Below, piece by piece: positions 1 to 64,000 of a stretch of DNA of 64,000 nucleotides. Source of the DNA: Vibrio gallaecicus (GTDB taxonomy: Bacteria; Pseudomonadota; Gammaproteobacteria; Enterobacterales; Vibrionaceae). A model generated the notes under the pieces. The model did not search any database, was not told where the DNA came from, and saw only the letters and a list, made by a program, of their open reading frames with translations. Position 1 is the first letter of the stretch. Every line of letters begins with the position of its first letter. The translations under genes and the position numbers were made by a program. The stretch covers positions 1,178,001 through 1,242,000 of the forward strand of contig NZ_AP025490.1 of assembly GCF_024347495.1 (NCBI RefSeq), read 5' to 3'.

Positions 1-1
1 A

Positions 2-961
2 AGCCGAGCATTAAGTGATGAAGGGCAGTTAGTTTTATCTAAGGACCATGTCCTATTTAATAAACGCGCCACGATTACAGGTGAACGACTAAGAGAATAT
101 GCGCATCGAATTTCAGATTTAGTTTATCAAGAACTGACTGGAGAAAAGGGTGCCTTTTTGACTCGTATCGCTTATGTAGTCGTCAATGACAAAGATAAGT
201 ACCCGTATCAGTTACGAGTAGCTGATTACGACGGTTTTAATGAGCGTTTAGTTTTACGTTCAAAACAGCCTTTAATGTCACCAGCATGGTCACCTAATGG
301 TCAAAAACTGGCTTATGTCAGCTTCCAAAATGGTCAAGCTGAGATATTTGTTATGAATATCTATACAGGTGAGCGAGAAAAAGTAACGTCATACCCTCGT
401 CACAATGGTGCGCCACGATTCTCTCCTGATGGAAAAGAATTAGCTTTAGTGCTTTCGAAGACTGGCAGTTTGCAAGTTTATACTCTGAATCTCCAAAGCA
501 AAAAATTAACTCAGATTACTCGTGGACGTTCAAATAACACTGAACCATTCTGGTATCCAGATGGGAAGTCGTTAGTATTTACCTCTGATCGCGGTGGTAA
601 ACCTCAGATTTATAGGGTAAATTTGACAGACAACTCGACAACTCGTCTTACTTGGCAAGGCAGCCAAAACTTAGGTGGCCAAATAACGCCTGATGGTCGA
701 TTCCTTATCATGGTGAATCGCAGTAATTCAGGGTTTAATCTGGCTAAACAAGATTTGGAAACTGGGGCTGTTCAAGTGTTGACTAAAACACTACTGGATG
801 AGTCTCCAAGCATTGCACCAAATGGTGGTATGGTTATCTATAGCTCCATTTATAACAAGACAAACGTGCTTTCAATGGTTTCTATTGATGGACGATTTAA
901 AGCTAGATTACCGGCAACAAATGGGCGTGTAAGAGCGCCTGCATGGTCTCCGTTTTTATAG
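2..961 (+). CDS. tolB: Tol-Pal system beta-propeller protein TolB (5' truncated)
   Basis: The periplasmic TolB beta-propeller links Pal to TolA during outer-membrane constriction at division. The reading frame is open from base 2, so the start and roughly the first quarter (signal peptide and part of the N-terminal domain) lie outside the window; 319 codons remain of a family of about 450. Repeated propeller blades are visible, each with a core like [30 protein letters not shown] and [16 protein letters not shown] Leu TTG codon at 158 is internal and is not a start. The downstream order pal, cpoB confirms the assignment. Confidence 0.97.
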
Positions 962-1006
962 CGTAAATAGTTAAAAACTAAGTTTGATAACGTAAGGAAA
1001 AATAAG

Positions 1007-1552
1007 ATGCAACTTAATAAAGTTCTTAAAGGCTTGATGATTGCACTACCAGTAATGGCAGTAACAGCATGTAGCTCAAGTGATGACGCAACTTCTTCAA
1101 CTTCTGGTACTGAAACTAACCAAACAACTGGTTCAGAAGGTAACAACACTGTAGATACAACTGTTGTAACTCCAATTGACGCTAACGGTCAACTTTCAGA
1201 GCAAGAGCTAAAAGAGCAAGCACTACGCGAAACTCAAACTATTTACTTCGCTTTTGATAACTCAACTATCGCTGGTGACTACGAAGCTATGCTTTCTGCT
1301 CACGCTGCTTACCTAAGCAAAAACGTGAACATGAGCGTAACTATTGAAGGTCATGCTGATGAGCGTGGTACTCCAGAGTACAACATTGCTCTAGGCGAGC
1401 GTCGTGCTGAAGCTGTTGCAAAATACCTACAAGCGCTAGGTGTTCAAGCTGACCAAATCTCTATCGTAAGCTACGGTGAAGAGAAGCCACTTCTTCTAGG
1501 TCAATCTGAAGATGTGTACGCTAAAAACCGTCGTGCAGTACTAGTTTACTAA
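1007..1552 (+). CDS. pal: Peptidoglycan-associated lipoprotein Pal
   Basis: Outer-membrane lipoprotein that binds peptidoglycan and TolB. The N-terminus is a lipoprotein signal peptide with lipobox VTAC, placing the acylated Cys at residue 22. A Ser/Thr/Asn-rich linker follows (about 23-65), then an OmpA-like domain. The peptidoglycan-binding motif [12 protein letters not shown] and the following [10 protein letters not shown] helix are present. The length of 181 residues is slightly above the usual 170-175 because of the linker. It lies 45 bases after tolB and is preceded by AAGGA. Codon choice is more biased than in its neighbours, as expected for a highly expressed protein. Confidence 0.98.
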
Positions 1553-1585
1553 TTTTAGTAAATTATCTAATTGAGGAAATGCCTC

Positions 1586-2368
1586 ATGTTCAGTAACACT
1601 AAGCGAGCAGTTATGCTTACGTTACTGGCAAGTGCAGCGAACTTAGTGTTCGCTGCACCAGCTCCAGTATCAGAAATCAATAACTCCACCGCAACCTCTA
1701 CAACTTCTTCTAGTCCCTCAGCTAGCGAATCTGATATTCAACGTCTTGAAAGGTTATTGCAGAACCGAAATCGTGTTCAGTTGCAGATGCAACAGCAAAT
1801 TGACGAGATGTCTCTTGAAATCAGCGAACTGCGCGGTCAGCTAGAACGAAATAGCTATGATATGCAGCAGATGTTGGAACGCCAACGTCAATTGTTTATC
1901 GAATTAGATCGCGTACGAAATGAAGTGAAAACTTCAGGTAAAGCGGTTGTTTCAGTTGATAACGCAGCTGAATCTGGTGATTCTACCGGTACTTTTAGTA
2001 CGGATGTTGATGAGCAAACTGCTTATCAAAATGCTGTAGATATGATTTTAAAGCAACGTGACTATACTGGTGCGATTGCTGCATTTCAGCAGTTCCAAAA
2101 AGACTTTCCTGATTCGACATTTACGCCTAATTCACATTATTGGTTAGGGCAGCTTTATTTTGCTAAGAAGCAAGATAAAGAGGCAGTAAAAAGTTTTGCC
2201 GCTGTAGTTGCTTACTCTGATTCGAATAAACGAGCAGATGCTTTAGTTAAACTTGGTGATATTTCAGCTAGAAATAACAATCAAGAACAGGCTAAAAAGT
2301 ATTATCAACAAGTGGTCGCTGAGTACCCGAATAGTGCTTCAGCTAAAGTCGCAAAGACTCACTTATAG
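1586..2368 (+). CDS. cpoB: Cell division coordinator CpoB (YbgF)
   Basis: Periplasmic protein that coordinates peptidoglycan synthesis with Tol-driven outer-membrane constriction. The frame opens at a TTG at 1571, but the ATG at 1586 has GAGGAA seven bases upstream and gives a clean signal peptide ending near LVFA-AP, so I use 1586. After a Ser/Thr-rich stretch comes a coiled coil (about residues 50-110, rich in Q/L/R/E, for trimerisation). The C-terminal half holds three TPR repeats beginning near YQNAVDMILKQRDY and containing HYWLGQLYF and the final YPNSASAKVAKTHL. It is the last gene of the tol-pal operon, and a terminator follows. Confidence 0.96.
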   Translation: MFSNTKRAVMLTLLASAANLVFAAPAPVSEINNSTATSTTSSSPSASESDIQRLERLLQNRNRVQLQMQQQIDEMSLEISELRGQLERNSYDMQQMLERQRQLFIELDRVRNEVKTSGKAVVSVDNAAESGDSTGTFSTDVDEQTAYQNAVDMILKQRDYTGAIAAFQQFQKDFPDSTFTPNSHYWLGQLYFAKKQDKEAVKSFAAVVAYSDSNKRADALVKLGDISARNNNQEQAKKYYQQVVAEYPNSASAKVAKTHL

Positions 2369-2378
2369 TGAATAAAGG

Positions 2379-2406
2379 AAGAGGTGCATTTAGCGCCTCT
2401 TTTTTC
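2379..2406 (+). terminator. Rho-independent terminator of tol-pal operon
   Basis: Inverted repeat GAGGTGC / GCGCCTC (one G-T pair) with a five-base loop followed directly by six T residues, 10 bases after the cpoB stop. It separates the tol-pal operon from nadA. Confidence 0.88.
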
Positions 2407-2495
2407 ATTTTAGGCCTCCCCATAATCCTTTTTGATCCTTATGCCTCTCAGGTGTAGAATGCTCGTATTATAGGAAGTTGCATAGAGCAAGAGCA

Positions 2496-3557
2496 ATGAG
2501 CCACATATTAGACAAAATCGAAACCGTTTATCCTTTCCCGCCAAAGCCAGTACCACTAAGTGTTGCTCAAAAATTGGCGCATCTTGCAAACATTAAACAG
2601 CTATTAAAAGAAAAAGACGCTGTTTTGATTGCACACTATTACACAGATCCTGAAATTCAAGCTTTAGCTGAAGAAACCGGTGGTTTTGTTGGTGACTCTT
2701 TAGAGATGGCTAAATTTGGTAATCGTCATTCAGCAAGTACTTTAATTATTGCTGGTGTACGTTTTATGGGTGAATCTGCAAAAATTCTAACCCCAGAAAA
2801 ACGTATCTTGATGCCAACTTTAGAAGCAGAGTGCTCACTAGATTTAGGCTGTCCCGCTGATAAATTCTCTGAATTTTGTGATGCTCACCCGGACCATACA
2901 GTCGTTGTTTATGCCAATACTTCTGCTGCTGTGAAGGCTCGTGCTGACTGGGTAGTAACATCAAGTATTGCGCTTGAAATTGTAGAAAGCTTAGATGCTG
3001 AAGGTAAACCAATTATTTGGGGACCAGACCGTCATTTAGGTTCATACATTGCCAATCAAACAGGTGCGGACATGTTGCTTTGGCAAGGTGAGTGTATTGT
3101 TCATGATGAGTTTTCAGCTGATGCACTAAAGAAAATGAAATCAGTCTACCCTGAAGCCGCAATTCTTGTGCATCCTGAATCACCAGCTAGTGTGGTTGAA
3201 CTTGCAGACGCTGTTGGCTCGACAAGTCAGCTGATCAAGAAAGCAAAAGAGCTACCTCATAAGCAAATGATTGTGGCGACTGATAAAGGCATTTTCTTCA
3301 AAATGCAGCAATTAGTGCCTGAAAAAGAATTGATTGAAGCGCCTACAGCAGGTGCTGGTGCTACTTGTCGTAGCTGTGCTCATTGCCCATGGATGGCTAT
3401 GAACGGCTTACAAGCGATCGAAAACGCATTAGAAAATGGTGGAGAGCAGCATGAAATCTTCGTTTCTGAAGAGTTAAGAGTCAAATCTTTGATCCCTTTG
3501 AACCGCATGTTAGATTTTGCTGAACAGCTTAATCTACAGGTAAAAGGTAACGCTTAA
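2496..3557 (+). CDS. nadA: Quinolinate synthase A
   Basis: Cytosolic [4Fe-4S] enzyme that condenses iminoaspartate with dihydroxyacetone phosphate to give quinolinate in de novo NAD synthesis. The sequence shows the YPFPPKP N-terminus of the proteobacterial form, [31 protein letters not shown], three cluster-ligand regions ([30 protein letters not shown]) and a usual length of 353 residues. The open frame extends to a TTG at 2478, but homologues begin near the ATG at 2496. Neither start has a strong ribosome-binding site. In many gamma-proteobacteria nadA also follows the tol-pal cluster. Confidence 0.97.
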
Positions 3558-3579
3558 ACTTAGCTGTTTCATCTTAACA

Positions 3580-3606
3580 AAAACCAGCGTTCGCTGGTTT
3601 TTTTGT
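3580..3606 (+). terminator. Rho-independent terminator of nadA
   Basis: Perfect stem AAACCAGCG / CGCTGGTTT with a two-to-four-base loop and a seven-T run, 23 bases after the nadA stop. Confidence 0.9.
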
Positions 3607-3706
3607 ATCTGGTTTATATCATCCGATTATTGATGTTGAAATTGATATTACGGTGAAGCATTATGAACTAACAAGTATGCTAAAAGAGGTCTAAAAATAT
3701 TTTAAC

Positions 3707-4744
3707 ATGATGATTTGGCTGCAATTAAAACGTTGGGTACAAGCGAATGTTTTTGTGCTGAATGGCAAGAATTTATTTTTAACTTTTCTAGGTTACTCAG
3801 TTCTGTCTTGGGTACTTCTAGTTGCTGCAAATGAAACAGCGTTAACTGAGTCGTTTACGACATTTGTTTATTACCTAGTCGTGACAGGCTCTACTGTTGG
3901 TTACGGTGATATGTCCCCGACAACAGATCTGGGGCGCTGGATTGTAATTTTGTTTGTAATCCCCGGTGGTTTGAGTTTATTTGCTGGGATACTAGGCAAA
4001 TTAGCGACAGAAGGTATTCATTATTGGCGAGCTGGTCTATTAGGAAAAAGGAGAGTACGGGTGGAAAATCATATTTTGATGTTGGGGTGGAATGAGCAAA
4101 GAACGATACACCTGATTCGTATGCTACAACATGAAGAAACAGGAAGACGACCTATTGTTTTGTGTACTCGCTCCGATATCGAAAACCCGCTACCTGGAGA
4201 AATCAGCTTCGTTAAAGTCAACAGCTATACCGATGGCAAAGAAATGGAAAAGACAGGGATAGAGAGTGCGAGCTGTATTCTTATAGATAGCCCTGAAGAT
4301 GATATTACTCTTTCTGCAGCGCTATATTGTGCGAATCGAAATCCACAAGCGCATTTGCTTGTTTACTTCAAAGATGAAGCGTTAAGTGATCTTCTTCATC
4401 AGCATTGCCCTAATTCAGAGTGTATTCCTGCTGTGGGTGCTGAAATGCTGGCAAAAGCTGCAGTTGACCCAGGCTCAAGTGCGCTACATCAAGAACTTTT
4501 GAGTTCAACAAGGGGGATGACTCAATACTCGACCCATTACCCTGAAGGTTCACCAACAATCACTGTTTCACCTATTTTTTCGATGTTTAAAGCCGATTAT
4601 CAAGCGACCTTAATTGCAATTGATGTTGGGAATGGAATAGAGCTGAACCCAGACCTCAACACTGTTATAACTGAAGGTACGAAGCTGTTTTATATCGCCG
4701 ACGAACGAATTGATAGCTTTGACTGGAAGTCGTTAAACTCTTAG
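3707..4744 (+). CDS. Potassium channel with TrkA-N/RCK-type regulatory domain
   Basis: Two-transmembrane K+ channel subunit of the inner membrane. TM1 lies at about 25-41, the pore helix and selectivity filter TVGYGD at 63-68, and TM2 at about 74-96. The cytoplasmic part has a Rossmann-type RCK fold beginning NHILMLGWNEQRTIHLIRML (about 121-140), a likely nucleotide- or ion-sensing domain that gates the pore. At 345 residues it is typical of two-TM channels with one RCK unit and a C-terminal lobe. Two adjacent ATG codons (3707, 3710) are possible starts. It is monocistronic, with strong terminators on both sides. I cannot say which ion or ligand gates it. Confidence 0.9.
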   Translation: MMIWLQLKRWVQANVFVLNGKNLFLTFLGYSVLSWVLLVAANETALTESFTTFVYYLVVTGSTVGYGDMSPTTDLGRWIVILFVIPGGLSLFAGILGKLATEGIHYWRAGLLGKRRVRVENHILMLGWNEQRTIHLIRMLQHEETGRRPIVLCTRSDIENPLPGEISFVKVNSYTDGKEMEKTGIESASCILIDSPEDDITLSAALYCANRNPQAHLLVYFKDEALSDLLHQHCPNSECIPAVGAEMLAKAAVDPGSSALHQELLSSTRGMTQYSTHYPEGSPTITVSPIFSMFKADYQATLIAIDVGNGIELNPDLNTVITEGTKLFYIADERIDSFDWKSLNS

Positions 4745-4790
4745 AAATCAGTTTAGTTACACTGTGTGTGAGTTCGTTGATGATGTCACC

Positions 4791-4828
4791 AAATAAAAGG
4801 TCTCAGAAATTCTGAGACCTTTTATTTT
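4791..4828. terminator. Bidirectional terminator between convergent genes
   Basis: AAATAAAAGGTCTCAGAA and TTCTGAGACCTTTTATTT form a near-perfect palindromic hairpin with A- and T-rich flanks. It lies between the K+ channel gene and the convergent UPF0149 gene and can act on both strands. Confidence 0.92.
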
Positions 4829-4882
4829 TGTACTGGATCCAGCAATTACTGATAATCTCAGTTAATTACTTGCCTTCAATTA

Positions 4883-5452
4883 TTACTGTTCTTCAGCTAA
4901 CGCAATGCCGCGTTGAGTGATTCCGCATAGCATGACGGGCACAGCATTGAAGATCTCTTCAAATTGCTCTAAGCCTTCGATACCTTGCTCTGCTAATGTT
5001 GCAATAGAAGTTTCAGGGTCAAACAGCATACTCAATGAAAGCAATACACCACCGAGCAGAGCATTGTCTTCGCTGTCTTCTGGCATTAAAGTTTCCCAGT
5101 CATCACGAGAAATTTGCCAACCTTGAAGCAAACCTTCACAAAAGTCTCGAGCTGCACTATTCACAACTTCTTCATCGTCAAGTTGGCAAGCTTCAGGCCA
5201 AGTCCAAGTACCTTCAATTAATGCCGGTCGTGTATTGTTCCATAGCTCGATGATAACTTCGATGTAAGATTCAAGCTGTTCACCATCGCTGAATGGTGCA
5301 ACCTCTTCGCCACCCCATAAGAAAGGCAACCATTCATGTGGGGTTAACACATTAGGAGCAGACGCCATTGAAGTGACAAAGCCAAGAGTTTTACTTTCTG
5401 TTAGAAGCTTTCCTTGAAGTTCAGGAAGCGCAAGAATGTCTTGTAGAGTCAA
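4883..5452 (-). CDS. UPF0149 (YecA/YgfB) family protein
   Basis: Small acidic all-helical protein of the YecA/YgfB family. Visible family features are the N-terminal helix LQDILALPEL, the motif TPHEWLPFLWGG and the NSAARDFCEGLLQGW segment. There is no C-terminal SEC-C zinc motif of the type found in E. coli YecA, so it is closer to the short YgfB form. At 189 residues it fits that family. The function is not established; YgfB homologues have been linked to gene regulation in some bacteria. It is a single gene between a bidirectional terminator and a divergent sensor kinase. Confidence 0.85.
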   Translation of the reverse strand: MTLQDILALPELQGKLLTESKTLGFVTSMASAPNVLTPHEWLPFLWGGEEVAPFSDGEQLESYIEVIIELWNNTRPALIEGTWTWPEACQLDDEEVVNSAARDFCEGLLQGWQISRDDWETLMPEDSEDNALLGGVLLSLSMLFDPETSIATLAEQGIEGLEQFEEIFNAVPVMLCGITQRGIALAEEQ

Positions 5453-5575
5453 AGTTAGATACCGTAAATAAAAGAAGATATTACGTTTATGATAACAATC
5501 GTAGAAGGAACTAAAAAGCTTGAAGTAGCAGATTATTCTCGATAGTTTAAACTAAAAAGAAAACTATGAAGAATT

Positions 5576-7996
5576 ATGTATATACGGTCGTCTTTAAAGA
5601 AAAAAAGTATGATAGCGCTTGGTTTGTATCTCGCGTTTTTTATTGCCATTATTGGTAGTGTGACTTACTTCGTTGTTGAATCTCCCGTACGAGCAAAGTT
5701 ACAGCAAAATCTAGACCTTAGAACTGAATTACTCTCTTCTTTTATTTCAGAGCCACTCAATAGCTCTCAAGGCTTTTTAAATAGCATTGTTGGATTAGCT
5801 CAAACAAAACAAGCAACCCCTGATTTAGCCCTGCTATTCGCTTCTTTTCTTTCAACTAGTGATGACATTATTGTCAGCGCTGGTATTTGGCCAGAACCTT
5901 ATGCTCTCAGTCCCAATAAAGTGCTTGATAGTCAATTTTTCAACAAGGCTTCCGGCGGTCAAGTTGATCAGATCTTATCCTATAATAATCCACAAGCTCT
6001 CCCTTATCATCAAGAGGGTTGGTATACCTCTGTTGTAAACCAAGCGCCGGAATTCGTCTCTTGGTCTGATGTATATATCGACCCTTATACTCATATTCAA
6101 ATGATCACCGCATCTATGCCTTACTACCTTGAAGGGGAGTTTTCGGGTGTGGCAACCGTTGATTTATCATTAGATGAACTGCTTATCTTTATTAAAAATC
6201 ACGCTGAAGAATATGAATTAGGTATTACTTTAAAAGATCAACATGACCAGGTACTTGTCACGCATAATTTTAATCTCGTAGAAGGGATATATATAAGTCA
6301 GCACCAGTTTGGTCAGTTTGAATGGACAGTCGATGTTGTGAACTCTAAGCGACTAGTGGCTGATGAAGTTTTCCACCAAGTTATGAGTGTTGAAAGCGGT
6401 ATTGTTCCATTTCTATTGCTTTGTGTAATGGCGGGTTATTACTTGCTGAACCGTTACCTGATAAGCCCGATTACCAAGATTGCAAAGAAACTGGATGATT
6501 CCAAAACAGGAGGCATCATTGATCTGACCTACACAAGTCAGGATGAAATTGCTCACCTTATCAATACATTTAATGAAAAGACCATCTATTTAGAGGCTGA
6601 AAAGGTCAAAGCCCAGGCTTCAACTAATGCCAAAACAGCCTTTCTTGCTACTCTCTCGCATGAAATACGCACGCCTATGAATGGGGTTTTAGGTACTGCG
6701 CAGATCTTACTGAAAACAGATTTGAATGAAGATCAGAAAAAACACCTTAAAAGTTTATATGATTCCGGCGATCATATGATGACTTTATTGAATGAGATTC
6801 TAGACTTTTCAAAGATAGAGCAGGGTCACTTAGATTTAGATAAAACCAGCTTCCCACTAGATTCCATTATCGGCAGTATCAATAGTGTTTATCACACATT
6901 ATCGACAGAGAAAGGCTTGCAGTTCAAAGTTTATTCGGAAGTACCAGTTGAGCGGTGGTATTACTCTGATAAAGCGCGATTAAGGCAAATATTGTTTAAC
7001 CTATTGAATAATGCCGTGAAGTTTACTTCACGTGGTTTTGTTGAAGTGTATTTAAAAGAAGTGCATGAAAGGAATGATACTTATTTATCAATTAATGTCC
7101 GAGATACTGGCATTGGTATAGCAAAAGATGCTCAAGACAAAATATTTAAACCATTTGAGCAAGCGGAATCTTCGACTACCCGTCGTTATGGCGGTACAGG
7201 TCTCGGTTTGGCTATTGTTAAAAAAATCACGCAGCTAATGGAAGGTGATATCACTGTCACTAGTGAGCAGGGTATTGGAACAAGTTTTGATGTTCGATTA
7301 AAAATCCAACCTTGTAAACCAGGGTCCGTTGAAAATCTGATTCATAGAAATCTCAACTTCTCTGGAATGAAAGTCCTCATCGTTGAAGATAACCGAACCA
7401 ACACCATTATCATTGAAACTTTTATGAAAAATAAAGGGTTTGAGTGTAAGAGCGTTGAAAATGGAGAGCAAGCGATACAGGCAGTTGTTGCAGAGTCTTT
7501 TGATTTAATTTTAATGGATAACCACATGCCCGTTATGGATGGCGTAGAAGCAACTCTCGCCATTAGGGCTTTAGCGGGCGATGCTCGTTCAGTACTTATT
7601 TTTGGTTGTACAGCCGATGTATTTAAAGAAACCAGAGAAAGGATGTTAGGAGCGGGGGTGGACTATATTATCGCTAAACCAATTGACGAGCGTGAATTGG
7701 ATGATGCACTTTATCGCCATTCAAAAAAATTGTATCAATATAGCCCAGAAAAACAGCCATCAGAACAGGTTGATGAAAGCTTGGAGGACCTTCTTGTGGC
7801 ACTTTATGTAGCACTTGAAGATAGAAATAATCAAGATGCACATATTGTTCTGGAGAAACTACAAATCCTAGCTCAGCCTAAAAATGATGATTTATTAATT
7901 AGTACTATTAATGAGTCAATTCAAGCACTAACAAATTCAACATTCCCTAGTAAAGACAAAATAGACCTAATTACAGTAAAGCTCTCGGATGTATAA
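5576..7996 (+). CDS. Hybrid sensor histidine kinase with periplasmic Cache-like domain
   Basis: Inner-membrane hybrid kinase of 806 residues. In order: TM1 (about 12-33), a periplasmic region of about 240 residues with Cache-like features (SAGIWPEPYAL, WYTSVVNQAPEFVSWSDVY, a dCache pattern), TM2 (about 280-297, FLLLCVMAGYYLL), HAMP-like linker, HisKA with SHEIRTPMNG (phospho-acceptor His362), HATPase with N box NLLNNAVKFT, G1 DTGIGI and G2 GGTGLGLAIVKK, then a receiver domain with ILMDNHMPVMDG (Asp648). The last 70 or so residues do not resemble an intact HPt domain, so phosphate transfer would need a separate HPt partner. No regulator lies beside it. Cache domains often bind small organic acids or amino acids; the ligand here is unknown. 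Confidence 0.93.
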   Translation: MYIRSSLKKKSMIALGLYLAFFIAIIGSVTYFVVESPVRAKLQQNLDLRTELLSSFISEPLNSSQGFLNSIVGLAQTKQATPDLALLFASFLSTSDDIIVSAGIWPEPYALSPNKVLDSQFFNKASGGQVDQILSYNNPQALPYHQEGWYTSVVNQAPEFVSWSDVYIDPYTHIQMITASMPYYLEGEFSGVATVDLSLDELLIFIKNHAEEYELGITLKDQHDQVLVTHNFNLVEGIYISQHQFGQFEWTVDVVNSKRLVADEVFHQVMSVESGIVPFLLLCVMAGYYLLNRYLISPITKIAKKLDDSKTGGIIDLTYTSQDEIAHLINTFNEKTIYLEAEKVKAQASTNAKTAFLATLSHEIRTPMNGVLGTAQILLKTDLNEDQKKHLKSLYDSGDHMMTLLNEILDFSKIEQGHLDLDKTSFPLDSIIGSINSVYHTLSTEKGLQFKVYSEVPVERWYYSDKARLRQILFNLLNNAVKFTSRGFVEVYLKEVHERNDTYLSINVRDTGIGIAKDAQDKIFKPFEQAESSTTRRYGGTGLGLAIVKKITQLMEGDITVTSEQGIGTSFDVRLKIQPCKPGSVENLIHRNLNFSGMKVLIVEDNRTNTIIIETFMKNKGFECKSVENGEQAIQAVVAESFDLILMDNHMPVMDGVEATLAIRALAGDARSVLIFGCTADVFKETRERMLGAGVDYIIAKPIDERELDDALYRHSKKLYQYSPEKQPSEQVDESLEDLLVALYVALEDRNNQDAHIVLEKLQILAQPKNDDLLISTINESIQALTNSTFPSKDKIDLITVKLSDV

Positions 7997-8243
7997 TTTG
8001 TATTAAACTTTCAGTAATTAATTTTCAAAATCAACAAAAACCAGACTGGTGTCACTTTTTTGGTGATTCCATCTAGTTCTATACGCTTTTTTGGTTGTTA
8101 ATTTACCTCTTGGTTTCATATTTGGAATGTAACACTGCAAATGTTGTGATTTAATAGCGATATTCTCTGGGTTGCTTGCTGATAGCCTTTTTATATGTTA
8201 CTAAATTGCCTCTTTGGTAGTTGTATGTTTTGGTGGTAGTGCA

Positions 8244-8693
8244 ATGAAATCTCGTGGTCCATTTTGTCTTCGCAATGCAGCAGCGGATACATTTGCTATG
8301 GTTGTTTTCTGTTTTATTTCAGGAATGATTGTTGAGATCTTCATATCAGGCATGTCATTTGAGCAATCACTAGCTTCTAGAATGCTATCAATACCTGTGA
8401 ATATTGCTATTGCGTGGCCTTACGGTGTGTTCCGTGATTGGTTTTTACGTAATGGAGCGAAACTGTCAGGAACTTCGTTGATGAAGAATATTTCTGACTT
8501 GGTGGCTTATGTGCTTTTCCAGTCTCCCGTGTATGCAGGAATCTTGTTTGCTGTTGGAGCGTCTACGGATCAAATCATTACTGCTGTAACCAGTAATGCA
8601 GTGATTTCATGTGGTATGGGAGTGCTTTATGGTTACTTTCTGGATATGTGTCGTAAGTGGTTTAAAGTGCCAGGTTATTACCAACAAGCTTAA
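8244..8693 (+). CDS. alaE: L-alanine exporter AlaE
   Basis: Small inner-membrane protein that exports L-alanine to avoid toxic build-up. It matches the family in the segments [59 protein letters not shown] and [17 protein letters not shown], with about four hydrophobic segments. The frame extends to 8214, but starting at the ATG at 8244 gives 149 residues, the E. coli AlaE length, and an N-terminus that matches it. GGTGGT lies 6-12 bases upstream. It is a single gene; the 250 bases before it show no clear operator. Confidence 0.93.
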
Positions 8694-8859
8694 GCTTTAG
8701 TGCTCTATATCTATCTGAATTGGTTTGTTTTTGATCTAATGAGTTGTTTTGTAATCAAACAAACACAATTAAGTGACTTTTTTAGTGAAGTCGCTTGACC
8801 GCAAGACCGATAGACATTAAATTAGCACCCCGTTGAGCAGCAAGCTTAACAAACAATAT

Positions 8860-8947
8860 GGTGAGGTGTCCGAGTGGCTGAAGGAGCACGCCTGGAAAGC
8901 GTGTATACGGCAACGTATCGAGGGTTCGAATCCCTCCCTCACCGCCA
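8860..8947 (+). tRNA. tRNA-Ser(GGA)
   Basis: 88-base class II tRNA. The acceptor stem GGTGAGG pairs with CCTCACC, followed by G and an encoded CCA. Anticodon GGA (8894-8896) sits in loop CTGGAAA. The long variable arm (TATACGGCAACGTAT) and the T-loop GGTTCGAATCC are present. It reads UCC and UCU codons. Confidence 0.97.
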
Positions 8948-8954
8948 TATTTAG

Positions 8955-8981
8955 AAAAAGACGTCTTAGGGCGTCTTTTTT
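8955..8981 (+). terminator. Terminator after tRNA-Ser
   Basis: AAAAAGACG / CGTCTTTTTT hairpin with an eight-base loop, starting eight bases after the tRNA 3' end. Confidence 0.85.
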
Positions 8982-9186
8982 CGTATCTGAAGCGATAACA
9001 TTTTACATTAGATACAGAGCGATTTTCTCTCCTGTTCGATACACTTATCGCGCTTCTCACCTTTATGCATGAGCGTTAGCCTAGTCACCTCAAATTTAGT
9101 CTACTAGAAGCTTGTTGTATTCATTAAGAAGTATCATATTGCTTGTAATGAGAACGTCACTCTTCGCTTTTTAGATTACGAACCCA

Positions 9187-9939
9187 ATGAAAATACTGCT
9201 GATTTTTGCTTGCCTGATTCTCCCAATTGCTTTCGTGATTGGTATGCACAACTTAATTGCCCACTTTATGATTCCAAGAGTCATGCAATCTCAAGCGAGT
9301 CGATCACTTTACTTTATTTCTGCTTTTATTGGCGTCCCTATTCATGAGTTGTCACATGCTTTCTTTGCTGTTTTGTTCAGGCATAAAATTGACAAAATGT
9401 GTTTATTTCAGCGAGAAAGCAGCGGGCGGCTAGGCTATGTTCAGCATCGCTGGAATACTCGTTCTTTATACCAAGTTATTGGTCTGTTCTTTATTGCCAT
9501 TGCCCCGCTTTTTGGTGCGGGGTTAGTTATCGTGTTGAGCCGGTATTCTTTTAATATCCCAATTGAAGGTTTTCACTACACTACTCAGAACGCCAACCTT
9601 GTTGATATGGTGAAAGTGATTTACTCAAATATGACTATTTTGACTCACTCAGCAATGGGTCAGTGGCATGCTTTTGCTTGGCTTATTGCGATGTCTCTGA
9701 TTAGTTTTCACTGTATTCCAAGCCGTACCGATTTTAATCATGCCCTGAAAGGGTCTTTTATTGTTCTTGCCGTTATTAGCTTGCTGCTGGTGAGTTTTGA
9801 CGTTCTCAATTTTCAGAGCGCGAGCAGTATTATTTTTGTTGTTTGGTCTGTCAGCGTGACTATGTTGAGCCTTGTATTTGTTTCTTCGCTACTTTGGTGG
9901 GGTATTCTGCTTTTATTCTCATTCATACCAAGTCGCTAG
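9187..9939 (+). CDS. Polytopic membrane protein with HELSH motif (M50-like, putative)
   Basis: 250-residue inner-membrane protein with about six hydrophobic segments. HELSH at residues 53-57 sits inside the second hydrophobic segment (FIGVPIHELSHAFFAVLF), as in the membrane-embedded zinc site of M50/site-2 proteases. A second conserved Asp motif (NxxPxxxLDG in typical M50 proteins) is not evident; SRTDFNHALKGS (about 183-194) is a possible but weak stand-in. The protein may therefore be a divergent intramembrane protease or a non-catalytic relative. It is a single gene after tRNA-Ser and before a PhzF-like gene; the neighbours give no substrate. I do not recognise a named family. Confidence 0.6.
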   Translation: MKILLIFACLILPIAFVIGMHNLIAHFMIPRVMQSQASRSLYFISAFIGVPIHELSHAFFAVLFRHKIDKMCLFQRESSGRLGYVQHRWNTRSLYQVIGLFFIAIAPLFGAGLVIVLSRYSFNIPIEGFHYTTQNANLVDMVKVIYSNMTILTHSAMGQWHAFAWLIAMSLISFHCIPSRTDFNHALKGSFIVLAVISLLLVSFDVLNFQSASSIIFVVWSVSVTMLSLVFVSSLLWWGILLLFSFIPSR

Positions 9940-10068
9940 TGTTATTTATATTATGGATTAAAAAAACATATCACTGATGTTTGGTATATTGGAAAGCAGA
10001 TGTAGTTAAATAGAAGTGAATAGCTCAATAGAATTGAATAGCTAAATAGATGGAACTAAGGGTAGGGA

Positions 10069-10860
10069 ATGGAATTAGAGATATTTGTTGTTGATGCATT
10101 TTCAAAAAAGCGGTTCGGTGGCAATTCAGCTGCTGTGATTGTTGTTAATGATTGGTTAGAAGTCGCCGTAATGCAGTCGATAGCGGCTGAAAATAATTTA
10201 TCTGAAACGGCGTTTGTAAAGCCATTGGGTGGCAATCGATATTTCATCCGTTGGTTTTCACCTCTGACCGAGATTGATTTTTGCGGTCATGCAACTTTAG
10301 CTTCGTCCTACGTTTTATTTAATTACTTGAATGTTCGAGAAGAGATTCATTTTGAAACCCTTGAAGTAGGTACATTGACTGTCACTCAAGAGGCAGACTC
10401 GCGAATTGTGATGAGTTTTCCAAATCAGAAACCAGAACTGGTTAACGATATTCCTAAAAATTTATTGGATGGGTTAACGATCAAACCTGTTCAGGTGCTT
10501 AAAAATCGCCAGGCTTATGTCGCTGTTCTCGCATCTGAAGGTGAAGTGAAAGACATTGAATATCATACGGAGCTTTTGAAAACGTTATCGCCTTTAGATG
10601 TAGTTGTGACAGCCCAAGGAAGTGAATATGACTTTGTTTCTCGCTATTTTTGGCCAGATAACGGTGGGCTAGAAGATCCTGTTACTGGGTCTATTCACGC
10701 AGGGTTAGCGCCATACTGGAGTGAGCAATTGGGCAAATCTGAGCTTGTTGCATTTCAGGCATCAAAACGAGGAGGCGTATTGTACTGCTCGCTTGAGGAA
10801 GATCGGGTATTAGTCTCTGGATATGGAGTTTTATATCTGCGAGGCAGTATCAATATTTAA
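10069..10860 (+). CDS. PhzF family isomerase/epimerase
   Basis: Cytosolic PhzF-like fold, two related alpha/beta halves. The N-terminal half shows VDAFSKKRFGGNSAAVIVV, the catalytic Glu in NNLSETAFV (Glu46) and RWFSPLTEIDFCGHATLA. The C-terminal half shows SRYFWPDNGGLEDPVTGSIHAGLAPYW, the mirrored glycine-rich motif. The length of 263 residues is usual. Most bacterial members outside phenazine operons have no known substrate, and no phenazine genes are near, so the name describes fold and catalytic residue only. The start ATG follows GGTAGGGA. Confidence 0.9.
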   Translation: MELEIFVVDAFSKKRFGGNSAAVIVVNDWLEVAVMQSIAAENNLSETAFVKPLGGNRYFIRWFSPLTEIDFCGHATLASSYVLFNYLNVREEIHFETLEVGTLTVTQEADSRIVMSFPNQKPELVNDIPKNLLDGLTIKPVQVLKNRQAYVAVLASEGEVKDIEYHTELLKTLSPLDVVVTAQGSEYDFVSRYFWPDNGGLEDPVTGSIHAGLAPYWSEQLGKSELVAFQASKRGGVLYCSLEEDRVLVSGYGVLYLRGSINI

Positions 10861-10972
10861 TAAGCTATGAGCGAATGAATATGTGGAAAGTTGCGAGCTT
10901 CTAGCGTGTTTCATACTATCACCTTGAATATATCAGTTACCTAATACAGCGGTCATATTTAAGGTGAGAATG

Positions 10973-11626
10973 ATGGAAACCAAATCAAAACTAGGAAGTA
11001 AAGATCAGTTAGATAGCCAAGACAAGTTACACAGTGGGGATGTGTACTTTTGTGATGACGAATCGTTAGCGCATCAACAAATGCAGTGTTTAGATATTCT
11101 ATATGACTTTAATCAGACTCGACCAAGTGAAATAAAAAAGCGCGGTGACATTTTACATGCGCTGTTTGCTGAAATTGGTGATGACTGTTATATCGAGCCG
11201 CCATTACGAGCCAACTGGGGAAAGCATACTCATCTAGGTAATAACGTGTATGCAAACTTTAATTTAACCCTAGTAGACGACACTCATATCTATATCGGCA
11301 ATTCCGTTATGATTGGACCCAATGTGACGATTGCTACGGCAGGGCATCCTATAGAGCCTACTCTACGTTTAAAAGTGGCTCAGTTTAACATTCCCGTACA
11401 TATTAAAGATAATGTTTGGATTGGGGCTAACTCCGTTGTATTGCCTGGGGTCACAATAGGTGAAAACTCCGTTATTGGAGCTGGTAGTGTGGTAACCCAA
11501 GATATCCCGAGTGGTGTCGTTGCAGTCGGAAACCCCTGTCGTGTCATGCGTCCTATCAATGAACGAGATCGAGAGTTCTACTACAAGCAGCGAAGAATAA
11601 ATCTAGCCCCAAATGTTACAGAGTAA
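10973..11626 (+). CDS. Maltose/galactoside O-acetyltransferase family protein
   Basis: Left-handed beta-helix (hexapeptide repeat) acetyltransferase that would transfer acetyl from acetyl-CoA to a sugar hydroxyl. The Mac-type N-terminal helical domain is visible (CLDILYDFNQTRPSEIKKR), followed by hexapeptide turns (HTHLGNNVYANFNLTLVDD, IGNSVMIGPNVTI), the catalytic His in ATAGHPIEP, and DNVWIGANSVVLPGVTIGENSVIGAGSVV. Possible starts are GTG 10964, ATG 10970 and ATG 10973. AAGGTGAG at 10961-10968 best serves 10973. The N-terminus carries about 25 extra charged residues (Lys/Asp/Ser-rich) compared with E. coli Maa. Confidence 0.9.
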   Translation: METKSKLGSKDQLDSQDKLHSGDVYFCDDESLAHQQMQCLDILYDFNQTRPSEIKKRGDILHALFAEIGDDCYIEPPLRANWGKHTHLGNNVYANFNLTLVDDTHIYIGNSVMIGPNVTIATAGHPIEPTLRLKVAQFNIPVHIKDNVWIGANSVVLPGVTIGENSVIGAGSVVTQDIPSGVVAVGNPCRVMRPINERDREFYYKQRRINLAPNVTE

Positions 11627-11651
11627 AAAATTCTCCTAATTTGCATCGCTC

Positions 11652-12572
11652 TTAGTTTGAGCTTTGAGCTTGCATGTCAGGGAATTTTCTTTGGTATCTA
11701 GGCAGCATTGACTCATTACCTAAAATGCCACCTTGGTGAATATACAAGATAGTTTTGGCCGGGTTCTCTTCTTGCCACTTTTCTAAGCATTGCCACATAA
11801 GAGGGTCGTAAAGTAGGTCAAACTCAACATCGGTTTGATATTCTAGATCTAACCAAGTTTGGTAATCTTTAGCGTACAGTTTTCCAAAATGGTGCTTGTA
11901 GTCGAGTGATAATATTTGCGGATGGTCAGTTTCATTCAGTTCATTGAATTGAGCCGTTAAATACTCACTTCCCCCCACACAAGGGCAGGTTAACACTGGG
12001 ATATTATGTATTTTTAGATACTTATGGAGATACAGAGCAGTGCAGCCAGTCCCGGATGGAAGGGCGACAACAAAGTCATGGTTAGGCTCAAACCGGGTCC
12101 AACTCAGTACTTCCATCGCTAACTGCTTAATACCGTATTCAGATAAAGTGGAACGCCCGCCTTCAGGTAAAAATATACAGTGAGAGTCTGGTTGCCTTAT
12201 TTGGGTAATGTAATCAGCAGGGTGAAGCCCAGTTTCAGTTTTACCCACTTCAATGATTTTTGCACCTAAATCTAAAGCGCCACGATAGTTCCCTAAAGGA
12301 CGTTCAATTAGCCATTTGGGTATATGATCGACATAGAATTCAAATTTCCAACCACGGATTCTTGCTAAAGCCGCTAAAGAATAAAATGAGTTCGCTTGTG
12401 CAGAACCATAACTGATTAAAGTGGTTGTGTTTGGGTGGCTATCTTCTAATAGCTTCATGAACTTTCGGGCTTTGTTGCCAGAAAAATGTGAATGAAGTTG
12501 GTCGTCTCGTTTTAAGAAGAAAGTACGGTCGTTAATTTGGTGCTGAGTGATTGGGCTGTTAGTTAACTTCAT
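11652..12572 (-). CDS. PLP-dependent ACC deaminase/D-cysteine desulfhydrase family protein
   Basis: Fold type II PLP enzyme. The PLP lysine is in FSGNKARKF (Lys34), followed by SYGSAQANSFYSLAALA, the Asn/Ser-rich substrate loop. The phosphate-binding stretch is seen in VALPSGTGCTALYLHKYL. The length of 306 residues is slightly short for the family (325-340). Activities in this family include D-cysteine desulfhydrase and 1-aminocyclopropane-1-carboxylate deaminase; the exact substrate cannot be read from sequence. It converges with the acetyltransferase gene and is separated from the kinase gene downstream by about 115 bases. Confidence 0.88.
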   Translation of the reverse strand: MKLTNSPITQHQINDRTFFLKRDDQLHSHFSGNKARKFMKLLEDSHPNTTTLISYGSAQANSFYSLAALARIRGWKFEFYVDHIPKWLIERPLGNYRGALDLGAKIIEVGKTETGLHPADYITQIRQPDSHCIFLPEGGRSTLSEYGIKQLAMEVLSWTRFEPNHDFVVALPSGTGCTALYLHKYLKIHNIPVLTCPCVGGSEYLTAQFNELNETDHPQILSLDYKHHFGKLYAKDYQTWLDLEYQTDVEFDLLYDPLMWQCLEKWQEENPAKTILYIHQGGILGNESMLPRYQRKFPDMQAQSSN

Positions 12573-12651
12573 AATTAGGCTAGCTAGAACGGATTATGGA
12601 ATTATCTAGTAGTGGTTTTGAGCTGTAAATGGATAGCATCAAACTTTAGTG

Positions 12652-12681
12652 ATAAATGCAGCGTTATGGAGCTGCATTTAT
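12652..12681 (-). terminator. Hairpin after sensor kinase gene (likely terminator)
   Basis: Perfect 11-base inverted repeat ATAAATGCAGC / GCTGCATTTAT with an eight-base loop, seven bases past the kinase stop on the minus strand. The U-tract is weak, so its termination role is probable, not certain. Confidence 0.55.
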
Positions 12682-12688
12682 GCAGAGG

Positions 12689-13969
12689 CTAAGGGCTAAC
12701 GAACTCATGCTTGAAAATGATTTGAGCTATACAACCACCAGTAGACCGATTTTTTAATTCAAAATCCCACTCGAAACGGTTACACAGGTCTTCAACCACC
12801 AGTAAACCTAGCCCGTGACCATTAGGGTTATATTGCTCTTGTAGCCCCTTTCCTTCATCTTCAATACTTATTTGAGAGTCAGTTAATGTGATGTGAACTT
12901 TGCCATTAGAAGACGTTGCCGCAATAGCATTTCTTATCAAATTGCCAATCAACATATTCATAATTGCGTCAGTTGCGTGAATGTTTGGCTCACTTTCAAT
13001 TTGTGTTAGTAGGCTTATCTCTTTCTCATTCGCCTGGGCAGAGTTTTGTTCAATAATGGCGTCAAGTTCATCCTTGGTAAAAACGCGAATGGGTGAATCA
13101 TCGCTGTTTCTTTCATAGCGAACTAAGCCTAATAAAGCATCGACCATAGTCGACATTTGAATGATTGCGTCGTCGATTCGATCAACTTGGCGGCTTTGAA
13201 AGTCGGTCATTTCACTGCGCTGTAATAGCTTATTTGCACCTCTGACTACGGTTAATGGAGTGCGTAGTTCATGGCTGGCATATCGCGCAAAAGCTTGTTC
13301 ACGTTTTACGAGCGAATTAATTTCACGGCGGTATTCATTTAATTGCTCAGTTAACTTTCTAAACTCAACTGCAGCTCCATCATTCACAGAAAACTCTTCA
13401 TTGAGATCTTGTTTATTCGTCTCAAGCTGTTCTGCTAATGAGTTGAAAGGTTCAATAAGGCGTTTAGACAAGCGATATAACAAAGCCCCAAAACTGAATG
13501 ATAAAATGGCGAAGAGAGTAAGGACTAATATACTCGAATAAATTAACTCATTGACGGAAAACTCCACCCTGTCAATTTCAGAGAGTAGCACCAGTGGGTG
13601 AGTTTCCCCTTTGTCGGAATATTCACCAATATATAGCATTCTAGAGTGAGGGTCGTCGCCCACTTCCCCGATGAAGCTATCGATACCATCAATGTATTGA
13701 TTATATGCCTTGGGAATAATCGAAAGGTCATTATAAGCGACAGTGAGAGAGTCAATTTGTATGACACTGTTATTGCTTGATCGAAAAAGTTCAATAGCCG
13801 CATTTCGATCGATCAGGATTCTTCGTTCACCTACTCTATCTTCAGAAATGTATAAAGCGGCATTAAAAATAACATAAATGAATCCGGCAATAATCACAGA
13901 CATCAATGCAAAAAATAGAGCGAGCCGCCCCGTTAAGGTTTTTGTGCTTGATACTAGATTAAGGATCAA
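12689..13969 (-). CDS. Two-component sensor histidine kinase
   Basis: Inner-membrane kinase of 426 residues. TM1 is at about 17-38 and TM2 at about 143-166, enclosing a periplasmic sensor of about 105 residues with several acidic patches. A HAMP-like linker is followed by HisKA with ASHELRTPLTVVRGA (His233), then HATPase with N box NLIRNAIAATS, DEGKGL and HGLGLLVVEDLC. The gene starts inside the regulator's stop region (4-base ATGA overlap), so the pair is translationally coupled. The divergent neighbour operon modifies cell-envelope glycolipid, making that operon the likely target; the signal is unknown. Confidence 0.93.
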   Translation of the reverse strand: MILNLVSSTKTLTGRLALFFALMSVIIAGFIYVIFNAALYISEDRVGERRILIDRNAAIELFRSSNNSVIQIDSLTVAYNDLSIIPKAYNQYIDGIDSFIGEVGDDPHSRMLYIGEYSDKGETHPLVLLSEIDRVEFSVNELIYSSILVLTLFAILSFSFGALLYRLSKRLIEPFNSLAEQLETNKQDLNEEFSVNDGAAVEFRKLTEQLNEYRREINSLVKREQAFARYASHELRTPLTVVRGANKLLQRSEMTDFQSRQVDRIDDAIIQMSTMVDALLGLVRYERNSDDSPIRVFTKDELDAIIEQNSAQANEKEISLLTQIESEPNIHATDAIMNMLIGNLIRNAIAATSSNGKVHITLTDSQISIEDEGKGLQEQYNPNGHGLGLLVVEDLCNRFEWDFELKNRSTGGCIAQIIFKHEFVSP

Positions 13970-14643
13970 TTGGGCTGCTCCAATCGGAATCCAACTTTAG
14001 GTACGGTAATCAACATTTGTTTAGCGAAAGGTTTGTCTAATTGGTTACGTAGTTGGTAGATATGGCTGCGAAGTACATCATTATTAGGTTCGTCTTCTTC
14101 CCATAATTTGTAGGAGATCTCTTCTCTAGTGACGACTTGCGGGGCGCTTTGGCATAGCATTTCTAGAATAGTGTACGTGGTTGGATTCAGAGCCAGCAAT
14201 TTATCTTGGCGATAAGCTTTTCGAGTCTTTTGGTCTATGGTTAATTCGCTAAATTGAAGCTTAGTAGAAGCGACATTTCCACGGTAGCGGCGAACCAAGG
14301 CTTTCATTCTTGCTTCAAGGATATCTAAATCAAAAGGTTTAGTGAGGTAGTCGTCGGCACCGTGATCAAAGCCTTTGAGCATGTCTTCTCGACTATCTAA
14401 AGCGGTGAGCATTAAAATGGGCGTTGCATTGCCAGCCTCACGCAATTTATTACATACCGTTAAACCATCCATCCTCGGGAGCATAAGGTCTAATATAATA
14501 ATGTCAAAAGAGTTCTCTAAAGCAAGTTGTAAACCTAGCTCGCCATTATCGGCATAATCTAATTCCATTCCGATGCATTCAAAGTAATCAAATAGTACGC
14601 CAGCAATCTCGCGGTTATCTTCAACTAACAAAACTCGTTTCAT
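13966..14643 (-). CDS. OmpR-family response regulator
   Basis: 225-residue DNA-binding regulator. The N-terminal receiver has the acidic pair VEDN, the phosphorylation site LDLMLPRMDG (Asp52), Thr in MLTALDS and Lys in YLTKPFD. The C-terminal winged-helix domain has LNPTTYTILEMLCQ, REEISYKLW and the recognition region LRSHIYQLRNQLDKPF, ending TVPKVGFRL. It is the first gene of a two-gene operon, divergent from the GtrB-like gene across 128 bases, where its binding site may lie. It resembles regulators of envelope modification in context only. Confidence 0.94.
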   Translation of the reverse strand: MKRVLLVEDNREIAGVLFDYFECIGMELDYADNGELGLQLALENSFDIIILDLMLPRMDGLTVCNKLREAGNATPILMLTALDSREDMLKGFDHGADDYLTKPFDLDILEARMKALVRRYRGNVASTKLQFSELTIDQKTRKAYRQDKLLALNPTTYTILEMLCQSAPQVVTREEISYKLWEEDEPNNDVLRSHIYQLRNQLDKPFAKQMLITVPKVGFRLEQPN

Positions 14644-14771
14644 GGATTTCTCATGTAGTAATTGACCTTACTCATCATCCTGATTGAGCGTGAAAAATAT
14701 GTCAACAACATAACTTTCATGAAGGGACCGTTATGCTATTGATAGTTTAAATAGATATAGAAGATAGCCTT

Positions 14772-15791
14772 ATGCCGAAGTTAAAAATTAGACACAATAC
14801 TATCCATAATGAGCATATAAAGCCTGCGATTTCCTTATCCATCATCGTTCCTTTTTTTAATGAAGAAGAAGTACTCGGTGAGTTTCATTCACGTTTAACT
14901 TCGGTGCTAGATGGCTTAGAAGAGAACTGTGAAATTGTTTATATCGATGATGGGAGTACCGATAAAAGCTTAGCATTGGTTGAAAGTTTTAAGTCGGTGA
15001 ATAGCGCTATATCGGTTATTGGATTAAGTCGAAATTTTGGTAAAGAAGCGGCGATGAGTGCAGGTTTGGAGCACTGTCGTGGGCAAGCGATCATTTTATT
15101 GGATGCGGATCTTCAAGATCCCCCCGAGTTGATTCCTGAAATGATGGCAAAATGGCGTGAAGGCTATGATGTCGTCAATATGCAGCGTAAAGAGCGCAAT
15201 GGCGAAACTTGGTTCAAAAAATTCTCAGCAGCAAGCTTTTATCGAGTAATGAATATACTCGTTAAAATAGATGTGCCGGAAAATGTGGGTGACTTTCGCT
15301 TATTAAGCCGTGAAGTTGTGGATCACATAAACCAGCTTCCAGAACGTAATCGTTACATGAAAGGCATTTTCTCTTGGCCTGGGTTTAGGCAAACCACTAT
15401 TCAATTTAAACGAGATGCTCGTTTTTGTGGTGAAACTAAATGGAACTATTTGAAGTTGGTTGGCTTAGCGATGGACGGCATCACTTCTTTCTCTATTCGC
15501 CCGCTTCGTATCGCTTCTGTGGTTGGTGGCTTAGTTGCTTTAAGTGCCTTTGTTTACGGCATGTTTATCGTTTTTAAAACCATGATGTTTGGTGAAGCCA
15601 TTTCTGGTTACCCTTCAATGATGGTCGTGCAATTGGCGTTAGGTGGTATTCAACTTTTAAGCATTGGGCTTTTAGGGGAATACATCGGGCGTATTTTCAT
15701 TGAAACCAAAGGTCGTCCTTTGTACTTAATCCAATCCGTTGCCGACAAACCAGCATTAAAAAACAGTTTGATACTTGAGGAATCAGCATGA
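14772..15791 (+). CDS. GtrB/ArnC-type polyprenyl-phosphate glycosyltransferase
   Basis: Membrane-bound GT2 enzyme that loads a sugar from a nucleotide donor onto undecaprenyl phosphate. The GT2 domain is complete: LSIIVPFFNEEEVLGEF, IDDGSTDKSL, LSRNFGKEAAMSAGLEH, the metal-binding LLDADLQDPPEL and GDFRLLSREVV. Two TM helices follow (about 245-268 and 283-305), then the GEYIGRIFIETKGRPLY tail typical of DPMS/ArnC/GtrB. At 339 residues it is full length. Overlap with the next gene by 4 bases indicates one transcript. The sugar could be glucose, 4-amino-arabinose or another; sequence alone does not decide. Confidence 0.92.
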   Translation: MPKLKIRHNTIHNEHIKPAISLSIIVPFFNEEEVLGEFHSRLTSVLDGLEENCEIVYIDDGSTDKSLALVESFKSVNSAISVIGLSRNFGKEAAMSAGLEHCRGQAIILLDADLQDPPELIPEMMAKWREGYDVVNMQRKERNGETWFKKFSAASFYRVMNILVKIDVPENVGDFRLLSREVVDHINQLPERNRYMKGIFSWPGFRQTTIQFKRDARFCGETKWNYLKLVGLAMDGITSFSIRPLRIASVVGGLVALSAFVYGMFIVFKTMMFGEAISGYPSMMVVQLALGGIQLLSIGLLGEYIGRIFIETKGRPLYLIQSVADKPALKNSLILEESA

Positions 15792-17269
15792 GCTTCAGCT
15801 TAAATAGAACTCACTTATGGAGCTTACTTGCCTTTGCTCTTTTACTTAGGCTGATCTCGTTAGCCACATACCCGTTAATGGACACAACTGAAGCACGCTA
15901 CGGTGAAATGGCTCGGTTGATGGTTGAAACCGGTAATTGGCTAACACCACAATTTGATTACGGCATCCCTTTTTGGGGTAAGCCGCCATTGTTTACTTGG
16001 ATGAGTGCTGTAGGCATTGAATTGTTTGGGCTAAATGAATTTGCTGTTCGTGCCCCACATTGGCTTGCAGGCGTAATGACTATTGGCATTATTGCTTATA
16101 TGGCGAAAAGAACAGGGCAAAGTGCTTTGGTTGCCTGCGTGGTATTAGCAACCTGCGGAATTTTCTCGATTGCGGCAGGTGCCGTGATGACAGACATGGC
16201 GCTGACATTGGCAATGACCATGGCTATGGTTGGTTTTTACTTCTGTTGGAAAGGCGATGGTAGCGATAAAACCAATAAACTTTGGGGTTACCTTGGATTT
16301 GTTGGGCTAGCGTGTGGCTTGCTAGCTAAAGGTCCGGTAGCGGTCGTGATTATGGGCATTGCTGTTTTTCCATGGTTAGTATTGCAGCACGGTTTAATTG
16401 GCGCGTTTGTTCAGTTATGGAAGCGTTTTCCTATTGTTTCGGGCATCGTTATTATGCTGGTTATCGCATTACCTTGGTACATTATGGCTGAAGCTGCAAC
16501 ACCGGGCTTTATCGATTACTTTATTATAGGTGAGCACTTTAAGCGCTTTGTTGTGAGCGGTTGGGAAGGGGATTTATACGGCTCGGCTCATGATGAGACA
16601 AGAGGAATGATTTGGGTATTCTGGATTCAATCTGCAGCGCCTTGGTCTATTGTGTTGCCTATCTTGGCGTTCGTGCGAAGAGATAAAGTAAAGCTGGCGA
16701 ACTCAGAGCATCCCGGGCTATTTTCATTTTTGATTTGCTGGTTAATCTCGCCGCTAATTCTGTTCACTATGGCTGGCAATATTTTACCTGCTTATGTTTT
16801 ACCTGGTATTCCGGCTTTAGGCTTACTGATAGCAATGTTGGTGGTAGAAAAAGATAAGAAGTGGTTCTCTAGTGTTGCTCTTATTCTGCCAGTGATATTA
16901 ATGATTGCTATGTTGCTTTTGAACTTGGGCAAAGCCAACCAGAAAAGTGACCGCGTTATTTTTGAACATATTGTAGATGATGCACCAAGCTTTTACATTG
17001 GCTCTCGTCCTTTCTCCGGACAATTTTATAGCCAAGGGCAAGCAAAGAAACTGATGGATATAAACCAACTAAACGATGTTTCAAAATACTATTTAATTGG
17101 TAAAAAATTGGAAGTTGAAGCGGGTATCCGTGACCATGCATTGACTTGTGTTTTAGAGCCAACCCCAGAAGCGAAACGTGTTCTGTTTACCTGTACGAAT
17201 ACTGGTGTGCAAGGTGAATTAGTGACTCAGTTAAATAAAGATACAACCATGGCTTTAAATGAACAGTAA
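15788..17269 (+). CDS. ArnT-like (PMT/GT39-83 family) glycosyltransferase
   Basis: Polytopic enzyme that transfers a sugar from a lipid-phosphate donor to an envelope acceptor on the periplasmic face. The catalytic first loop is present: PLMDTTEARYGEMARLMVETGNW then WGKPPLFTW, as in ArnT. About ten to twelve hydrophobic segments follow, then a soluble C-terminal part from about residue 385. Length is 493, somewhat shorter than ArnT (about 550). It is sandwiched between GtrB-like and GtrA-like genes with overlaps of 4 and 11 bases, an arrangement for glycosylating lipid A, O-antigen or another surface glycan. No aminoarabinose biosynthesis genes (arnABD) are present here, so the sugar may differ. 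Confidence 0.88.
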   Translation: MSFSLNRTHLWSLLAFALLLRLISLATYPLMDTTEARYGEMARLMVETGNWLTPQFDYGIPFWGKPPLFTWMSAVGIELFGLNEFAVRAPHWLAGVMTIGIIAYMAKRTGQSALVACVVLATCGIFSIAAGAVMTDMALTLAMTMAMVGFYFCWKGDGSDKTNKLWGYLGFVGLACGLLAKGPVAVVIMGIAVFPWLVLQHGLIGAFVQLWKRFPIVSGIVIMLVIALPWYIMAEAATPGFIDYFIIGEHFKRFVVSGWEGDLYGSAHDETRGMIWVFWIQSAAPWSIVLPILAFVRRDKVKLANSEHPGLFSFLICWLISPLILFTMAGNILPAYVLPGIPALGLLIAMLVVEKDKKWFSSVALILPVILMIAMLLLNLGKANQKSDRVIFEHIVDDAPSFYIGSRPFSGQFYSQGQAKKLMDINQLNDVSKYYLIGKKLEVEAGIRDHALTCVLEPTPEAKRVLFTCTNTGVQGELVTQLNKDTTMALNEQ

Positions 17270-17654
17270 AATCGTTAAGTTTGCCCTTGTTGGTGCTGGT
17301 GGCTTTGTCGTCGATTGCACTGCTTTTGCCATACTGCATTATTGGATCGGTTTACCTTTGATGTGGGCAAGAGGAGGGGCATTTATTGTTGCCGCAACCA
17401 GCACTTGGTTTGGAAATCGAGTGCTGACTTTTGAATATAAAGGTAACGGTTCATGGAGAGATAACGTAAAGCAATGGCAAAAATTCATGCTGTCAGCGTC
17501 TTTTTCCGCGGTACCCAACTTAGTGTGCTTTAAAGTGGTTAGCGGACTATTACCTACTTTTACTGGTGTAATGTTTATCGCGATGGCTATCGGAGTTTTA
17601 GTCGGAATGGTGAGTAATTATCTTCTCAGCCAGTATTGGGTTTTTGCTCGCTAA
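17259..17654 (+). CDS. GtrA family membrane protein
   Basis: 131-residue protein with four TM helices. It matches GtrA in FALVGAGGFVVDCTAFAILHY, WFGNRVLTFEYKG and VGMVSNYLLSQYWVF. GtrA proteins are thought to flip the lipid-linked sugar made by GtrB across the inner membrane. It starts 11 bases inside the ArnT-like gene, so all three proteins likely work together. It is the last gene of the operon, and a long hairpin follows. Confidence 0.92.
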   Translation: MNSKIVKFALVGAGGFVVDCTAFAILHYWIGLPLMWARGGAFIVAATSTWFGNRVLTFEYKGNGSWRDNVKQWQKFMLSASFSAVPNLVCFKVVSGLLPTFTGVMFIAMAIGVLVGMVSNYLLSQYWVFAR

Positions 17655-17665
17655 CTTATCTTTAA

Positions 17666-17704
17666 TTCATTATTTGGTGGCAAGTGTGTGTGCCAAATAA
17701 TGAA
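17666..17704 (+). terminator. Long inverted repeat after GtrA gene
   Basis: TTCATTATTTGG and CCAAATAATGAA form a perfect 12-base stem, with a second register pairing GGCA/TGCC inside. It sits 12 bases after the stop. A T-run is absent, so it may be a factor-assisted terminator or a 3'-end stabilising hairpin. Confidence 0.5.
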
Positions 17705-17782
17705 CTTTCAAATTAATCATCAACTTGCTGAATATGAACTAATCTATAGAAAGGACAATAGTAAAGCTAAGTAGGTTAGTTG

Positions 17783-18418
17783 ATGAATAACACCACATTG
17801 CCCATATTATTGAGATCTATTTGTGTATTGGGCATCGTTTCTTTTGTAACGCTATTCTTATGTTTTGGGGCCGTACCACAAGTTTTAGCTGCAAGCCTAA
17901 CCATCGCGGTTTTAGGCGGCTTTCTTGTTACATATTTTCAAATACAACCCCGTACCTTACCTTCTGACGAACTCTACCAAGTCCTCTTTTCCGTTAATAA
18001 CGTTCTACTCCCTAAACTTGTTCGACAACTTGATTATTCTTGCCAAGACTCATCCAATTCCGTCGATCAACTAGCCTCTCTTTTCAAACAACTATCCGAT
18101 CAATCCAACAAAATTTGTGGGCTTTTATCATCACAAGAATTAACGGTAGAGCAATGCCAACGCGCCACAGAAAAAGTTAAAAAAATTCATAATAAAATCA
18201 TCTTACTTCTTCAATTTGGAGATAGAACTCAACAAATGCAATCTGGTGTTTTAGAGGCGTTGCATTTAATCAGCAGCCAAGTTGAAGCTGTATTAGATGA
18301 CCCCAGTAAAACCAATACCTATTTTGATGAAAAGAACTTACTAGAAGCGATAGATAAAATTGAATCAAGAACAAGCAGCCACGAAGAAGTACGTAGAGAT
18401 GATGTAACTTTCTTTTAA
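17783..18418 (+). CDS. Membrane-anchored protein with CheZ-like D-x-x-x-Q motif, first gene of chemosensory operon
   Basis: 211 residues from the ATG at 17783 (a TTG sits just before it). Two hydrophobic segments lie at about 9-31 and 35-50, forming a hairpin anchor; the rest is cytoplasmic and predicted helical. The segment LQFGDRTQQMQSGV carries Asp147 and Gln151 in the D-x-T-x-Q spacing that CheZ uses (QDLTGQ) to dephosphorylate CheY-P. The C-terminus is charged and ends in DVTFF. It lies 41 bases before a CheY gene, so a membrane-tethered phosphatase for that CheY is a reasonable inference. Overall similarity to CheZ is not evident by eye, and a structural or scaffolding role is possible. 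Confidence 0.6.
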   Translation: MNNTTLPILLRSICVLGIVSFVTLFLCFGAVPQVLAASLTIAVLGGFLVTYFQIQPRTLPSDELYQVLFSVNNVLLPKLVRQLDYSCQDSSNSVDQLASLFKQLSDQSNKICGLLSSQELTVEQCQRATEKVKKIHNKIILLLQFGDRTQQMQSGVLEALHLISSQVEAVLDDPSKTNTYFDEKNLLEAIDKIESRTSSHEEVRRDDVTFF

Positions 18419-18459
18419 AGAAACACTCAGACCATGAACTTGGGAATAAGGGGTTAAGG

Positions 18460-18828
18460 ATGAACAAAACAATACTGATTGTCGATGATTCAGAATCACT
18501 GAGGCAAGTTGTCAGCATCGCTTTAGTTGGTGCTGGTTACAATGTGATAGAAGCTAAAGATGGGCTAGATGGTTTAGCGAAATTAGATGGTACTAAAGTT
18601 CATTTAATTATTAGTGACGTCAATATGCCGAACATGAATGGTATTGATTTTGTAGAAGCAGTTAAAGAGCTCGCCAAGTATAAATTTACCCCCATTATTA
18701 TGCTCACTACTGAAAACCAACCTTATTTGATGGAGGAAAGCCGCAAAGCTGGTGCAAAAGCGTGGTTAGCAAAACCTTTTAGACCAGATCAAATGCTGCA
18801 AGCTGTATCGAAAATATTAGAGTCGTAG
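18460..18828 (+). CDS. CheY-like single-domain response regulator
   Basis: 122-residue receiver without output domain. Acidic pair DD near residues 8-9 (IVDDSES), phosphorylation Asp53 in IISDVNMPNMNG, Thr in MLTTENQ and Lys in WLAKPF are all present. It should be phosphorylated by the CheA encoded two genes downstream. It follows GGGGTTAAGG and precedes the STAS gene by nine bases. The sequence cannot tell whether it acts on a flagellar switch or another target, but no motility gene is nearby. Confidence 0.94.
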   Translation: MNKTILIVDDSESLRQVVSIALVGAGYNVIEAKDGLDGLAKLDGTKVHLIISDVNMPNMNGIDFVEAVKELAKYKFTPIIMLTTENQPYLMEESRKAGAKAWLAKPFRPDQMLQAVSKILES

Positions 18829-18837
18829 GGAGGGGAA

Positions 18838-19119
18838 ATGCCAGGAAATTATACCTATATATTGCCCGACGAATTCACCATTTACGAAGCCTCGGAAGTT
18901 TATTGCGATATCAGCGAACAACTGAATACTCATGGTCAATGTCAGATTGATGGTTCAAGAGTCGAAGAAGTCGATACGGCAGGTATTCAAATCTTGTGTA
19001 AGTTTCTTCATGATAAAAGTTTGAAGAATATTTCCCTTGTGGAGCCAAGTGCACGATTGCAAAGTGCATTTTCACTGCTGGGTCTTGAGTCGATGAGTAC
19101 GCCAAACCATGACGAATGA
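18838..19119 (+). CDS. STAS domain protein
   Basis: 93-residue single STAS domain similar to anti-sigma-factor antagonists and MlaB. The characteristic loop is GSRVEEVDTAGIQILCKFL, where Thr sits at the position usually held by the phosphorylatable Ser (DSSG). GGGAGGGG provides a good ribosome site. The gene overlaps cheA by 11 bases. STAS proteins occur in alternative chemosensory operons, where a partner-switch or array-docking role is possible; neither is demonstrated here. Confidence 0.88.
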   Translation: MPGNYTYILPDEFTIYEASEVYCDISEQLNTHGQCQIDGSRVEEVDTAGIQILCKFLHDKSLKNISLVEPSARLQSAFSLLGLESMSTPNHDE

Positions 19120-21373
19120 ACTTCAAGCGGCGCTCAGTACATTCGTTAATGAAGCTCGTGAATTGTTGGTGGATTTAGAGCAAGCATTACTTGAAGTTGA
19201 CGGGCTAGGGCAAGAACCTAAGTCGGACAAAATTAACTCGATGTTTCGCTCTATTCATACGATTAAAGGGAGCGCGGGCTTATTTGGCTTGGATGAAATA
19301 GTCGAAATTAGTCACCGATACGAAACGATTTTGGAGCAGGTTAGAGACCAAAACCGGTCTTTAACTCAAGAACTTATCGACTTGGGTTTGAAAGTCTGTG
19401 ACGTTTTAACTGATCTTATAAACTTCATTGGTAAGCCAATAGAAGGTGAAATCCAACAGCGTTATCTGAATTTATACGTAGAACTTGATAAGCATTGCCC
19501 TCGAGTCAGTTCGAATGCAAAAGCAGATTCAAACAATCAATTGAGTAGTCATCGCTCCCTTGGCACTTCCCTTCAGCTTGCACAATCTTGGCATATATCA
19601 TTCAGACCCTATCCTAAAGTATTTCAAGATGGGCTAGACCCCAAAGCTTTTGTTCGATTTTTGAGTCAAATTGGTACGATTGAAGCAATCGCTGTGGTTG
19701 ATGATGGTTTATTTCCATCTGCTGAACATGACGATTCTCCGTCATTAGAGTCTTTTCAATCAGAAGAATTTGACCCGGAAATTTGTTATTTGGGGTTTGA
19801 AATCCAGCTAAGTACATCGGCAACTCAGCAAGAGATTGAAGATGTGTTTGAGTTCATACAGCAAGATGCTGACATTCAGATAATTCCCCCAGACAGCGAT
19901 GTCAAAACGTATATAGAGCTGATCAATCACCTTCCTGAATCGAATCAAAAGTTAGGTGAGATACTGGTTCATTGTGGGGCTTTGACTGCTCATGAATTGT
20001 CGCAAGGGTTAGTGCAACAAGAGAAGCATAAGGCACAAGAAACGAGTCATGAAACTGCCGTGAATCATGAAGTTGAAGGCGGTATTGATAGCAAGTTATC
20101 TATATCACCTTCTGAAAACATATTGACCCAAGCTGCCATTACTAATCAACACAACAAAATTCATAACAATAAAACGCTAAGAGTTGAAGCCGATAAGCTA
20201 GACAAGTTAATTGATCAAGTGGGTGAAATTGTCATTACTGGTGCCAGAACCACTTTACTAGCCCATGAAACGGGCAATGAAGACTTGATTGAAACCATCG
20301 TTCAATTGGAGCGGTTAGTTGAAAATATCAGAGATAGCTCATTACAACTGAGGATGGTTCAGGTCGGAGATACCTTTAATAAATTTAAGCGGATTGTGCG
20401 TGATGTGGCTTTATCTGTCGGAAAACAAGTGACATTGCAGATCAATGGCGCGGAGACAGAATTAGACAAAACCTTCATCGAAAAACTCAGTGACCCTTTA
20501 ACCCATATTATTCGCAACGCTATCGATCACGGTATAGAACCACCAGAACAAAGAGTTCTCATGGGTAAGCCAGAAATAGGGACTATTTCATTAAATGCTT
20601 ATCATGATTCGGGTTCGATTGTGATTGAAGTTCTGGATGACGGTAGAGGTTTAGATAAAGAACGGGTGATCGCTCAAGCGATTGAACAGGAGTTAATCAC
20701 CAAGGCGAATCACTTAAATGAAAGAGATATATTTGCTCTCATTTTCGAACCAGGTTTTTCAACATCAGAGCAAGTGACCAATTTATCTGGTCGCGGCGTG
20801 GGCATGGATGTCGTGAAACGGAACATCGAGCAGCTTCGTGGCAATGTTGAAGTGATCAGTGAGCCTAATTTAGGAACGCAAGTCACCATACGCTTGCCTC
20901 TGACTCTGTCGATTATTGACGGCTTCCTATTTGAAATAGCAGGGACAAGTTATGTCATCCCACTTGATAACGTCGTCGAATGTTTAGAGCTTCATGAAGT
21001 TGCTCCTGATGATGTGCATGAGGGGAGAAATTTCATAGACCTTCGTGGGGAAGTACTGCCTTTTTTACGGCTTCGGGAATGGTTCGGAGCTGAAGATGAG
21101 GTCAATCACTCTCAAGAATCTTTAGTCATTGTGCAATTTGGAACACTCAGAGCGGGGTTAGTTGTCGACTCATTGCTTGGTGAATTTCAAACCGTGATTA
21201 AACCACTGGGCCGCTTATTTGAAGGTCTTAAAGGCGTTAGCGGCGCCACAATTTTAGGTAATGGCGTTGTTGCCATTATTTTAGATGTATTTTCTCTCAT
21301 TCAATCAGCGGTTAGCCGACAAGAGCTTGATTGCCTTGAAAAAAATATGGATAGCGACGAGCAAGGAGCATAG
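19109..21373 (+). CDS. cheA: Chemotaxis histidine kinase CheA
   Basis: 754-residue kinase. P1 HPt domain with [13 protein letters not shown] (His50). Residues about 155-275 form an extra alpha/beta region in place of a standard P2 ([28 protein letters not shown]). Residues about 280-305 ([20 protein letters not shown]) resemble the short helical motif seen in CheA proteins of alternative systems and in MshEN-type domains. Then P3 dimerisation (about 350-415), P4 kinase with [24 protein letters not shown] and [15 protein letters not shown], and P5 CheW-like domain to the end. It is translationally linked to the STAS gene upstream and sits two bases before the MCP gene. Confidence 0.95.
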
Positions 21374-21375
21374 CA

Positions 21376-23400
21376 ATGCTAAATAAATTATCCATCAAGA
21401 ATAAAATAATTCTCGCCATGCTTACCATGGGGGCGTTATTTCTCATTATTGCGATTTCGGTTCAAGTGAAGAACCGAGCTATTGAAGGCTATGCAATAAG
21501 CGTTGGGAGCTACGACATTCCTGAGGCGATCTTATCTTTGGCAATGCTTGATGAGTTGGGAGATATGAACTCAAATGTATTGGAGTTCATCACCGGTGAA
21601 GCAGAAGAAAAAGAAGATTTTAGAGCAAATCACACCGAACTCATTACTTTTTTTGAAGAGCTTAAACAGCTTCAAACCGTTGATGCTGTCTCTATGAGAC
21701 AACTCGAAGAGCTTTCAGAGCGGTATTTTACAGATGCACAGTCGCTGGTCTTCAATGTGTTTGACCCCACTAGAGAGCAGCAAGCCGCAGATAAATATGA
21801 CTACCTGATAGAAGAGTTTGCGATTCCGTTGGAGCGCCTACTCGATACATTAAAAGAAGAGGAAGTGGCTGATGCTGGTAGCTCAGGCAGTTTTGAGGAA
21901 GTCGTGAAAGATGATCTGCAAGGGGTTAGGTATTACCTTGAGTTAATCGATGAGCAAGGTGACATGATGTCGGCGTTAAATGCCTACATGAGAGGAGAGA
22001 CGGGGGCCGTTAATCAATTTGAGCGGGAAGCGAGAAACTTTGCAGATTTCCTCAAAGAAATTAAACCGTTGGAGCGCCGCCCAGAAGAAATTCAGAGCCT
22101 CGCTGAAGTAGAAAGAATGTATGAAGAGTTGTATAGCGGAGGCCGGGATATCTTTGCGACATATAATCCAAGAGACAAAATTAATGCCGCAATTGAAATC
22201 GATAAATTGGAGCATGAAGTCTTCAATAAATTGGAAGATATTTTAGAGAGCATCAACAACAATGCGAGTGACCAAAGTAACCAATCCTTAGATGAACTTA
22301 TTACTGCGGCTCGTGACAGTATTTCTTTGGTGTGGGGGCTGTTAGTAGCCGCAGTATTGCTGGCAATTGCAACTGCTTTGTTTTTGATTAGAGGCATTGT
22401 TATGCCAATTAAAGCCTTAGCAGAAGCGGCAGAAGATTTACGTTCTGGGGAGGGGGATTTAACAAGACGAATTCCTGATTTTGGACAAGATGAAATTGGT
22501 GAAACAGCAAAAAGCTTTAATGGGTTTATTGAGCGTTTACAAAATATTTTGCTAGATATTCAAGCATCAGTTGAAGCCATTGCTCACAGTACTAATGAGG
22601 TGAGTACCACTTCTAAAATGTTGAGCTCTACCTCCAACCAACTGGCCACCAGTGTGGAAGAAACCAGTGCTTCTCTTGATCAAATGAGCTCTTCAATATC
22701 AATGAATACGGATAATTCCAAAGTAACGAATGGTATTGCAACTCAGTCGAGCGCAGAAGCTCATGACGGCGGACAAGCAGTAAATGATACGGTCAATGCA
22801 ATGACGGAAATTGCGCAAAAGATTGGAATTATTGAAGATATTGCCTACAAAACTAATCTATTAGCACTGAATGCAGCTATAGAAGCGGCACGGGCTGGTG
22901 AACACGGTAAAGGCTTTGCCGTCGTGGCAGATGAAGTTAGAAAACTTGCAGAAAGAAGCCAAGTTGCAGCCCAGGAAATCAGTACATTAGCGGACAACAG
23001 TGTGAAAGTGGCACAACATGCTGGAGACATGTTGAATCGAATGGTACCGAACATTCAAAAAACTGCAGACTTAGTTCAAGAAATTACAGCCGCATCTACA
23101 GAGCAAAGTACAAGTGTTGCTGAAATCAACCGAACAGTTTCTCAGCTTGACGATATTGCTCAACAAAATGCGTCGGCGTCTGAAGAATTGGCATCAACTG
23201 CCATCATGGTACAAGAGCAAACTGGTGAAATTCGTAAGACGGTTAATTTCTTCAAGCTTAAAAAAGCCGACCCGTATTCCCAAAGTCGACATAATCAATC
23301 TGGACCTCTTAATTACAGTCATACGCGGAACGATATTATTCAGCCAGCAGAGAAGAAAAACATGAAACATGTCGATGGTTTTATCCCATTTGATGATTAA
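21376..23400 (+). CDS. Methyl-accepting chemotaxis protein
   Basis: 674-residue transducer. TM1 at about 9-29, a long helical periplasmic sensor (about 30-313, rich in Glu, Leu and Asp, suggesting a four-helix or HBM-like bundle), TM2 at about 314-337, HAMP (about 338-390), then the signalling domain. The conserved tip reads [18 protein letters not shown] and [19 protein letters not shown]. The C-terminus ends DGFIPFDD and lacks a CheR-docking pentapeptide of the NWETF kind. It is the only receptor gene in the operon, so it is the likely dedicated input. Its ligand cannot be read from the sequence. Confidence 0.95.
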
Positions 23401-23448
23401 CAGCTGTGTAGGAAGTGCGCTAGATAAAGGAAATCGAGTGAGGTCCAA

Positions 23449-23991
23449 ATGAGATTGAGTGGCTTAAGAGTAGAACCGACAGATAAGAGCACGGTTGTTG
23501 AAAGCGAGAAATACTTAGAGTTTAAAGTGGATGGAAAACTATTCGCTTATAACATTAATAAGGTCGCTGAAATTATGGAGTTTCCGGAAATTGAATCTAT
23601 CCCTCTGTCTCCAGGTTTTCTCTTAGGAGCGATAAATCTAAGAGGCGATGTCATTCCAATAATCGACTTAGCGATTTGCTTGAATCGGGTCTCAACCCCA
23701 GTGACTGCGAAAACGTGTGTGGTTATTTCAGATGTGGATTATCAAGGTACCGTCTATAAAGTAGGGAATAAAGTCGATATCGTCACTCGTGTTATGGATA
23801 TTGAAACAGTCCAAATAGATAAAGCGCCCGATCTCGCGGGTCAATTGGAACATCGAGTACTGGTTGGAGTTGCTAAGTTAGATAACCGACTATTATCAAT
23901 CCTTAATGTCGATTCATTAATGACTCATGCTCAGCTGGATTGGTTAAAGGAATCTCAGTTCTGCGATGAACAAAATTTGGCACAGTTATAG
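23449..23991 (+). CDS. cheW: CheW-like coupling protein 1
   Basis: 180-residue CheW domain that would bridge the MCP and CheA P5. Features are YLEFKVDGKLFAYNINKVAEIME, IPLSPGFLLGAINLRGDVIPIIDLA and the closing GVAKLDNRLLSILNVD. About 20 residues precede the domain. It lies 48 bases after the MCP gene. It is one of two different CheW genes in tandem; sequence identity between the two is low, so they may bind different interfaces. Confidence 0.93.
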   Translation: MRLSGLRVEPTDKSTVVESEKYLEFKVDGKLFAYNINKVAEIMEFPEIESIPLSPGFLLGAINLRGDVIPIIDLAICLNRVSTPVTAKTCVVISDVDYQGTVYKVGNKVDIVTRVMDIETVQIDKAPDLAGQLEHRVLVGVAKLDNRLLSILNVDSLMTHAQLDWLKESQFCDEQNLAQL

Positions 23992-24008
23992 ACATTTGGG
24001 AGAGATGT

Positions 24009-24569
24009 GTGAATCAAGCCAGTTCGGAACAAGAGGCAATGGAAGATGCCCATTCAATAAGTGCCTGCTTATTAGTAGATATTGGTGGTGAAGTCTTTGG
24101 TATTTCAGTCGGTAGTGTCAAAGAAGTGATTGAATTCGAATCGATCACTACAGTACCAATGTGCTCTGGCAAAGATGGAAACGGCATTGTGAGTGGTGTC
24201 ATTAACGTAAGAGGCAGCGTAGTACCTGTTATTGATGCTGGAAAGCGTTTAGGGCTACAGCATGAGAAAGCTTACGATAAATATAGCTGCATTGTCTTGT
24301 ACGAAAGTTACGATGAAGCCAGTAATGTGGTGGTGACTGTAGGTATTTTAGTTAATCGAGTAAAAGCAATTGAAGGTTTAGCACAAGAGGCCTTAACCGA
24401 TGCTCCCTATTTTGGTGTGCATATTCCTGCTCACTTTGTCTCAACAATGGCGCGTATAGAAGATCAGGTATTTATCATTTTAGATATGCCCGTTTTACTG
24501 AATTTATCTTCAATTAACCAAGACATCTTGTCGAATCAGAAGCAACTCTTTAACCAACTTTTGAGTTGA
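24009..24569 (+). CDS. cheW: CheW-like coupling protein 2
   Basis: 186-residue CheW domain beginning with GTG at 24009, preceded by GGGAGAG. Features are CLLVDIGGEVFGISVGSVKEVIEF, GIVSGVINVRGSVVPVIDAGKRLG and ARIEDQVFIILDMPVLL. It follows the first cheW by 17 bases. Two distinct CheW paralogues in one operon are common in alternative chemosensory clusters. Confidence 0.92.
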   Translation: MNQASSEQEAMEDAHSISACLLVDIGGEVFGISVGSVKEVIEFESITTVPMCSGKDGNGIVSGVINVRGSVVPVIDAGKRLGLQHEKAYDKYSCIVLYESYDEASNVVVTVGILVNRVKAIEGLAQEALTDAPYFGVHIPAHFVSTMARIEDQVFIILDMPVLLNLSSINQDILSNQKQLFNQLLS

Positions 24570-24597
24570 AGGTGCAGGTTTTACAAGCTAGTCGATT

Positions 24598-24677
24598 TTT
24601 AAAAGCTAGAGCGGATTATTTAAAATTAACGCAGAACATTAAAAGCTAACGCAGATCATTAAAAGCTATAAACGGAT
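24598..24677. repeat. Four-copy degenerate 20-bp tandem repeat
   Basis: Units at 24598, 24618, 24638 and 24658 align with an exact 20-base period around the core TTAAAAGCTAACGCAGATC. A weaker fifth copy may lie just upstream (about 24579-24597). It fills most of the 138-base gap between cheW and cheR, the largest gap in the chemosensory operon. Confidence 0.85.
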
Positions 24678-24707
24678 TGGTATAGCTCTATAAAGGCGAT
24701 TTCACCT

Positions 24708-25523
24708 ATGACTGAACTGAGTGATTCTGGCTTCAAGCATATTCAACGCTTATTTGAAAACCACACAGGTATTCAATTAGCGGACCATAAAAAAATGGCA
24801 GTTGCGAACCGGTTATTTGGTAGATTAAATCACTTTAATTTTGACGATTTTGGTGATTACCTGAGTTTGTTAGATCAAACATCACACCAGCGAGAACTTC
24901 AAATTTTCATCGATAAACTCACAACGCATGAAACCTATTTTTTTAGAGAAAAAGACCAATTTGATTGGTTAGAAGAACACCTTTCCCAATATAAAAATCA
25001 AGAACCATCCCATACCATATCGATTTGGAGCGCAGCATGCTCAAGCGGAGAGGAAGTCTACAGTCTAGCGATGATACTCCATGCAAACCTAGGAGGTGAC
25101 GGTTGGAATGTGTTTGGAAATGATATTTCAGAAGTGGCGATTCAAACCGCTCAGGTTGCTAACTACCCCATTAAAAAAGCGCAACGAATTCCTAAACCTT
25201 ATCGAAATGCTTACTGTTTAAAGGGGGTGGGTGAATTCGAAGGGAAATTTACCCTGTGCGAAGAGATCAAGCGGCGTTGTATGTTCACCTCTCACAACTT
25301 ACTTCAATTCGACCAAGAAACATCGATTAAATTTGACATTATCTTTCTACGGAATGTGCTCATCTATTTCACACCGATGAAACAAAAAGAAATCGTGGAT
25401 AAGGTGATCGATAGGCTCAGTTTCGGCGGGCATTTATTTTTAGGGCACAGTGAAAATATTGTTCGTGACCATAGCGAACTTGAGCAGGTTGAACGCTGTA
25501 TTTATAAGAAGGTTTCTCTATGA
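24708..25523 (+). CDS. cheR: Chemoreceptor glutamate methyltransferase CheR
   Basis: 271-residue S-adenosylmethionine-dependent enzyme that methylates receptor glutamates. The N-terminal helical domain is followed by THETYFFREKDQF, the SAM site SIWSAACSSGEEVYSLAMIL, FGNDISEVAIQTA, and FDIIFLRNVLIYFTPMKQKEIVDKV. No TPR extension is present. It overlaps cheB by 4 bases (ATGA). Confidence 0.95.
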   Translation: MTELSDSGFKHIQRLFENHTGIQLADHKKMAVANRLFGRLNHFNFDDFGDYLSLLDQTSHQRELQIFIDKLTTHETYFFREKDQFDWLEEHLSQYKNQEPSHTISIWSAACSSGEEVYSLAMILHANLGGDGWNVFGNDISEVAIQTAQVANYPIKKAQRIPKPYRNAYCLKGVGEFEGKFTLCEEIKRRCMFTSHNLLQFDQETSIKFDIIFLRNVLIYFTPMKQKEIVDKVIDRLSFGGHLFLGHSENIVRDHSELEQVERCIYKKVSL

Positions 25524-26593
25524 CGATTAATGTTTTTATTGTTGATGATTCAGCCGTAATAAGGCAGGTATTAGGTGAAGTGGTGGATGCTGACCCTGAC
25601 CTTAAATTAATAGGGGTAGCGCCAGATCCTGTTCTTGCTATTCGAAAAATGAATAAGCATATGCCAGATGTCATTTTACTTGATATCGAAATGCCAAAAA
25701 TGGATGGCATAACTTTTCTTAAAAAGGTAATGACTGAGCACCCAATTCCCGTTGTTATTCTATCTGCTCTTACTGAATCTAACCCTGACTTGTGTTTAGA
25801 AGCGTTATCTTCAGGGGCGGTAGAGGTTGTGAATAAACCCTCGAGCAATTTGAGTCATTACCTTCAGTCTTCTGAAATTAAAGGGCTTTTAAGTGGAATT
25901 AAACGGGCCGCAAAAATGAAGGTTCGCCCTGTTAGATACCTTGGGGAGGCGAGTTTCAGAAAACGTTATTCAGCAGATGTGATTATTGAACAGGAGCGTC
26001 ATCATCAATCGGTCAAAACTGATGAAGTGATCGTTGTTGGAGCTTCAACTGGCGGTACAGATGCGATAGAAAAGCTCCTCATGGGTATGCCACCAGGAAG
26101 CCCGCCAATAGTGATAGTGCAGCACATGCCAGGAAAGTTTACGAATGCTTTTGCTCAACGGTTAAACACAGTGCTACAGCATCGAGTTGTAGAAGCTGAA
26201 AACCGTCAGAAGCTGGTGGCAGGATCGGTCTATATTGCACCTGGTGACGTACATACTATGATTAGTAGAGTAGAACAAACCTACTTTATTGAACTTAAGG
26301 ATGGTCCTCTTGTAAGCCGTCACAAGCCTTCAGTTGATGTTCTGTTTCGTTCAGCTGCACAACATGTTGGTGAAAATTGTATTGGGGTCATTATGACAGG
26401 AATGGGGGATGACGGAGCTCAGGGAATGGTGGAGTTAAAAAGAGTAGGGGCTTACACGCTAGCTCAGAGTGAAGACAGTTGTTTGGTATTTGGGATGCCA
26501 AAAGAAGCGATTGCTAAAGGGGGCGTTGATAAAGTCTGTTCACTGCAGAACTTGCCTTACCATATTCAAAAAACGATGGTGGGCAATGCATGA
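25520..26593 (+). CDS. cheB: Chemoreceptor methylesterase/deamidase CheB
   Basis: 357-residue enzyme with a receiver domain (VDDSAV, LLDIEMPKMDG with Asp55, then ILSALTE and a Lys in NKPSSN) joined to the methylesterase. The catalytic triad positions are visible as GASTGGTDA (Ser176), VQHMPGKFT (His202) and the Asp region GMGDDGAQGM. It opposes CheR and is activated by CheA. It overlaps cheR upstream and the EAL gene downstream, both by 4 bases. Confidence 0.95.
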   Translation: MTINVFIVDDSAVIRQVLGEVVDADPDLKLIGVAPDPVLAIRKMNKHMPDVILLDIEMPKMDGITFLKKVMTEHPIPVVILSALTESNPDLCLEALSSGAVEVVNKPSSNLSHYLQSSEIKGLLSGIKRAAKMKVRPVRYLGEASFRKRYSADVIIEQERHHQSVKTDEVIVVGASTGGTDAIEKLLMGMPPGSPPIVIVQHMPGKFTNAFAQRLNTVLQHRVVEAENRQKLVAGSVYIAPGDVHTMISRVEQTYFIELKDGPLVSRHKPSVDVLFRSAAQHVGENCIGVIMTGMGDDGAQGMVELKRVGAYTLAQSEDSCLVFGMPKEAIAKGGVDKVCSLQNLPYHIQKTMVGNA

Positions 26594-28227
26594 CATATTC
26601 TAACCAAGCAATAGAGTCACTAGGGCTCATTAATATCATTATTAATGAACAAGGTTATATCAGTGATTTGTCTGAACAGGCCGCTGAACTATTTCGAATG
26701 GAAATGGGTGACAATATATTTTCAGCTTGTCCGATAGAATTTCTCGATGAACATTACCAACCATACCCCTGCATTGATAACCTGTGCGAAAAAATTGCTA
26801 AGCAAACTAGTGAGTGCACACTTACTCCCTATGATTTTGAATGTGGGTTAAGTTACCCAGATCGCAATGTCGTTTGGCTTAAAATACACGTTGTAGTTCG
26901 AGAGTCCTCTTTGGTTTTACACTGCAGTGATATTGGAGAACTCGTTGCAGCAAGGCGTTTGAATCGTCAACTATCAATACAAGATCCGCATACAGGCCTA
27001 CTGTATCGAGAAGCTTTTTTAACGAAGATTAAAGAAGAAAACCGACACGGAACCGTATGTTGTGTTCGAATATGCAATTACCAAAGGATTAATGAAATTT
27101 GGGGGGCTGCAGTTGCTAACCTAGTGTTTATGGAAATTTTAGCGCGAGCCTATACCGAAACGAATAATGCGATTTGCAGTAAGCATTCCACAGACAGCTT
27201 CATTGTGTTTGTTCCCAGTGAAGACTCCTTAGATATTGAACATTTCTACTCGTTATTGAATGAGCCTTTCCATTTTAACGGGCGTCACTTTTTCAGTAAT
27301 GTTGCCCTTGGCTATTATCAAGAAAAGCCCTCTGATGAACACGAGCAAAGCTTGAATAAAGCTGAAATGGCAATCTTAGATGTATCTGCCGAAAGAATCA
27401 GGTTAGCTGAATTTCAAGAAGATCTGGCTAAGCAAATTGAACATCAAAATAACCTAGAAATGGAATTTAGGTCTGCAATTAATGATGATTTTAATAAACA
27501 TTTTCATACCACTTTCCAACCTATCCATTGCTCTCAAACTGGCAAGGTTGTCGGGGGAGAGTGTCTGATTCGCTGGGTACTTAATGGCAAGATGGTTTCA
27601 CCCGTAGAGTTTATTCCTATTTCGGAAAAAACCGGAGATATAGGTTTGCTGACTCAGTTTAACATTCGCCAACTAGGTGAAATGGTCAGAGAGCTGGAGA
27701 ATAAAGGAATAGATACTTCGAAGTATTTGTTTGCTTTAAACATCAGCGTGGTTGAGATCCTTGACGTAGATTTTGTAGATAAGCTAACAGAATGCATAAA
27801 GCTAAATGGGTTGGTGTCGGAGCAGGTAAAGCTTGAACTGACTGAGTCGGCATTAATTGATAATTTCAATTACGTGAATCTGGTTCTAGAACAGGTACAA
27901 GATCTTGGCTTTAGAGTCTCGATTGACGACTTTGGAACCGGTTTTTCGAGCTTAAGTTACTTATGTCGATTAAGGTTTGATGAAATCAAGATCGACCGAG
28001 AGTTTGTCACGAACGTCGTTAGTGATAGTAAGCTTCAAACCGTTTTTAACTCGATTGCGTCTTTAGCCACAAACTTGAATAAACCTGTGGTAGCGGAAGG
28101 GGTCGAGACCTTAGAGCAGCTGATTTATGCCCAAGCGAAAGGGATTGAGTATATTCAAGGGTATTATTTCAGTAAGCCTCTACAAAAAGATGACTATATT
28201 TCTCACTTGATGAGTAATCAGATTTAG
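26590..28227 (+). CDS. c-di-GMP phosphodiesterase: PAS-like, degenerate GGDEF, EAL
   Basis: 545-residue cytosolic protein. An N-terminal PAS-like region (about 10-115) precedes a GGDEF fold whose active-site loop reads STDSF (200-204), so cyclase activity is unlikely. The EAL domain has Glu324 in ECLIRW, LNISV, LELTES, SIDDFGTGFSSL, EIKIDREFV, VVAEGVE and IQGYYFSKP, so the metal-binding and catalytic positions are intact. It is predicted to hydrolyse c-di-GMP. ATGA overlap with cheB makes it part of the chemosensory operon and suggests receptor signalling feeds into c-di-GMP. Confidence 0.9.
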   Translation: MTYSNQAIESLGLINIIINEQGYISDLSEQAAELFRMEMGDNIFSACPIEFLDEHYQPYPCIDNLCEKIAKQTSECTLTPYDFECGLSYPDRNVVWLKIHVVVRESSLVLHCSDIGELVAARRLNRQLSIQDPHTGLLYREAFLTKIKEENRHGTVCCVRICNYQRINEIWGAAVANLVFMEILARAYTETNNAICSKHSTDSFIVFVPSEDSLDIEHFYSLLNEPFHFNGRHFFSNVALGYYQEKPSDEHEQSLNKAEMAILDVSAERIRLAEFQEDLAKQIEHQNNLEMEFRSAINDDFNKHFHTTFQPIHCSQTGKVVGGECLIRWVLNGKMVSPVEFIPISEKTGDIGLLTQFNIRQLGEMVRELENKGIDTSKYLFALNISVVEILDVDFVDKLTECIKLNGLVSEQVKLELTESALIDNFNYVNLVLEQVQDLGFRVSIDDFGTGFSSLSYLCRLRFDEIKIDREFVTNVVSDSKLQTVFNSIASLATNLNKPVVAEGVETLEQLIYAQAKGIEYIQGYYFSKPLQKDDYISHLMSNQI

Positions 28228-28273
28228 AGATCAGTTCATCAAGCGATAGTATGAATAATGCAAAATAGACTAC

Positions 28274-28302
28274 AAAAAAGCGCAGCTAAATAGCTGCGCT
28301 TT
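28274..28302. terminator. Bidirectional terminator between EAL gene and ygiQ
   Basis: AAAGCGCAGCTA / TAGCTGCGCTTT, a perfect stem with a three-to-four-base loop, flanked by A-rich and T-rich bases. It serves the chemosensory operon and the convergent ygiQ gene. Confidence 0.88.
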
Positions 28303-28339
28303 GTGTTTTTATGATAGCGAAATAAATTGGTTCGCTATA

Positions 28340-30760
28340 TTAGCGTTGTGCTGCACGCTGGCGATTCTTTCCGTTACTAGCAGGTTTGCCACCTTGACCA
28401 TTCCCCGTTTTGTTGCGGTTTGGCTTACCATTGCCTTGAGATTGATGACCACCAGGTCCTTTCTTAATAAAACCACTTGCAGGCTTACGACTGTTACCAC
28501 TATTGCTACCACCAGCGTTTTGGTTGCCGTTACCTTGATTACCCCCGCCATGGTTAGCATTGCCTTGGTTACCCGCTGGCTTTTTGCCGCCCGGTTTTGG
28601 CTTATTGCCACCTGGTTTATGGTTGCGTGGGCTCTCGCCACCAAGACCTGGCTGAGACTTACTGTGTTTAGTCGCAAAACGTTGTGAGCCATGACGACCC
28701 GATTTACGGCGTTGCGCTGGCGTTTGTGCATCAAAATCTTCTTCAGGAACCAAGCAATTTGGCTTATCACCAATCAGGTGTTTTTTACCCATACTGATTA
28801 GTGCTTCACGAATGATTTTCCAGTTATCTGGATCATGGTAACGCAATAGTGCTTTGTGCAAGCGACGTTGACGGTCACCTTTAGGAACTGGTACATCTTC
28901 ACGCTTCTTGTATTTCACACGCTTCAGAGGGTTTGTCTCTGAGTAATACATCGAAGTCGCGTTACACATTGGTGATGGGTAGAAGTTCTGAACTTGGTCA
29001 CATTCGTAGTTATGCTTCTTCAACCACATCGCAAGGTTTAGCATATCTTCATCTTCAGTACCTGGGTGAGCCGAGATGAAGTAAGGGATCAAGTATTGCT
29101 TTTTACCCGCTTCCGCGCTGTACTTTTCAAACATTTCTTTGAAACGATCGTAAGTACCCATGCCCGGCTTCATCATTAGGTCAAGAGGACCTTTTTCAGT
29201 ATGCTCAGGTGCAATCTTCAAGTAACCACCAACGTGGTGAGTAACAAGTTCACGAACGTATTCTGGTGATTGAATCGCTAAATCGTAACGAACGCCTGAA
29301 GCGATCATCACTTTTTTAACGCCTTTCACTTTGCGAGCTTCACGATACAAATCAATCGTGTGCTGGTGATCTGTGTTTAGCTTTTCACAGATTTTAGGGA
29401 AAACACAAGAAGGGCGACGACAGTTAATTTCTGCTTTTGGATCAGAACAACCTAAGCGGTACATGTTCGCAGTAGGACCGCCTAAATCAGAAATTGTGCC
29501 GGTAAACCCAGGAACTTTATCGCGAATTTCTTCTAACTCTTCAATGATCGATTCTTTAGAACGGTTTTGAATGATACGACCTTCATGTTCTGTGATAGAA
29601 CAGAAAGAACAACCACCAAAACAGCCACGCATGATGTTCACTGAAGTTTTAATCATGTCGTATGCAGGGATTTTAGCTTTGCCATACATCGGGTGTGGTA
29701 CGCGCGCATAAGACAAACCAAAAACATAATCCATTTCTTCCGTTGAAAGAGGGATAGGTGCTTGGTTAACCCAAAGTTCACGGTCACCGTGGCGCTGAAT
29801 TAAGGCACGACCGGAGTACGGGTTTGTTTCTAAATGCAGAATACGGCTAGCGTGAGCGTAAAGAATACGGTCATTGTTTAGCTTTTCGTAACCAGGGATA
29901 CGAACGGCTGTTGTTTTTGCATCGTGACGAGAAGGGCGAATTGTAATAGGTTGCGCTTTTACTTCTTCAGCTTTTTCATCTTTCTTAGTATCGCATTGCG
30001 TTTCAACTTCGTAAGGGTTAACCGGAACATACGCTTTATTCGGCTTTTCAATACGAGAAGAGTCAATGATTTTAAAGCCTTCAGGGGCTGCTGCTATATT
30101 GATTGCAGTACCACGAATATTTGTCAGCGTTGACATATCTTCGCCGTCTGCAATTCGGTGTGCCACTTCAACCAGAGCTCGTTCAGCGTTACCAAACAGT
30201 AGGATGTCAGCTTTTGCATCAAACAATACAGAGCGACGAACTTTATCCGACCAGTAGTCGTAGTGCGCAACACGTCGTAAACTTGCTTCGATACCACCAA
30301 GAACTATTGGCGTGCCTTTGTAGGCTTCGCGACAACGTTGAGAATAAACCAGAGTTGCACGGTCAGGACGCTTACCACCTTCGTTGTTTGGCGTGTAAGC
30401 ATCATCGTGGCGTAATTTGCGATCAGAGGTGTAGCGGTTGATCATGGAATCCATGTTACCCGCTGTGATGCCAAAGAATAGGTTTGGTTTACCTAGCTTC
30501 ATGAAGGCATCTTTATTGTCCCACTTTGGTTGAGCAATAATACCCACGCGGAAACCTTGAGCTTCTAGCAGACGACCAATAATAGCCATACCAAAGCTCG
30601 GGTGATCAACGTAAGCGTCACCAGTTACAATAATAATGTCACAGCTGTCCCATCCAAGAGCATCCATCTCCTTTCTACTGGTAGGCAAAAAAGGTGCGGT
30701 TCCGTAGCACTCGGCCCAGTATTTTTTGTGTTCATGAATAGGAGTGATATCGCTGTACAT
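28340..30760 (-). CDS. YgiQ family radical SAM protein
   Basis: 806-residue protein. N-terminal domain with [21 protein letters not shown] (B12-binding-like fold of the UPF0313 family), then the radical SAM cluster motif [17 protein letters not shown] binding [4Fe-4S] and SAM, then [19 protein letters not shown] and the [10 protein letters not shown] region. The last 110 residues or so are low-complexity Gly/Asn/Lys/Gln repeats ([13 protein letters not shown]) with a basic end, probably disordered and possibly RNA-binding. The biochemical function of YgiQ is not firmly known. It is a single gene. Confidence 0.93.
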
Positions 30761-30930
30761 ATTTCAACCTCTGATTTTTGAGGCGGGAATTATAGCGAGA
30801 TGTAGTAAGACTAGCTAGCGGAACATACCCCTGAAAAGTTTACTGGCATTATTGAGCTTGAATTTTTGTTTAGAAAGCTAGTTGAATATGAGCTATTGTT
30901 AGTATACCTGCCCTATGCATTGAGGTGAGC

Positions 30931-33414
30931 ATGGAAGCTGCCCAAGTTTTTAGTACAGATACTCCTGAGGTAATCACTGACAAGGTGGATCCACATACCC
31001 TTTTTGATTGGGATTTAAACCTTGCCAGTAAAGAGTTTGAATGTGACTTCGCATCATTAAATCTGCTACTTAAACCCACTCATATCATTAAAACCTATTC
31101 TGACGTAATTAACCTGATGAACATGAGGTTCCAAAATAAATTAAAACAAGCGATGAAAAATGCCTTAAATTCGGGCGATGGTCAGTTCGTTAGTTGTTGT
31201 TTGTCTACAGAAAATGGCACGCTTACCTATGTTGAGATATATATGGAGCTTGGAGCTCCTAATTGCTTGAAAGGCACAATTCGTCCCTTATTTGCTTTTA
31301 CTTCTAGCAGTGAAATTGCCAATATTTTTGGTGCTCTTTTTGAAAGCTCACAATACGGTATTGTGGTTACAGATGAAGACACGCGAATTATCGCTTGTAA
31401 CCAATATTATGAAAAACAGTCTGGTTATGAGTGCTCTTCACTTGTAGGGCTTAGAACGTCTATTTTTAATGCGGGTAAGCACTCCAACCAATTCTATAAG
31501 AAAATGTGGACGGCATTACACGAGCAAGGTTCTTGGTCTGGGGTTATGTTGGCGAGGAATAATTCTGGTGCGGTTTATCCACAAAATATGACAATTCAAA
31601 GAGTGGAGCCATCGGAAGGAAAAGTGTATTACGTGGCTTTTACTACCAATCTGTCTGAAAGCTTATCGTCAATTGCAGAGAAGAACTTAGGTGGTATTGA
31701 TTTACTGACTCAGCTACCAACCAAAGAAAGAGTGTTAACCCAGCTTGAAGCTTTGCTTGAATCAAAAGAGCAGGAGACGGGAATACTCGTATTGAGTATT
31801 AAGCCTCAGTTTGATCAAGAGTGGGTGTTTGATGATCAAAAAATCTTCTCCGACATTTTGTCGCATAATCGTGGTTCTCGTATTACAGGTTATGCGGGCA
31901 GTGGAACCTATATAGCATGTATAGAATTTGTAATATCTGATAAAAAGCAGTTCGTACAATCTCTTAATAATGCGGTTCGGTATTACTTCCTAGGGCTTAA
32001 AACCGTTGCAAGTGAAAGGTTATATGCGGCTATTTCTAAAGGACAGGTTGGGGCTTCAATTCTAGATGTTGACGCAGATAAGCCTAGTCGGCTCTTGTCA
32101 TATGCGGTGCAGGCAATGATCGGCGCTAAAGAGTTTGGAGGTAAATCTATTAATTACTTCCACAGTAATACCCATAAGGAAATGGTGAAGAAGCAGCAAT
32201 TGGAAATAATAGTTCAGAATGCAATAAACGATCAGCAGCTTAATGTCCACTACCAACCGATTGTTAATGCTCAAACAGGAAAGGTAATGATGTTTGAAGC
32301 ACTATGCCGTTTTCCTTGTGTGGATGGTGAGACGTTTAATACACAAGTTATGGTCGAAATAGCAGAGGAATTAGGGTTGGTTGTTGATCTTGATAGAGCC
32401 ATCGCAATGAAAGCTCTATCTGATCATGATGAACTTCGTCGTATTTTTGGAGAGGGTGTAGGGCTGACTTTGAATTGCTCGTTAAGAACGAAAGACAGCA
32501 CGCAAAAAGCATTGGTGGATACAGCCAAATTGGTCTGCGCAAACACAGAACGCCCAGATCTGATCACGATTGAATTAACTGAAAGTGGCCAGTTCTTTAG
32601 TAAGGATGAACAAAATAGTGCAGTAGGACGTATTCGAGCGTTAGGTCTCAGTGTCGCTATTGATGACTTTGGTTCTGGATATTCTTCAATTTCATATTTA
32701 AGTGAAAGTAAGTTTAATAAGCTTAAAATTGATCGAGAGCTGATAATTGATATTCACGAAAGTACATGTAAGCAAAATATCATCGAAATGGTGACAAAAT
32801 TGGCACACACATTAGGTGTCGAGGTGGTGGCAGAAGGTATTGAAAAGCCGGAAGAACTACGCATCATGCAGTTAGCAAATGTGGATTATATTCAAGGATA
32901 TTTATTTGATAAACCGAGAGAGCTGAGCGAATTATTGGCAATGTACGGTGATCAAGAGGGCATAGGTCCTTTTGAGGAAATGGCTCAAACACACGTTGAT
33001 ACTAAGTCAATCCTTTCTTTGTTTCGTAATGCGCCACCGCAAATGAGCCCAGGTGACCCATTGTCATTGGCTGTTCAAAATTTGAAACGAGATGGGATTA
33101 AAATGGTTCCTGTCACCGTCGACAGTAAATGCGTAGGGCTGCTGGATCAGCAAATGGTGAACCTGCATATGACGCCAAGTATGGGGACGGACTTAGAATC
33201 AGCCAAAGAAGCGAAGATCTGGAGTAAGCCGATTAATCAAATTATGTCTGTCGATTTCTCTGTAATAAATGTGAACAAATCTTTAGATGAGATCCCTAGA
33301 TTAATTGAAGAAGGAGTGCAATTCCCTTGGGTATTAGTCAACGACGCTGAACATTATAAAGGGATGTTAAATGAGTCTGATTTACTTAAATATTGTTTGC
33401 CTTGGAGCGGATAA
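30931..33414 (+). CDS. PAS - degenerate GGDEF - EAL - CBS-like signalling protein
   Basis: 827 residues from the ATG at 30931, which follows GAGGTGAG; a GTG six bases earlier is also open. Domains: N-terminal unknown (1-125), PAS (about 130-240; YGIVVTDEDTRIIACNQYYEKQSGY), degenerate GGDEF (about 255-400, no GGDEF motif), EAL (about 415-665; FEALCRF with Glu456, IELTESGQFF, AIDDFGSGYSS, KLKIDREL, VVAEGIE, IQGYLFDKP), then a CBS-like pair (about 690-820). EAL residues are intact, so phosphodiesterase activity is likely. CBS pairs bind adenine nucleotides and may report energy state. It is a single gene close to the chemosensory operon. Confidence 0.85.
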   Translation: MEAAQVFSTDTPEVITDKVDPHTLFDWDLNLASKEFECDFASLNLLLKPTHIIKTYSDVINLMNMRFQNKLKQAMKNALNSGDGQFVSCCLSTENGTLTYVEIYMELGAPNCLKGTIRPLFAFTSSSEIANIFGALFESSQYGIVVTDEDTRIIACNQYYEKQSGYECSSLVGLRTSIFNAGKHSNQFYKKMWTALHEQGSWSGVMLARNNSGAVYPQNMTIQRVEPSEGKVYYVAFTTNLSESLSSIAEKNLGGIDLLTQLPTKERVLTQLEALLESKEQETGILVLSIKPQFDQEWVFDDQKIFSDILSHNRGSRITGYAGSGTYIACIEFVISDKKQFVQSLNNAVRYYFLGLKTVASERLYAAISKGQVGASILDVDADKPSRLLSYAVQAMIGAKEFGGKSINYFHSNTHKEMVKKQQLEIIVQNAINDQQLNVHYQPIVNAQTGKVMMFEALCRFPCVDGETFNTQVMVEIAEELGLVVDLDRAIAMKALSDHDELRRIFGEGVGLTLNCSLRTKDSTQKALVDTAKLVCANTERPDLITIELTESGQFFSKDEQNSAVGRIRALGLSVAIDDFGSGYSSISYLSESKFNKLKIDRELIIDIHESTCKQNIIEMVTKLAHTLGVEVVAEGIEKPEELRIMQLANVDYIQGYLFDKPRELSELLAMYGDQEGIGPFEEMAQTHVDTKSILSLFRNAPPQMSPGDPLSLAVQNLKRDGIKMVPVTVDSKCVGLLDQQMVNLHMTPSMGTDLESAKEAKIWSKPINQIMSVDFSVINVNKSLDEIPRLIEEGVQFPWVLVNDAEHYKGMLNESDLLKYCLPWSG

Positions 33415-33500
33415 ACAAGATCTTTTGATAATTCTTAGTGAGTGTTTTTTCTAGTATTTGCTATTATCTGCGCAAATAATCGATTTGTAATGAATGGCTA

Positions 33501-34181
33501 ATGATTGAATCTCTCTTAATACAATTCCCACCTATGTTGTTAGGTGCACAATTAATTCTTACCTTAGTGCTTGTAAAAGGCGACATCTGCCCAGGTCAAA
33601 GAGGTCGTGTGCATAAAATGTTGCCTTCAATCGGTGTACTTTGGTTGGCGGTAGCGTCTCTTAGAATCGAAGCCTTTCTTGTTGTGTTCTCCATCTTTTA
33701 CTTTTTCTCACAAGTTCAGACGAAAAAAACGCGAGATCAAGGACCTACCTGGGTCTTGTATTTGGCATGTGGTTTGGCTTTATCATTCGTAGGGATACAA
33801 GCTGCTGAACAAGTAAGTTTACCTGCCGTTATTGCTACAGTCGTGCTGGTTGCTCTACTGGGCTCATCTTTTGCTCACTTATTATTGACGATAGCGCGAA
33901 CACGTTTGCAAGCATTCCATAACATTTTGCCTGTAGCGGGCGTATTGAGCAGTATGTTATTGGTGCTAGTGACTGTACTCAATGTTTACTCTATACCTGA
34001 AGCGGAGTTGGAGCTTATTACTTCAGACTTATTGTTTGGTTTTGCATTACTGATTTCAGCCATTGTTGTGTGGTGTTGGCATCTGTTTTTTACAAAACCA
34101 CCAGAAAAAGCCCAACTCTCTATTAGTTTGTTTATGTTGCTAGAGGCTATTACTGTTTTAGCTCCAACGTGGGCAATCTAA
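33501..34181 (+). CDS. Hypothetical membrane protein
   Basis: 226-residue protein with about seven hydrophobic segments and no soluble domain. A short cytoplasmic loop carries KKTRDQGPTW. I recognise no family. It follows the EAL-CBS gene by 86 bases and is followed by a DUF4250 gene on the same strand; a functional link is only possible. A role in transport or lipid chemistry cannot be told apart from sequence. Confidence 0.65.
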   Translation: MIESLLIQFPPMLLGAQLILTLVLVKGDICPGQRGRVHKMLPSIGVLWLAVASLRIEAFLVVFSIFYFFSQVQTKKTRDQGPTWVLYLACGLALSFVGIQAAEQVSLPAVIATVVLVALLGSSFAHLLLTIARTRLQAFHNILPVAGVLSSMLLVLVTVLNVYSIPEAELELITSDLLFGFALLISAIVVWCWHLFFTKPPEKAQLSISLFMLLEAITVLAPTWAI

Positions 34182-34320
34182 GGTTTCAGAGCACCCCAAT
34201 CTCTATTGTAAAAAGAGGTTAAACCTTGCGTTTTAACTGTTAAATTGTGATCTTCTAATGAGCAAGGTTGCACTTCGCGTTCTAAACTTAAACCATGAGT
34301 GTGTTCTTAAGGAGTGCGGA

Positions 34321-34521
34321 ATGGATTTAAGTAACGTGAGAAATTTAGATAACATTATTCTGCTAGGAATTGTGAACGAAAAGCTTCGTTTAGAGTGTGA
34401 CAGCTTTGAAGATTTAGTCAGCATGTATGAGATGGATGTTGAAAATGTGGTGGGTAAGCTAGATATCTTGGGATATCAATATGATCCACTAACGAATCAG
34501 TTTAAATCTTATGCTCGCTAA
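34321..34521 (+). CDS. DUF4250 domain-containing protein
   Basis: The frame opens at 34258, but AAGGAG at 34309-34314 sits six bases before the ATG at 34321, giving a 66-residue protein beginning MDLSNVRNLDNIILLGIVNEK, which is the usual start of DUF4250. The compact body contains LVSMYEMDVENVVGKLDILGY. Function is unknown. Confidence 0.8.
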   Translation: MDLSNVRNLDNIILLGIVNEKLRLECDSFEDLVSMYEMDVENVVGKLDILGYQYDPLTNQFKSYAR

Positions 34522-34601
34522 CGGCTTTATGTGGCGTTAATTATGCCTACAAATGGTTAACCCGTACAAGCTGTTAATAAATAGAGTGAATTGCTTGATA
34601 A

Positions 34602-34645
34602 TAAAGCCGTAGACTTATTGGCAAGTCTGCGGCTTTTCGATTTTT
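34602..34645. terminator. Terminator between DUF4250 gene and pseudopilin
   Basis: AAAGCCGTAGACTT pairs with AAGTCTGCGGCTTT (one G-T pair) with a short loop, then TTTTCGATTTTT. It lies between convergent genes. Confidence 0.85.
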
Positions 34646-34666
34646 CTAGTAACCATTTGTACTTTT

Positions 34667-35251
34667 CTAGCAGCCTGTTACTACGGATTGGGTTTCTAGA
34701 GAAACCACTTCAGAGCCTACTACTTCAAATGCATAATATGCATAGCACTTATCGGTTAAAGTATACGATTCAGGAAACAAAAACATTCCCCAACCACTAA
34801 TATCATTTGAAATCCAACTGCCAGGTGTTTGATCGATGACACATAGCGGGTCGGTACACTTATAGCTTAAAACACCACTTGATCCAAAATCTCTATATCC
34901 ATTTCCCACGTGAGTAATACCGGCGACAAACAACTCACCTAAGCGCTCGTCCCAAATTTCTTGGGGAACACCAAAATAAGTATTGATCGGTACTCCTTCT
35001 ACACTAACAGCAACATCTCGTTGGGTATCTAACCCTTGAAGAATGGCATTTACTCTTACATTATCAACAACATACCTGAAAGATGCCGATATGTTTTCAA
35101 CAATAGCTGTATTAGCATCTTGTTTTAAGGATAAATACCTAGGCAGAGCTACGGCCGACAAAATAGCTAAAATACTAATAACAACAATAAGCTCTATGAA
35201 TGTGAAACCTTTTTTATCTTTCAAATGGCCACCAAATATATGCAAGTTCAT
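34667..35251 (-). CDS. Type IV pilin/pseudopilin-like protein
   Basis: 194-residue protein with a prepilin leader KDKKG followed by FTFIELIVVISILAILSAVA: cleavage after Gly15, Phe +1, Glu +5 and a hydrophobic assembly helix. The globular part has four Cys residues (KCTDPLC, DKCY, final TGC) that may form disulfides. The size fits a minor pilin or a type II secretion pseudopilin. No other pilus or secretion gene adjoins it except aspS, about 4 kb away. Its function could be in type II secretion, MSHA or a type IV pilus; this is undecided. Confidence 0.85.
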   Translation of the reverse strand: MNLHIFGGHLKDKKGFTFIELIVVISILAILSAVALPRYLSLKQDANTAIVENISASFRYVVDNVRVNAILQGLDTQRDVAVSVEGVPINTYFGVPQEIWDERLGELFVAGITHVGNGYRDFGSSGVLSYKCTDPLCVIDQTPGSWISNDISGWGMFLFPESYTLTDKCYAYYAFEVVGSEVVSLETQSVVTGC

Positions 35252-35402
35252 AGCAATCTGAGCATAAAACTAACATACAACTGAAATAATTCTCTTTCAC
35301 CTTTTACAAATATTGTATGTTCAAGCACAGTTTTTGCCATAAATTCGATGATTTATATTCAGCGCCATTAATACCGATTTCCATTAAGTGAACGAAGTGG
35401 CT

Positions 35403-36314
35403 TTAGACAACTTTAATGCCATCTAAATGGCTCTTACTTTGTTGACGAGCTGTACTGAAGAAAGCTTGTAGATAACGCTTATCTTTTTCCGAGTTACGAA
35501 CAGCAGCAAAAAGGCGTCGAGATAATCCACTCCCTAAAGGCTTACTCGTAATCAGTCCTTGTCTCGAAAATTCACTGATAGCCCAATTAGGCAAGGCTGA
35601 TGCGCCCAAACCTGCCGACACCATTTGCACTAGCATTAGCGTATTATCGGCTTGCTTCCATTTTTTTGGCTCAACACCTGCAGGCTGCAAGAAGTGCTTT
35701 ACTACATCTAACCTCTGTTTTTGAACAGGGTAAGAGAGCATGGTTACGTCAGCTAAATCTTCAGGTTCAATGCAATCCTTATCAGCTAAAGGTGAGTTTG
35801 TTGCAGTGATTAGTCGCATTTCAAAATCGAATAAAGGCTCGTAATGCACTTCTGATCTTGGCTGAATATCTGATGTTATCACTAAGTCCAATTCACCAGC
35901 CATCAATGCGGGTAGTGGTTCAAAACCAAAACCTGAAGAGAAATCAAGTGTCACACTTGGCCAAGCTACCTGGTATTCCTTTAACGCAGGCATTAGCCAT
36001 TGGAAACAAGAGTGGCATTCAATTGCCATGTGTAAGCGACCATTCACATCTTCTTTCAAACTTGCGAGTTCATTCTCTGCTTTTGCAAGTTTCGGTAACA
36101 CTTCATCAGCTAGTTTAAGAAGAATTTGACCTTCAGAGGTGAACTTGACTGGGCGGGTTTTACGAAGGAATAACTGCCCACCAATACGAGCTTCTAAGTC
36201 TTTGAGTTGATGAGAAAGTGCAGACTGCGTTAAATGCAGCGATGTTGCTGTTGCTGTTAACGATCCACTGTCACGTAACGTGGTTAATGTTCGCAGATGT
36301 TTGAGCTCTATCAT
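35403..36314 (-). CDS. metR: LysR-type regulator of methionine genes MetR
   Basis: 303-residue LysR regulator. The N-terminal winged helix reads LKHLRTLTTLRDSGSLTATATSLHLTQSALSHQLKDLE, and the C-terminal part is a co-inducer domain, for homocysteine in known MetR. It is divergent from metE across 279 bases, the arrangement of MetR/MetE in enterobacteria and vibrios, which supports the assignment. It likely activates metE and represses itself. MetJ-type operators lie between them. Confidence 0.93.
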   Translation of the reverse strand: MIELKHLRTLTTLRDSGSLTATATSLHLTQSALSHQLKDLEARIGGQLFLRKTRPVKFTSEGQILLKLADEVLPKLAKAENELASLKEDVNGRLHMAIECHSCFQWLMPALKEYQVAWPSVTLDFSSGFGFEPLPALMAGELDLVITSDIQPRSEVHYEPLFDFEMRLITATNSPLADKDCIEPEDLADVTMLSYPVQKQRLDVVKHFLQPAGVEPKKWKQADNTLMLVQMVSAGLGASALPNWAISEFSRQGLITSKPLGSGLSRRLFAAVRNSEKDKRYLQAFFSTARQQSKSHLDGIKVV

Positions 36315-36389
36315 GAGTATTCCTCATTTTCCCTAAGCCAATATAATTTTTGTTAATGATCACACCCTACTTTGTTTCATAAAATAAGT

Positions 36390-36405
36390 AAACGTCTAGA
36401 CGTCT
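36390..36405. promoter_or_regulatory. Tandem met boxes (MetJ operator)
   Basis: Two adjacent eight-base boxes, AAACGTCT and AGACGTCT; the second is the exact met-box consensus and the first differs by one base. It lies 75 bases upstream of the metR start and about 190 before metE. MetJ with S-adenosylmethionine binds at least two tandem boxes. Confidence 0.85.
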
Positions 36406-36511
36406 AAATAAAATTCGTTTAATTCATGAATAAAACGTTCAACATGAAATTTTATAATAAACAAGATGAATATTTGGAGGTTGTTCATAAACCACATTCA
36501 ATAGATAGTTT

Positions 36512-36527
36512 AGCCATCCAGACGCCT
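36512..36527. promoter_or_regulatory. Second MetJ operator-like pair
   Basis: AGCCATCC followed by AGACGCCT: five of eight and seven of eight matches to the met-box consensus. It is 67 bases upstream of the metE start, near where a promoter would sit. Confidence 0.6.
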
Positions 36528-36593
36528 TATCAAGCATTCAGCATGAAATAGGAGTCTGACCAAATTACTAAAAATTGAATAAGGAACAGGCTC

Positions 36594-38927
36594 ATGACAA
36601 CGACAACGCATATTCTAGGCTACCCACGTATTGGCGAAAAAAGAGAATTAAAATTTGCGCTAGAGAAATACTGGCGTGGTGAAATCAACCAATCAGAGCT
36701 AAAAGAGCTAGGTAGTGAATTAAGAAATCGTAATTGGAAGGTGCAAGCAGATGCGAACCTAAGTTTTGCAACTGTGGGTGACTTCGCATGGTATGACCAT
36801 GTACTAACTACCACTCTATTGTTGGGTCACGTGCCAAAGCGCCACGCTGGTGGCTCAGAAGATGAAAAAGATTTTCCTGATTTAGATACACTTTTCCGAG
36901 TTGGTCGTGGTCAATCACAAGAACAATCGACTTGTTGTGGTGGCAGTCATGGGTCAACGAGTGAAGGCACTGCTGCATCAGATATGACGAAGTGGTTTAA
37001 TACTAACTACCATTACATCGTGCCAGAATTCAGAAAAGATGATTCATTTGAAGTCAGTTGGCCTCAGCTATTTGATGAAGTGAATGAAGCGGTTAAAGCC
37101 GGTCATAAAGTGAAACCTGTCCTATTGGGACCATTATCTTACCTTTACCTTGGCAAAGAAGTAGAAGATGGTTTTGATCGTCTAACGTTACTTCCTCGCC
37201 TACTGACGGCTTACCAAGCTATTCTGGCTAAGTTATCAAAGCTCGGAGTGGAGTGGGTGCAAATAGATGAGCCAATCCTTTCTCTTGAATTGGAAAAATC
37301 ATGGGCAGATTCATTTAAGCTGGCTTACCAAGTGCTGCAAAGCGATGTAAAGCTTCTTCTTACGACTTACTTTGATTCTGTTACAGACACCCTAGATAGG
37401 ATTATAGAACTGCCAGTTGATGGCCTTCACATTGACCTGTCAGCTGCGCCAGAACAATTGGATGAAGTTGCAAATAAATTGCCGAAAGATTGGGTTTTAT
37501 CGGCTGGTGCTATCAATGGGCGAAATGTATGGCGTGCAGACCTTGCAACACAACTTGCTAACCTTCAACCAATCAAAGAGAAACTAGGTGACAAGTTGTG
37601 GGTAGCAAGCTCATGTTCACTGTTACATAGCCCAGTCGACCTAGAATTAGAAGAAACGCTAAGCGAAGAAGTAAAAAGTTGGTTTGCTTTTGCGAAACAG
37701 AAAGTCACAGAAGTGAGCTTACTAGGCGCCGCGTTAGATGGTGACCACAACGCAATTTTAGCGTGTGAGACTTACAGCCAACCAATTGTGGATCGTAAAA
37801 GTGCAACGCATGTGAATAAGCCGCAAGTACAGTCTCGTTTGAATACAATCACTAAAGCATTAGCGCTACGTAGCGAACCTTATGCAGTGCGAACTGCACA
37901 CCAGTCGAAGGTGTTAGGTTTGCCACTACTTCCAACCACTACTATTGGTTCATTCCCACAAACAGGTGAAATTCGAGTTCAGCGTAGTGCATACAAAACA
38001 GGGCAACTGACTGAAGCTGAATACAATACCGCATTAAAAGGTCACATTGCAGATGCAGTTAAACGCCAAGAAGCACTTGATCTAGATGTACTTGTACATG
38101 GTGAAGCTGAACGAAATGACATGGTTGAATACTTTGCTGAAAACCTAGCGGGCTTCCAAACAACAAAATTTGGTTGGGTGCAAAGCTATGGTTCTCGTTG
38201 CGTTAAGCCAGCTATTGTTGTCGCGGATATTGAACGTGAAAAACCAATAACCGTAGAGTGGTCAACGTACGCTCAGTCTCTTACGTCAAAGCAGATGAAA
38301 GGTATGTTGACGGGACCGGTAACGATACTGTGCTGGACATTCCCACGTGAAGATATTTCTCGTAAGGAGATAGCCAATCAATTGGCTTTTGCATTACGTG
38401 ATGAAGTATCAGACTTGCAAGATGCGGGGATTAATATCATTCAAATTGATGAGCCTGCGATTCGTGAAGGTTTACCACTTAAGAAGGGCGATCACGCTGA
38501 ATATCTAGAGTGGGCGGTTGATGCCTTTAAAATATCAGCGGCGAGCGCGAAACCAGAAACTCAGATTCATACTCACATGTGTTACAGCGAATTTAACGAG
38601 ATCATTGACTCAGTGGCTGATTTAGATGCGGATGTCATCACGATCGAAACCTCTCGTTCAAATATGGAACTATTGAAAGCATTTGAAGAGTTTAACTATC
38701 CGAATGAAATTGGTCCTGGTGTTTACGATATCCACTCACCAAATATTCCTTCAGAAGAGTGGATTATTGATCTATTGAAAAAAGCGGCAGAGAAGATTCC
38801 AGCTGAGCGATTATGGGCTAACCCAGATTGTGGTCTTAAAACTCGTAATTGGGCTGAAACAGAAGCCGCATTAGCAAACCTAGTTTCAGCAACGAAAACA
38901 CTTCGTAAAGAATGGGCTGAAGCTTAA
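36594..38927 (+). CDS. metE: Cobalamin-independent methionine synthase MetE
   Basis: Cytosolic zinc enzyme that methylates homocysteine from 5-methyltetrahydropteroyl-triglutamate. At 777 residues it is slightly longer than E. coli MetE (753). The N-terminal barrel begins [20 protein letters not shown]. The C-terminal barrel has the zinc site in [10 protein letters not shown] and the second Cys in [11 protein letters not shown]. An insertion rich in Gln/Ser/Cys/Gly ([18 protein letters not shown], about 104-122) replaces a shorter loop of E. coli MetE. It is preceded by AAGGAACAG. A terminator follows. Confidence 0.97.
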
Positions 38928-39012
38928 ACCAATTAATTAACTGAAGTTGGCTTTCTAGAGTTTCAGGTTCCTTTGAATATCTAGACATAAGCTAAAATTT
39001 ACCTGAAAAAAC

Positions 39013-39039
39013 AAACGCCAGCATTAAGCTGGCGTTTTT
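39013..39039 (+). terminator. Terminator after metE
   Basis: AAACGCCAGC / GCTGGCGTTT, a perfect 10-base stem with a five-base loop and T-run; the A-rich 5' side could also terminate aspS transcription from the other strand. Confidence 0.9.
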
Positions 39040-39092
39040 GTATTCACTAAAAAGCTATGTACTTCTTAAATACTTAGTTTCTTATCTTCTAA

Positions 39093-39488
39093 CTACTTAT
39101 TTGCACAAGTCTCTTTATTGATCAGTTGCTCAACAACCAGTTGACCACGGGTATTTCGTATTTTGATGTTGTACATCAAGCCCATATCAATGTTGGAACG
39201 TATATCTGAACTAGTGCAGTAGCTATTAATGCTCATTGCTAAAACGTCTGAAACAGGTCTGGCACCTTGCTCATCTTGATTGTAAATCATCATGATTTCT
39301 ATGACGTTTTTCTTAGCTAGCACTCGCATTACAGATAAAGGCCCGTACTCAATCGGTAAGCCGGCAGATAACACACCAGCACGATGCTGAGCCATCATTT
39401 CTAACTGACGCTGTTCATCAGCATTATTAGAGCTACAGCCCGAGATTAATGCCGTTAAAGCTAAGGTACTTAAAATCCACTTTTTCAC
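39093..39488 (-). CDS. aspS: Type II secretion pilotin AspS (GspS-beta type)
   Basis: 131-residue outer-membrane lipoprotein. The open frame extends back to 39632, but the GTG at 39488 gives a clean lipoprotein signal, VKKWILSTLALTALISGC, with Cys at residue 18. The start is one base after the yciI stop, so translation is coupled. The body (SSNNADEQRQL, YGPLSVMRVLAKKN, SINSYCTSSD, NKETCANK) matches my memory of the Vibrio AspS pilotin, which targets the secretin GspD to the outer membrane, and which in V. cholerae also lies near metE. Two Cys in the C-terminal half could form the conserved disulfide. Confidence 0.85.
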   Translation of the reverse strand: MKKWILSTLALTALISGCSSNNADEQRQLEMMAQHRAGVLSAGLPIEYGPLSVMRVLAKKNVIEIMMIYNQDEQGARPVSDVLAMSINSYCTSSDIRSNIDMGLMYNIKIRNTRGQLVVEQLINKETCANK

Positions 39489-39489
39489 G

Positions 39490-39786
39490 TTAGAATACTT
39501 TTTTAAATGGTTTAACAATGACGTTTTGATAAACACCAGCTTCAATGTAAGGGTCTGAGTCAGCCCATGTTTGCGCATCTTCCAATGAATTGAACTCAGC
39601 AATAACCGTTGAACCAGTAAAACCAGCTTCACCAGGGTTATCAGAATCGATAGCTGGCATAGGCCCTGCAGTTAACAGGCGACCTTCGTTTTGTAATTCT
39701 TGAAGCCTAGCTAAATGTTGCGAGCGAACACTGAGTCGCTTTTCTAAAGAATTCTCAACATCTTGAGAAAAAATTACGTACCACAT
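39490..39786 (-). CDS. yciI: YciI family protein
   Basis: 98-residue cytosolic ferredoxin-like-fold protein. It matches YciI in [18 protein letters not shown], the R-x-x-H-L-A-R segment, [10 protein letters not shown] and [22 protein letters not shown], which contain the His/Asp pair of this fold. The function is unknown; family members resemble muconolactone isomerase and chlorite-type folds. Its stop is one base from the aspS start. Confidence 0.93.
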
Positions 39787-39920
39787 ATGGGATATCCTTA
39801 TTGAGATTCACTACGGGTTATAGAAAGGGCATGCCGCTAATTTACGCGAACTGAAAAGGAATAAAAGGGGGAAATTTAATAAAGTGTGAAACTGTACGAA
39901 ACGTGTTGTGAGTCAGTAGC

Positions 39921-39948
39921 CTTTGGTTACTTTAATCGTAACCAAAAG
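39921..39948. other. Perfect hairpin in yciI-yciA gap
   Basis: CTTTGGTTAC / GTAACCAAAG with a seven-base loop, in the 229 bases between yciI and yciA. It lacks a T-run. It could end yciA transcription with help from Rho, or stabilise an RNA end. Nothing else stands out in this gap. Confidence 0.5.
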
Positions 39949-40015
39949 CTGAACATTAATGTAGCTGGGTTGATGAACCAAAAGTGTTCTTCACAGAAGC
40001 GGTTTGTGGGAAGCC

Positions 40016-40414
40016 CTATACAGGGTTAACAGCTCTAGGTTTGCCTTCAGTATCAATAGCTACATAGTTGAACGTAGCATCACAAACCATAAAGCGGTCT
40101 TCAACGCCATGCTCTTTTACCGGTTTAACCCACACTTCTAAGTCAATGCTCATTGATGTGCGACCGATTTTAGTACATTCCCCATAACAACAAACTACAT
40201 CACCTACACGAACCGGTTTTTTAAATGTGATACTTGAAACGGAGACTGTCACTATTCGTCCTCCCGAAATTTCTTTCGCAAGTATCCCACCAGCAAGATC
40301 GAGTTGAGACATGATCCAACCGCCAAAAATGTCACCATTGGCATTGGTGTCTGCAGGCATAGCAAGAGTACGTAAAAGTAATTGGCCCTTCGGCGCATCA
40401 ATAGTTTGACTCAT
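40016..40414 (-). CDS. yciA: Acyl-CoA thioesterase YciA
   Basis: 132-residue hot-dog-fold enzyme that hydrolyses acyl-CoA. The frame reaches a TTG at 40438, but the ATG at 40414 gives MSQTIDAPKGQLLLRTLAMPADTN, the usual N-terminus. The active-site motif ADTNANGDIFGGWIMSQLDLAGG, with Asn and Asp of the YciA group, is complete, as is VTVSVSSITFKKPVRVGDVV. It belongs to the yciI-yciA-yciB neighbourhood common in gamma-proteobacteria. Confidence 0.95.
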   Translation of the reverse strand: MSQTIDAPKGQLLLRTLAMPADTNANGDIFGGWIMSQLDLAGGILAKEISGGRIVTVSVSSITFKKPVRVGDVVCCYGECTKIGRTSMSIDLEVWVKPVKEHGVEDRFMVCDATFNYVAIDTEGKPRAVNPV

Positions 40415-40445
40415 TATAAGGATTTCCCAGAACAACAAATAAGCA

Positions 40446-40477
40446 AGCGGCCAATAACATAAAAGCTATTGGCCGCT
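40446..40477 (-). terminator. Hairpin downstream of yciB
   Basis: AGCGGCCAATA / TATTGGCCGCT perfect 11-base stem with a ten-base loop. On the minus strand it is followed by T-rich sequence, so it may act as the yciB terminator ahead of yciA. Confidence 0.6.
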
Positions 40478-40536
40478 GTATAGATTAATTAAGTCGATTA
40501 TATCAAAAAGGTGACTTTAGATGTCACTTTGAAACA

Positions 40537-41103
40537 TTAGTTATCGTCTGAATTTTTATCTGTTAACTCTTGCTGTTTCTCTTTTGGAAGGTTCTTGTAG
40601 ATATATCCCCCAGTTAATAAGGTAAATCCAAAGGTTGCAGCCAGTAAGCCGAACACCTTGAAGTTAACCCAAGTATCAAGAGGGAGGTTAAAAGCGACGT
40701 AAACATTCAGAATGGCACAAGCCGTAAAAAAGCAAGTCCAAGCCCAGTTGATCTTGCTCCAAACTGAATCGGGTAGGGTGATCTCTTTACCTAGCATACC
40801 TTTAATCGCAGACTTACCCATTAATTGGCTTACGGTCAAACCAATCGCAAAAAGAGAATACACAATAGTGACCTTCCACTTAATGAAGTTGTCATCATGT
40901 AAGAAAATAGTCATGCCGCCAAATACCGCCACCATTAAGAAGGTGATGACCTGCATTTTTTCTACTTTTTTGTAGATAAAGTAAGTGAGGATAATTTGAA
41001 TGGCTGATGCAACAATCAAAGCGCCGGTAGCTGTGTAGATGTCATACATCTTATACAAGGCAAAGAAAATAATAAGAGGAATGAAATCAAGAATTTGCTT
41101 CAT
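40537..41103 (-). CDS. yciB: Inner-membrane protein YciB (IspZ/septation protein A family)
   Basis: 188-residue protein with five or so TM helices. It matches YciB in [46 protein letters not shown] and [22 protein letters not shown]. It is known to interact with cell-elongation and division proteins and to influence envelope integrity. The C-terminus is a charged Lys/Glu/Asp tail. Length is close to E. coli YciB (179). Confidence 0.95.
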
Positions 41104-41211
41104 TGGAAATGAATATCCATGTTGTTGAGTTGCAGACAGTCTAACGAAAACTGTCTCGATGCTAAATAGCCCGAGACAATTGGAATTAAGTTTTTTGCCC
41201 GATACGGGATC

Positions 41212-41460
41212 TTAACGAAGGGTGCTAGTCTGATACCGAGGAATGAGGTTTTTGATATCTTCTAAATAGCCTTCGCTTTTTAGGTCATCAAGAGTACTTT
41301 CTAATTCTTGTTCACTCATTGCAAAGCATGTTGACTTGCCTGTCGTTAAATCAAGATATTCATGGTACTCGCGCTCTGTAAAGTGCCCAATTCTGTCCAT
41401 CAGTAGGGTTTTAATTCCGTGGTGAATTAAGCCGTAGTATGTGTGTCTTTCGAGAGTCAT
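41212..41460 (-). CDS. Small hypothetical protein
   Basis: 82 residues, no signal peptide or TM helix. A strong ribosome site GGAGG lies seven bases before the ATG. Charged helices (EQELESTLDDLKSEGYLEDIKN) follow a His/Tyr-rich start. I recognise no family. A five-codon open frame (ATG at about 41476) ends inside the start region and could couple translation, but this may be chance. It is separated from yciB by about 108 bases on the same strand. Confidence 0.65.
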   Translation of the reverse strand: MTLERHTYYGLIHHGIKTLLMDRIGHFTEREYHEYLDLTTGKSTCFAMSEQELESTLDDLKSEGYLEDIKNLIPRYQTSTLR

Positions 41461-41742
41461 AGCCGATCCTCCATATGCTCGCCGTAGGGGTATGAGTGGC
41501 GAATGTCCGTACTAAAACTGTTACTGATGACCCTGCAAACAAAGTGCCAAAAAATATATCGTTCAGAGTTGCTAGTGACGAGTTCTCAAAACAATAAGGT
41601 ATTTAGGTAGTTATAATTTAGAGCGAAGAAAAAATTAAGTACATGCATTATGAATACGATATTGATTACTAATATGAGAGTTAATTTGCATATTAAAATC
41701 TGGCGCTTTTTAAGCGATTCTTATTTTGAAAACTATTAGGCA

Positions 41743-42642
41743 TTACTTAATCTCTGATTTTAATAACCACTCCATTAAAGTGGTAAGAGAGGTGTTTTGA
41801 CGGCTTTTGGGCTGAAGAAAGAAATATCCATTGCCTGAAAAAACGGTGTCAGGGCTAACTCTGGTTAATCGACCTAATTGCACATCTTGATCAGCTAAAG
41901 TGATATCGCCAATAGCAATGCCAAACCCTTGGATTGCTGCGTTCATTGATTGATCTAAAGTAGCGAATTGCTGATTTTTATTACCAGCGAGTTCTTTACT
42001 ACCAATAAATTCTAGCCAAAGCTTCCAATCACTCTGTTCTTTATTCGCATGTAACCAAGTGTAATCACTCAACTTGAATGGCTTAATGAAATGGTTCGAC
42101 TCGGTCACTTTATGGCTTGGGTCGATAACTTGGGGATTACACACTGGTGTCAATTGTTCATTAAAAAGTAGCTGACTGATAATTGAGCTTTGCTTCGGTT
42201 TTTTTCCGTAGGTAATTACTGCATCGAAAGGGTCAAACGTTGGCTCAAATACATGCTTAATTGTAGATGTCAGTTCTACATCAATATCTGGGTAATGCTG
42301 CTGAAAAGATAAAAGCTTAGGTAATAGCCATGAAGTAATACAGCTTGGGGCATTCAACCTGATTTTCGAAGGCGATGTGGCAATTTGACTCAAAGCAGAT
42401 TGCAGTTGATGAATTGTGTCTTGAATTAAAGGGACAAGTAATTCGCCTTTAGGTGTCAAAGATAACCCGCGAGCATGACGATAAAACAATTCGCAACCAA
42501 CCGACTCCTCCAAAGAGAGTATCTGCCGACTCACCGCGCCTTGGGTGAGGTTTAATTCATTAGAGGCGTGTGTGAAATTTAAATGCCGAGCCGTCGAGAG
42601 AAAGGCTTGCAGTGTTTTAGTTGAAGGTAGGTTGCCATTCAT
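41743..42642 (-). CDS. LysR family transcriptional regulator
   Basis: 299-residue LysR protein of the GcvA/AmpR-like group. The helix-turn-helix region is TKTLQAFLSTARHLNFTHASNELNLTQGAVSRQILSLEESVGCELF, followed by a co-inducer domain. It is divergent from the HisC-like and binding-protein genes across about 230 bases, so it probably regulates them. The co-inducer is unknown. The 282 bases downstream, to 41461, hold no feature I can support. Confidence 0.92.
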   Translation of the reverse strand: MNGNLPSTKTLQAFLSTARHLNFTHASNELNLTQGAVSRQILSLEESVGCELFYRHARGLSLTPKGELLVPLIQDTIHQLQSALSQIATSPSKIRLNAPSCITSWLLPKLLSFQQHYPDIDVELTSTIKHVFEPTFDPFDAVITYGKKPKQSSIISQLLFNEQLTPVCNPQVIDPSHKVTESNHFIKPFKLSDYTWLHANKEQSDWKLWLEFIGSKELAGNKNQQFATLDQSMNAAIQGFGIAIGDITLADQDVQLGRLTRVSPDTVFSGNGYFFLQPKSRQNTSLTTLMEWLLKSEIK

Positions 42643-42872
42643 AGCTTTAGTCCTTTTTCATCATAATTCTAGTTCTGTATTTCACTAATTTCACCACGAG
42701 CCATGAAAATAAGTCATGGCTATTATGTAATTATTTCGATTCATTTTCCAATGGACATTTGTTTGAATGTAAATAGTTAAGCATCATTAGTGATTCGATA
42801 TTCTCTAATTAGGCGTTATTTGACTAGTGATGCGTATGGCTTATATCTAAATTCATTGGGAAGGTAAGGAAT

Positions 42873-43976
42873 TTGACAAGTTTAATGAAAAGGCTAGTGC
42901 CACAGGCGGTAAAAAAATTAATACCTTACCAGTCTGCAAGAAGAATTGGTGGCAATGGACGGATATGGCTGAATGCCAATGAACTGGAAGCTTCATTGAG
43001 TTTTGACTTTAACGAGAATCCAAAGAGCTTAGATAAAAGAAGCTATAACCGTTACCCAGATTTTCTGCCGCATGACATTGCTAAGGCTTACCAAAACTAT
43101 TGTAGAACGAACGCTGCTACGGTGGCGGTAAGAGGGGCTGATGAAGCGATAGATTTATTAATAAGAGCTTTCTGTCAGCCAGGTAAAGATAAAATATTAA
43201 TTAGTTCCCCGACTTATGCCATGTATGAGTTTTGTGCAGATGCATTAGCCATTGAAACAGTTGATGTACCTTTGAAGTCGGACTTCAATTTAAATGTCTC
43301 TGAAATTATCTCCCAGACAAAAAATGCCAATATCGTTTTCTTATGTTCTCCAAATAACCCAACAGGTAACGCAATACCTAAAATCGACTTGATTGAAGTT
43401 CTTGAGGGGACGAAAAACTCAGCATTAGTTGTGGTCGATGAAGCTTATATCGAGTTTGAATTGAGTGCATCTGTTGTTGACCTCATTGCTGATTACCCAA
43501 ATCTGGTTGTGGTTAGAACACTCTCTAAAGCATTTGGCTTGGCGGCGGTGCGTTGCGGATTCATTTTATCCAGTGAAGAAGTCATGAGTTATGTAGCTAA
43601 ATTAATTCCGCCATATCCGATGCCTGATTGTTCAGCCGAAATTGTATTGAAAGCCTTATCAAATGAAGGGCTGGAACTGATGAAAGCTAAAACAGCAGAG
43701 TTGATTAATACCCGAAATGAGTTTGCCCAAATACTGAGCCAGTTCGATTTTATTGAAGAGGTTTACCCATCTGCGACTAACTTTGTGCTGTTACGAGTGA
43801 ATGAAAATCACGATTTATTCAATGTGTTATTGAGTGATGGCATTGTTACTCGCAACCAACATCATGAACCTGCTTTACGCCATTGCGTCCGAATCAGTAT
43901 TGGCAGTGAACAAAGTATGAAAGAAGTGATCTCGTCACTGACTCAATATGAGCAAGCGACTTTACAGACGGCATAA
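42873..43976 (+). CDS. HisC-like (histidinol-phosphate) aminotransferase paralogue
   Basis: 367-residue fold type I PLP aminotransferase. Features are PLP-lysine motif RTLSKAFGLAAVRCGF, SSPTYAMYEFCADAL, FLCSPNNPTGNAIP and VVVDEAYIEFE, all as in HisC. The 5' end is ambiguous: TTG 42873 has AAGG eight bases upstream, while ATG 42885 is in frame 12 bases later. No other his genes are nearby, so this is probably a paralogue for another amino acid or imidazole-containing compound. It is followed closely by the binding protein. Confidence 0.88.
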   Translation: MTSLMKRLVPQAVKKLIPYQSARRIGGNGRIWLNANELEASLSFDFNENPKSLDKRSYNRYPDFLPHDIAKAYQNYCRTNAATVAVRGADEAIDLLIRAFCQPGKDKILISSPTYAMYEFCADALAIETVDVPLKSDFNLNVSEIISQTKNANIVFLCSPNNPTGNAIPKIDLIEVLEGTKNSALVVVDEAYIEFELSASVVDLIADYPNLVVVRTLSKAFGLAAVRCGFILSSEEVMSYVAKLIPPYPMPDCSAEIVLKALSNEGLELMKAKTAELINTRNEFAQILSQFDFIEEVYPSATNFVLLRVNENHDLFNVLLSDGIVTRNQHHEPALRHCVRISIGSEQSMKEVISSLTQYEQATLQTA

Positions 43977-44015
43977 ACATTACTTATCGTAAACGCATCA
44001 ACTAGGAAGATAAAA

Positions 44016-44789
44016 ATGAAAAAAATAGCATTAGGATTCGCATGTGCCACCGCTTTGTTGTGTTCAGCATTACAAGCTAAAGAGGTGAGGTTGGCTTCTG
44101 ATTTTACTTACCCTCCATTCAATTACAAAAATAGTGCCGGGACACCTGTTGGGTTTGATATCGAAATCGCAGACGCACTGTGTAAGCAAGCAAGTCTAGA
44201 GTGTACTTGGGTTGCACAAAGTTGGGATTCGTTAATTCCTAGCTTACTGGCAAGGAAGTCAGATGTGATTATGGCTTCAATGCGAATTACAGAAGAGCGT
44301 AAACGAAAAGTGCTGTTTACGAATAAGTATTACCAAACTCCCGCTGTTTTCGTGGCATCTAAAAATGCATCTTTTGAGATTGATAAATCAGGCTTAGACG
44401 GAAAAACCATTGGTGTGCAGCAAGGCACGATCCATGACCGTTATGTTACTGACAAATTTGGCAAAGTTGCGAATATTAAACGCTATACAGGGCAAGATGA
44501 AGTCTACTTGGATTTGCAAAATGGTCGTTTAGACGCAACATTTGGTAATTCAGATCAGTTGTCATTGGCGTTTTTAGATAAAAAAGAAGGCGCAGGTTTC
44601 GAATTTAAAGGAAAAGCGGTGACTGATAAAGCTTATATCGGAGAAGGGACAGCTCTTGCTCTGAGGTTACAAGACAAAAAATTAGCAAAGCAATTTAACC
44701 AAGCCATTGAAGAAATTCGAGCAAATGGTACTTACGACAAAATAGCGGCTAAGTATTTCACGTTTGATATCTACGGTAGTGATCTATAG
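44016..44789 (+). CDS. Amino-acid ABC transporter periplasmic binding protein
   Basis: 257-residue periplasmic binding protein of the ArtJ/HisJ/LAO group. The signal peptide is MKKIALGFACATALLCSALQA, cleaved before KEVRLASDF. Ligand-site motifs are TYPPFNYKNSAGTPVGFDIEIADALCKQ, QSWDSLIPSLLARKSDVIMASMRITEERK and the cysteine pair near CKQASLEC. Permease and ATPase genes are absent from this window, so it must pair with components encoded elsewhere. A basic amino acid such as arginine, histidine or ornithine is the usual ligand for this group. Confidence 0.92.
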   Translation: MKKIALGFACATALLCSALQAKEVRLASDFTYPPFNYKNSAGTPVGFDIEIADALCKQASLECTWVAQSWDSLIPSLLARKSDVIMASMRITEERKRKVLFTNKYYQTPAVFVASKNASFEIDKSGLDGKTIGVQQGTIHDRYVTDKFGKVANIKRYTGQDEVYLDLQNGRLDATFGNSDQLSLAFLDKKEGAGFEFKGKAVTDKAYIGEGTALALRLQDKKLAKQFNQAIEEIRANGTYDKIAAKYFTFDIYGSDL

Positions 44790-44863
44790 GGGGTGCTTGT
44801 GTTCATCGTCTAGAACATCAGTTAATCGAAGTGTAGTTACTCATTGAAAGTATGAAAACTGAT

Positions 44864-44895
44864 TAAAAAAGCCACTCTAGGTGAGTGGCTTTTTA
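44864..44895. terminator. Bidirectional terminator
   Basis: AAAAAGCCACT / AGTGGCTTTTT perfect stem with a seven-base loop, between the binding protein and the convergent symporter gene. Confidence 0.9.
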
Positions 44896-44908
44896 AAGGA
44901 GTGATTTA

Positions 44909-46168
44909 TTAAGCTTGTTGTTTGCTCAGCTCTACTTCTTTTTCTTCATCTTTAATTAAAGAATCAACAATAACTGCACACGCTGCATCGCCAGTAATGT
45001 TCAATGCTGTACGAATCATATCGAAGATACGGTCAAGAGCGAACAATAGTGGTAGACCTTCGATTGGGATGCCAGCTGCAAGTAATACCGCAACAACCAA
45101 GAAAGAAGGACCTGGAACACCAGCTTGACCAACAGCACCTAGAGTAGACGTAATAATGATTGCAATGTATGCACCCATTGAAAGGTCAATGTTGAACAAC
45201 TGCGCGAAGAAGATAGCAACTAGACCATAGTAGATCGCGTTACCAGACATGTTGATAGTTGCGCCAAGAGGCAGAACAAATGAAGCTGTAGAGTTACGAA
45301 CACCAAGCTCTTTCTCAACGGCTTCCATTGTCACTGGAAGTGTTGCCATTGAAGACGCAGTAGATAGTGCAACTGCTTGTGGCTTCTTCATTACAGTTAA
45401 GAATTTCTTTGCAGAAGTCTTAGTGAAGATTTGAATCATTAGCGGGTAAGCAACGAAACCAAAGATTAGGATTGCAGCTACGTAAACAACGAACAGTTTG
45501 AACACCACCATAAGTGCGCCAAAACCAAACGTACCTACTGCTTCAGCCATAAGACCGAATACACCAAGTGGTGCAATGATCATCACTTTGTTGATCATCC
45601 AAACCATAGCATCAACAATTGCGTTTACACCGTTGATGATAGGGTCACGTTTTTCTTTCGCTTGTTTAGAAATAGCGATACCAAAGAATAAGCAGAAAAC
45701 GAGAATTTGCAGAATGTTTGCTTCATTCAATGATTGGAAAACGTTGGTTGGGATCATGCCAGTAATGGTTGCCCAGAACGTAGGAAGTTCACCTTTAGAT
45801 GCATATTCAGAAGAGAACATGCCTTCAACACCTGAAACATCGATGCCACGACCAGGTTCGAAAACCTCACCCATGATTAATGCAAGCGCAACAGCTAGTG
45901 CTGAAGTCAGTGCAAAGTAACCTAGTGTCGTCACGCCAACTTTACCAGCAGAAGAGCTATTGCCCAGACCAGCAGCACCTGAAATTAGTGCAACGGCAAC
46001 AAGAGGGATAACCAGCATCTTGATTAAATTGATGAAGATTGCGCCTAGTGGAGCGAACATTGTTGCGCTTTCACCCATCATTGCACCAACTGCAGTACCA
46101 ATGATCATTGCAATAACGACTTGTACGCCGATGTTGCTTAGTAAACTCTTTTCTTTTAACACTTCCAT
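44909..46168 (-). CDS. Dicarboxylate/amino acid:cation symporter (DAACS family)
   Basis: 419-residue secondary transporter of the glutamate/aspartate/dicarboxylate class. The frame extends to 46228, but the ATG at 46168 has AGAGG upstream and gives MEVLKEKSLLSNIGVQVVIAM. About eight TM helices and two re-entrant hairpins are expected. Core motifs are LSTASSMATLPVTMEAVEKELG (serine-rich hairpin), the NMSGNAIYYG segment and DRIFDMIRTALNITGDAACAVIV. It imports C4-dicarboxylates or acidic amino acids with Na+ or H+; the substrate cannot be fixed by eye. Confidence 0.92.
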   Translation of the reverse strand: MEVLKEKSLLSNIGVQVVIAMIIGTAVGAMMGESATMFAPLGAIFINLIKMLVIPLVAVALISGAAGLGNSSSAGKVGVTTLGYFALTSALAVALALIMGEVFEPGRGIDVSGVEGMFSSEYASKGELPTFWATITGMIPTNVFQSLNEANILQILVFCLFFGIAISKQAKEKRDPIINGVNAIVDAMVWMINKVMIIAPLGVFGLMAEAVGTFGFGALMVVFKLFVVYVAAILIFGFVAYPLMIQIFTKTSAKKFLTVMKKPQAVALSTASSMATLPVTMEAVEKELGVRNSTASFVLPLGATINMSGNAIYYGLVAIFFAQLFNIDLSMGAYIAIIITSTLGAVGQAGVPGPSFLVVAVLLAAGIPIEGLPLLFALDRIFDMIRTALNITGDAACAVIVDSLIKDEEKEVELSKQQA

Positions 46169-46513
46169 AACCTCTGTGCTACTAAATGGTAAATTCCTAG
46201 AATTACCCACTAATGTACGCTGTACCAATGGATAAAAATTTCGTGGTAAGTTTTACACGGATATTTTACATTTCGCAATATGAGCCCAGATGAATGCTTA
46301 TGATTACTTGCTGTTTATTGATCGATTGTTTGATTTTTACACTAATGCAAACGATTGCTATTTGCGTGAGTGTTTCTATTTATAAAATTCATTAATACTA
46401 GTGGGGGAAGTGTTTTGTTGATGAATGAGGTTTTCGAGGTTTTTCGTAGCGTTTTGTTAACATTTTCCTGTGAGTGCTGGTGTGTTTGAAGTGAATTTAA
46501 AGAGAAAATGGAA
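46169..46513. other. Intergenic stretch without recognised gene
   Basis: About 345 bases between the symporter start and the trp operon terminator. AT-rich, including the symporter promoter region. I see no gene, RNA or clear operator here. Confidence 0.6.
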
Positions 46514-46548
46514 AGCCCTAACTTCGCTGTTAACTAGAAGTTAGGGCT
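46514..46548 (-). terminator. Terminator of trp operon
   Basis: AGCCCTAACTTC / GAAGTTAGGGCT perfect 12-base stem with an 11-base loop, seven bases past the trpA stop on the minus strand. The T-tract is weak (TTCCATTTTCT). Confidence 0.75.
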
Positions 46549-46554
46549 GATTTG

Positions 46555-47361
46555 TTACTTTTGAGTTGCAGCTTTCATTGGAATAACGAAGTTAGCTAGC
46601 TCTTTAAGCATCTGTTCTGGTTGCTCTACATGTGTTTCAATGATTTTTACAACTGCAGAACCAGAGATAGCACCCGCAGCACCAGCTTCAATTGCTTCTT
46701 TTACTTGCTCAGGAGCTGAAATACCAAAACCAAGCAGCGCTGGTGGCGCATCAAACTTGTTTAAACGATCAAGCAATGCAGTAACAGGCATGTTTGCTTT
46801 TGTTTCTGCACCCGTTACGCCTGAGCGAGAAAGTAGGTATGTGTAACCGCCACCCAGTTCAGAGACCGATTGAAGTGTTTCATCACTTGCTGTTGGTGGC
46901 GCAATAAATATTGGGTGAACACCAAACTTCTCAGCCGCTGCAACAAACTCACCACTTTCGTTGGTTGGTACGTCTGCAATCAGTACTGAGTCAATACCCG
47001 CATTCGCACAGCGCTCGTAGAAGTTCTCGATACCACGTGCGTACACCAAGTTTGCGTACATTAGTAAGCCGATTGGTAGCTCCGGGTATTTAGCGCGAAT
47101 TTGACCAATAAGATCGAAACACACATCTGGTGCTACTTTTGAATCTAAAGCACGGATGTTTGCGCCTTGGATTGTTGGACCATCAGCAAGCGGGTCAGAG
47201 AATGGAATACCAAGCTCAAGTGCGTCAGCACCGGCTTCAACCAAGGTTTCCATGATCTTAAGAGACTGTTCTGGGTTAGGATCGCCAACCGTTACGAATG
47301 GTACAAATGCGCCCTGATTCTTTTCAGCTAAGCGAGTGAAGAGTGATTGATAGCGATCCAT
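46555..47361 (-). CDS. trpA: Tryptophan synthase alpha subunit
   Basis: 268 residues, TIM barrel that cleaves indole-3-glycerol phosphate to indole and glyceraldehyde-3-phosphate. The catalytic Glu is in [19 protein letters not shown] with Asp in that loop; ADVPTNES and [11 protein letters not shown] (phosphate loop) are present. Its ATG overlaps the trpB stop (TAATG), the standard coupling for an alpha-beta complex. Confidence 0.97.
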
Positions 47362-48551
47362 TATAATGCTCCTTTCTCTTTAAGAATGTCATGTACAGAG
47401 AAAATGTCTTTGTCACCACGACCAGATAAGTTAACAACTAATAGCTGTTCTTTCTCTGGATCGTCGTGAGCCATTTTGATTGCATGAGCCAAAGCGTGAG
47501 ATGACTCTAGCGCCGCGATAATACCTTCGTTACGTGCGATAGCTTGGAAAGCTTCTAGTGCTTCGTCATCGGTCACGTTGTCGTATTCAGCACGACCAAT
47601 TGCGTTTAGGTGAGCATGTTGAGGACCAACAGATGGGAAATCTAAACCTGCCGATACAGAGTAAGACTCTTCTACTTGACCGTTCTCATCTTGCATCAGT
47701 GGTGCTTTCATGCCGAAGAAGATACCCGTTTTACCGTGTTTAAGTGGCGCGCCATGTTGGTCGGTATCAATGCCTTTACCAGCAGGCTCAACACCAATTA
47801 GGCGTACAGACTCTTCTTCAATGAAATCAGCGAACATACCGATAGCGTTTGAACCACCACCTACACAAGCGATAACCGCATCAGGAAGGCGACCTTCACG
47901 AGCTAGAATTTGGTTCTTCGTTTCTTCACCAATCATGCGTTGGAAATCACGAACAATTGTTGGGAATGGGTGAGGACCCGCTGCAGTACCCAATAGGTAG
48001 TGCGCGTCTTCATAAGTTGCAGACCAGTCACGTAGTGCTTCGTTACATGCATCTTTTAGCGTTGAAGAGCCAGAATGAACAGGAATAACCTCTGCGCCCA
48101 TTAGCTTCATGCGGAATACGTTCGGGCTTTGACGCTCAACGTCTTTAGCACCCATGTAAACTCGACACTTAAGACCTAATAGCGCACAAGCTAGAGCGGT
48201 TGCAACACCGTGTTGGCCAGCGCCAGTTTCTGCAATGATTTCCTTCTTACCCATACGTTTAGCAAGCAGTGCTTGACCAAGTACTTGGTTTGTTTTGTGC
48301 GCGCCGCCGTGAAGTAGATCTTCACGCTTAAGATACAGTTTGGTTTTTGTACCTTTTGTTAAGTTGCGCGTTAGTGTTAGCGCTGTTGGGCGGCCTGCGT
48401 ATTCTTGTAGAAGCGTCATGAATTCGCTGCGGAACTCAGGATCGGCTTGTGCATCAATAAACGCTTGTTCTAGTTGATCTAGTGCTGGCACTAGGATCTG
48501 CGGTACGTATTGACCACCGTATTCACCAAAATAGGCATCGAGTTTAGCCAT
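47361..48551 (-). CDS. trpB: Tryptophan synthase beta subunit
   Basis: 396-residue PLP enzyme joining indole and serine. The PLP lysine is in [21 protein letters not shown], followed by [12 protein letters not shown] and the phosphate loop [12 protein letters not shown]. The usual N-terminal segment [14 protein letters not shown] is intact. It forms a tunnel complex with TrpA. It is separated from trpCF by 155 bases with repeats, an unusually large gap in this otherwise tight operon. Confidence 0.98.
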
Positions 48552-48653
48552 TGTGTTATTCCTTTAATTCTATTGATGCGTATTCACACCAAGTCATTTA
48601 ATCTTGTTTGAGCTTCGCAAAAGGCAAAGCTCATAAATAAGTAGCTAGTAGTA

Positions 48654-48715
48654 AGGCTCGTAATTTAAAAAGCTGAGTAATTCAGGAAGCTTAGTAATTT
48701 AAAAGCTTAGTAATT
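48654..48715. repeat. Four-copy imperfect tandem repeat at end of trpCF
   Basis: Units beginning at 48654, 48670, 48687 and 48703 repeat AAGCTTAGTAATT with a 16-17-base period. The last unit contains the trpCF stop and the last sense codons, so the tract looks like a duplication of the gene's 3' end. Confidence 0.8.
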
Positions 48716-50146
48716 ACGAATCGCAGCAAAGGCGAGTTGCAGTTTGTCTGCGTCTTTTTTACCTGGAGCGGATTCAACGCCAGAGTTTAGGTCTAATCCT
48801 AAGCAGCCCAACTTAGCCGCTTGGTTAGCATTTTCTGGGTTTAGACCACCTGCCAACATGATTGCGCTTTGGTTGTTGATTAGGCTCCAATCGAACGCTT
48901 GACCTGTACCACCCGTTTGAGAACCCACTTTAGTATCTAGCAGGTGACGAGTCACGTTGCTTTCCAGTAATTCTGGTAATGCGCTCTCAGCGCCGCAAGC
49001 AACACCGTAAGCTTTCCAAACCTCAACGTTTTCATGTAGTGATTGTTTTAACTCATCTACAAATGCTTGAGACTCATCACCATGCAGCTGCACTGCAAAC
49101 AAACCGAGCTCAGAAACCGTTTTCGCAACGTCAGTAACGCTATGGTTTTGGAACACACCCACGTAGTTCAGCGGAGCGCCGCTCATTGTTAAACGAGCCG
49201 CTTCGATATCCACATGACGCTTAGATGCTTCAACGAAAATCAGACCACCGAATACCGCACCAGCTTGATACGCTTTCGCTGCATCGTCAGAGTGGGTTAA
49301 ACCACACACCTTGTTTTCACCGAGTGTTACTTTACGCACGGCAAGCTCTAGGTTCTTTTCAGCCATGAGAGAGCTACCGATTAGGAAGCCATCTGCAAAT
49401 GTTGAAAGGTCACGCACTTGTTGATGTGTGTAGATGCCAGACTCTGAAATCACGACTGCATTTGGAGCCAGTTCGCGAATTAGCGGAGCCAACTCTTTAG
49501 TACGGTTCAAATCCGTCGAAAGGTCACGCAGGTTACGGTTATTAATACCGATCACTTTAGCGTTTAGAGCGACTGCACGGTGAAGTTCTTCTTCGTTACT
49601 TACTTCGGTAAGCACACCCATGTTGAGTGAGTGAGCGACTTCAGCAAGTGCTTTGTACTCTTCGTCATCCAATACCGATAGCATCAACAAGATAGCATCA
49701 GCTGAGTAATGACGAGCTAAGTAGACTTGGTAGGTATCAACCATGAAGTCTTTACACAGAATAGGTTGCTTAGCAATGCTGCGAACCTTAGGTAAAAACT
49801 CAAAGTCACCTTGGAAGTACTTCTCGTCTGTCAGCACTGAAATCGCGTTTGCGTGGTTGTTGTAAACTGACGCAATGTAGTCAAGGTCAAACTCGTCACG
49901 GATTAACCCTTTTGACGGAGATGCCTTTTTACACTCAGTGATGAAAACGGTTTGTTCACCGCTAAGTGCATCATAAAAGCTGCGGTCTGTTGCGGTTAAC
50001 GCAGCTTTAAACTCGCTTAATGGTTGAGTCTGCTTACGCGCTGCAACCCATTGGTATTTATCACGAACGATTTTTGCTAATACCTCCGCCATTTCAGCTT
50101 CTTTTACTGAAACGTGGGTCGACAGTTTATCGGTAGTTTGTGTCAT
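48707..50146 (-). CDS. trpCF: Fused indole-3-glycerol-phosphate synthase / phosphoribosylanthranilate isomerase
   Basis: 479-residue bifunctional enzyme. The N-terminal TrpC domain has ECKKASPSKGLIRDEFDLDYIA, PILCKDFMVDTYQVY, GINNRNLRDLSTDLNRT and VISESGIYTHQQV. The C-terminal TrpF domain has VCGLTHSDDAAKAYQAGAVFGGLIF (C-G-L-T/D motif), VQLHGDESQ and LAGGLNPENA. The TrpC/TrpF fusion matches other gamma-proteobacteria. About 20 residues precede the region that aligns with E. coli TrpC, so the true start could be the internal ATG at MAEVLAKIV. Confidence 0.97.
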   Translation of the reverse strand: MTQTTDKLSTHVSVKEAEMAEVLAKIVRDKYQWVAARKQTQPLSEFKAALTATDRSFYDALSGEQTVFITECKKASPSKGLIRDEFDLDYIASVYNNHANAISVLTDEKYFQGDFEFLPKVRSIAKQPILCKDFMVDTYQVYLARHYSADAILLMLSVLDDEEYKALAEVAHSLNMGVLTEVSNEEELHRAVALNAKVIGINNRNLRDLSTDLNRTKELAPLIRELAPNAVVISESGIYTHQQVRDLSTFADGFLIGSSLMAEKNLELAVRKVTLGENKVCGLTHSDDAAKAYQAGAVFGGLIFVEASKRHVDIEAARLTMSGAPLNYVGVFQNHSVTDVAKTVSELGLFAVQLHGDESQAFVDELKQSLHENVEVWKAYGVACGAESALPELLESNVTRHLLDTKVGSQTGGTGQAFDWSLINNQSAIMLAGGLNPENANQAAKLGCLGLDLNSGVESAPGKKDADKLQLAFAAIRNY

Positions 50147-50172
50147 GTTCTTTGTCTCAACTCCGTCGTTCG

Positions 50173-51168
50173 TTAGGCGTGTGCAGCAAGCTTTTGTACA
50201 AGCTCGTATGCTTTGCCAGAGTTCATTGCGTCAATGGCTTGCTGAGCGTTGGCTTTTAGGTCTTCGTGACCAAATAAACGCATCAGTAGAGCAACGTTGA
50301 CTGCCACTGCGCCAATTTGAGCGTCAGTGCCTTTGCCCGTCAAGATATCCGTTGTAATGGCTTTATTCTCTTCTGGCTCGCCGCCCTTGATTGCTTCAAG
50401 AGGGTGAGTGTTCAAACCAAAGTCAGCCGGTGTCACTGTGTATTCGTGAATGGCACCATCTTTAATTTCAGCAACGATAGTTTCGCCATGAATCGCCACT
50501 TCATCAAGACCGCTACCGTGAACAACCGCAGCGCGCTTCATACCCATTTGCAGCATGGTTTCCGCGATAGGGCGTACTAGCTCTTTGCTGTAAACACCCA
50601 TTAACTCGATGTTAGGGCGAGCAGGGTTAATCAGTGGACCAAGGATGTTGAAGATAGTGCGCGTTTTCATTGTTTGACGAACAGGCATCGCGTGACGTAC
50701 ACCGCCGTGATATTGCGGGGCAAATAGGAATGCTACGCCAAGCTCATCTACAGCTGTACGTGTATCTTCTGCTGTCATCGCTAAGTTGATACCGAACGAG
50801 TCGAGTAGATCCGAAGAACCTGACTTGCTCGATACACTGCGGTTACCGTGCTTTGCGACTTTTAAGCCACAAGCTGCTGCAACAAACGCAGACGTCGTTG
50901 AGATATTAATGGTGTTATGACCGTCACCACCGGTACCTACGATATCTGCGAAATCGTAATCAGGGCGCGGGAATGGGTTTGCATTGGCAAGCAGTGCTTT
51001 CGCCGCACCTGCTATTTCATCGGGCGTTTCGCCTTTGATTTTTAGTGCAGTCAGCGCTGAAGCCATCAAGATTGGGTCTAGCTCACCCTTGATGATCACA
51101 TCAAATAACTGTTGGCTTTCTTCTTGAGTAAGAGACTGCTGTTCGTAAAGTTTACTAATCTGTTCCAT
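50173..51168 (-). CDS. trpD: Anthranilate phosphoribosyltransferase
   Basis: 331 residues. Phosphoribosyl pyrophosphate motif GTGGDGHNTINISTTSAFVAAACG, then KHGNRSVSSKSGSSDLLDSFG and the anthranilate-site RTIFNILGPLINPARP. It is a stand-alone TrpD, not fused to TrpG as in E. coli, which is usual in vibrios. It lies 10 bases after trpG. Confidence 0.97.
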   Translation of the reverse strand: MEQISKLYEQQSLTQEESQQLFDVIIKGELDPILMASALTALKIKGETPDEIAGAAKALLANANPFPRPDYDFADIVGTGGDGHNTINISTTSAFVAAACGLKVAKHGNRSVSSKSGSSDLLDSFGINLAMTAEDTRTAVDELGVAFLFAPQYHGGVRHAMPVRQTMKTRTIFNILGPLINPARPNIELMGVYSKELVRPIAETMLQMGMKRAAVVHGSGLDEVAIHGETIVAEIKDGAIHEYTVTPADFGLNTHPLEAIKGGEPEENKAITTDILTGKGTDAQIGAVAVNVALLMRLFGHEDLKANAQQAIDAMNSGKAYELVQKLAAHA

Positions 51169-51177
51169 GATTTCGTC

Positions 51178-51804
51178 CTATTTTCCTGTCTTCTCAAGGG
51201 GAGAGCTTTTCTCTAAATGAATAGGTTTCTCAAGAGCCCATTCGATAGCGTTTGCTAGAAGCGTTGCACCGTAGGTCGTCATAATTGATTCAGGGTGGAA
51301 TTGGAATCCACAAACCTTGTCTTGTTCTTGAACCACAGACATCACCAAATCATCGACTTCAGCTGTCACTGTTAAGCTATCAGATACATGCGTTGCCACT
51401 AAAGAGTGGTAGCGAGCGATAGCCAGTGGCGATGGTAAGCCTTGGTAAGTTGCATGATTCTGGTGTTCCATCATCGACACCTTACCATGAATGATTTCGC
51501 CAGCGCCTGCAACGGTGCCGCCATAGGCTTCAACAATCGCTTGGTGACCTAAGCAAATTCCTATCATTGGCACTTTGCCTTTTAAAAGCTGAATCAGCTC
51601 TGGCATGCAACCCGCGTCGGCAGGAGCGCCAGGACCTGGTGAAAGCAGTGCTACCGGGTTGTCTAGTTCATTGATCGCCGCTTCAACCACCTTTGCAGGA
51701 ATGTTGTTACGGTAAATTTTCACACTGTGACCTAATGAACGGAACTGGTCTACAAGGTTGTAAGTGAACGAGTCGAAGTTATCGATGAATACAATATCAG
51801 CCAT
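51178..51804 (-). CDS. trpG: Anthranilate synthase component II (glutamine amidotransferase)
   Basis: 208-residue class I amidotransferase that supplies ammonia to TrpE. The nucleophile Cys is in GICLGHQAIVEAYGG, the His-Glu pair in FQFHPESIMT, and the oxyanion motif LSPGPGAP is present. It is encoded as a separate protein, two bases after the trpE stop, so production is coupled. Confidence 0.96.
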   Translation of the reverse strand: MADIVFIDNFDSFTYNLVDQFRSLGHSVKIYRNNIPAKVVEAAINELDNPVALLSPGPGAPADAGCMPELIQLLKGKVPMIGICLGHQAIVEAYGGTVAGAGEIIHGKVSMMEHQNHATYQGLPSPLAIARYHSLVATHVSDSLTVTAEVDDLVMSVVQEQDKVCGFQFHPESIMTTYGATLLANAIEWALEKPIHLEKSSPLEKTGK

Positions 51805-51806
51805 GA

Positions 51807-53396
51807 TTACGACTCCTTCTTATTTGTTAGTTTTTTAGTATGAGCAGCTTGAATCGCAGAGATGACCGCTTGAGCTTTGCCGCGAGTTTCGTCAGCTTCT
51901 GCTTGTGGGTCTGAATCGAACACCACGCCAGCGCCCGCTTGTACTTGTGCTATGCCATCTTCAACGTAAGCAGAGCGAATTACGATACAAGTATCTAAAG
52001 TACCTTCGCCGGTTAGGTAACCAACTGCACCGCCGTAGCTACCACGACGTGTTTTTTCTACGTCACGAATAAGCTGCATTGCGCGGATTTTTGGCGCGCC
52101 TGTTAGCGTGCCCATGTTCATACAAGCTTGGTAAGCGTGTAGCGCATCTAAGTCTTCACGTAGCTGACCAACCACACGAGAAACCAAATGCATCACATGG
52201 CTATAGCGGTCAACTTTCAGCAGGTCTGCTACGTGGCGAGTGCCTGCTTCAGCAATACGTGCCACATCATTACGCGCTAGGTCTACTAGCATCATGTGTT
52301 CCGCGTTTTCTTTCTTGTCGGTACGCAGTTCAAGTTCGATACGGCTGTCTAGGTCGAAATCGATTTGACCGTCAGGGCGCTTACCACGACGACGAGTACC
52401 AGCAATTGGGTAAATCTCGATTTGGTTGGTTTCTGTCTCGTATTTCAGAGCACTTTCTGGAGAAGCACCAAACAGAGTAAACAGCTCATCTTGCATGTAG
52501 AACATGTAAGGGCTTGGGTTACTTTGCTTGAGCTCTTTGTAAGCTGCCAGTGGAGCAGGGCAAGGTAGCGTGAAGCGACGTGAAGGTACTACTTGGAATA
52601 CATCGCCTTTTACTACGTATTCTTTTAGGTCACGAACCGTTTGGCAGAAGTCTTCGTCTGAAACGCTTGGTATGGCGTCAACGTTGTCGAGCGGCGTGAC
52701 TTCTGTGATGGCTTTCAGTGACTGACATTGAGTCTGAATGTCGGCTAAACGGTCAGTTAATTGCGCTTTGATGCTGTCATCTTGAGCGAACAAGCTCGCA
52801 TGAAGTAGACCTTCGTTCTCTTGGTGGTCGAAACGTAATAGTGTTTCAGCAACGTAGAAAACAAAGTCAGGGCAGTTGTTGGTTGCTTCCGCATCGCCTA
52901 GCGGTTCAAAGTTCGCTACGATGTCGTAAGCAAATAGACCAGCCATAAACAAAGCGTGCTTGTTATCCGCATCTTGTTCAAAACTGTGTTGAACCAAACG
53001 CAGTGCATCGAAAGAAGAGGCTTCTCTTAAACGTGAGTCTTCATCTAATTCGTTGCTTGGTTCTACAAAAGTGAGCGTCAATACGTTACCAGTAAGATCA
53101 GATTTTATCTCTGTTTTAACGTTTTGGCTTAGGTGTTCAATGAGTGCTTGACCGTTATTGGTGAGTGCTTGAAAAGTCACTTCATGCCCACGACATACAA
53201 TACGAACGGCAGAGTCAATAAGGAGTAGGCTAGTTAAGTTTTGTTTAGACTCAATTTCAGCAGATTCCAGCAGTAAGCTGTCTGTTTTGTTTTCACATAA
53301 AGTGTGGAAAACGCTGGTCGGGTCTTGCGAATAAGGAACAGAAGTATTGATGACTTCAATGGTTCCCAGCTTTTTGATTTCAATGGCCTTGTTCAC
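51807..53396 (-). CDS. trpE: Anthranilate synthase component I
   Basis: 529 residues from the GTG at 53396, which has AAAGGAGG five bases upstream; the frame extends to 53444 but without such a site. The feedback-binding motif LLESAE is near the N-terminus, and the chorismate domain has PSPYMFYMQD, the catalytic segment IAGTRRRGK, MLVDLARND, and MGTLTGAPKIRAMQLI. It converts chorismate to anthranilate with TrpG and is inhibited by tryptophan. Transcription is controlled by TrpR and attenuation upstream. Confidence 0.97.
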   Translation of the reverse strand: MNKAIEIKKLGTIEVINTSVPYSQDPTSVFHTLCENKTDSLLLESAEIESKQNLTSLLLIDSAVRIVCRGHEVTFQALTNNGQALIEHLSQNVKTEIKSDLTGNVLTLTFVEPSNELDEDSRLREASSFDALRLVQHSFEQDADNKHALFMAGLFAYDIVANFEPLGDAEATNNCPDFVFYVAETLLRFDHQENEGLLHASLFAQDDSIKAQLTDRLADIQTQCQSLKAITEVTPLDNVDAIPSVSDEDFCQTVRDLKEYVVKGDVFQVVPSRRFTLPCPAPLAAYKELKQSNPSPYMFYMQDELFTLFGASPESALKYETETNQIEIYPIAGTRRRGKRPDGQIDFDLDSRIELELRTDKKENAEHMMLVDLARNDVARIAEAGTRHVADLLKVDRYSHVMHLVSRVVGQLREDLDALHAYQACMNMGTLTGAPKIRAMQLIRDVEKTRRGSYGGAVGYLTGEGTLDTCIVIRSAYVEDGIAQVQAGAGVVFDSDPQAEADETRGKAQAVISAIQAAHTKKLTNKKES

Positions 53397-53522
53397 AAGA
53401 CCTCCTTTATGATTCTTTAAATTTCCTGCCGTACATAGTCGCATAAAGATACCGTTCGCCCAATCTAGAATATGGTCAATTCGTTGATTTGTTAGTCAGT
53501 TGAATGTGAGATGTTCGACAAA

Positions 53523-53550
53523 TTAAAAAGCCCGCTATGAAAGCGGGCTT
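53523..53550 (-). terminator. trp attenuator terminator
   Basis: On the minus strand AAGCCCGC / GCGGGCTT forms a stem with a seven-base loop, followed directly by TTTTT. It lies 33 bases after the leader peptide stop and about 130 before trpE, which is the position of a trp attenuator. Confidence 0.92.
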
Positions 53551-53582
53551 AGTGATAACTTTTTTATAAACAAACTGTTTAA

Positions 53583-53708
53583 TTAGAAGTACACATTGGC
53601 CCACCAAGAACTTGTCCAAGTGCGCCACCAATTAAGCTCTGAAGTTGCTTCTACTGAAGAAAGTTCTAAAACTTTATCTTTATGGTCTTGGTTAAATTCT
53701 TGTAACAT
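53583..53708 (-). CDS. trpL: trp operon leader peptide
   Basis: 41-codon open frame, too short to be listed as a normal gene. It starts with ATG preceded by AAGG, and its C-terminal part reads NWWRTWTSSWWANVYF. Five Trp codons, two of them in adjacent pairs, make ribosome stalling sensitive to charged tRNA-Trp. This is a longer leader than in E. coli (14 residues) and richer in Trp. Confidence 0.95.
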   Translation of the reverse strand: MLQEFNQDHKDKVLELSSVEATSELNWWRTWTSSWWANVYF

Positions 53709-53742
53709 GGAGAACCTTAATATGTACACTTCGTATTTGTGT

Positions 53743-53774
53743 ACTAGTTAACTAGTTTGTTGTTTTAAAGTCAA
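53743..53774 (-). promoter_or_regulatory. trp promoter with TrpR operator
   Basis: The minus strand shows TTGACT (53769-53774), 17 bases, then TTAACT (53746-53751) as -35 and -10. The -10 lies inside ACTAGTTAACTAGT (53743-53756), which is the core of the E. coli trp operator, so TrpR binding would block polymerase. Confidence 0.93.
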
Positions 53775-53910
53775 GCCCCAAAATGGCTGTTTGGCTTAAA
53801 CTTTAAAGAAATGATTTCAAGTCTGAAGTTAAAGGTATTGAGATTAAAAATTAAGTGTACTAGGTGAATAAGTTCACGATGCATGAAAATACAGAGCATA
53901 GAAAATATAT

Positions 53911-54828
53911 ATGAGAATTGACCTTCACAGTCATACTACCGCATCCGATGGTAGGCTAACCCCACCAGAGCTAATTGATCGTGCTTTGGGTTTTAATATT
54001 GAAGTGTTAGCAATCACAGATCATGACACCACCGATGGTCTTTCCGTCGCACGTGAATATATCGAAGCTAATCAGTTGCCTATTCAATTGATAAATGGGA
54101 TTGAGATTTCGACTGTTTGGCAAAACATGGATATTCATATTGTTGGTTTGAATGTTGACCCTGAATCACCTGAGCTAAAAGCTCTGATTGAACAGCAAAA
54201 ACAGCATCGAGTGGGTCGAGCTGAGATGATCGCATCTCGTTTAGAAAAAGCCACAAGAGAAGGTGTACTAGAAGAAGTGAAGGAAATTGCGGGTGACGCG
54301 CCAATCACTCGTGCTCATTTCGCTAAGTGGCTTGTAGAGAATGGCTACGCAAAAACTATGCAACAAGTATTTAAGAAGTTTTTAACGCGTAACAATCCGG
54401 GTTATGTTCCACCAACGTGGTGCTCAATGAAAGATGCGGTTACCGCCATTCACGCAGCTGGTGGTCAAGCTGTCTTGGCACATCCAGGTCGATATGGTTT
54501 GACGGCTAAGTGGGAAAAACGATTGTTAACGGCTTTCGTTGAAGCCAATGGAGACGCAATGGAAGTCGCGCAGCCTCAACAAGCTCAACAAGAAAGACGC
54601 AAGCTAGGCGACTATGCTATACAATACAAACTATTAGCTTCTCAAGGCAGTGATTTCCATTATCCATCTCCTTGGATGGAATTAGGACGAAATCTCTGGC
54701 TGCCTGCTGGGGTAGAAGAAGTATGGAAAGATTGGGAGTTTCATCCTGTTTCGTCGGAAACTTCACAGGATGAACTAGCTCCTTCTGATGATAGAGTCGA
54801 GAGACTCGATAATGAGGAACAAAAATGA
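53911..54828 (+). CDS. rnm: RNase AM (PHP-family phosphoesterase)
   Basis: 305-residue PHP-domain enzyme (YciV). The metal-binding residues are in [39 protein letters not shown] and GSDFHYPS. E. coli YciV (RNase AM) trims RNA 5' ends and acts on pAp-type substrates. It is divergent from the trp promoter and overlaps yciO by 4 bases. The C-terminal 30 residues are acidic and likely disordered. Overall length is slightly longer than E. coli YciV (293). Confidence 0.94.
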
Positions 54829-55448
54829 GCCAGTTTTTTTATGTACACCCAGACAACCCTCAAGCTCGACTAATTAATCAAGCTGTTGCGATCATCCGAA
54901 GCGGAGGCATTGTTGTTTACCCAACCGACTCTGGTTATGCGTTAGGTTGCCAACTTGAAAATAAACAAGCGTTAGATCGTATTTGTCAGATTCGTCGCAT
55001 TGACGATAAGCATAACTTCACTTTGTTATGCCGTGATTTGTCTGAATTATCACTTTATGCAAGAGTGGATAACACGGCGTTTAGATTACTAAAATCAAAT
55101 ACACCAGGTCCATACACTTTCATTTTCAAAGGAACTAAAGAAGTACCCAAACGTTTGATGAATGCTAAGCGTAAAACTATTGGTATTCGTGTTCCTGATA
55201 ACAAAATTGCTTTGGACTTATTGGAAGCGATGGGTGAGCCGTTAATGTCTACCTCATTGATCCTGCCTGGTAATGAAGTGACTGAATCAGACCCTGAAGA
55301 AATCAGAGACCGTTTAGAGCATGTTGTTGATGTGATTTTAAATGGCGGTTACTTAGGTGAACAGCCAACAACTGTTATTGATTTCAGTGATGATGACGCT
55401 GTAGTTCGCCGAGTAGGTTCAGGTGATCCGACTCCTTTTGAAGCTTAA
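54825..55448 (+). CDS. yciO: YciO (YrdC/Sua5-like) protein
   Basis: 207-residue member of the Sua5/YrdC fold, which binds threonyl-adenylate-type ligands in tRNA t6A synthesis. YciO itself is a paralogue of unknown role. Features are [17 protein letters not shown], the [18 protein letters not shown] segment, [15 protein letters not shown] and [13 protein letters not shown] overlap with rnm. The downstream gene rluB starts about 150 bases later. Confidence 0.94.
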
Positions 55449-55601
55449 AACTCGCTTTAATTCAGGTGTGCGGTAATCTCGTTGATGGTATAAATAACGA
55501 GTGCTTTTTTAACTAGCATTTGCGATAATGCGCGACCGCGATCTCAGTCGCGTCAAATTCATTCGACGTCTGTGAAGACGACAATTAGGTAAAAAGAGTA
55601 A

Positions 55602-56633
55602 ATGAGCGAAAAATTACAGAAAGTTTTAGCAAGAGCGGGTCACGGTTCTCGTCGTGAACTTGAAACTTTGATTAAATCAGGGCGCGTTAGTGTTAACGGT
55701 CAAGTTGCAAAGCTTGGTGAACGTCTTGAAGATGAAAACTCAATCATTCGTATTGATGGTCATACTGTATCAGGCAAGGCATCTGAAGAAGTTGTTTGTC
55801 GAGTTCTAGCCTACTACAAACCGGAAGGTGAGCTTTGTACTCGCCATGATCCAGAAGGTCGCCGAACTGTATTTGATCGCTTGCCTAAAATCAAAGGTTC
55901 TCGTTGGATCTCGGTTGGTCGCCTTGATGCAAACACATCGGGTCTTTTGCTTTTCACTACAGATGGTGAACTTGCCAACCGTCTAATGCACCCAAGCCGC
56001 CAAGTTGAGCGTGAATATTTGGTTCGTGTATTTGGCGAAGTGAACGAACAGAAAGTTAAAAATGTTACTCGCGGCGTACAACTAGAAGACGGCATGGCTC
56101 GTTTTGAAGATGTTGTGTATGCGGGTGGTGAAGGTATGAACCACACTTTCTACGTAGCAATTAACGAAGGTCGTAACCGTGAGGTTCGCCGTCTTTGGGA
56201 ATCACAAGAAACGACAGTAAGCCGTTTGAAGCGTGTACGTTACGGTGATATCTACTTAGACAAGAAATTGCCTCGTGGTGGTTGGAAAGAACTTGATCTT
56301 ACAGAAGTAAATTACCTACGTACGTTGGTTGAGTTAAGCCCAGAGAAAGAAACTCTGCTTGATCTTGACCCATCGAATACTTCTCGTAAGCGTGAGCGTT
56401 CTCGTAGTCAAAAAATTCGTCGCGCAGTTAAGCGTCATGAAGAACGTGCGAACGCACCGAAAGGTCGCAGCAATCAAACTAAGCGTAAGAAGCCAGCAAC
56501 ACGTGGCACAACTACGCCAGACTCTGGTTCAGCACCACAAGCGAATAAAGGTAAGCCTCAAGCAAACCGAAGTAAGCCTAAGCTGAATAATGGTCGCCCA
56601 GCGAAACCGTCTCAGCCAAGAACTCGCAAGTAG
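55602..56633 (+). CDS. rluB: 23S rRNA pseudouridine(2605) synthase RluB
   Basis: 343-residue enzyme. An N-terminal S4 RNA-binding domain ([22 protein letters not shown]) is followed by the RsuA-family catalytic domain with [27 protein letters not shown] (catalytic Asp) and [13 protein letters not shown]. The last 110 residues or so are a Lys/Arg/Ser-rich tail, common in RluB. It is followed by a terminator. Confidence 0.95.
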
Positions 56634-56685
56634 CTTTATTGCACAGTAACTCTGCAGAACAAATAGATATACTGCGTAAGAATTT

Positions 56686-56713
56686 AAAAACCTGCCATTG
56701 AGCAGGTTTTTTT
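56686..56713 (+). terminator. Terminator after rluB
   Basis: AAAAACCTGC / GCAGGTTTTTTT with a five-base loop, about 55 bases after the rluB stop; also flanks the convergent RNA methyltransferase gene. Confidence 0.88.
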
Positions 56714-56761
56714 ATGCCTATCTAGTTTTTACTTATCACGGTATGCAGCACTTCTGCAGGA

Positions 56762-57253
56762 TTAAGTCACTTTGATATGGTTTGAAAAGTTGTCACCTTT
56801 CGCCATGCGATCATACAAAATAACATTCACAGCTGCTGCCAAATTCATGCAACCATTGGTTGGAACGTAAATGGTTTCTTGGCAAAAGTCGGTGATTTCT
56901 TTTTTTAGGGTTCCATCTTCTGGACCAAAAATATAGAAAGCTCGAGGCGGGTGCTTGTAATCAGGCAAAGGTTTTGCGCCTTCAATGAGATCCACAGCAA
57001 TGGGCACACAGCCTACAGGAATGATGCTTTTAAGATCATCGACTCCAATTAAAGGAAGCTCTAAGTGCTTTTCCTTTGTGTCGGTATGGAACTGTCTTGC
57101 GTGGTCGTAACGAGTACCAGTATAGAAGACAGAGTTTGCCCCATAACAGCCTGCAGCTCTCATTACGGAACCCACATTTTCAGGCGTTTTTGGATTGACT
57201 AGCCCTACACAAGCATAGCCTTTAGATAATGTATCTGTTTTTGCTTTAGTCAT
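56762..57253 (-). CDS. SpoU-family RNA methyltransferase
   Basis: 163-residue SPOUT (TrmH-type) methyltransferase. The three knot motifs are LVNPKTPENVGSVMRAAGCYGA, YIFGPEDGTL and VPTNGCMNLAAAVNVILYDR. At this size it resembles minimal TrmH-type enzymes; the tRNA or rRNA target is not known from sequence. It is a single gene after a 143-base gap from yciU. Confidence 0.9.
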   Translation of the reverse strand: MTKAKTDTLSKGYACVGLVNPKTPENVGSVMRAAGCYGANSVFYTGTRYDHARQFHTDTKEKHLELPLIGVDDLKSIIPVGCVPIAVDLIEGAKPLPDYKHPPRAFYIFGPEDGTLKKEITDFCQETIYVPTNGCMNLAAAVNVILYDRMAKGDNFSNHIKVT

Positions 57254-57396
57254 AATTGAATGGGGAGTTTGAGTGAATCATTACAGGGAGTGGGTAGTAA
57301 GCAAACACTAACCAAGTTATGGCAAGGCTAGTGTTTGAGGCAGTATTGACTTGTTAAAGCACTACCACCAAAAGAAGACTGATATTCGCTGACGAA

Positions 57397-57717
57397 TCAG
57401 TCACGCTTCCATAGCATATGACAGAATTTATGTTCTGGGTCACGGCTAATAAGCATGCGTGCAAAAACATCATCAAGCACGTCATCATCTTCATTTACAA
57501 GACCGATACGCACTTCTGCATATACTTCTTTGTCTACGTCAAAGCCAACATGCTCAGCCCAGTCGTCACCTGTTTCAACAAGTTCTGCTGCACCGCGATC
57601 TTCAAACTGAGCTGTGAATAGAATCACATCCGCAGGTTCTAAGTTATCTGGAGCCATTTCTAAAAATATATCGTAAGCAGTATCTATAGCGTCGTCGTAA
57701 GACAATAATTCAGTCAT
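57397..57717 (-). CDS. yciU: YciU/HI1450 family putative double-stranded DNA mimic
   Basis: 106-residue very acidic protein (DUF440) with the family motifs LSYDDAIDTAYDIFLEMAPDNLEPADVILF and AQFEDRGAAELVE. HI1450 structure mimics DNA by surface charge and may bind HU-like or other DNA-binding proteins. It sits seven bases after efpL, so it is probably cotranscribed. Confidence 0.92.
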   Translation of the reverse strand: MTELLSYDDAIDTAYDIFLEMAPDNLEPADVILFTAQFEDRGAAELVETGDDWAEHVGFDVDKEVYAEVRIGLVNEDDDVLDDVFARMLISRDPEHKFCHMLWKRD

Positions 57718-57724
57718 GTTATTC

Positions 57725-58294
57725 CTAGCTTGCTCGGTTCATGTATTTGCGGTCAGTTGTGTTTACTACAACTTTGTCGCCTGTTGCAATGTACTCAGGT
57801 ACTTGAACAGTTAGTCCAGTAGATAGTTTTGCTGGTTTAGTTCGAGCAGAAGCAGAAGCACCTTTAATTGAAGGGTCTGTTTCTTCAATAACAAGCTCTA
57901 CCGTTGATGGCAATTCCAGTGTTACTGCATTTCCATCAATTAAAACAGCAAGAATGCCTTGGGTCTCTTCATTGATGAATAGTAGTTCATCAGAGATGCT
58001 TTCACCGTTAAAGATAAACTGTGTGTAATCTTCGTTATCCATGAAGATATACTCGTCACCGTCAACATAAGAAAATACAACTTGGCGCTTGGTAACATCA
58101 ATAGTGTCAACGATTTCGTCAGCCTTGTGGCGAACTTCAGTTTTAACGCCAGTTGCTACATCGTTACCACGGAAACGGTAAATCTTTTGGCCGCCGCGGC
58201 CGCCTGGTGTTGTTACTTCGATATCTTTAACGATCACTGTTTTGCTTTCTACTGTGATAGCAAAACCTTTTTTAATTTCACTTGCTCTAGGCAT
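57725..58294 (-). CDS. efpL: Elongation factor P-like protein EfpL (YeiP)
   Basis: 189-residue three-domain EF-P paralogue. Features are MPRASEIKKGFAITV, the ribosome-facing loop TTPGGRGGQKIYRFRGNDV with Arg at the tip in place of the modified Lys of EF-P, and the OB domains ending VNTTDRKYMNRAS. EfpL relieves stalling at certain motifs together with EF-P. It lacks a modification enzyme nearby, fitting the unmodified Arg tip. Confidence 0.94.
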   Translation of the reverse strand: MPRASEIKKGFAITVESKTVIVKDIEVTTPGGRGGQKIYRFRGNDVATGVKTEVRHKADEIVDTIDVTKRQVVFSYVDGDEYIFMDNEDYTQFIFNGESISDELLFINEETQGILAVLIDGNAVTLELPSTVELVIEETDPSIKGASASARTKPAKLSTGLTVQVPEYIATGDKVVVNTTDRKYMNRAS

Positions 58295-58416
58295 TTTGTG
58301 TTTGTCCTTATTGGGTCTATCCGCTGATTATATCTCGGAGATGCTATAAATAGGAATAGCTTGAATCATAAAGTCACCTAAGCGATCATAGAGCCACAGT
58401 TAAATCATGATTTTAT

Positions 58417-59199
58417 TTGCCGAAACGACCTATGCAGTTACCTGTTATTGACCCAACACAGCCATTTCAACCTGAATTCCAACCAGTGGTTAACGATCTT
58501 ATTACCTTTTTAAAAGGTGGGTTAGGAACGAATCTCCACAGTGTTTATATTTATGGCAGCGTAGCAAGGAAAACAGCTCAAGTTGGTAAGTCTAACCTTG
58601 ATGTCGTCGTTGTCACTCATCGTAATTTTGATGACAACAAAACAACGTTGTTAAATACCATTAAGTGGCGTTTCCAAAAAAGCTTTCCGCAAGTTACCCA
58701 AGTATCAATCAAAACTGCGTTCGTGAAAGATATCGTTGACCTTGAAAGTATTTTTACTTGGGGCTTCATGCTTAAGCATTGTGCAGTGTGCGTTCATGGT
58801 GAGGATTTGTCTGATTGTTTTGGGGATTTCGAAACCAGTTGGGAAATTGCAAAGCACTGGAATATGGATGTCGAAGATTGGTTAGCTGTCTACCGTAATA
58901 AAATTGCGCGTTCAGCAACGCCTGAACAGCAAGTACTGGCTCAGGTGGTTATTGCGAAAAAATTGTTGCGGGCCAGCTATTCACTCATTATGTATCGAGA
59001 TCGGAATTGGTATGAGAATCCAATTGAATGTGGGCAACAATTCCTAAAATACTACCCTGATAAAAAAATAGAAGTGGATAGGCTAGGGATCTTACTTTCA
59101 GGACGAGTTATTCCCAAACGGTCAGTGATTGGTATTCTTGATGGGTTCGGTGAGTGGCTTGTTAAGCAATACAAAAAAACGGAATTTAGAATAGGTTAA
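58417..59199 (+). CDS. Nucleotidyltransferase-fold protein, possibly degenerate
   Basis: 260-residue protein of the polymerase-beta nucleotidyltransferase superfamily: YIYGSVARKTAQVGKSNLDVVVV resembles the G-S ... D-x-D signature, but the first aspartate is Asn60 and only Asp62 remains. The expected third acidic residue is not obvious (QVSIKTAFV). The C-terminal half is helical (WLAVYRNKIARSATPEQQV), like substrate-binding regions of aminoglycoside adenylyltransferases. It may be inactive or use another metal site. Starts possible are TTG 58417 and ATG 58432; neither has a good ribosome site. No resistance or toxin partner adjoins it. Confidence 0.7.
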   Translation: MPKRPMQLPVIDPTQPFQPEFQPVVNDLITFLKGGLGTNLHSVYIYGSVARKTAQVGKSNLDVVVVTHRNFDDNKTTLLNTIKWRFQKSFPQVTQVSIKTAFVKDIVDLESIFTWGFMLKHCAVCVHGEDLSDCFGDFETSWEIAKHWNMDVEDWLAVYRNKIARSATPEQQVLAQVVIAKKLLRASYSLIMYRDRNWYENPIECGQQFLKYYPDKKIEVDRLGILLSGRVIPKRSVIGILDGFGEWLVKQYKKTEFRIG

Positions 59200-59291
59200 A
59201 TAAATTTACTTTAGAAACTGATGACAACAAGACATGACAAGTGCTTTCTATGTGCTAACTTTTAAAAAGGTTAATAAACAAAGGGAATTGC

Positions 59292-61379
59292 ATGCGTCTG
59301 ATTGGAAAGAAGACTTTCTCAGCAGAAATAAGCTTAGATAGCATCGTCACTAAGTACTTATTACCTTCCCTTCAAGCTTTACGTGAAGGGATGATTTGGT
59401 TATTGCCCTGTTTGATGTTGTCTTCATTTGCCTTGTTTTTCGGTAGTATGGGTGAGTTTATTTATGGAAGACGAACGGCATGGGTAACCATTTTCTATGA
59501 GTTTCATGATTCGATAGCAGCCCTTTTTCCATACTTAATGACTGCAGCTTTATCTTATGTATTAGCCATGCAGTGGAAGCTTCCTCGGCCTCCCATGGCT
59601 CTGTTATCTATTGTTTACCTTGTCTCTGTTGGGGTTATTTTACCTGATGAAGGTACATTACTTACCTTTAATATCATTATTGCCATCCTTACTCCTCTTT
59701 ATTCGATTCCTCTACTCGCCTATCTCGTCACTTTCAATAGTTTGAAAATTACCCGCTCGAATAGCGGTGGGAAAATAGTTAAAGAGTCACTTAATCTACT
59801 TCTTCCTGCGCTTATTACTGGCGGGGTGGTGATTTGGTTCAATGGTTTGGTTTTTGAACTAATTTCTTCAACCCAGATGTTGTCTGGCATGTCATTAGAT
59901 TATGCTAACGAGCCATATTCATTTGGGGTTATTTTTGCGGCTCTGAACTCTGTTTTATGGTTCGTTGGTATTCATGGTTACTACGCACTTTTACCTTTAG
60001 TTGATCTTCTCCAAGAATCGAGCGACCTTAATTTTTCAACGATGCTTGCCGGGGGAACAGGCCCCTATCCTATGAACCTTTCGTTTATGGGAGCTTTTGT
60101 TTTCATTGGTGGAAGTGGTTCAACTCTGTCTTTAGTGCTTGCTTTGCTTATCTTCTCAAAGCAAAGGGCGTTGCGGGTGATAGCATTGGCTAGTATTCCC
60201 ATTGGGTTGATCAACGTAAATGAAATACTGCTTTTTGGCCTACCCATTATTTTTAATCCAAGATTATTTTTACCTTTCTTGATTGTGCCAATCACCAACG
60301 TTTGTGTTTCATTATTCGCAATTTCTTCAGGGTGGGTGGCTTCTCCTAGCGTATCTGTTCCATTTAATAGCCCTATATTAATGAATGCTTGGATAGCAAC
60401 AGATGGCGATTTCGCTGCGGTTTGTCTACAAATCTTTAATGTATTGGTAGGTGCGATTATTTACTTACCTGCGGTAAGGGGACTCAACCGTCAATATGGA
60501 AATAGAATGATTCATTTCCCATTTTTAGATACCACTTATATGCGTAGGCAAGAAGAAGCCGAAATGTTGACTGATGACCCTATTGTTTTAAGTCAACAAG
60601 CTGAAAAACATGCACTTCAAGTTGAGGAGCATTTGGAAATAATCAGTAACAAAGAATTTTGCGTGGAATACCAACCACAAATTTCTCACCTAACAGACAG
60701 TGTGGTCGGTTGTGAAGCATTGATAAGAGCAAAAGATGACTATGGGAATATTATTTATCCAGGGGCATTCTTACCGTGGTTCGAAAAATCAGGGCTGATG
60801 AAAGATGTGGATTTATGGGTATTCAAGCGGGTTGTGAGTGATATTCATGAGTGGAACAAAAAGGGGATCTATATACCCGTGAGTATCAATATCACTCCTC
60901 AGTCTTTAGTCGATGAAGAAGTGATGACTAAGATAGTTCACGCAATTGCTCCAGTTGCTAAGCAAATTCATATCGAAATTACGGAAGAAACATTGCTGGT
61001 GGATGAAGTCAAACTATCCGCCTCCTTTAATCGATTACAAAACCTCGGGGTTAAGATCCATATTGATGATTTTGGAACTGGTTATTCATCTCTGAGCTAT
61101 TTAAATCGCTTTAATATCGATGCGATTAAAGTTGATAGATCGTTTGTACTCGCTTTGAACAACGACAAAGGTGAGAAAGTCTTCTCTAGTATTCTTTCTA
61201 TCGCCAATCAACTTGATTTAAAAGTCGTGGTAGAAGGAGTAGAAACAAAAGAGCAACTTGCATACATTCCCGAAATACCAGATATTTCGGTTCAAGGCTG
61301 GTATTTTTGTAAGTCTTTAAGTAAAAACAAGTACCTAGAGTATTGCAGTAGTAAGCATACTAGAGCCACCGCTAGTTAG
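59292..61379 (+). CDS. PTS EIIC-like membrane domain fused to EAL phosphodiesterase
   Basis: 695-residue inner-membrane protein. Residues about 25-395 look like the EIIC of the lactose/cellobiose PTS family: FGVIFAALNSVLWFVGIHGYYALLP, GGTGPYPMNLSF, FIGGSGSTLSLVLALLIF and NVNEILLFGLPIIFNPRLFLPFLIVP. A short linker (about 400-445) leads to EAL with Glu475 in CEALIRA, INITPQS, IEITEETLL, HIDDFGTGYSSL, IKVDRSFV and VVEGVE, so catalysis is likely intact. No EIIA/EIIB genes are near. It may be a sugar-responsive sensor controlling c-di-GMP, and not a transporter. Confidence 0.88.
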   Translation: MRLIGKKTFSAEISLDSIVTKYLLPSLQALREGMIWLLPCLMLSSFALFFGSMGEFIYGRRTAWVTIFYEFHDSIAALFPYLMTAALSYVLAMQWKLPRPPMALLSIVYLVSVGVILPDEGTLLTFNIIIAILTPLYSIPLLAYLVTFNSLKITRSNSGGKIVKESLNLLLPALITGGVVIWFNGLVFELISSTQMLSGMSLDYANEPYSFGVIFAALNSVLWFVGIHGYYALLPLVDLLQESSDLNFSTMLAGGTGPYPMNLSFMGAFVFIGGSGSTLSLVLALLIFSKQRALRVIALASIPIGLINVNEILLFGLPIIFNPRLFLPFLIVPITNVCVSLFAISSGWVASPSVSVPFNSPILMNAWIATDGDFAAVCLQIFNVLVGAIIYLPAVRGLNRQYGNRMIHFPFLDTTYMRRQEEAEMLTDDPIVLSQQAEKHALQVEEHLEIISNKEFCVEYQPQISHLTDSVVGCEALIRAKDDYGNIIYPGAFLPWFEKSGLMKDVDLWVFKRVVSDIHEWNKKGIYIPVSINITPQSLVDEEVMTKIVHAIAPVAKQIHIEITEETLLVDEVKLSASFNRLQNLGVKIHIDDFGTGYSSLSYLNRFNIDAIKVDRSFVLALNNDKGEKVFSSILSIANQLDLKVVVEGVETKEQLAYIPEIPDISVQGWYFCKSLSKNKYLEYCSSKHTRATAS

Positions 61380-61411
61380 TAGGTGGCGAAGACTTTAGAC
61401 CTCGGGGGTGA

Positions 61412-63775
61412 TTAGAATAAACCTAGTTGTTGACCGCTGAGCCTTTCAAAATCTAAGTCGACAAAAGGGAGTATTGCGTCAGCGACAGGTTTAAGTTGTT
61501 TATCAATGTAATGTTGATAATCGATAGTATGCTTTAAATACTCTTTTGGTTCAGGACCATTTAAGGTTATCAAATACTCAATTCTACCTTTGTTTTGATA
61601 TTGCAATGGACGACCTAATTGGCTGTTTATCTCGTCAGCCATACGCGCCGCTCGTACTTGAGGTGGGATGTTTTTTTGGTATTCATGCAGTTTTCGTCTC
61701 AACCTTTTTTGGTAGGTGAGCAAATGGTCATGCTCACCCGCGGCTGTCGCATCGACAAAGCTTCGAATATACTCTGACGGGTCTTGGTCATGGAAAATCA
61801 TCTCATATAAGTGTTGTTGAAATTGCTGGGCAAGAGGTGTCCAATCTGTTCGGGCACTTTCTAAACCTTTAAAAATGATTCGTTCAGCATCACCTTCTCC
61901 AATCAAGCCTGCATAACGTTTCTTAGAACCCGTCTCAGAACCACGGATGGTTGGCATCAGAAATTTTCTATAGTGAGTTTCATATTCCAATTCTAAAATT
62001 GACGTTAGATTAAACTGAGTTTTTAAATGTGAAGTCCACCACTCATTAATGTAGCTAATAAGACTTTCACCTACTTGGTCGGCTTGTTTCTGGCTATAGC
62101 TTCCATTCAAAGAGACAAATGTTGAGTCAGTATCGCCATAAATGACTTGGTAGCCCTTTTCCTCTATGAGTACCTTTGTTTGCTTCATTATCTCGTGTCC
62201 ACGCATGGTGATAGATGAAGCTAAACGAGTATCAAAAAACCGGCAACCTGATGAACCTAAAACCCCATAAAAGGAATTCATGATTATTTTTATCGCTTGA
62301 GAGAAAGCTTTCTCATTGTTTTTCTTTGCTATGTCTCGTGCAGCCCAAAGATCTTCGATCATCTGCGGAAGGAAATGTTTGTCTCTATGAAATTGACCGC
62401 CCCTAAAACCTTGTACGGCTTTGTTTTCTTCAGGACCGACTTCCAGCTTTAATCCCTCGATTAATCCCATTGGATCAATTAGAAAAGAGCGAATAATGGA
62501 AGGGTAGAGGCTTTTAAAATCGAGAACTAATACCGAATCGTATAAATTCGGGATGGAATCCATTACATAACCGCCAGGGCTGGCGATCCAGTTTTCCGGT
62601 GCGAGGTTAGGTGCAACATAACCAGCACGATGTATTTGTGGCAGATAAAGATTAGTGAAAGAAGCGACAGAACCTCCCACTCGATCAAGTTCCACACCTG
62701 TTAACCTTGTGCGCTCAATAGCAAAATCGAGCAGGTGTGTATGCTCGAAAATACGGTTTACTAATACGCAGTCTTGCAGGTTGTACTTTGCGAGAGAAGG
62801 CTTGTCATGTTTAAACATTCGGTTAATTTCAGCCATGCGGTCATGAACATTATGAATGTCTTTACCTTCCCCAAGAAGCTCTTGGGATACGGATTCTAGG
62901 GACCAAGAACGAAAATGGTAAGTCGCTGTTTTGAGAGTGTCGATTCCATCGAGAACCACTCTTCCTGGAATGGTTATGAAGCCTTGCTGATTCTGCGCGG
63001 ACGTTCTAAAAAAACTTGGTTGGTTATCTCGACCAATTTTGAGCTTTACATTGTTCCATTCTGCACGTTTGTGTAGAAGCTGGAAGTCGAAATCAATGAC
63101 GTTCCATCCAATGATGACGTCAGGGTCAAAAGTGGAAAACCAATCAACCATGGCTTCTAATAATGCTTTTTCATCTTTAACCCACTGAATGTTTGTCTCT
63201 GCAGTTTGAGCATCGCCAATCATAATCACTCGGCTATCCATTGGGCTGTCTAAACCCACAGAATAGAGAAGCCCTTTTTCTGAACACTCAATATCTAAAG
63301 AAACAATAGTCAAAGAAGGTAAGTAATTACCTGAACGGCACTTCACGTCAGAAAAGCGGGTATGCCTGCTTTTAGTTAATGGCTGTCCAGTGAATTCAAT
63401 GCTGCCTTTAATGAAGCGCTCCATTAAGTATCGATCAGCAAGGCGGATATCACTCTCATAAGTCATGATATCTTCATTATGTAAGCGTTGAGATAAGGCT
63501 ATGGCTGAGCGATTTAATAAAAAATAACACGCTGCAAGTGGCTTTTGCTCGAAGGTTGATAGCTCAATCTCTTTGATGGATAGATGTATGTTTTCTTCAT
63601 CAGCTAACTTTCGGCAGCTTTCAATATCGCTTTGTTCAATGAAAAAAACGGGCTTTTCTTCGAGAATGGTTAGCAGAGTCGGTCCATTAGGGGTACTTAG
63701 CCAGAGGTCTATATGCGTTTTACCTGAGAAATCGCGTGCTTGCCTGGTGAGTACAAATCCTTCATGAATATTCAA
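61412..63775 (-). CDS. polB: DNA polymerase II
   Basis: 787-residue family B polymerase that acts in damage-inducible replication restart. The 3'-5' exonuclease shows SLDIECS and IGWNVIDFDF; the polymerase shows VLDFKSLYPSIIRSF, KIIMNSFYGVLGSSG, VIYGDTDSTFV and TIRGSETGSKKRYAGL. Full length for PolB (E. coli 783). I did not find a convincing LexA box in the 225 bases upstream within the window; the promoter may be in that region. No gene is seen between 63776 and 64000. Confidence 0.97.
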   Translation of the reverse strand: MNIHEGFVLTRQARDFSGKTHIDLWLSTPNGPTLLTILEEKPVFFIEQSDIESCRKLADEENIHLSIKEIELSTFEQKPLAACYFLLNRSAIALSQRLHNEDIMTYESDIRLADRYLMERFIKGSIEFTGQPLTKSRHTRFSDVKCRSGNYLPSLTIVSLDIECSEKGLLYSVGLDSPMDSRVIMIGDAQTAETNIQWVKDEKALLEAMVDWFSTFDPDVIIGWNVIDFDFQLLHKRAEWNNVKLKIGRDNQPSFFRTSAQNQQGFITIPGRVVLDGIDTLKTATYHFRSWSLESVSQELLGEGKDIHNVHDRMAEINRMFKHDKPSLAKYNLQDCVLVNRIFEHTHLLDFAIERTRLTGVELDRVGGSVASFTNLYLPQIHRAGYVAPNLAPENWIASPGGYVMDSIPNLYDSVLVLDFKSLYPSIIRSFLIDPMGLIEGLKLEVGPEENKAVQGFRGGQFHRDKHFLPQMIEDLWAARDIAKKNNEKAFSQAIKIIMNSFYGVLGSSGCRFFDTRLASSITMRGHEIMKQTKVLIEEKGYQVIYGDTDSTFVSLNGSYSQKQADQVGESLISYINEWWTSHLKTQFNLTSILELEYETHYRKFLMPTIRGSETGSKKRYAGLIGEGDAERIIFKGLESARTDWTPLAQQFQQHLYEMIFHDQDPSEYIRSFVDATAAGEHDHLLTYQKRLRRKLHEYQKNIPPQVRAARMADEINSQLGRPLQYQNKGRIEYLITLNGPEPKEYLKHTIDYQHYIDKQLKPVADAILPFVDLDFERLSGQQLGLF

Positions 63776-64000
63776 ATGCTGTAACCTGATGGGGAGTGAC
63801 GGCTGGATAATATCATTTCGTGTTTTGAATACACAGGTTCGAGAGACTTAAAGGCGAACTGTTTTTATTGATCTGACCTTTTAATTTTTTAGGGAAGCTT
63901 ATATCAGATGCGAAAGACCATAAATTGGTATTGAAAATATCATTATCTTGTGTAATTTTAGTGCTTGTATGATTAACTAGTTGCTTATCATAAAAGCTAC

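Follow-up and report, generated by a model that had tools for sequence, protein, structure and literature searches.

A membrane-anchored, receptor-like protein with a CheZ-like D-x-x-x-Q motif at the head of a Vibrio gallaecicus chemosensory cluster

P0001 and its chemosensory cluster

Judged by profile comparison, P0001, a protein of Vibrio gallaecicus, belongs with receptor-like proteins but lacks their MCP signalling hairpin. We consider it somewhat probable that it acts as a membrane-tethered CheZ-like phosphatase for the phosphorylated CheY (CheY-P) of its own cluster, that is, as a receptor stalk without the kinase-control tip. Its gene lies in a window of 64,000 nucleotides (the whole stretch of DNA that was analysed), where it heads a cluster of the order CheY-STAS-CheA-MCP-CheW-CheW-CheR-CheB-EAL. 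The features of the protein and of the cluster are as follows.

17783..18418, + strand: P0001, membrane-anchored CheZ-like protein, 211 aa (ORF, stop included)
17795..17938, + strand: predicted TM hairpin, residues about 5-52 (AlphaFold2 helices 5-28 and 32-52; hydrophobicity scan, 13-31 only)
17966..18298, + strand: predicted long cytoplasmic helical hairpin, residues 62-172, receptor-stalk equivalent (model; hhalign to the flanks of the MCP hairpin of fused relatives)
18209..18235, + strand: LQFGDRTQQ, residues 143-151, with Asp147/Gln151 as CheZ-like active-site candidates (conservation)
18404..18415, + strand: C-terminal VTFF, residues 208-211, candidate docking peptide (conservation; lost in 4/4 orphans)
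18460..18828, + strand: CheY, presumed substrate, with Asn at D+2 and Glu at T+2 (PF00072, 7.4e-26; sequence)
18838..19119, + strand: STAS protein (PF13466, 1.8e-10)
19109..21373, + strand: CheA kinase (Hpt, H-kinase_dim, HATPase_c, CheW)
21376..23400, + strand: chemoreceptor, MCP (HAMP and MCPsignal)
23449..23991, + strand: CheW (PF01584)
24009..24569, + strand: second CheW (PF01584)
24708..25523, + strand: CheR (PF01739)
25520..26593, + strand: CheB (PF01339 and PF00072)
26590..28227, + strand: EAL protein, GGDEF part below cut-off (PF00563, 3.8e-62)

The initial annotation had described an open reading frame at 17783-18418 encoding a hydrophobic hairpin and, in a helical cytoplasmic part, LQFGDRTQQ, with a gap of 41 bases to cheY (18460), and each of these elements was confirmed. 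The AlphaFold2 model, built with 21 sequences (mean pLDDT 79.5, pTM 0.53), contains helices at residues 5-28, 32-52, 62-116, 122-172, 174-180 and 183-197; Asp147 falls within the second long helix of the hairpin 62-116/122-172 of this monomer, and the tail at residues 200-211, which ends in DDVTFF, is of low confidence. At its threshold the hydrophobicity scan marked residues 13-31 only, so that the evidence for the two-helix membrane hairpin of P0001 comes chiefly from the model and the sequence; two or more segments, overlapping in several rows, were marked in 11 of the 20 other rows of the short-form alignment. P0001 matched no Pfam or NCBIfam family above cut-off, and Pfam gave no PF00015 match at E<=1, so the MCP signalling hairpin is not present. 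No terminator was found by the scan on the strand of the gene between it and cheY, and the promoter scan of the P0001 gene returned one site, on the opposite strand, with 4.4 expected by chance.

E. coli CheY likewise carries Asn at D+2 and Glu at T+2. A canonical CheZ is encoded elsewhere in the host genome. Residues 278-304 of the CheA match, weakly and below cut-off, an MshE-type c-di-GMP-binding motif (NF053729, E 0.0053), which together with the EAL protein at the cluster end hints at a c-di-GMP link of the cluster. The upstream region 12689-17654, read by eye, contains a two-component pair, a glycosyltransferase, an ArnT-like membrane protein and a GtrA-like protein, and looks like an envelope-modification operon.

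Conservation within Vibrio and loss outside the cluster

Homologues of P0001 were found by profile search in 23 of the 227 genomes of the genus, and cheY directly follows the gene in 19 of these 23 (17 by pattern; L018, where the pattern search listed another ORF; and the gene of the window itself). An earlier search of 61 genomes of the genus had given matches in six, one of which (L006; MCP match, E 9.7e-4) is by eye an ordinary receptor and was set aside as a homologue; in the database search with the 6-row alignment, 8000 candidates were scored.

Two near-duplicates, P0002 and P0004, were excluded from the conservation counts of che-linked sequences and from the comparison with orphans; the Fisher values calculated with these counts take no account of kinship among the sequences. 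Identity to P0001 is 20-32% in 16 of the 18 other che-linked sequences, and 85% and 57% in the remaining two. Five of 194 scored columns are invariant in all 19 che-linked sequences: P77, Q144, D147, Q151 and F211. Poor conservation of the Asp/Gln pair among orthologues had been named in the initial annotation as speaking against its proposal; the pair is in fact invariant (19/19). Since both residues are kept in 19 mostly 20-32% identical sequences, LQFGDRTQQ is not a chance occurrence. Nearly as conserved in the che-linked set is the C-terminal motif [VIM]-[TI]-[FYV]-F (F211 in 19/19, T209 in 18/19, V208 in 16/19), which the initial annotation missed together with the receptor-like kinship of the protein and its lack of a direct profile link to CheZ.

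In four genomes (orphans L020, L023, L025 and L026) the gene is located between genes that by eye are serC-like and radical-SAM-like, with no cheY. The Asp at position 147 and the C-terminal VT[FY]F are lost in all four orphans, while Gln151 is lost in two and kept in two; in the protein tree the orphan state needs two changes, and thus at least two separate losses. At the level of sequence, the strict conservation of a few residues and the loss of the Asp and the C-terminal motif from genes without the cluster indicate selection tied to the cluster. The orphan gene persists as an open frame and possibly has a new role.

The profile of the STAS protein matched 147 of the 227 genus genomes at E<=1e-5, mostly in other cluster types. 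The best matches in the orphan genomes are 1.7e-10 to 4.4e-12, and those in cluster-bearing genomes 1.8e-17 or better; the latter level was reached in 21 genomes, 19 with the gene plus G115 and G220, which have CheY-STAS-CheA without a P0001-type gene (2 of 21 related clusters). At L126 and L127, clusters of the same CheA clade without the gene, CheY contains SDFNMP instead of SDVNMP. In another genome (G036, loci L008 and L119) about 35 kb separates cheY from the STAS gene, which is adjoined by a phage-repressor-like ORF; a mobile element seems to have entered the chemosensory cluster there.

Receptor-like relatives carry the missing hairpin

Outside the genus, the profile of the 21 short forms gave matches at E<=0.1, many of them weak, in 42 of 295 genomes of the order and 31 of 274 genomes of the class. 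We read 36 loci from these matches, 28 of which entered the fused, soluble or F7-type sets, picked by eye. The fused set (A3) comprises 14 proteins of 373-416 residues with a TM hairpin, an MCP signalling hairpin, the motif LQFQDRxSQIL and a C-terminal ITFF/IEFF or similar. Directly downstream of 11 of the 14 lies cheY; in two (L047 and L053) the next ORF is CheB-like, and at L041 no cheY was seen.

In hhalign comparisons the short form matched both the C-terminal part of the fused proteins (95.8%, E 8e-9, an alignment that pairs both Asp/Gln and the terminal motif) and their N-terminal part (96.0%, E 5e-9), and the MCP hairpin at 0.6% only; reversed controls of the positive pairs of the short form reached at most 5.04%. 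Because both flanks are matched and the hairpin is not, P0001 comprises both flanks of a receptor stalk but lacks the tip. With the receptor-like proteins of about 400 aa from Pseudomonas syringae and Aeromonas it has in common the TM hairpin, the stalk flanks, D-x-x-x-Q, the C-terminal motif and the position before cheY, but it is without their MCP signalling hairpin and reads FGD where they read FQD. The initial annotation knew of no established name for the protein. The full-text literature available to us, in part and largely without subscription journals, likewise contained no description of a P0001-type protein or of receptor-embedded CheZ-like sites, and the available portions of texts on Campylobacter CheO and Halomonas and of a V. 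cholerae review contained nothing on such a protein; it can nonetheless be identified as a receptor-like protein without the MCP hairpin.

Searched against named genomes, the fused C-terminal alignment matched at least 588 stretches. The best 80 of these at least 588 belong to Aeromonas, Pseudomonas including P. syringae, two Sulfuricellaceae and one unplaced proteobacterium; cheY is directly downstream in 80/80, the MCP pattern is present in 79/80 and the protein ends in FF in 79/80, figures that come from the best matches and not from a random sample. Fused loci were retrieved by the pattern QFQDR..QI, and a set of 38 fused members (A7) was composed of 27 from 94 passing the motif filter and 11 of the 14 A3 proteins. 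The invariance of the Asp and Gln in A3, A7 and the 80 loci is thus partly by construction, since members were picked by eye or by motif. In a phylum sample of 299 genomes, the fused C-terminal profile had matches at E<=1e-5 in 32; P0001 itself is not matched by the fused profile at E<=1e-5. Within the genus, the fused form was present at 5 of 30 STAS loci.

In a midpoint-rooted CheA tree of 45 rows with long branches, fused clusters (support 82/79) lie beside short clusters including two without the gene (support 100/99), and four CheA of another type are placed across a long branch, among them that of L130, where the order is STAS-CheY-CheA. We take the hairpin to have been lost in Vibrio, not gained elsewhere, because the fused form is the more widespread of the two. 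In the part of PMC11253619 available to us, the P. syringae receptor PSPTO_0912 and CheR PSPTO_0910 belong to the F8 cluster. On the basis of this partial source, and with locus tags unmatched, the P. syringae cluster found here (L190) is probably the F8 system of that organism, and via L190 we infer the F8 class for the P0001-type cluster.

An F7-like cluster of the host and a soluble D-x-x-x-Q family

The host genome also contains an F7-like cluster (L268), in which we recognised by eye STAS, CheY, CheA, CheW, CheW, a long receptor ending in EWEEF, CheR, CheD, CheB, a 389-residue receptor, STAS and a phosphatase. As far as the accessible part of PMC7184735 goes, this is the gene order given for stage 1 F7 systems, and with stage 1 or 2 F7 systems only F6 systems include cheZ. 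The shorter receptor is the following.

L268:11853-13022: McpA-like receptor of the host F7-like cluster, 389 residues, LQFADIVSQ ... EVELF end

It resembles P0001 in the C-terminal module and, unlike P0001, retains the MCP hairpin and lies between CheB and the STAS/phosphatase genes. Among the 36 loci read, three receptors with LQFGDINGQ adjoin STAS genes. By hhalign, the C-terminal part of the F7-type receptors (that of L268, L038, L042 and L044) matched the fused proteins (93%, E 3e-7) and the short form (94%, E 1e-7). Of the four F7-type rows, three had themselves been retrieved with the short-form profile. The match of this part to the soluble family is weak (38%), and that of the F7-type receptors to CheZ (0.4%) is below the reversed control (4.4%). 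The CheD-like protein of the same cluster (L268:10121-10744) ends in DDVELF, which resembles the ends of the receptor-like and soluble D-x-x-x-Q proteins, and a docking peptide shared between them is possible.

The soluble family (L032-L037, L043, L046, L060, L061 and L064) consists of 11 proteins of 172-235 aa with AFQFYDRLSQR ... DDIELF. It matches the short form by hhalign (96.5%, E 1e-9), D-x-x-x-Q and the C-terminal motif being common to both, and gives 0.1% against CheZ. The hydrophobicity scan marked no TM segment in the family, the four members scanned had no Pfam family over cut-off, and in the 3.3 kb read a che gene was seen only near L064 (a CheV-like ORF, by eye). We regard this family as a candidate stand-alone CheZ-like protein. 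At L069:1423-1935 a 170-residue protein with RLQFADRLKQ is encoded among ORFs that by eye are CheW-like and CheR-like; it may be a soluble D-x-x-x-Q protein that forms part of a che cluster.

Comparison with CheZ

By sequence, P0001 is not a member of the CheZ family. Pfam CheZ (PF04344) did not match it at E<=1, the HMM-HMM comparison suggested in the initial annotation gave 0.2% for the short form against CheZ, and PDB sequence searches with P0001 or its alignment returned no CheZ chain. With Pfam, NCBIfam, hhalign and PDB sequence searches empty, direct membership was rejected.

Among the relatives of P0001, the fused proteins, and only they, are measurably related to CheZ as judged from profiles. 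Their C-terminal part aligned with CheZ by hhalign at 83% (E 9e-6) with Asp/Gln in register, the reversed controls giving 0.1 and 0.4%; the corresponding profile recovered no CheZ chain from PDB sequences at E<=10. At E<=1 Pfam CheZ matches 19 of the 38 fused proteins (best 4e-5) and is their most frequent family after MCPsignal, with inspected scores under the cut-off, but this signal is weak alone because PUB10_N, an unrelated helical family, matches 11 of the 38 as well (best 3.5e-4). The CheZ HMM scored more than 5 bits in 36/38 fused and 2/21 short forms (median of the latter, 1.7 bits), and in 0/11 soluble, 0/3 F7-type and 0/30 ordinary MCP proteins. In the reverse search the median best-domain bits were 19.1 for 18 CheZ, 27.4 for 11 soluble, 14.2 for 21 short and 9.2 for 3 F7-type proteins, compared with 0.8 (best 8.5) for 30 ordinary MCPs. 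The CheZ set was 18 of 29 loci, kept by the pattern F.D.TGQ, and the MCP control was 30 of 41 MCP matches in the host genome.

F-Q-D-x-x-x-Q is common to CheZ and the fused family. The available part of PMC7750401 gives AxxFQ and DxxxQ as the motifs of CheZ, the Gln before the Asp being the most conserved residue. In the short forms this position is Gly, Ser, Ala or Phe, and P0001 reads LLQFG, not A-x-x-F-Q. The CheZ sequences end in DD/DELLSSLGF (17/18) or DTLLSQLGF (one), and P0001 has no VDDLLSSLGF-type end. The layout of the two proteins is comparable: E. coli CheZ is described, again in the accessible part of PMC7750401, as an N-terminal helix, a hairpin at 35-168, a linker and a C-terminal helix, and P0001 has D-x-x-x-Q in the second helix of a long hairpin, followed by a linker and a C-terminal motif. 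The hairpin is 111 residues long in the model of P0001, against 134 in E. coli CheZ (PMC7750401, seen in part). Unlike CheZ, a soluble CheY-P phosphatase that P0001 is proposed to resemble in acting on CheY, P0001 has a TM hairpin in place of the N-terminal helix, no Gln before the Asp and no direct profile match. The model has the long hairpin with Asp/Gln in its second helix, as described for CheZ. In structural searches with the model, generic helical hairpins fill both lists, and CheZ is not among the 50 matches shown in either. Thus the CheZ-like reading retains the Asp/Gln pair of 19/19 che-linked sequences, the hairpin layout and the match of relatives to CheZ, and loses direct membership in the family.

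CheC, CheX and FliY, for which the outcome would be the same as proposed for P0001 (CheY-P removal), have a different, alpha/beta fold. A relation to CheC or CheX, also raised in the initial annotation, finds no support in P0001, which has no Pfam match and an all-helical model. In the consulted part of PMC3510030 the motif of these proteins is of the ExxN type; for DxxxQ the same source reports coordination of the attacking water in CheZ, a requirement for the phosphatase activity of NarX, and a role in both as a response-regulator dephosphorylation motif.

Discussion

We favour a phosphatase role for P0001 because of the part that DxxxQ plays in CheZ and NarX and because the cluster CheY has Asn at D+2 and Glu at T+2. 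We count in the same direction the invariance of D147/Q151, the losses in orphans, the receptor-like relatives with their match to CheZ, and the adjacency of cheY. On the other side we count the absence of direct CheZ similarity, the fact that only the fused family reaches CheZ, the PUB10_N matches, the missing Gln before the Asp, the missing CheZ C-terminal end, the generic fold matches, the two of 21 clusters without the gene, and the Gln kept in two of four orphans.

P0001 belongs to a receptor-like family with a TM hairpin, an antiparallel helical stalk carrying D-x-x-x-Q in its returning helix, an MCP signalling hairpin and a short hydrophobic motif at the C-terminus. According to the mechanism that we propose, the absence of the MCP hairpin from P0001 should prevent it from engaging CheA or CheW. 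The stalk would dimerise against the membrane into a four-helix bundle, as CheZ does in solution, and the attacking water would be positioned by Asp147 and Gln151, inserted into the active site of CheY-P. A partner, possibly CheY, may dock at the VT[FY]F end, and CheY-P would be drained at the inner membrane beside the array.

The main rival, to which we assign a clearly lower probability, is a stalk that binds CheY without catalysis: P0001 would be a membrane anchor or a CheY sink, and D147, Q151 and VTFF would bind CheY or another array protein without hydrolysis. The receptor relatives and the lack of a direct CheZ match are consistent with such a scaffold, as is the C-terminal Phe, which is conserved as strictly as the Asp. 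In view of the similar DDVELF end of the CheD-like protein in the F7-like cluster of the same genome, the tail may also have a binding partner that is not CheY and is common to both proteins. Against the scaffold stand the identity of the invariant residues with the catalytic pair of CheZ, at the spacing of CheZ, and the alignment of the fused relatives with CheZ in this same register.

It is unlikely that P0001 is an adaptation helper in which VTFF does the work of a receptor pentapeptide, bringing CheR, CheB or CheD to the membrane. The pentapeptide of receptors has an aromatic second position and VTFF has none; moreover, 1-12 residues follow the motif in 6 of 21 short-form rows (one a near-duplicate), so that it need not be terminal, and invariant D147/Q151 would be left unexplained. 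What speaks for recruitment is that C-terminal pentapeptides on receptors bind CheR/CheB (PMC7390727, available in part), that the cluster's own MCP ends in PFDD and that the long receptor of the F7-like cluster ends in EWEEF. Least probable is a decaying receptor remnant with no function, for although the gene is absent from 2/21 clusters, cluster-less in four genomes and otherwise very divergent, a few residues are strictly conserved at mostly 20-32% identity and the Asp and C-terminal motif are lost with the cluster, pointing to selection tied to it.

To return to a phosphatase function, we suggest very tentatively, as a picture that may well prove wrong, that F7 and F8 arrays carry their phosphatase inside a receptor-like protein, that the tip is missing in one Vibrio lineage, leaving a free-standing membrane phosphatase, and that CheZ may descend from such a stalk. 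P0001 and its receptor-like relatives provide a concrete, testable candidate for signal termination in such arrays, with two residues to change. If the proposal is true, some proteins with an MCP signalling domain would also be phosphatases, a single polypeptide could, through the D-x-x-x-Q in its stalk, remove CheY-P at the base as well as controlling CheA at the tip, and an origin of CheZ from a receptor-like four-helix bundle would become testable.
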